Below, in pieces: positions 1 through 20,902 of a DNA stretch of 20,902 nucleotides. The DNA comes from a virus: IMG/VR virus record IMGVR_UViG_3300042549_007284, positions 1 through 20,902 of that record; one strand, 5' to 3'. The translations under genes were made by a program, and so were the position numbers. Each line of letters starts with the position of its first letter. Position 1 is the first letter of the stretch. The notes beneath the pieces are model-generated. The model saw nothing but the letters and a program-made list of their open reading frames with translations. It had not been told where the DNA came from and made no database searches.

Positions 1-2
1 CA

Positions 3-284
3 AATTATGGAGGACGAATGCAAATTCGCCCAGATGTAGCTTCTTCTACAGTTTATCTTACTTTAAGTAGTTCATTACAAACTGATGGGACAGGATTAAA
101 TTTTAGTGGTTCAAATGGAACTACATCTCCTACATCAGGCTCAATTGGAATATATATTTCTGCTGTTTCATCTTCTGCTTTATCTTTTGATCAAGCTGTA
201 TATGATCTAGAAATATTTTCAGGTAGTTTTGTTTCTAGAATTTTAGAAGGACAAGTAAAATTATCTAAAGAAGTAACTCGATAA
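3..284 (+). CDS. Small phage structural protein upstream of tail fibre, 5'-partial
   Basis: The reading frame is open to the left edge, so the gene probably begins outside the window. The ATG at 18 is preceded in frame by codons for N-Y-G-G-R, and homologous-looking proteins normally carry residues before an 'MQIRP' segment, so I treat that Met as internal. What is visible is about 90 residues of beta-rich sequence ending in a 'VYDLEIFSG...ILEGQVKLSKEVTR' type pattern. From memory, that ending is common in small proteins encoded just before tail-fibre genes in T4-like and other phages. It overlaps the next gene by one base (TAATG), which suggests translational coupling. Its exact role is unknown; a fibre-attachment or baseplate accessory protein is an inference from position. 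If the true start is 18, the protein is 88 residues. Confidence 0.6.
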   Translation, partial: NYGGRMQIRPDVASSTVYLTLSSSLQTDGTGLNFSGSNGTTSPTSGSIGIYISAVSSSALSFDQAVYDLEIFSGSFVSRILEGQVKLSKEVTR

Positions 285-3200
285 TGTCAAATTGTATAGG
301 ACCAACAAATATTGTTTCTAACAATAATCAAGTTGTATTACAAGATATTAATAAAACAATAACTGTAATAGACTATAATTGTTGTACTGACATTAATATA
401 ACTCAACCTGTCACTGAAGTAATTCAAGTATTAACAGGTCCACCTGGTCCATCCGGAATAGGAGAACCAGGCCCATCAGGATCTCAAGGTCCCTCAGGAT
501 CTCAAGGCCCCTCAGGATCTCAAGGTCCCTCAGGATCTCAAGGTATATCAGGATCATCTGCTCCCTTTTATTTTATAGGTAATAACACATGGAATACAAC
601 TAGTAGTATTGAAATCACTGGTAGTTTAACTGTTAGTGGATCTAATACTTTTAGAAATATAGGATTAGCAGAATTTACAGGTTCAGTAAACATAAATGGA
701 GTTTTAAATGCTCCATTAATAACCGGTTCATTATATGGAACATCAAGTTGGGCAGAAAATGCTATAAGTAGTTCATATGCTTCAAATAGTATAAGTTCAT
801 CATATGCATTAACAGCATCATATCTATCAGGATATGTATCACCATTTCCATTTACAGGTAGTGCAATTATATCTGGTTCACTTATTATTACTGGGTCATT
901 CATTACAAATAATGGAGCAAATATACAAACATTAACAGCATCTTTTATTAGTGCATCAAGCGGAATTACCGGATCTTTATTTGGTACTGCTAGTTGGGCA
1001 TACTCAGCATCACAGGCTATTTCTGCTTCATATGCTCTAAGTTCATCATATGCTTTAAGTTCATCATATACAATTAGTGCTTCATATGCTTTATCATCAT
1101 CTCACGCTGAAAGTTCATCATATGCTTTAAGTTCATCATATACTCTAAGTAGTAGTTATGCTTTAAGTAGTAGTTATACTTTAAGTTCATCATATACTTT
1201 ATCATCATCTCATGCTCTAAGTTCATCATATACTCTAAGTAGTAGTTATACATTAAGTAGTTCATATTCAACTACAGCATCCTATGCTTTAAATGGTGGT
1301 GTAACTCAACTATTAGCAGGTCCAAATATATCAATATCACCAACTACCGGTTTAGGTCAAGTAACAATTAGTTCAACTGGAGATGGTGGATTCAATACTG
1401 CTACTGGTTCCTATGGATCCTTTTATAGTACAGTTACTCAAACAAATGTAGCAGGTACCGCTAGATCAATGTCTCTTAACACAACAGACATTTCAAATGG
1501 TGTATCAATCTCAGGTTCAACAAATCCTTTTAACACATATATCAAAACAGAAAATCCAGGTGTTTATGATATTCAATTTTCTGCTCAAGTAGATAAAACA
1601 GATTCGGGTACAGATGAAGTATGGATTTGGCTAAGAAAAAATGGTACCGATTTATCAGATACCGCAACATCAGTACAATTAACGGGTAATGGAGCTCATT
1701 ATGTTGCAGCATGGAATTTCTTTGTAAATTCATCAGCAAATGATTATTACCAATTAATGTGGTATTCACCGGATGCAAACGTTCGTTTACATGCAGAACC
1801 AGCATTTGGAGTAGTACCAGGTATTCCTTCACTTATTGTAACAGTAAATAGAGTAGATCAATTCTTAAGTAATACAGGTTCATTTACAGGCTCATTTACC
1901 GGAAACTTAATTGGTACAAGTAGTTGGGCACAAAACGCTTTAACAGCTTCATATGTAACAGGATCTATATTCACAAGCACAAATCCTGCTTTATCAGCTT
2001 CTTACGCTTTAACTGCATCGCATGCATTAAATAATGCAACATTTCCATTTACCGGTAGTGCAATAATAACAGGTAGTTTAATTGTAACCGGTTCAGTTAT
2101 ATCCTCATTAGGATTTACAGGTAGTTTATTTGGTACATCAAGTTGGGCAATTTCATCTTCACTTGCCATGAGTGCAAGTAAGGTGCTTATCACAGCATCT
2201 CCAGGTACCTCTACTAACTATGGAGTAGTATTAGCAACACCAGTTGGAGGATATGCTCCTTTGAACACATCAATTGCCGAGTTTAGCTTTAATCCATTTA
2301 CCCCAGGTCCTACACTAAAATTATTATCGAAAACAATAGATGCAGCAGCTATATTTAATTTGGGTGATCCACTCACCACTACAGCCGGTGGTAATAAATT
2401 AGATGTAAGTGGTTCAATTAATATATATAGATCAGGTTCAGCCAATGATAATGATCTTTTAGCACTATCCAGTAATAGAGGTCCGTTAATGTATGTTAAA
2501 ACTCCTACAGAAACGTCGACTAATGTTTTTAATGTGTACACAGTTTTTCCAGTAGTTAATCCGCTAAATCCAAATGCATTAACTGTTGACTCTACTGGAT
2601 CTGTGTATATGCCACAATTGACAAATGCACTCACTAGTGATAGTATAAGCGAACAACATGTTATGATGTTTGATACAGCATCAGGCCAATTAGGTTACAT
2701 AACAGCATCTTATTTCAGTGGGTCTGGTGGTGGTGGTGCTACATTTCCTTATACCGGAACAGCAATAATTACAGGAAGTTTAGTAGTCTCAGGCAGCGGT
2801 ATTACAGGTTCATTATTTGGAACAGCAAGTTGGGCCCAAAATTCATTAACAGCGTCTTATGCTCTATCCGCTGGAACGGTAGTAACTCAATCATTTAGTG
2901 GATTAGACACTTGGTCTTTTAGTCATAATTTAGGACGTAGAGAAGTAGTAATAGAGGTGTTTGATACATCCTACAATCAAATAATTCCTAAAGTACTAAA
3001 TTTAACAGACTCTAACACAGCGACAATAGTATTTGATTCAACAATAGATGGGTTTGCAGTTGCAACATTTGGTGGAATAGGATCTCAAACACAAAAGTAT
3101 GCTTATGTATTATCAGTATTAAATGATAATTTTACGGCTGGTAGTTTAGGGGGTATTAGATATGATGCTGAAATATTAAATATAGGAAATGCATTTTCAG

Positions 3201-3511
3201 TGAGTTCCGGAACTATAACTTGTTTAAAATCAGGAACATATGATATTTATATAAATTGCTTATTAGACTTTACTACTGATGTTTCTGATACTGTAGTAAT
3301 ACTAATTACATTAAATGCTGGAGGTGATAAATCTAGACTCTTTAACTTTAAAAGTAATAGATACTCAACCCCCGATATAACCAGTACACTGAATTTAGAT
3401 GTGGGAGACACAATTGACGTACAAATACAATCTAATTTAAACAATTATAGTACTTTACAAACAGATCCTATACTCAATGAATTAACATCATATATATCCA
3501 TCACCAACTAA
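284..3511 (+). CDS. Large repetitive tail fibre with collagen-like segment and C1q/jelly-roll-like domains
   Basis: This 1075-residue protein has the composition of a trimeric phage fibre, very rich in Ser, Gly, Thr and Ala. In order it shows: a short N-terminal head; a collagen-like Gly-X-Y run (about residues 52-90, 'GPPGPSG' then PSGSQG units); beta-rich spacers with recurring 'TGSLFGTASWA' segments; an SSSYAL-type hexapeptide array (about 247-335); a probable jelly-roll domain (about 365-525); more GTSSWA spacers; a region of about 635-810 with beta-strand-like spacing; a 'WSFSHNLGRREVVIEVFD' domain found in many phage fibres (about 870-935); and a terminal domain resembling C1q/TNF-like beta-sandwiches (about 940-1075). 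The role is probably host-surface binding. Domain names rest on pattern recognition, and the C1q-like calls are the least certain. The start is fixed by the TAATG overlap with the preceding gene. Confidence 0.8.
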   Translation: MSNCIGPTNIVSNNNQVVLQDINKTITVIDYNCCTDINITQPVTEVIQVLTGPPGPSGIGEPGPSGSQGPSGSQGPSGSQGPSGSQGISGSSAPFYFIGNNTWNTTSSIEITGSLTVSGSNTFRNIGLAEFTGSVNINGVLNAPLITGSLYGTSSWAENAISSSYASNSISSSYALTASYLSGYVSPFPFTGSAIISGSLIITGSFITNNGANIQTLTASFISASSGITGSLFGTASWAYSASQAISASYALSSSYALSSSYTISASYALSSSHAESSSYALSSSYTLSSSYALSSSYTLSSSYTLSSSHALSSSYTLSSSYTLSSSYSTTASYALNGGVTQLLAGPNISISPTTGLGQVTISSTGDGGFNTATGSYGSFYSTVTQTNVAGTARSMSLNTTDISNGVSISGSTNPFNTYIKTENPGVYDIQFSAQVDKTDSGTDEVWIWLRKNGTDLSDTATSVQLTGNGAHYVAAWNFFVNSSANDYYQLMWYSPDANVRLHAEPAFGVVPGIPSLIVTVNRVDQFLSNTGSFTGSFTGNLIGTSSWAQNALTASYVTGSIFTSTNPALSASYALTASHALNNATFPFTGSAIITGSLIVTGSVISSLGFTGSLFGTSSWAISSSLAMSASKVLITASPGTSTNYGVVLATPVGGYAPLNTSIAEFSFNPFTPGPTLKLLSKTIDAAAIFNLGDPLTTTAGGNKLDVSGSINIYRSGSANDNDLLALSSNRGPLMYVKTPTETSTNVFNVYTVFPVVNPLNPNALTVDSTGSVYMPQLTNALTSDSISEQHVMMFDTASGQLGYITASYFSGSGGGGATFPYTGTAIITGSLVVSGSGITGSLFGTASWAQNSLTASYALSAGTVVTQSFSGLDTWSFSHNLGRREVVIEVFDTSYNQIIPKVLNLTDSNTATIVFDSTIDGFAVATFGGIGSQTQKYAYVLSVLNDNFTAGSLGGIRYDAEILNIGNAFSVSSGTITCLKSGTYDIYINCLLDFTTDVSDTVVILITLNAGGDKSRLFNFKSNRYSTPDITSTLNLDVGDTIDVQIQSNLNNYSTLQTDPILNELTSYISITN
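473..544 (+). repeat. 18-bp tandem repeat encoding collagen-like PSGSQG
   Basis: Four consecutive 18-bp units, ccctcaggatctcaaggt with one or two changes per copy, start in frame at 473, 491, 509 and 527, with a partial fifth unit after 544. Each encodes Pro-Ser-Gly-Ser-Gln-Gly, that is two Gly-X-Y collagen triplets. The near identity at the DNA level suggests recent expansion, and copy number could change by slippage without breaking the frame. Confidence 0.9.
1022..1297 (+). repeat. 18-bp (hexapeptide) tandem array, SSSYAL/SSSYTL type
   Basis: About fifteen in-frame 18-base units encode variants of Ser-Ser-Ser-Tyr-(Ala/Thr)-Leu, with His replacing Tyr twice. The serine codons alternate in blocks between TCA-type and AGT-type (agttcatcatat versus agtagtagttat), so the peptide is better conserved than the DNA. 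This fits selection on the protein, probably for a regular beta-structured or coiled fibre shaft. The repeats are contiguous without spacers, so this is not a CRISPR array. Confidence 0.85.
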
Positions 3512-3512
3512 C

Positions 3513-3905
3513 ATGATTATATACTCACCAACAATATCAGGTTCAGTTACCATAAGTGGTAGTTTAACTATACAAGGTACAGCTACGCTTACAGCATCAT
3601 TAGCAACAAGTGCTAGTTATGCTTTAACAGCAAGCTATGCTTTGAATGGAGGTGGTACAAGTGTTGATACAGGTTCGTTTGTTACAACATCCTCCTTTAA
3701 CGCATACACAAGTTCTATAAATAATAAAACTGGATCCTTTGCAACAACTGGATCCAATAGCTTTAAGGCAAGTCAAACTATCACAGGTAGTTTAACTATA
3801 TCAGGTTCATTAAATGTGTTTGGACCTATAACACAAAACGGAGCCCCCATAGGTGGAGGAGTCTCAGAAAACTTAGCAATAGCTTTTGCAATAGCATTAG
3901 GATAA
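3513..3905 (+). CDS. Short tail-fibre-like protein
   Basis: This 130-residue protein starts one base after the stop of the large fibre. It uses the same vocabulary: 'ISGSVTISGSLTIQGT', 'SASYALTASYALNGGG' and 'TGSLTISGSLNVFGPI'. The DNA and peptide similarity suggests that it derives from the neighbouring fibre by duplication or splitting. It has no recognisable head-binding or enzymatic domain, and it ends in a short hydrophobic stretch, 'LAIAFAIALG'. It may be a fibre tip, an accessory subunit or a fibre assembly partner. It probably shares a transcript with 284-3511, since there is no room for a promoter between them. Confidence 0.65.
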   Translation: MIIYSPTISGSVTISGSLTIQGTATLTASLATSASYALTASYALNGGGTSVDTGSFVTTSSFNAYTSSINNKTGSFATTGSNSFKASQTITGSLTISGSLNVFGPITQNGAPIGGGVSENLAIAFAIALG

Positions 3906-3917
3906 TATTTTAATCAC

Positions 3918-3927
3918 ATATTTATAA
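3918..3927 (+). promoter_or_regulatory. Late-promoter-like motif ATATTTATAA before 3931
   Basis: An exact match to the window-wide element ends only 3 bases before the ATG at 3931. If transcription began about 6 bases downstream, the start would lie at or inside that codon, giving a leaderless message or serving the next gene (4459). It is therefore a weaker candidate than the others despite the exact match. Confidence 0.4.
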
Positions 3928-3930
3928 GAA

Positions 3931-4455
3931 ATGAAAATACTATTTGAAGATTATAATTTTAATGCTGCTACCCAGCAAGTAACCTTTAACACTACAGATG
4001 TTATTGGATTAGAAGATCTATTAATTATTACCAATGTAACTGATAATGTTATCATTTATAATTTTGCTGATCCAACAAAAGGCGGAACTATATCTAATAA
4101 TGTATTGACATTAACCTATAATACAACAGGAATGTCTAATACGGACAAACTTCAAATATTTTTAGATAATACTCTAACACCTGCATCAGAAGAATCAATA
4201 CAATATCTTAAAAAGATAGTACAATTATTAACTCCATTATCAATACAGGATAGTAACCAGAGACAAAGAATTGCAGTTGAGGCAATGCCTACTACAACTG
4301 TTACTGGAACTGTTACATCAAACATTGGTACTGGTACATTAGCTGCAGTGACAACTGTAAACCAATTTGCTGGTGTTGATATAAGATTCCAATTTACAGA
4401 CGCAGCACGTCTAACATATGCACAAGGAATAAGAAGAAACTTACAATTTAGCTAA
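3931..4455 (+). CDS. Hypothetical virion-associated protein
   Basis: I do not recognise this 174-residue protein with certainty. The N-terminal half (about 1-85) is beta-rich, with 'VTFNTTDVIGLEDLLIITNVTDNVIIYNF', and looks like a small structural domain. Residues about 90-115 form a likely helix with many Gln and Leu residues. The rest is Thr/Val-rich, with 'TTTVTGTVTSNIGTGTLAAVT', and the C-terminus is basic ('GIRRNLQFS'). It ends 3 bases before the next gene, so the two are almost certainly co-transcribed and perhaps coupled. Its place between fibres and a large propeller-like appendage protein suggests an appendage or adaptor component, but this is inference from position only. Confidence 0.55.
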   Translation: MKILFEDYNFNAATQQVTFNTTDVIGLEDLLIITNVTDNVIIYNFADPTKGGTISNNVLTLTYNTTGMSNTDKLQIFLDNTLTPASEESIQYLKKIVQLLTPLSIQDSNQRQRIAVEAMPTTTVTGTVTSNIGTGTLAAVTTVNQFAGVDIRFQFTDAARLTYAQGIRRNLQFS

Positions 4456-4458
4456 ATT

Positions 4459-7400
4459 ATGGCATTAACAAATAACTTAAAACAACAAGTAGATCTACCT
4501 GTATTTGAATGGTTAAGATTTGCACCTGCTAATACATCAGGATTAACTTGTTTAACCACAGCAAGAGATGGTAGTAGTAGATACTTATATTATTTTGGAC
4601 CATCTAACGTTTTGTATCGTTATGATACAATAGGCGATTCTTGGCAACAACTAAGTACAGGACCAGTTACACCTAGTGCTATACTAAATGTTAAATATGT
4701 AAAAAATCAAGGATATAGAGGACAAGTATTGGGTGCTACTTCTTCAACACTACAAATACCATCTACAGGAGTAGATCCATCAGGATACGAAATCGAAATA
4801 TATTCCGGTACCGGTAAAGGTCAGCGTAGAACTATAACATCAGCAAATTCTGAAATAATACACGATGCAGGTGTAGCAACCTCAGCAGGTGTAAACTCAA
4901 TAGGTGATACTACTAAAAGATATGGATTCAATCAATGGGAAGGATATGGATTAAGAGTTATTTTTAATACTGGTTTCTCTCAATATAGGGAAATTCTTTA
5001 TAATACTAATGATACATTAACTGTATTTGACGCTAACTACGATGCTCGTAATTTTTTAGCAGCTCCATACTCTGCTACAGCACCATACGGCACACCAACT
5101 AATACACCACCCTCACAAGCAAACTTTGCAATAGTATCTCAAACAATAAATTTAGATTCTCCATGGGATATAACCCCAGATAGCACATCTAAATTCAGAG
5201 TTTTATCACACGGTATTTGGTGGGTAACGGGTGCTGCTTCACCTTTTTTTAGTTTCTATTATTATGATATTTTAAGTGATAGATTTGTACAGAAATTAAC
5301 ACCCACAGGTATATTTTCACCAGCGATTGGTACTGATTTTACATTAGCACCAATTAATAATCTAGTTGGAACATATTTTACCGGATCAATAACTTCCTTA
5401 ACATCACAATCAATTTCAGACTCGTCCCTCAATATGACAAGAGGTGATTGGGTTGGAGCAGAGATAGAAATTATATCAGGCTCAGGAATTGGACAAGGAA
5501 GACGAATATTTTCAAATACAACCGACACTTTTACTTTTGGAAGAGCATGGGATAATATGCCTACTATAGGTAGTAAGTACGCTGTAACAGGAGAAGAAGC
5601 AATTTACTTTGCTGGTAATGGTAATGCTAGAATGATAAAATACCATCCTGAAAGATCCTTATGGAGTACTGGTACTATAACAGATAATGGAATAACCTTT
5701 AACTTGGTTTTACAAAAATCTGATTTAATACAATCCCATGGAGTATCAACAGCTACAAGAGTAACTAACGCTGTAACAGCAATTAACACCACTCCAATAG
5801 TAGCAGGTACAGGTTATACAGTTGGTGATTTGTTAACTTTATCAGGTGGAGCAGGTCGTGTAAGAGTGGAAAATATAAATCCAGTTAACGGAGCAGTATT
5901 ATCCGTTTCATTATACAGCGGAGGATCTGGCTATTCAGCAACAACTGTAGCTACGACTCCACTAACAGCAGGTGGTACAGGATGTACAATAGCTATAACT
6001 TCGGTTGGAGTTTTAGGACATATAACAACTGCAATTAATCACGACTTTTTAATAGGAGACTCAGCAACATTTAAAGGTGCTACAGAAGCAGCATGGAACA
6101 CAACATACACAATCTCCGGTATACAATCTTTAACTGTGGTAGAAGTTTCTATTACTGCTACAGCAAACGCAGTAGCAAAGTATGCTTTAACAACATCATT
6201 ATTAGTAGATGAAACACAAAATTGGATACCAAACCAATTTGTAGGTAAATTAATATGTATTCAATCTAATGGATTAACTGGAACAGCCACGTGGAGAAAA
6301 ATTATAGGTAACTCACAGACAACAATATCTTTTCAGGCTGGTGTAGCACCAACAAATGGTAACTCAAGATATTTTATACAAGAACAGGAAGCATTTGGAA
6401 AAGATGCTCAATTTTTACCAGTTAGTGAATCTTCATATGGATTTGTTTCAAGTGCAACTACCAGTAGTATAACAGATACTTCTAGAAATTGGTTAGTAAA
6501 TACTTGGGCAAATAACAAAGTTTTATTTACATCATCCTCAGGTGAATTTTTTGAAAACATAATTACAACTAGCACAACTAGTTCTCTTAATTTTGGTAGA
6601 GCAGTAGCAGTTGGATCTACAACTAATACACTAGCTTATTGGGATACAAACGGATCAGGTTCCTTAACAGCAAATGGATCTGCTATATTTAACACAAGCG
6701 GAAATGGTATTTGTTGGAGTGGAACACGTTTTGTAGCAGTAGGTACAAGTACAGCATTAAATACAATTGCTTGGTCTAATGATGGAATAACATGGAATGG
6801 ATTAGGACAAACTATCCATACAACCACAGGAAATGGAGTAGCTTGGAATGGTATAAGATTTATAACAGTTGGTTCTGGGACAAACACAATTGCTCATTCT
6901 ACAGATGGAAACGCAGCAGCGACATTTACAGGTTTAGGTACATCCATATTCTCAACACAGGGTAATGCTGTTGCTTGGAATGGTACAAGATGGGTAGCAG
7001 TAGGTCAAGGTACAAATACAATAGCACATTGTATTGATACAGGATCCGCAGTAACATTTGTAGGCTTAGGTTTAGGCACATTTAGTACAGCAGGAAGAGG
7101 TGTTTGTTGGGCAGGAACACAGTTTGTAGCAGTAGGTAATGGTACAAATACTGTTGCTTCATCATCTAATGGTGTTACATGGTCAGGAATAGTAGGTCCT
7201 TTCTCAACACAAGGTAATGCTGTAGCATGGAATGGAAATATAACTGTAGCAGTTGGACAAGGAACAAATACAATAGCCTACTCAACTAATAGTGGTTCTA
7301 CTTGGACAGGAATACCTGGACCTTTTTCTACATCGGGTAATAGTATAGCATGGAATGGGACTTATTGGATAGCAGGAGGTGCAGGAACAAATACCTCAGC

Positions 7401-8190
7401 ATACTCAGTAGACGGTATTAATTGGACAGGAAACGGAGCAACAATAATTACTGGTACTATAAATGGTATAGCCTCAACAACTCCATTCAAATCAATGACT
7501 CCTAATATAGGATATATACCAGATAACACAACAACTTATAATATATTAGATACATCAGGTATAGCAACTAATACTGCGAGTAGTACAACTGTATTAACAG
7601 ATACTACTAAAAAGTGGAAAGTAAATCAATGGGCCGGTAAACGTGTAACTATAACTGGAGGTACTGGTGTAGGACAAGAATCTACAATAACAAGTAATAC
7701 AGCCAATGCATTAACATTATCAGCTGCTGGAGCTTCTTTAGATAATACAACAACATATACAATTATAGGTCGCCCAGCTCTAGGGGCGGGTATGGCTTTA
7801 GAATGGAATTGGAGTGGGTCACTAGATAAAGGTAAATTACTAATATCACCTCGTGGTGGAGGTTCTCATACATTTGATATTTATGATTTAAGAACTAACC
7901 AATGGGAATATGGTCAGTTCATTTTAGGACAAGGTGAAACATTAACCACAGGCACAATGTATGCTTATGACGGAGATAGAGTTTATTTTCAAAGAGATTC
8001 TACTGGTAGGATAATGTATTATGATTATGTTAAAAATGAAATAAAACCATTTGCTACTATTCCTTATGGTATGGGGACAGCTGTGCTAAGTAATAGAATG
8101 GAAATAATATGTACAGCAGATGGACTAAAATACTTATACATAATGAGACATTCTACAAATGAAATGTGGAGAACTTTAATATATTATTAA
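4459..8190 (+). CDS. Very large appendage protein with seven-repeat beta-propeller-like region
   Basis: At 1243 residues this is the largest product here. N-terminal and C-terminal parts show kelch-like strands ('YLYYFGPSNVLYRYD', 'FDIYDLRTNQWEYGQF', 'GDRVYFQRDSTGRIMYYDYV'). At least six copies of a sandwich motif of the type 'IYSGTGKGQRRTI' are spread through it (near residues 115, 172, 338, 603, 693 and 1065), several preceded by 'DTTKKWKVNQWAGK'-like sequence. Residues about 432-514 hold a 'GTGYTVGDLLTLSGGAG' segment seen in phage fibres. Residues about 715-1008 hold seven repeats starting VAVG or similar and ending near AWNGTRW, as expected for a seven-bladed propeller. It occupies the position of the T4 whisker gene, just before the neck genes, so a whisker or fibre role is plausible but unproven. 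No catalytic motif was recognised. Confidence 0.7.
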   Translation: MALTNNLKQQVDLPVFEWLRFAPANTSGLTCLTTARDGSSRYLYYFGPSNVLYRYDTIGDSWQQLSTGPVTPSAILNVKYVKNQGYRGQVLGATSSTLQIPSTGVDPSGYEIEIYSGTGKGQRRTITSANSEIIHDAGVATSAGVNSIGDTTKRYGFNQWEGYGLRVIFNTGFSQYREILYNTNDTLTVFDANYDARNFLAAPYSATAPYGTPTNTPPSQANFAIVSQTINLDSPWDITPDSTSKFRVLSHGIWWVTGAASPFFSFYYYDILSDRFVQKLTPTGIFSPAIGTDFTLAPINNLVGTYFTGSITSLTSQSISDSSLNMTRGDWVGAEIEIISGSGIGQGRRIFSNTTDTFTFGRAWDNMPTIGSKYAVTGEEAIYFAGNGNARMIKYHPERSLWSTGTITDNGITFNLVLQKSDLIQSHGVSTATRVTNAVTAINTTPIVAGTGYTVGDLLTLSGGAGRVRVENINPVNGAVLSVSLYSGGSGYSATTVATTPLTAGGTGCTIAITSVGVLGHITTAINHDFLIGDSATFKGATEAAWNTTYTISGIQSLTVVEVSITATANAVAKYALTTSLLVDETQNWIPNQFVGKLICIQSNGLTGTATWRKIIGNSQTTISFQAGVAPTNGNSRYFIQEQEAFGKDAQFLPVSESSYGFVSSATTSSITDTSRNWLVNTWANNKVLFTSSSGEFFENIITTSTTSSLNFGRAVAVGSTTNTLAYWDTNGSGSLTANGSAIFNTSGNGICWSGTRFVAVGTSTALNTIAWSNDGITWNGLGQTIHTTTGNGVAWNGIRFITVGSGTNTIAHSTDGNAAATFTGLGTSIFSTQGNAVAWNGTRWVAVGQGTNTIAHCIDTGSAVTFVGLGLGTFSTAGRGVCWAGTQFVAVGNGTNTVASSSNGVTWSGIVGPFSTQGNAVAWNGNITVAVGQGTNTIAYSTNSGSTWTGIPGPFSTSGNSIAWNGTYWIAGGAGTNTSAYSVDGINWTGNGATIITGTINGIASTTPFKSMTPNIGYIPDNTTTYNILDTSGIATNTASSTTVLTDTTKKWKVNQWAGKRVTITGGTGVGQESTITSNTANALTLSAAGASLDNTTTYTIIGRPALGAGMALEWNWSGSLDKGKLLISPRGGGSHTFDIYDLRTNQWEYGQFILGQGETLTTGTMYAYDGDRVYFQRDSTGRIMYYDYVKNEIKPFATIPYGMGTAVLSNRMEIICTADGLKYLYIMRHSTNEMWRTLIYY
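6603..7485 (+). repeat. Seven degenerate ~120-bp repeats encoding propeller blades
   Basis: Seven consecutive units of roughly 36-44 codons each begin with V/I-A/T-V/G-G then S/Q/N-G-T-N-T and end with G-N-A-V-A-W-N-G-T-R-W or a close variant. Units 3 to 6 are the most alike. A count of seven with a Trp-rich, Gly/Asn-rich consensus is typical of BNR/sialidase-like beta-propellers; the fold itself is inferred. Confidence 0.8.
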
Positions 8191-8191
8191 A

Positions 8192-8353
8192 ATGAAAATA
8201 GTAGAAATAATCTTTATTATAGAAAATAAAATAAAATCACTAACTCAACAGCGTGATAATGCTGTAATGGGTGGTAATTTAGAAATAGTTAATCAACTCG
8301 ATATTGAGTTAATTGAAACTCAAAATACACTATATAATCTAAAGAAAACATAA
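8192..8353 (+). CDS. Small 53-residue helical protein
   Basis: An ATG one base after the stop of the 1243-residue gene opens a 53-codon frame ending with TAA at 8351-8353. The product starts 'MKIVEIIFIIENKIKSLTQQ' and ends 'ETQNTLYNLKKT', with heptad-like spacing of Ile/Leu through most of its length, so a short coiled coil is likely. It fills an otherwise empty 200-base gap, keeps the + strand orientation, and ends just before the next promoter-like motif, all of which support it as a real gene. No function can be assigned. Small helical proteins of this type are common between phage structural genes. Confidence 0.6.
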   Translation: MKIVEIIFIIENKIKSLTQQRDNAVMGGNLEIVNQLDIELIETQNTLYNLKKT

Positions 8354-8354
8354 T

Positions 8355-8364
8355 ATATTTATAA
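8355..8364 (+). promoter_or_regulatory. Late-promoter-like motif ATATTTATAA before neck genes
   Basis: An exact copy begins two bases after the stop of the 53-residue ORF and lies 32 bases before the ATG at 8397. It heads the 8397-11025 gene group. The flanking sequence is also almost pure AT, so the start point could shift. Confidence 0.55.
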
Positions 8365-8396
8365 ATTAATTTATATTTACAACAAATATATAAAAT

Positions 8397-9533
8397 ATGA
8401 ACATTTCTATATATCCCGGTTCATCATCATTCTTTCCAGGAATGACTCCCTTTAATTTCTATGATAATGATTATCAATTTCAAACAGATGCAGATAAAGT
8501 AGTAACATTCTGTGCTAGAAGATTAGGTTATCCTATTATGGAAGTAGAGCTACAGGATATAAATTTTTACGCTGCATTTGAAGAAGCTATTACTACATAC
8601 GGAAATGAATTATATGCTTTTCAAGTAAGAGATAATTTATTAAATGTTATAGGATCACCTACTGCCTCTAATATGAATCATGCTATTGTGACTCCTTCAA
8701 TGGCTGGGGTTATAAGATTAACTCAACAGTATGGTGAAGAAGCAGGAGTAGGAGGAAACTTAACTTGGTATAGTGGCTCATTTACTACAACAGCTGGAGT
8801 CCAAGACTATGATTTTAATTTATGGGCTATAGAAAATAATGTGACTGGTGGAATGGAGATTAAAAAAATATTTTATTATCCACCACCTGCTGTTAATCAA
8901 GTATATAATCTAAGTATATTCTCAGGACTAGGAGGAGTTCCAGCAGTTGGTGCTTATGGTTTATTTGGATCAACAGGATTTTTAATGTATCCTACAAGTT
9001 TATTACTTCAGTCTGCTCAAGCAGTAGAAATACAGAATGAAATTTCATTAGCTAATTATTCATTTGAATTAATAAATAATAAATTAAGAATATTTCCAAT
9101 TCCTCCTCATAATGATCATCATATTTGGTTTCAATATATTAGTTTAGAGGAAAGAAATAACAGTGTAATAACACAAGCAGGAGGAAGTGTAACAAATCCT
9201 TCAAATGCTAACTTCACTAACCCAAAATACTCTCAAATTAACTCTATCGGTCGTCAGTGGATATTTGAATATACATTAGCATTATGTAAAGAAATGTTAG
9301 GATATGTGAGAGGAAAATATCAATCAACAATACCTATTCCTAATAGAGAAATATCTTTAAACTCATCAGATTTAATTACCGCTGCTACAGCAGAAAAAAC
9401 AGCATTAATTGAAAAATTAAGAGTATATTTAGATGAAACTTCTCGTCAAGCATTATTAGCTAGAAAACAAGCAGAAGGAGATTCAACTATGAATGAATTG
9501 AATCGTAGTCCAATGACAATATTTATAGGATGA
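8397..9533 (+). CDS. Putative neck/connector protein (T4 gp13-like)
   Basis: This 378-residue protein contains 'VVTFCARRLGYPIMEVEL' followed by 'FYAAFEEAITTYGNELYAFQ' (about residues 34-80), the pattern of N-terminal helices in head-tail connector proteins of T4-like phages. The C-terminal part (about 290-365) is helical and charged, with 'EYTLALCKEMLGYVRGKY' and 'EKTALIEKLRVYLDETSR'. The middle is beta-rich. T4 gp13 is about 309 residues, so this is somewhat longer. The call rests mainly on this pattern and on gene order: large appendage protein, this gene, then gp14-like and gp15-like candidates. The start at 8397 is preferred over Met at 8442 because the promoter-like motif lies at a normal distance and 'MNISIYPGSS' looks conserved. 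Its likely job is sealing the head and docking the tail. Confidence 0.55.
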   Translation: MNISIYPGSSSFFPGMTPFNFYDNDYQFQTDADKVVTFCARRLGYPIMEVELQDINFYAAFEEAITTYGNELYAFQVRDNLLNVIGSPTASNMNHAIVTPSMAGVIRLTQQYGEEAGVGGNLTWYSGSFTTTAGVQDYDFNLWAIENNVTGGMEIKKIFYYPPPAVNQVYNLSIFSGLGGVPAVGAYGLFGSTGFLMYPTSLLLQSAQAVEIQNEISLANYSFELINNKLRIFPIPPHNDHHIWFQYISLEERNNSVITQAGGSVTNPSNANFTNPKYSQINSIGRQWIFEYTLALCKEMLGYVRGKYQSTIPIPNREISLNSSDLITAATAEKTALIEKLRVYLDETSRQALLARKQAEGDSTMNELNRSPMTIFIG

Positions 9534-9568
9534 TAAGAATATATAAAATAACAAATCCAATATAAATT

Positions 9569-10081
9569 ATGTGCGCATTATTTGGATCAAGTAGAGATGT
9601 ATCTTTTATAAGAAGACTTAATAGAGAATTAATAGGAAATATTATTTCTCAAGAATGTGCTTTTTACAAATATAAAATAGCCGAAACTAAAGTTAACATG
9701 TATGGTGAAGCATCTACAGGAAGACTATTTGATGGACCTATTATATTTAATGCTTTAATCACAGTAGGAGATAATGTAAGTCCTACAAGTGATTTAGGAG
9801 TAGATTTTGATTGGCCAGTAAGTTTTGCTTTTCTAAGAGATGATTTAGTAGATGCTAATGTACATCCTGAAGTTGGAGATGTAATTTTATATCAAGAAAG
9901 TTATTGGGAAATAGATAATACAATTATAAATAACTATTTTGCTGGTAAAGATCCTGATTATCCATACGCTGGAAATCCATTAAATCCTAATTTACAAGAT
10001 TGGGGATATAATGTAGGTATAACTTGTGAATGTCATTATGTTCCTACAGATAAGCTCGGGATTATAAAAACTAGATTATAA
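9569..10081 (+). CDS. Putative neck protein (T4 gp14-like)
   Basis: This is a 170-residue protein with an N-terminal 'RDVSFIRRLNRELIGNIISQE' helix, then 'KVNMYGEASTGRLFDGPIIFNALI', and a C-terminal beta region with 'EVGDVILYQESYWEIDNT'. In T4-like phages the neck protein gp14 shows a similar 'YGEA...' start and a late 'GD...YWEID' pattern. T4 gp14 is about 256 residues, so this would be a short version. The 35-base gap upstream contains only a degenerate AT-rich stretch, so read-through from 8397 is likely. It overlaps the next gene by one base (TAATG). Another possibility is a head-closure protein of a non-T4 family that performs the same job. Confidence 0.55.
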   Translation: MCALFGSSRDVSFIRRLNRELIGNIISQECAFYKYKIAETKVNMYGEASTGRLFDGPIIFNALITVGDNVSPTSDLGVDFDWPVSFAFLRDDLVDANVHPEVGDVILYQESYWEIDNTIINNYFAGKDPDYPYAGNPLNPNLQDWGYNVGITCECHYVPTDKLGIIKTRL

Positions 10082-11025
10082 TGGGAAGAAAACCAACACC
10101 TAAAACTCAGAAAGAAATTCTTCTTTCTCAACAAGAACCTCTTAATCAGAGTGGCCCAGGTTTTTCTCCTACAGGAAATCCTAATCTAGCTAGTAACTCA
10201 GGTAGATCAGGACAAATTTCATTTAAAGGAGATACTACAAAACCATTTTCAATTGGCATTCAAGATATAGATGAAGCTGTATTTTACTACTTTCAAAATA
10301 TTATTAAACCTTATGTGATACAAAATGGACAAAGATTAGAAGTCCCTATTATATATGGTTCACCTGAAAAATGGGTTTCATTTCAAAAAGAAGGATATTT
10401 TAGAGATTCTCAAGGTAGAATTATGATGCCAATCATCATGTTTAAAAGAGATTCTATTGAAAAAGTAAGAACAGTATCAAATAAATTAGACGCAAATAAT
10501 CCACATAATATATCAATCCAAAAGAAAAAATATTCTCCTAGAAACGCATATAGTAACTTTGATATATTAAATAATATAGTACCTGAACAAACAGCTTACG
10601 CAGTTGTAGTTCCAGATTATCTTACATTAACATATACATGCGCTGTCAATACTTATTATATGGATCAATTAAATAAAATTGTTGAAGCAATTGAATACGC
10701 TTCAGATTCATATTGGGGTGATCCTCAACGCTTTCAGTTTAGAGCGATGATTGATAGTTTTACAATGAAAACTGAGTTGGCGGATAAAGCAGAAAGAACA
10801 GTAAGTAGTACATTCAATATTAAAATATGGGGATATATTATTCCAGATATTCCTCAAAAAGATTTAACAGCAGTAAAGAAACTTCCAGGTATTAATAAAG
10901 TATCAGTTAATGAAAGAATTTCTGGGTATAATGTTCAAGATACTTATTATAATGTCTTGAATGCTCTGGCTAGTACATTTTGGGAAGATCAAGGAATTTG
11001 GGATGATGGATATTGGCAAGATTAA
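10081..11025 (+). CDS. Putative tail terminator / sheath-stabilising protein (T4 gp15-like position)
   Basis: The product has 314 residues. The first 60 are polar and probably disordered (Pro/Ser/Gly-rich). A well-ordered domain follows, with 'EVPIIYGSPEKWVSFQKEG', 'GRIMMPIIMFKRDSIEK', 'AVVVPDYLTLTYTCAV' and 'IVEAIEYASDSYWGDPQRFQFRAMIDSF'. I recall this pattern in structural proteins of T4-like environmental phages; T4 gp15, which caps the tail and holds the sheath, is about 272 residues. The assignment depends on the 13-14-15 order and is moderately uncertain. The C-terminus is acidic and Trp-rich ('FWEDQGIWDDGYWQD'). It is coupled to the preceding gene by a one-base overlap. Confidence 0.5.
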   Translation: MGRKPTPKTQKEILLSQQEPLNQSGPGFSPTGNPNLASNSGRSGQISFKGDTTKPFSIGIQDIDEAVFYYFQNIIKPYVIQNGQRLEVPIIYGSPEKWVSFQKEGYFRDSQGRIMMPIIMFKRDSIEKVRTVSNKLDANNPHNISIQKKKYSPRNAYSNFDILNNIVPEQTAYAVVVPDYLTLTYTCAVNTYYMDQLNKIVEAIEYASDSYWGDPQRFQFRAMIDSFTMKTELADKAERTVSSTFNIKIWGYIIPDIPQKDLTAVKKLPGINKVSVNERISGYNVQDTYYNVLNALASTFWEDQGIWDDGYWQD

Positions 11026-11027
11026 TA

Positions 11028-11037
11028 ATATTTATGA
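11028..11037 (+). promoter_or_regulatory. Variant motif ATATTTATGA before fibre gene 11045
   Basis: One mismatch from the consensus, 7 bases before the ATG at 11045, in the only intergenic gap available for this gene. Close spacing and the mismatch make it a weaker candidate. Confidence 0.35.
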
Positions 11038-11044
11038 ATAAAAA

Positions 11045-13576
11045 ATGAGTATAAATCAAATAAATAATAGAGATTCTGGTTTTACAGTCAGAGGAATTTT
11101 AAATCAAGTAATCACTAATCTAAATGAAGTACCAACTTCAGGTACATCCTCATATGCTATTTCTTCCTCATATGCTTCTTTAGCACAAGATGCTATCTCA
11201 GCATCATACGTACCTTTAATCCCAGGAAGTGGAATTAATATTAACGGAACTCAGATTTCAAGCAGATTAGTAACAGTTAATGGAATACAACCAATAAATG
11301 GAAATGCTTTTATATCTTTAGCTGGGATAATAACAGGTACTTCTGCTTCTTTAATTTTAAGTAGTTCTGGAAATATAACTTCATCAATAACTAGTAATAC
11401 ATTATGGGTTATTTCTAATGATCCTATTTCTGCGAATAACGGAAAAACATATATCTTTAATTCTAGCTCTCCAGGACAGTGGTATCCTATAGCTCCACTA
11501 GATGTTGCGTCTGCTGATGCTAGATATTTAATGTTAGGTCCTCAATCTCCATTAACAAATAATTTAAATTTAGGTAATAATAATATCATTAATGTGACTC
11601 TAATGCAGGGTACTGCAAGTTGGGCTCAAACTGCTTCAAATGCAATAAACTCTCAAACAGCATCGTTTCTTCCAATAGGTACATATAATATAACTGCAAG
11701 TCGGGCTCAAACTGCAAGTTTAGCAATCACTGCTTCTTATATAGATGCTGGAAATATAACTACTGGATTTATAAGCAATTTAAGATTACCAAGCCAAATC
11801 AATGTAACTGGAATGACTGCTTCATTTACTGGTTCTTTAACAGGAGCTTTAATTGGTACTTCAAGTTGGGCTCAATCAAGTAGTCAAGCCTTAACAGCTT
11901 CTTTTATACCAGCGTTAGATCTGAAGGAAAATTTAACCAACAAGAGTACAACAACTATATTAGGTACTTCTAATACATTATATCCTACACAGAATGCAGT
12001 TAAGACTTATGTAGATAATGCAATTGCTTCCATCCCAGGTGGAGGTGTCACACCATCAGCATTGACAAAAGTAGATGATACAAATGTTACTTTATCTTTA
12101 GGTGGCTCACCATCAACTGCATTACTTAATACAGCATCAATTACTGTTGGATGGACAGGTACATTAGCCGATTCAAGAATTACAAGTGCCACAACATGGA
12201 ATGCTAAACAAGCTGCGTTAGTAAGCGGTACAAACATAAAGACCATCAACGGTAGTTCATTGTTAGGTAGTGGAAACTTAACTGTAAGTGGAGGCGGTGG
12301 TAGTTCAAATGGTGAATTGTTTATTTCTGATTTAGAAGATGGCGTTAACATTTCAGGTATTGGTGTTAAGCAGTTGCTAAACACATTGACCAATCCAACA
12401 ACGTCAGCAACTTACACCAACGCAAGTGCAGCAACTAAGTTTCCATACGCTGCGGCAGTCTATGGAACAATCAACGTTGCAACATTTACGTATGATGATG
12501 TAGTTGTAATGGAGGCATTTCAAAAGGCAACATTAGAAGATCGTTGGTCGATGTTAAAGTCAACTCCAAACAAAACATACTACTATACTAAAGGCGGTTT
12601 TTTAATTGCCAACGAAAAGGAAACTGCTGTAGCAGATGTTGATAGTAAGATATTTATATTTGATATGCAAGGCGCACGTTTTTTCTACGATGGTGATGTC
12701 AATGTAGCACATACGTTATTTAAGAAACCAGTTCTGCTTGCTGATTTAGGAAGGGCATTAGATCGAAGATGGGAGTTTAAGAATGTAAACATTGATGCAC
12801 AAACATTAAAAGCAGGAAGCAAGGGATTTGAATTTTGCGGTGGTCGTTCGTGTAACTTCCAAAACATAGAGATTAAGAACTTCGATATTGCCTTTCATGG
12901 TGGATCGTTGCTTCAAACGCAATTTGTAGAGTTAGCAACATCGCAATGTGAAGTAGGCTTGTTAGCTGATTTAACGCTTGTAAGCGGTTCAACTGCTGCT
13001 CAAGCAGTATGGCAACCGATACTATACAATTGTAGGTTTAGAGGCGTTACAACTACTGCAATAGGCTGCAAGTTTGAAGGCGTTGAACATCCACGTTTAT
13101 ACGATGTAGGTTGGGAGGGTAGCGATATGCTTCATGCGGTCAGTTATGATAACAAAGGTAATTCAGTAGGCAAGAAGATTACTATTATAAATCCACGTTG
13201 TGAAATTAATTCACAAGGTGCGGGAACATTTACGGGCGCAGCGTTTAAATTTACGGGTTCAGATTACCACTTCATCAAATTTGAAGGAGCAGAGATTCAA
13301 AACTCAACTGCTAATTTTACTTTATTAGAAGTAGAATCAAAATCAGGAACAGTTATGGTTGTAATGTCAAATTGTTTTGGCAACACTGGAGATAATCGTT
13401 GGTTACTAAAGTCAACCGATAACGGAGGCTTTGTTGCATGGGACTTCGACAACGTACATTTACAAGGCAATCCAACAACCGCAGCAAACGTAGTTGATAC
13501 GGCTACTTATCCCAATATTTGGGTGGGCGGTGTTACTCCATCACGAACGGTTAAAATATCACCAAGAACATTATAA
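11045..13576 (+). CDS. Mosaic tail fibre/tailspike with beta-helix-like C-terminal half
   Basis: This 843-residue protein is built from two parts. Residues 1 to about 330 use the phage's own fibre vocabulary ('GTSSYAISSSYASLAQDA', 'MQGTASWAQTASNA', 'LIGTSSWAQSSSQALTASF'), then 'DLKENLTNKSTT' and 'YPTQNAVKTYVDNAI', a linker common in Bacteroidota prophage fibres. From about residue 335 on, the sequence changes style: 'TWNAKQAALVSGTNIKTINGSSLLGSGNL', then a long region with short repeated strand-turn segments ('CNFQNIEIKNFDIAFHGG', 'CRFRGVTTTAIGCKFEGV', 'KITIINPRCEINSQG') that suggests a right-handed parallel beta-helix, as in tailspikes. Some such domains degrade surface glycans, but I see no definite active site. 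The base composition also shifts (see findings). It lies where T4 has its terminase genes, between the gp15-like and sheath genes. Confidence 0.75.
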   Translation: MSINQINNRDSGFTVRGILNQVITNLNEVPTSGTSSYAISSSYASLAQDAISASYVPLIPGSGININGTQISSRLVTVNGIQPINGNAFISLAGIITGTSASLILSSSGNITSSITSNTLWVISNDPISANNGKTYIFNSSSPGQWYPIAPLDVASADARYLMLGPQSPLTNNLNLGNNNIINVTLMQGTASWAQTASNAINSQTASFLPIGTYNITASRAQTASLAITASYIDAGNITTGFISNLRLPSQINVTGMTASFTGSLTGALIGTSSWAQSSSQALTASFIPALDLKENLTNKSTTTILGTSNTLYPTQNAVKTYVDNAIASIPGGGVTPSALTKVDDTNVTLSLGGSPSTALLNTASITVGWTGTLADSRITSATTWNAKQAALVSGTNIKTINGSSLLGSGNLTVSGGGGSSNGELFISDLEDGVNISGIGVKQLLNTLTNPTTSATYTNASAATKFPYAAAVYGTINVATFTYDDVVVMEAFQKATLEDRWSMLKSTPNKTYYYTKGGFLIANEKETAVADVDSKIFIFDMQGARFFYDGDVNVAHTLFKKPVLLADLGRALDRRWEFKNVNIDAQTLKAGSKGFEFCGGRSCNFQNIEIKNFDIAFHGGSLLQTQFVELATSQCEVGLLADLTLVSGSTAAQAVWQPILYNCRFRGVTTTAIGCKFEGVEHPRLYDVGWEGSDMLHAVSYDNKGNSVGKKITIINPRCEINSQGAGTFTGAAFKFTGSDYHFIKFEGAEIQNSTANFTLLEVESKSGTVMVVMSNCFGNTGDNRWLLKSTDNGGFVAWDFDNVHLQGNPTTAANVVDTATYPNIWVGGVTPSRTVKISPRTL

Positions 13577-13592
13577 TATTAAATTTTTTATA

Positions 13593-13602
13593 ATATTTAT
13601 AA
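13593..13602 (+). promoter_or_regulatory. Late-promoter-like motif ATATTTATAA before 13616
   Basis: Exact motif in the form AATATTTATAACAAA, 13 bases before the ATG at 13616, in a 39-base gap. It implies a leader of only about 8 bases. Confidence 0.6.
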
Positions 13603-13615
13603 CAAAATCAAATTT

Positions 13616-13864
13616 ATGGAAACAAAAGTTTTAACACAAGAGGAAGTTACAAGTCTAAAATCAGTTAGAGAAAAACGAATTCAATTAACAGAAAATTTTG
13701 GAATTATCGAATTAAGAATACAAGAATTTAATAATCAAAAAGATATTCTTAAAGATGAATTAAAAAAATTAGTTCAAGAAGAATTAGTTTTAGGCAAAAA
13801 TTTACAACAAAAATATGGTGATGGATCTATTGATCTTGAAAAAGGAGAATTTATAAATAACTAA
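13616..13864 (+). CDS. Small coiled-coil protein
   Basis: This 82-residue, highly charged protein has a long helix (about residues 8-66) with regular hydrophobic spacing: 'VTSLKSVREKRIQLTENFGI' followed by 'LKDELKKLVQEELVLGKNLQ'. The tail is acidic and Gly-containing ('YGDGSIDLEKGEFINN'). It has promoter-like motifs on both sides, so it may be transcribed as its own unit or with the sheath. It has no catalytic or membrane features. It looks like a family of small, abundant helical proteins found near sheath genes in environmental myoviruses, but I cannot name the family or state a role. Confidence 0.65.
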   Translation: METKVLTQEEVTSLKSVREKRIQLTENFGIIELRIQEFNNQKDILKDELKKLVQEELVLGKNLQQKYGDGSIDLEKGEFINN

Positions 13865-13884
13865 TATTTTTAATAGGTTTCACC

Positions 13885-13894
13885 ATATTTATAA
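13885..13894 (+). promoter_or_regulatory. Late-promoter-like motif ATATTTATAA before tail sheath
   Basis: Exact motif in the form CATATTTATAACAAA, 20 bases before the sheath ATG at 13915. A dedicated promoter suits the sheath, one of the most abundant virion proteins. Confidence 0.65.
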
Positions 13895-13914
13895 CAAAAA
13901 TAAAATAATTAACA

Positions 13915-15654
13915 ATGGCAGAAACTTTAATATCACCCGGTGTTTTAGCAATAGAAAATGATAATTCTTTTGTATCTAAAAGACCTGTTACTGTAGGAGC
14001 AGCAATTATAGGACCAACAGTAAAAGGTCCTGTTGAGGTTCCAACAATAGTTACTACTTGGAATCAATATCAAAATGTATTTGGTACAACTTTCCAAAGC
14101 GGTAGTGCGACTAATCTTCAAACTTATACTTATTTAACCTCAATAGCAGCATATAATTATTTTGCTAACGGAGGTGAATCACTATTAGTAGCAAGAGTAG
14201 TATCACAATCTAGCGCTTGGGCATTTGCTTCTAGTTCATTAATTCCTACAGGATCAAGTGGTAACACATCTGGATTATCACCATTTGTACTTCAACCTCT
14301 TACTAAAGGAGACATTATGAATAATAGTGGTTCTGAAGTAGCAAATAATGTTTTACCAAGCGGATCAACAGATAATGTTAGATGGCAAATTATAAATGCA
14401 AATAGCGGATCAGGAACATTTGATTTGTTAATTAGAAGAGGTGATGATAATAGTTTACAACCTGCTGTTTTAGAGGCTTGGACTAGTTTAACTTTAGATC
14501 CATATTCTCCAAATTATATTTCTAAAATAATTGGTGATACAATTGCAAATTTTGTCACTGATCCGAACGGAAATGCTTCTATTCAATATTCAGGATCATA
14601 CGCTAATAGATCAAATTATATAACTGTAAAACAAGTAAACTTTACTACTCCTAATTATCTAAATAGTAACGGAGCAATATCAGTTCCTGCTTACTCATCT
14701 TCTATTCCTACAAACGCTAGTGGAACATTTGGTGGAGGAGCTAGTATATTCCAAGGTGGTGCTAATTTTTATAATGCTATAACTACACAAACTCAAGGAT
14801 TGGTTGGAGCTAATTACGATAATATGATTAGCTTATTAGCTAATACGGATGATTATAAATTTAATGTATTATTAACTCCTGGTTTAGTTGATTCACTTCA
14901 TAGTTCTCAAGTAAATAGTATTATCTCAAATACACAAAACCGTGGAGATAATATTTATGTACTTGATCTTGTGCCTTATAACTCTAGTACAAGTACTGTT
15001 ACTGCAGAAGCACAAGGACAAAATACATCATATGCTGCTTCATACTGGCCTTGGCTACAAGTAATTGAACCTTCAACAGGTCAATTAGTTTGGGTACCAG
15101 CTTCAACAATGATTGGTGGAGTATATGCTTATAACGATGCAGTATCAGAACCTTGGTTCGCACCAGCAGGTATTAACAGAGGTGGTTTATCTACAGTAGT
15201 AAGAGCAGAAACTAAATTGTCACAAGCACAACGTGATATATTATATACTGGTAAGGTAAATCCAATCGCAACATTCCCAGGAACAGGAGTTGTAGTATAT
15301 GGCCAGAAAACATTACAAACTAGAGCAAGTGCTTTAGATAGAGTAAATGTTCGTCGTTTATTAATTTCTCTTAAATCATATATCTCTCAAGTTGCTCTTA
15401 ATTTAGTATTTGAACAAAATACAGCAGCAACAAGAAATGCATTCTTAAGCCAAGTAAATCCATACTTAACAAGTGTTCAACAACGTCAAGGACTATATGC
15501 ATTTAAGGTAGTAATGGATGATTCAAACAATACACCTGATGTAATTGATCGTAATCAATTAATTGGTAACATTTACTTACAACCTACTAAGACTGCTGAA
15601 TTCATTTACTTGAACTTCAATATTACTCCAACGGGTGCAACATTCCCAGCGTAA
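13915..15654 (+). CDS. Contractile tail sheath protein (T4 gp18 family)
   Basis: This 579-residue protein assembles around the tail tube and contracts during infection. The N-terminus 'MAETLISPGVLAIENDNSFV' followed by 'TVGAAIIGPTVKGPVEVPT' and 'AAYNYFANGGESLLVARVV' is the classic sheath start. The C-terminal domain (about residues 430-579) has the conserved 'GKVNPIATFPGTGVVVYGQKT', 'DRVNVRRLLISLKSYI', 'FEQNTAATRNAFLSQVNPYL' and 'AEFIYLNFNITPTGATF' blocks. The middle (about 90-300) is the variable, surface-exposed insertion. T4 gp18 is 659 residues, so the variable part is smaller here. It is followed directly by the tube gene, as in T4. No Shine-Dalgarno sequence is visible; the start context is 'aattaacaatg'. 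Confidence 0.95.
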   Translation: MAETLISPGVLAIENDNSFVSKRPVTVGAAIIGPTVKGPVEVPTIVTTWNQYQNVFGTTFQSGSATNLQTYTYLTSIAAYNYFANGGESLLVARVVSQSSAWAFASSSLIPTGSSGNTSGLSPFVLQPLTKGDIMNNSGSEVANNVLPSGSTDNVRWQIINANSGSGTFDLLIRRGDDNSLQPAVLEAWTSLTLDPYSPNYISKIIGDTIANFVTDPNGNASIQYSGSYANRSNYITVKQVNFTTPNYLNSNGAISVPAYSSSIPTNASGTFGGGASIFQGGANFYNAITTQTQGLVGANYDNMISLLANTDDYKFNVLLTPGLVDSLHSSQVNSIISNTQNRGDNIYVLDLVPYNSSTSTVTAEAQGQNTSYAASYWPWLQVIEPSTGQLVWVPASTMIGGVYAYNDAVSEPWFAPAGINRGGLSTVVRAETKLSQAQRDILYTGKVNPIATFPGTGVVVYGQKTLQTRASALDRVNVRRLLISLKSYISQVALNLVFEQNTAATRNAFLSQVNPYLTSVQQRQGLYAFKVVMDDSNNTPDVIDRNQLIGNIYLQPTKTAEFIYLNFNITPTGATFPA

Positions 15655-15669
15655 TTCTTTAAAACATAG

Positions 15670-15679
15670 ATATTTATAA
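15670..15679 (+). promoter_or_regulatory. Late-promoter-like motif ATATTTATAA before tail tube
   Basis: Exact motif in the form GATATTTATAATAAA, 24 bases before the tube ATG at 15704. The intervening leader is almost entirely A and T. Confidence 0.65.
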
Positions 15680-15703
15680 TAAACATAAAAATATAAAAAT
15701 AAA

Positions 15704-16192
15704 ATGGCAGTATTAAATCCAAACGAAATATTCTTCACAGCATTTGAACCGAAAGTAAAAAATCGTTTTATAATGTATGTAGATGGAATCCCATCATATG
15801 TTATTAAGAAAATTGGACCAGTGAGTGTTGATATGGGTGAAATTAAATTAAACCACATTAACGTTTACCGTAAAATCAAAGGAAGAGCTCAATGGGCAGA
15901 TATTGAAATGACATTACATGATCCTATCACACCATCAGGTGCTCAATCAGTAATGGAATGGGTACGTTTACATCATGAATCTGTGACGGGTAGAGATGGT
16001 TACTCAGATTTTTATAAAAAGGACGTAACAATCAATATTTTAGGACCAGTAGGTGATATTGTATCAGAATGGATTATTAAAGGCGCATTTATTAAATCAG
16101 CTAATTTCGGTGATTATAGTTGGGATGAAGATGCGTCAGCACAAGAATTAACAGTTAACTTAGGAATGGATTACGCAATTTTGAACTTTTAG
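15704..16192 (+). CDS. Tail tube protein (T4 gp19 family)
   Basis: This 162-residue protein forms the stacked hexameric rings of the inner tail tube through which DNA passes. T4 gp19 is 163 residues, an excellent length match. Diagnostic segments are 'FEPKVKNRFIMYVDGIPSYVIKK' near the N-terminus (split by family variation), 'EIKLNHINVYRKIKGRAQWADIEMTLHDP', 'SVMEWVRLHHESVTGRDGYSDFYKKD' and the C-terminal 'YSWDEDASAQELTVNLGMDYAIL'. It directly follows the sheath, as in T4. The mobile endonuclease cassette begins about 30 bases after its stop, so this gene or its flank is a candidate recognition site for that enzyme. No terminator is visible between this stop and the cassette hairpin. Confidence 0.93.
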   Translation: MAVLNPNEIFFTAFEPKVKNRFIMYVDGIPSYVIKKIGPVSVDMGEIKLNHINVYRKIKGRAQWADIEMTLHDPITPSGAQSVMEWVRLHHESVTGRDGYSDFYKKDVTINILGPVGDIVSEWIIKGAFIKSANFGDYSWDEDASAQELTVNLGMDYAILNF

Positions 16193-16234
16193 TTAAAAAA
16201 ACAACAATCCAAGTCGATTTTGAATTCCTTTCGA

Positions 16235-16244
16235 ATATTTATAA
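16235..16244 (+). promoter_or_regulatory. Late-promoter-like motif ATATTTATAA within hairpin loop
   Basis: Exact motif in the form AATATTTATAATAAA, wholly inside the loop, 19 bases before the endonuclease ATG. Initiation about 6 bases downstream would begin the RNA at about 16250, at the start of the 3' arm, so this transcript would lack the 5' arm and leave the Shine-Dalgarno sequence free. Confidence 0.65.
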
Positions 16245-16250
16245 TAAACG

Positions 16251-16256
16251 AAAGGA
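16251..16256 (+). promoter_or_regulatory. Shine-Dalgarno sequence AAAGGA of the endonuclease gene
   Basis: AAAGGA sits at standard spacing before ATG 16264 and supports that start. It is the only clear Shine-Dalgarno sequence I see in front of any complete gene in the window. Confidence 0.7.
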
Positions 16257-16263
16257 ATTCTTT

Positions 16264-16806
16264 ATGCTTAAATGTCAACTATGTGATTACGAAACCGATA
16301 AACAACAAAAATTAAGTAAACATACTTCTTTTATCCATAAATTAAAATTTCCTGAATATCTGATCCAAACTAAATATAATGGGGAAAATAGGTTATGTGA
16401 ATGTGGTTGTGGATCTTTTACAAATTATAATCCTAAAAACGGGGATTTTTTTGAATTTATAGTAGGTCATAATTCAAGAAAAGAAGGACATTGGGGTGAT
16501 TGGGACAACCCCGATAGAGTAAATAAAATTAAATCAACTCGTAAAGCTAAATTCAAATCAGGTGAATATGATTATATCAGGAACGCTGTTAAAGAAAATA
16601 GAAAACAACCAACTTTAGGTAAAAATATATCTAAAGGAGCTAAAGGAATACCTAAACCCAAACCCAAAGGATTTAGAGTAGGTAAAAAACACTCAAAAAA
16701 GACCAAAGAAAAAATGAGCAACTCGGCTATAAACCGAATTGTAAAAGAAGATAAACTACACATTTCCAAGTTAGAATATGAGTTTCAAAAAAAATTTTTT
16801 AGATAA
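16264..16806 (+). CDS. Homing-endonuclease-like gene, N-terminal part (zinc finger and DNA-binding region)
   Basis: The product is 180 residues, but it is probably the front of a 278-residue protein interrupted by a +1 frameshift in the A8T6 run at 16787-16800. Residues 4-25 form a C2H2 zinc finger (C4, C7, H20, H25). A second Cys cluster, 'RLCECGCG' (C45, C47, C49), leads to 'FEFIVGHNSR', a pattern common in phage homing endonucleases. Residues about 139-152, 'GKKHSKKTKEKMS', resemble a NUMOD3-type DNA-binding motif. The whole segment is Lys-rich. After the shift, residues of the last frame before the stop ('KLEYEFQKKFFR') would continue as 'KKFLDKLNIENI'. These elements are mobile and often insert between essential phage genes, as here between tube and tail-chaperone genes. 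Confidence 0.75.
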   Translation: MLKCQLCDYETDKQQKLSKHTSFIHKLKFPEYLIQTKYNGENRLCECGCGSFTNYNPKNGDFFEFIVGHNSRKEGHWGDWDNPDRVNKIKSTRKAKFKSGEYDYIRNAVKENRKQPTLGKNISKGAKGIPKPKPKGFRVGKKHSKKTKEKMSNSAINRIVKEDKLHISKLEYEFQKKFFR

Positions 16807-17101
16807 ATTAAATATAGAAAATATACATTCATATTATGTTAAAGAAATTAAAGCATTCTATGATTTTTATTTACCTAAATATAATACTATCATTGAAGTA
16901 GATGGAGATTTTTACCATTGTAATCCAATAAAATATCCTAATGGTTCAATATGTAAGACTCAAGAAAAAAATTTAATAAGAGATAAGGAAAAGAATGACT
17001 GGGCTCAAGATAATGGTTTTAAATTACTTAGATTTTGGGAAAATGATATAAAAAATAATCCACAACAAATAATAGAAATACTTAAACAAGAGCTCACCTA
17101 A
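16778..17101 (+). CDS. Homing-endonuclease-like gene, C-terminal nuclease domain (Vsr/EDxHD-like)
   Basis: This frame carries the catalytic half of the interrupted gene. The ATG at 16778 lies inside the upstream frame and lacks an RBS, so independent translation is doubtful. The domain shows 'YLPKYNTIIEVDGDFYHCNP' with acidic and His residues E40, D42, D44 and H47 of this ORF, then 'LIRDKEKNDWAQDNGFKLLRFWENDI' (about 66-91). This matches the Vsr-like PD-(D/E)XK fold used by EDxHD homing endonucleases such as I-Bth0305I. Key residues look intact, so the nuclease would be functional if the frame were restored by losing one base of the A/T run. The stop codon lies in the loop of the downstream hairpin. 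It could instead be a decaying remnant. Confidence 0.7.
   Translation: MSFKKNFLDKLNIENIHSYYVKEIKAFYDFYLPKYNTIIEVDGDFYHCNPIKYPNGSICKTQEKNLIRDKEKNDWAQDNGFKLLRFWENDIKNNPQQIIEILKQELT
16787..16800 (+). other. A8T6 run at the endonuclease frameshift point
   Basis: Eight A then six T sit exactly where the two reading frames of the nuclease meet. The upstream frame reads caa aaa aaa ttt ttt aga taa. Removing one A or T gives an uninterrupted 278-codon gene. Whether this is a real mutation, ribosomal or polymerase slippage, or a sequencing indel cannot be told from the sequence. Confidence 0.8.
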
Positions 17102-17125
17102 ATTTGGTGAGCTTCTTTATTTTTA
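17091..17125 (+). terminator. Rho-independent terminator after endonuclease gene
   Basis: AGCTCACC (17091-17098) pairs with GGTGAGCT (17106-17113) around a 7-base loop that contains the endonuclease stop codon. A T-rich tract, TCTTTATTTTT, follows. Stem, loop and tract fit an intrinsic terminator, so the cassette closes off its own transcription and the next gene must rely on its own promoter. Confidence 0.75.
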
Positions 17126-17127
17126 GT

Positions 17128-17137
17128 ATATTTATAT
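17128..17137 (+). promoter_or_regulatory. Variant late-promoter motif ATATTTATAT before chaperone gene
   Basis: One mismatch from consensus, located right after the terminator and 31 bases before the ATG at 17169. Because the terminator should block read-through, a promoter is needed here. Confidence 0.5.
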
Positions 17138-17168
17138 ACGAATAAAAAGTTACATTTAAATAAAAGCT

Positions 17169-17894
17169 ATGGAAATCGCAAAAAACTTCCCAACTGAAAT
17201 TATCGAATTACCCTCAAAAGGATTAGTTTATCCCGAAGGAAATCCTTTATCAGAAGGAAAAATTGAAATGAAATATATGACCGCAAAAGAAGAAGATATT
17301 CTTACTAATCAGTCATACATTCAAAGTGGTATTGTATTAGATAAACTATTACAAGCACTTATTGTATCTAAAATCAATTACAGTGATTTGATTGTAGGAG
17401 ATAAAAATGCAATTATGGTTGCCGCTCGTATTTTAGGTTATGGAAGTGACTATACTTTTAACTACGGAGACCAAGAATATACAGTTGATTTAAGTAAAAT
17501 TGATAATAAACCATTTGAAATATCTAGTAAAGGTATTAATGAATTCAATTATACTTTACCGTCAACGGGTGTTAAAATCGCTTATAAAATCTTAACTCAT
17601 GGAGATGAACAAAAGATACAAGCAGAATTAGACGGCCTTAAAAAAATTAATAAAAACTCATCTGCTGAATTGTCAACACGTTTAAAATACATGATTACTT
17701 CAGTTGGTGGAGAACGAGATCCTAAAACAATACGAGAATTTGTTGATACTAATTTATTAGCTCGAGACTCACGTGAATTAAGAAAACATATAAAAGATAC
17801 ACAGCCCGATGTAGACTTAACTTTTTTTCCCGACGGGAGTAATGATAGAGTCGATATCCCAGTTGGGATTAAGTTTTTTTGGCCTGACTTCTGA
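17169..17894 (+). CDS. Tail-assembly chaperone / baseplate protein (T4 gp26-like)
   Basis: This 241-residue protein starts 'PTEIIELPSKGLVYPEGNPL' and continues 'GKIEMKYMTAKEEDILTNQSYI', then 'VLDKLLQALI' and 'VGDKNAIMVAARILGYGSDY'. This is the pattern of the T4 baseplate family containing gp26 (Pfam T4_baseplate as I recall it). Proteins of this type lie just upstream of the tape-measure gene and probably act, like lambda G, as chaperones of the tape measure. The C-terminus 'DIPVGIKFFWPDF' is typical for the family. The last 53 bases overlap the next gene in the +1 frame, with a run of seven T at 17874-17880, so a fraction of ribosomes may make a longer fusion. No Shine-Dalgarno sequence is present. 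Confidence 0.75.
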   Translation: MEIAKNFPTEIIELPSKGLVYPEGNPLSEGKIEMKYMTAKEEDILTNQSYIQSGIVLDKLLQALIVSKINYSDLIVGDKNAIMVAARILGYGSDYTFNYGDQEYTVDLSKIDNKPFEISSKGINEFNYTLPSTGVKIAYKILTHGDEQKIQAELDGLKKINKNSSAELSTRLKYMITSVGGERDPKTIREFVDTNLLARDSRELRKHIKDTQPDVDLTFFPDGSNDRVDIPVGIKFFWPDF

Positions 17895-18189
17895 GACAGC
17901 AGCACAAGTACGCGCTAATTTATTTACGCAAATACATGAAATTGTATTTCATGGTAAGGGCGGATACGACTGGGAAACTATTTATAATATGCCCCGTTGG
18001 CTCCGCCAATTTACTTTTAATAAAATTAACGAATATTATAAAAAAGAAGCAGAAGAACATGAAAAAGCTTCATCTAAAAGTAGTGGCAATAGATCCATAT
18101 TAGTAGATCCATCAGGTAATGTTAATAAACAAGCATTTAAAGAGGCTGCACCTAAGATTACACCTGGTCCTAAAGTTAGTTATAAATAA
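17842..18189 (+). CDS. Second tail-assembly chaperone part (T4 gp51-like), possible frameshift extension
   Basis: Read alone it is 115 residues from ATG 17842, but it lies 53 bases inside the preceding gene in the +1 frame and may be expressed wholly or partly as a frameshifted C-terminal extension. Conserved-looking segments are 'SFFGLTSETAAQVRANLFTQI' split by the T7 run, then 'HEIVFHGKGGYDWETIYNMP' and 'RWLRQFTFNKINEYYKKEAE'. The last 40 residues are Ser/Lys/Pro-rich and probably flexible. Position directly before the tape measure matches lambda T in the G/GT system and gene 51 of T4. An initiation at 17842 has no RBS, but neither do most genes here. Whether it is separate or fused is the main uncertainty. 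Confidence 0.65.
   Translation: MIESISQLGLSFFGLTSETAAQVRANLFTQIHEIVFHGKGGYDWETIYNMPRWLRQFTFNKINEYYKKEAEEHEKASSKSSGNRSILVDPSGNVNKQAFKEAAPKITPGPKVSYK
17874..17880 (+). other. T7 run, candidate +1 slip site between chaperone genes
   Basis: Codons aag ttt ttt tgg end the 0 frame of the chaperone. Two Phe tRNAs on TTT TTT can both move one base forward on the 7-T run and re-pair perfectly, after which the ribosome reads ggc ctg act and enters the downstream frame. A -1 slip would hit TGA within three codons, so only +1 or -2 would work. Confidence 0.5.
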
Positions 18190-18204
18190 AAGTTGTATTT
18201 TTTA

Positions 18205-18214
18205 ATATTTATAA
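18205..18214 (+). promoter_or_regulatory. Late-promoter-like motif ATATTTATAA before tape measure
   Basis: Exact motif in the form AATATTTATAACATA, 17 bases before the ATG at 18232. It would give the tape measure its own transcript in addition to read-through from the chaperone genes. Confidence 0.6.
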
Positions 18215-18231
18215 CATATATATTTTAACAT

Positions 18232-20538
18232 ATGGCTACACCATCAGAAGAATCAGAAAAAGCAAAAAAACAACTAAAAGAAGTTAGTGATATTGTAGGT
18301 GCCCTTGATGAAGGCTTTAGAGAACTTACTAGTAGATTAACAGATGTTGTAGATGAAATTAAAGAAGGATCTAGTGAATTAACATCTTTTAATAATGTTA
18401 CTAAAGATATTAATCGTTCTCTTCGTAGTATAAGTAAAGCTAATGAAGATTTGATTAAAAATCAAATAAAACTTAATCAAGGTAAGTTAACATCAAAACA
18501 AGTTGAAGAACAGATTAATAAAGCTATAGCTACTCGACAAGTTTTAACTGGAAGATTAGATTCTCTTCAGAAAAAATTAAATTCTGGAATTTCTGTTTCT
18601 ATTGCTGAATATGATGAAGTTATGAGACTTCAAGAAGCTATAGCTGAAATATCTGGAGAAGTAGTTGATAATTTTGAAAAACAAAAAGATGAAGCCCAAA
18701 AACTAGAAAAAATATTAGGTATTACAGGTAAAACATTAAAAGGAATATCCAAAATTCCTATTATTGGAGATCTTGTTGATACTGAAGAAGCATTACAAGC
18801 AGCTACAATAGCAGCTCAAAACGGAGCAGGAAAAATAGGTGCAATGGGGGCAGCTATAGGTTCTTTAGGTAAAAGTCTTTTATCTAGTTTAACTGATCCT
18901 TTAGTAGTAATAGGATTATTAGTTAAAGGATTTCAAAAATTAGTTGAATTAGGATTTGCTGCTGATAAACAAATAGTAGATTTATCTAAATCAATGGGTT
19001 CTTCTAGAGAACAAGCTGCGGCATTAAGACAACGTTTTACAGAAATTCAAGATGGATCTATTAAAATTGGAGGTTCTTTAAATGATAATTTAAAAACAAC
19101 TAAAAATTTAGTAGCAGCACAATTAGAATTAGCTGATGCTTTTGGAACAGGTTTAGGATTTACAGATAGACAATTAGCTGATCAAGTTCTTTTAACTAAA
19201 GAAATTGGGTTATCCATAGATGAAGCAACTAGTCTTCAACAATTAGCTATGGCTAATGGAAAAACAGCAGATGATGTTGTCGATTCAACTATTAAACAAA
19301 CTGCTGCTCTAGCTAGACAAACAGGAATTCAATTAAATAACAAGAAAATACTAGGTGAAGTAGCTAAAGTATCAGGCCAAATAAGACTACAATACCAAAA
19401 CAATCCAGATCTAATAGCTAAAGCAGTTGTTCAGACCCAAAAATTAGGTATAAGTTTAGGTCAGGCAGCTAAAATGAGTAGTTATTTACTAAATTTTGAA
19501 GAATCAATAAGTGATCAAATATCAGCTGAACTATTAACTGGCAAACAATTAAATCTAGAAAAAGCTAGATTATTAGCCTTAAACGGAGACATAGCAGGAG
19601 CATCAGCAGAAATACTTAAACAAGTAGGTAGCGCTACAGAGTTTGGTGAAATGAATGTTATTCAACAAGAAGCATTAGCTAAAGCAGCTGGTATGACAGC
19701 AGATGAATTAGCAAATTCTTTAGTACAACAAGAAAGCTTAAATAGATTAGGGGACGCTGCTAAAAAAGACATTGCAGAAAGAGTTAAAATGTTAAAACTT
19801 CAAGGTCGAGAAATTGAAGCCAACGAATTAATGGCTTCCATTGGTAATGAAACAAAAGCTAAAGAGGCATTAATTGCAATTGATTCTCAAACAAATTTTA
19901 ATAATCTTATAGAAAAACTTCAAGGCATATTAGGAAATATGGCCGCAGGTCCCATGGCTGACATATTAAATAAAATATCTGAATGGACTAGTAAAACAGA
20001 AAATATACAAGGATTAATGGATGCTGTGAGTGGAACAGCTAAAGTCATAGCATCTATAACTAAATTCTTAATAGATAATTTTAAAGCAATATTAGTAATT
20101 GTCTCAGCTATAGCAGCATATATGATAACATCAGCTATTGCTGCCGCAATAATAAATCCAATAGGAGCAGCGGTTGGTGTAGGTATAGCAGCAGCAGCAT
20201 TAGCTGGAGGCGCAGTTGCTTTAAGTGATGGTGAAGTTAGTAGTGATGGTTTAGTAGTAGGAAAATACAATAAAGGTCAAATTCAACCAATTGCTCAAGG
20301 ACTACCAGAAGATAATGTAATATTTACTACTAATAAACCTACTTCTGTTAATAATAGTAATACAAATAATAGTGACTTAGCTAGAGAGATGAGAGAGATT
20401 AAAGCTATATTAGCTGATACATTAAATGTAGATAAACAAATAGCAGCTAATAATATGGCTAGACAAGCTGCATCTATAGTAATGGATAGTACCAGATTAG
20501 GTACAGCAGTTAATATGGGTACATATTCAGTACAATAA
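18232..20538 (+). CDS. Tail tape-measure protein
   Basis: This 768-residue protein sets tail length and is packed inside the tube. Residues 1 to about 165 are a long charged coiled coil ('EEGFRELTSRL' type heptads). A hydrophobic segment follows near 203-233 ('IGSLGKSLLSSLTDPLVVIG'). Residues about 240-600 are helical and repetitive, rich in Ala, Gln and Leu. Two adjacent hydrophobic helices near 610-665 ('AILVIVSAIAAYMITSAIAA', 'GAAVGVGIAAAALAGGAVAL') are typical of the part that may enter the host membrane. The C-terminus is polar with Asn-rich linkers and a last helix. By the usual rule of about 0.15 nm per residue, the tail would be roughly 115 nm. Position after a chaperone pair strongly supports the call. 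Confidence 0.88.
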   Translation: MATPSEESEKAKKQLKEVSDIVGALDEGFRELTSRLTDVVDEIKEGSSELTSFNNVTKDINRSLRSISKANEDLIKNQIKLNQGKLTSKQVEEQINKAIATRQVLTGRLDSLQKKLNSGISVSIAEYDEVMRLQEAIAEISGEVVDNFEKQKDEAQKLEKILGITGKTLKGISKIPIIGDLVDTEEALQAATIAAQNGAGKIGAMGAAIGSLGKSLLSSLTDPLVVIGLLVKGFQKLVELGFAADKQIVDLSKSMGSSREQAAALRQRFTEIQDGSIKIGGSLNDNLKTTKNLVAAQLELADAFGTGLGFTDRQLADQVLLTKEIGLSIDEATSLQQLAMANGKTADDVVDSTIKQTAALARQTGIQLNNKKILGEVAKVSGQIRLQYQNNPDLIAKAVVQTQKLGISLGQAAKMSSYLLNFEESISDQISAELLTGKQLNLEKARLLALNGDIAGASAEILKQVGSATEFGEMNVIQQEALAKAAGMTADELANSLVQQESLNRLGDAAKKDIAERVKMLKLQGREIEANELMASIGNETKAKEALIAIDSQTNFNNLIEKLQGILGNMAAGPMADILNKISEWTSKTENIQGLMDAVSGTAKVIASITKFLIDNFKAILVIVSAIAAYMITSAIAAAIINPIGAAVGVGIAAAALAGGAVALSDGEVSSDGLVVGKYNKGQIQPIAQGLPEDNVIFTTNKPTSVNNSNTNNSDLAREMREIKAILADTLNVDKQIAANNMARQAASIVMDSTRLGTAVNMGTYSVQ

Positions 20539-20550
20539 CTTAAATTTATA

Positions 20551-20560
20551 ATATTTATAA
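20551..20560 (+). promoter_or_regulatory. Late-promoter-like motif ATATTTATAA before 20576
   Basis: Exact motif in the form AATATTTATAATAAA, 15 bases before the ATG at 20576. TTTATAAT occurs twice in tandem here, so the exact core could be shifted by nine bases upstream. Confidence 0.6.
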
Positions 20561-20575
20561 TAAAAACTATATACA

Positions 20576-20884
20576 ATGGGATTATTAGACATGCTTCTTA
20601 ATCAGGGCTCTCCATTCACAGCAGCTCCTAATGGACAAACACCATCAATCAATCCATTAGCTACTCAACAATCAACAATGCATGCTGATGGAGCAGCAGC
20701 GGGATATTCATTAGATGGAACTGATTTTGGTGGTGTAAATTCTGCTTACCAAGCATATAATGATGGTATCACTAATTTTTTACCACAACCTTCACAATTA
20801 GATTTAAACGGACAAATTCCTCCTATTTCAACTAATCCAGGTTCTACACAGTTATTACCTTATACTTCTAATTTACCTGGATAA
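20576..20884 (+). CDS. Hypothetical protein following tape measure
   Basis: I do not recognise this 102-residue protein. It begins with a short helix, 'MGLLDMLLNQGSPF', and then becomes Pro, Gln, Asn, Ser and Gly-rich low-complexity sequence without Cys. It has no signal peptide or membrane segment. It sits between the tape measure and what should be baseplate genes, two bases before the next start codon, so it is probably co-expressed with that gene. A small baseplate or tail-tip accessory role is a guess from position. Its first five residues resemble those of the next gene ('MGLID'). Confidence 0.6.
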   Translation: MGLLDMLLNQGSPFTAAPNGQTPSINPLATQQSTMHADGAAAGYSLDGTDFGGVNSAYQAYNDGITNFLPQPSQLDLNGQIPPISTNPGSTQLLPYTSNLPG

Positions 20885-20886
20885 TC

Positions 20887-20902
20887 ATGGGACTTATAGA
20901 TC
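20887..20902 (+). CDS. Start of next gene, 3'-partial
   Basis: ATG at 20887, two bases after the preceding stop, opens a frame reading Met-Gly-Leu-Ile-Asp before the window ends. Tight packing and same strand suggest a real gene, probably of the baseplate, but five codons do not allow identification. Confidence 0.45.

Follow-up and report, generated by a model that had tools for sequence, protein, structure and literature searches.

Most described tail chaperone frameshifts are of the −1 type, and +1 cases are rare. In lambda G/GT and other −1 tail assembly chaperones (TACs), the gene lies between those of the tube and the tape measure protein, a short and a long form are made from one start, the shift site ends the short frame, and the extension comprises about 100 residues; the lambda shift takes place on X_XXY_YYZ. 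A −1 shift, at GTTTTT, is also described for the TAC of Vandenendeviridae and Andersonviridae (PMC12846349). Shifts of the +1 type in tail genes are described for the Listeria phages PSA, A118 and A500, at CCC_UGA within the gene for the major tail protein, and for the archaeal myovirus HSTV-2, where the +1 frameshift was considered 'very likely', probably in the chaperone gene itself (PMC5009743). In phage T4, gp26 and gp51 (PF12322, phrog_150) are encoded by separate genes on opposite strands, with no frameshift; for T4-like phages, separate short and fused genes instead of a frameshift have been reported (Vladimirov 2022, to the extent that it is cited in PMC10885494). In bacterial prfB (RF2), the P-site tRNA moves +1 onto UUU at CUU_UGA, with a stop codon in the A site and Shine-Dalgarno pairing just upstream of the E site. 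On 70S ribosomes, hairpins designed to lie upstream of CUUUGA raise the +1 shift there, in imitation of the Shine-Dalgarno duplex (PMC6321510).

The locus studied here is contained in a window of 20,902 nucleotides of viral DNA (IMG/VR record IMGVR_UViG_3300042549_007284, positions 1–20,902, one strand). It resembles lambda G/GT in all the points just mentioned except that the shift would be +1 on a single UUU_U, and that its proteins are of a different sequence family. Its features are the following.

13915–15654, + strand: tail sheath protein (phrog_23, E 2.3e-73)
15704–16192, + strand: tail tube protein, gp19-like (phrog_4542, E 3.7e-21)
17169–17894, + strand: TAC-N, the short form (241 aa) of the gp26-like tail assembly chaperone, read in frame 0, with stop TGA at 17892–17894
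17169–18189, + strand: TAC-NC, predicted fused long form, 339 aa, protein P0001, via a +1 shift; profile alignment with T4 gp51
17842–17844, + strand: ATG in the +1 frame, a non-conserved start
17842–18189, + strand: ORF of 115 aa in the +1 frame relative to 17169–17894
17856–17869, + strand: hairpin ATCCC-AGTT-GGGAT (−6.0 kcal/mol), separated from the T run by 4 nt
17874–17880, + strand: T7 run, with putative slip site UUU_U at 17877–17880 (P-site codon 17877–17879 to 17878–17880)
17880–17882, + strand: TGG (Trp), in the A site in frame 0 at the moment of the putative slip; after a +1 shift the A site would hold GGC, 17881–17883
17881–18189, + strand: TAC-C, +1-frame extension (GLTSETAAQVRANLFTQIHEIVFHGKGGYDW...), stop at 18187–18189, helices predicted
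18232–20538, + strand: putative tape measure protein, 768 aa, named from its position and its annotated counterpart in an immuto phage

An earlier note on this DNA had placed the chaperone locus before the tape measure gene, and indeed it lies between the tube gene and the tape measure candidate, in a gene order identical to that of the immuto phage. For the candidate itself, the only match was a weak one, to a PHROG without a name. The tube gene is also separated from the TAC-N gene by an inserted pair of homing endonuclease ORFs. The two ORFs, 16264–16806 (zinc-finger/NUMOD3-like) and 16778–17101 (homing endonuclease, HNH/Vsr-like, phrog_559, E 1.6e-15), overlap in the +1 relation, with an A8 run at 16787, and look like either one homing endonuclease split by an indel, through decay or an error of assembly, or another recoding site. 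Several long ORFs of the − strand (568–903, 2218–2634 and others) run antisense to tail genes of repetitive, Ser/Thr-rich sequence and probably reflect composition.

Concerning the overlap, the ORF coordinates agree with the 53 bases in +1 relation claimed in the earlier note (17842–17894), and the run of exactly seven T that it described is found at 17874–17880. Across this run, frame 0 reads TTT TTT TGG CCT GAC TTC TGA, and frame +1 reads TTT TTT GGC CTG ACT TCT GAG. The sequence TTTTTTTGG is unique within the window; T7 alone occurs also at 5244, 16446 and 17822, the last of these (17822–17828, ACT TTT TTT CCC) being in the same gene, 52 bases upstream. A −1 site of the type X_XXY_YYZ was rejected for the window, as TAC-C is read in the +1 frame.

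The TAC-N protein of the window matched phrog_150 (E 6.7e-8) and gave no PF12322 match itself, while PF12322 was found in 48 of the 65 aligned TAC-N homologues (best value 1.3e-21). This domain spans residues 1–206 of T4 gp26 and 1–201 of T4 gp51, and TAC-N is, judging from the profile matches, a member of the T4 gp26/gp51 family. With fused TAC-NC, phrog_150 was matched up to position 271 of 282. In profile alignments, T4 gp26 was confined to TAC-N, whereas T4 gp51 covered TAC-N plus TAC-C, the latter with a modest match (hhalign probability about 70%, E about 4e-5 to 5e-5). So, T4 gp51 resembles the TAC-N and TAC-C parts fused in frame, and T4 seems to hold both products as separate genes. 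The label 'gp51-like', given earlier to the second ORF, is appropriate for the C-terminal part of gp51 and not for the whole protein, since T4 gp51 aligns with fused TAC-NC. A complete gp51 in the second ORF was discarded, as the PF12322 domain sits at gp51 1–201 and the ORF corresponds to the C-terminal extension only. A frameshift in T4 itself was discarded too, genes 26 and 51 not being joinable from opposite strands.

For structure prediction, TAC-N and TAC-C were modelled apart, because a joint alignment misplaced the C rows, and the alignment input contained no rows from named phages. TAC-N was predicted by AF2 with pLDDT 93. Compared with 816 PDB chains, its top two matches were YqbN (Z 5.8), a tail chaperone of the XkdN-like type, and 2ob9, the TAC of HK97 (Z 4.9), both with modest Z and with Foldseek E > 0.001; no sequence relative of TAC-N was found in the PDB. 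TAC-C is predicted to be a short helical domain. It gave only sub-threshold, unrelated matches in Pfam and only weak matches in PHROGs, of which tail assembly chaperone (E 0.044) and baseplate hub assembly catalyst (E 0.029) are apt.

The conservation of the site was studied in relatives obtained by two routes. A protein search of IMG/VR yielded 80 loci, 64–87% identical. In nearly all of them the gp26-like frame ends with TTTTTTTGGCCTGA and a stop soon after, the flanks and the stop position being variable, and the +1-frame ORF runs about 240–320 bases beyond the stop wherever there is enough contig, except for one locus (L059), where this length is 79 bases. In 74 of 75 distinct protein-found relatives the last Trp is preceded by TTT TTT, and in the other one by TTT CTT; the Trp codon TGG was kept in 75/75. 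As TTC makes up 17% of the remaining Phe codons in these genes, the conservation of the site is far above chance; the bias of the P-site codon alone gives p about 1e-6 assuming independent loci, which these are not.

The other route was a scan of IMG/VR with the bare 15-mer TTTTTTTGGCCTGAC, without protein information, from which 120 matches were listed; the figures derived from this and other DNA scans are fractions among the matches listed, not absolute abundances. Among the matches listed, 119/120 fall where a gp26-like ORF ends, and a homologous +1 ORF is present too in 118/120, so the overlap, for which the earlier note had proposed an alignment of related phages, is kept in relatives. 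HMMs for both frames, trained on the protein-found loci, were tested on the separate 15-mer loci. With 114 distinct new loci listed, the gp26-like protein was recognized in 114/114 and the +1 extension in 113/114, the exception (L190) having a +1 frame of 7 residues only. TTTGG was present in 236/236 pattern-defined loci listed, by construction of the pattern. The residues WPD (frame 0) and GLT (frame +1) fix all the bases of TGGCCTGAC, so the conservation of these bases needs no extra cause, and they may have a further role. A scan with one divergent chaperone (L166) gave no match beyond L166 itself. From this comparison, the +1 site appears to be common to a very large group of uncultured T4-like phages. 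The earlier note had called a +1 case in a T4-like phage unusual; the site is not restricted to this one phage.

The natural variants of the site inform on which tRNA slips. Control scans of IMG/VR were run with the synonymous variants TTC TTT TGG and TTY TTC TGG (120 matches listed each), and among the matches listed a chaperone context was found in 52/120 and 1/120, respectively. The single locus with TTC TGG (L227) reads GAT TTT TTC TGG, with UUU_U retained one codon earlier. Near base 3514 of this locus, the +1 frame contains two copies of the GLT motif (FSGLTYEFFGLTFEY), which resembles a duplication of the junction. Considering the 236 distinct loci listed, TTCTTTTGG occurs in 44 and TTTCTTTGG in 2, both containing T runs of three or four only. 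In immuto phages, TTT CTT TGG provides CUU_U, i.e. the prfB slip. The P-site codon would re-pair on UUU after a +1 movement from UUU_U, or from CUU_U in two loci. The variant counts indicate that UUU is required in the P site, with a U after it, the preceding codon being free, and the natural use of TTC TTT TGG indicates that one tRNA-Phe slipping +1 is enough and disfavours a tandem slip. So, of the claim that both tRNAs slip on T7, the reading of the run as Phe-Phe stands, and the need for the second tRNA does not; likewise, TTT TTT is nearly always kept in protein-found loci, but TTC TTT TGG and TTT CTT TGG are naturally used as well. It seems reasonable to interpret that the requirement is a single P-site tRNA-Phe moving from UUU_U to UUU before Trp, in a shift that is +1 and neither −2 nor an RNA polymerase slippage.

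These data can be confronted with other ways of producing the +1-frame product. If there were two separate, coupled genes, the +1 ORF would start at ATG 17842 or TTG 17863 and the overlap would be mere compact packing. The window does have GGGAG directly upstream of ATG 17842, many relatives, window included, retain some possible +1-frame start, and a TTG at −11 in that frame is seen in 97/236 loci listed. However, an ATG at the position of 17842 occurs in just 6/236 loci listed, by which an independent start there was ruled out, and 64/236 loci listed (38/96 clusters) are devoid of ATG, GTG or TTG in the +1 frame over the interval between the last +1 stop and the twelfth codon after the slip. 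Coupling, moreover, leaves unexplained the near-absolute preference of TTT over TTC before TGG, which makes separate genes very improbable. The CTG right after the slip is nearly invariant, with only the T run upstream, and may be a rare start codon.

A −2 ribosomal frameshift on the T run, which would add an extra Phe to the fusion, arrives in the same frame as +1, and T7 alone permits both; a −2 frameshift is known in phage Mu. But with the common variant TTC TTT TGG the Phe-tRNA would be placed on UCU, and the immuto sequence fits +1 as in prfB, so this mechanism is even less probable than separate genes. Equally improbable is transcriptional slippage, in which RNA polymerase would drop one U and mixed transcripts would yield both proteins. 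T7 is certainly a homopolymer in an AT-rich phage, but TTCTTTTGG and TTTCTTTGG are used with their short T runs, so no long uninterrupted homopolymer is kept in all the 236 loci listed, and the required UUU_U has a fixed codon phase. The site, the +1 ORF, the variants and the missing starts support the proposal of the earlier note, and the locus very probably encodes a tail assembly chaperone made in two forms, as a G/GT-type pair, by +1 programmed frameshift.

The reading of the overlap in the earlier note was correct as to the slip site, but it missed the hairpin upstream of it (17856–17869). In the 30 nt before the T run, the cluster mean of the folding energy was −5.97 kcal/mol versus −3.64 kcal/mol in synonymous-codon shuffles, and the natural fold was the more stable in 82/96 clusters (p 1e-13), while the control stretches −90 to −60 and −150 to −120 showed no stability excess (p 0.9 and 0.7). 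The most frequent loop centres lie between −9 and −12; the 3′ arm stops a few bases before the T run. The arms vary widely and yet match (GGTTCC/GGAACC, CCGC/GCGG, TACCG/CGGTA). Swapping arms between clusters cost a mean of 1.7 kcal/mol (z about −9.4, 0/200 swaps), with no such effect in the control regions (z −1.4 and −1.0) and a weaker one inside the cluster of the window (z about −2.4). These p-values are indicative, as the clusters share ancestry and composition. Downstream RNA structure showed only a weak excess (63/95 clusters, p 7e-6). It is conceivable, though it is the less likely interpretation, that the frameshift is real and the hairpin is a by-product, with no role, of the residues V-P-[IL]-G and of base composition. 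The conserved Pro and Gly encoded there favour CC...GG pairing, some loci have no upstream hairpin, and the arm-swap z ignores base composition and phylogeny; against this, the excess is over synonymous shuffles and swapped arms pair much worse, which the controls do not reproduce. The hairpin is thus probably a stimulator of the +1 shift.

No Shine-Dalgarno-like purine tract is conserved at −10 to −4, where the hairpin takes its place. The nearest isolates infect Flavobacterium, and related MAG contigs are of Flavobacteriales and Winogradskyella, so the hosts are likely Bacteroidota. The ribosomes of Bacteroidota hide the anti-Shine-Dalgarno; even so, prfB is still frameshifted with the aid of a Shine-Dalgarno in many of them (PMC8710568). 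We infer that the hairpin could act as a natural Shine-Dalgarno substitute in such hosts.

Beyond what the comparison displays (a conserved site, the +1 direction, the dependence on UUU_U, a coding +1 extension, startless relatives and a co-varying hairpin), we infer the making of the fusion, its rate, the stimulation by the hairpin and the roles in assembly as follows. Most ribosomes would stop at the end of the gp26-like frame, yielding TAC-N. A fraction, with peptidyl-tRNA-Phe on UUU 17877–17879 and UGG in the A site, would slip forward to UUU 17878–17880 and then read GGC CUG and so on in the +1 frame, yielding TAC-NC with its helical C-terminal domain. The hairpin would re-form behind the ribosome, in the place of the prfB Shine-Dalgarno duplex, and would probably help the ribosome to slip forward. 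Judging from lambda G/GT, TAC-N would coat the tape measure protein and TAC-NC would recruit tube subunits.

Far relatives were judged by reading frames and helix-like motifs, not by profile statistics. A +1 extension follows TTT TTT TGG in Microcystis phage Mel-JY01 and Rhodothermus phage RM378, UUU_C in Streptococcus phage GXN1, Bacillus phage SP-15 and megaphage LR756508, and TTT TTT A in Listeria phage LIS04, while in megaphage LR756511 and Pseudomonas phage MIJ3 (PA5oct-like phage) the extension lies in frame −1, behind U_UUU_UUC. The junction thus appears to be retained across far relatives while the direction of the frameshift differs. On balance, we lean slightly towards a bacterial +1 site family, spread over diverse phages, in which a re-folding E-site hairpin replaces the Shine-Dalgarno push and Trp is in the A site, with −1 (U_UUU_UUC) used in at least two remote lineages.

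Tail chaperone frameshifting was already known as a kind; the +1 family seems very well supported by comparison, and no description of it was found in a literature search that covered few subscription papers. In immuto phages, the extension is annotated merely as a 36-aa hypothetical ORF, an example of how current annotation misses the long product. The relatives gathered present one +1 site in hundreds of natural mutant forms, and offer one junction with a lineage-dependent frameshift direction. With T4, the locus shares the TAC-N domain family, gp51 aligning with both parts, but very common uncultured T4-like phages would use +1, versus the mechanism other than frameshift reported for T4-like phages in the work cited in PMC10885494. 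With Vandenendeviridae and Andersonviridae it shares a myovirus tail chaperone locus and a conserved T-rich shift site, and differs in direction; with the Listeria phages and HSTV-2 it shares the +1 shift in tail genes, and differs from the former in site and gene. Like prfB, the locus would have a P-site tRNA that moves +1 onto UUU, with a duplex directly 5′ of the E site, and in immuto phages even CUU_U is used; unlike prfB, it has the sense codon UGG in the A site, an mRNA hairpin and no autoregulation. It would thus be a natural, testable case of an upstream hairpin as a Shine-Dalgarno mimic, a role so far described for designed hairpins only (PMC6321510).
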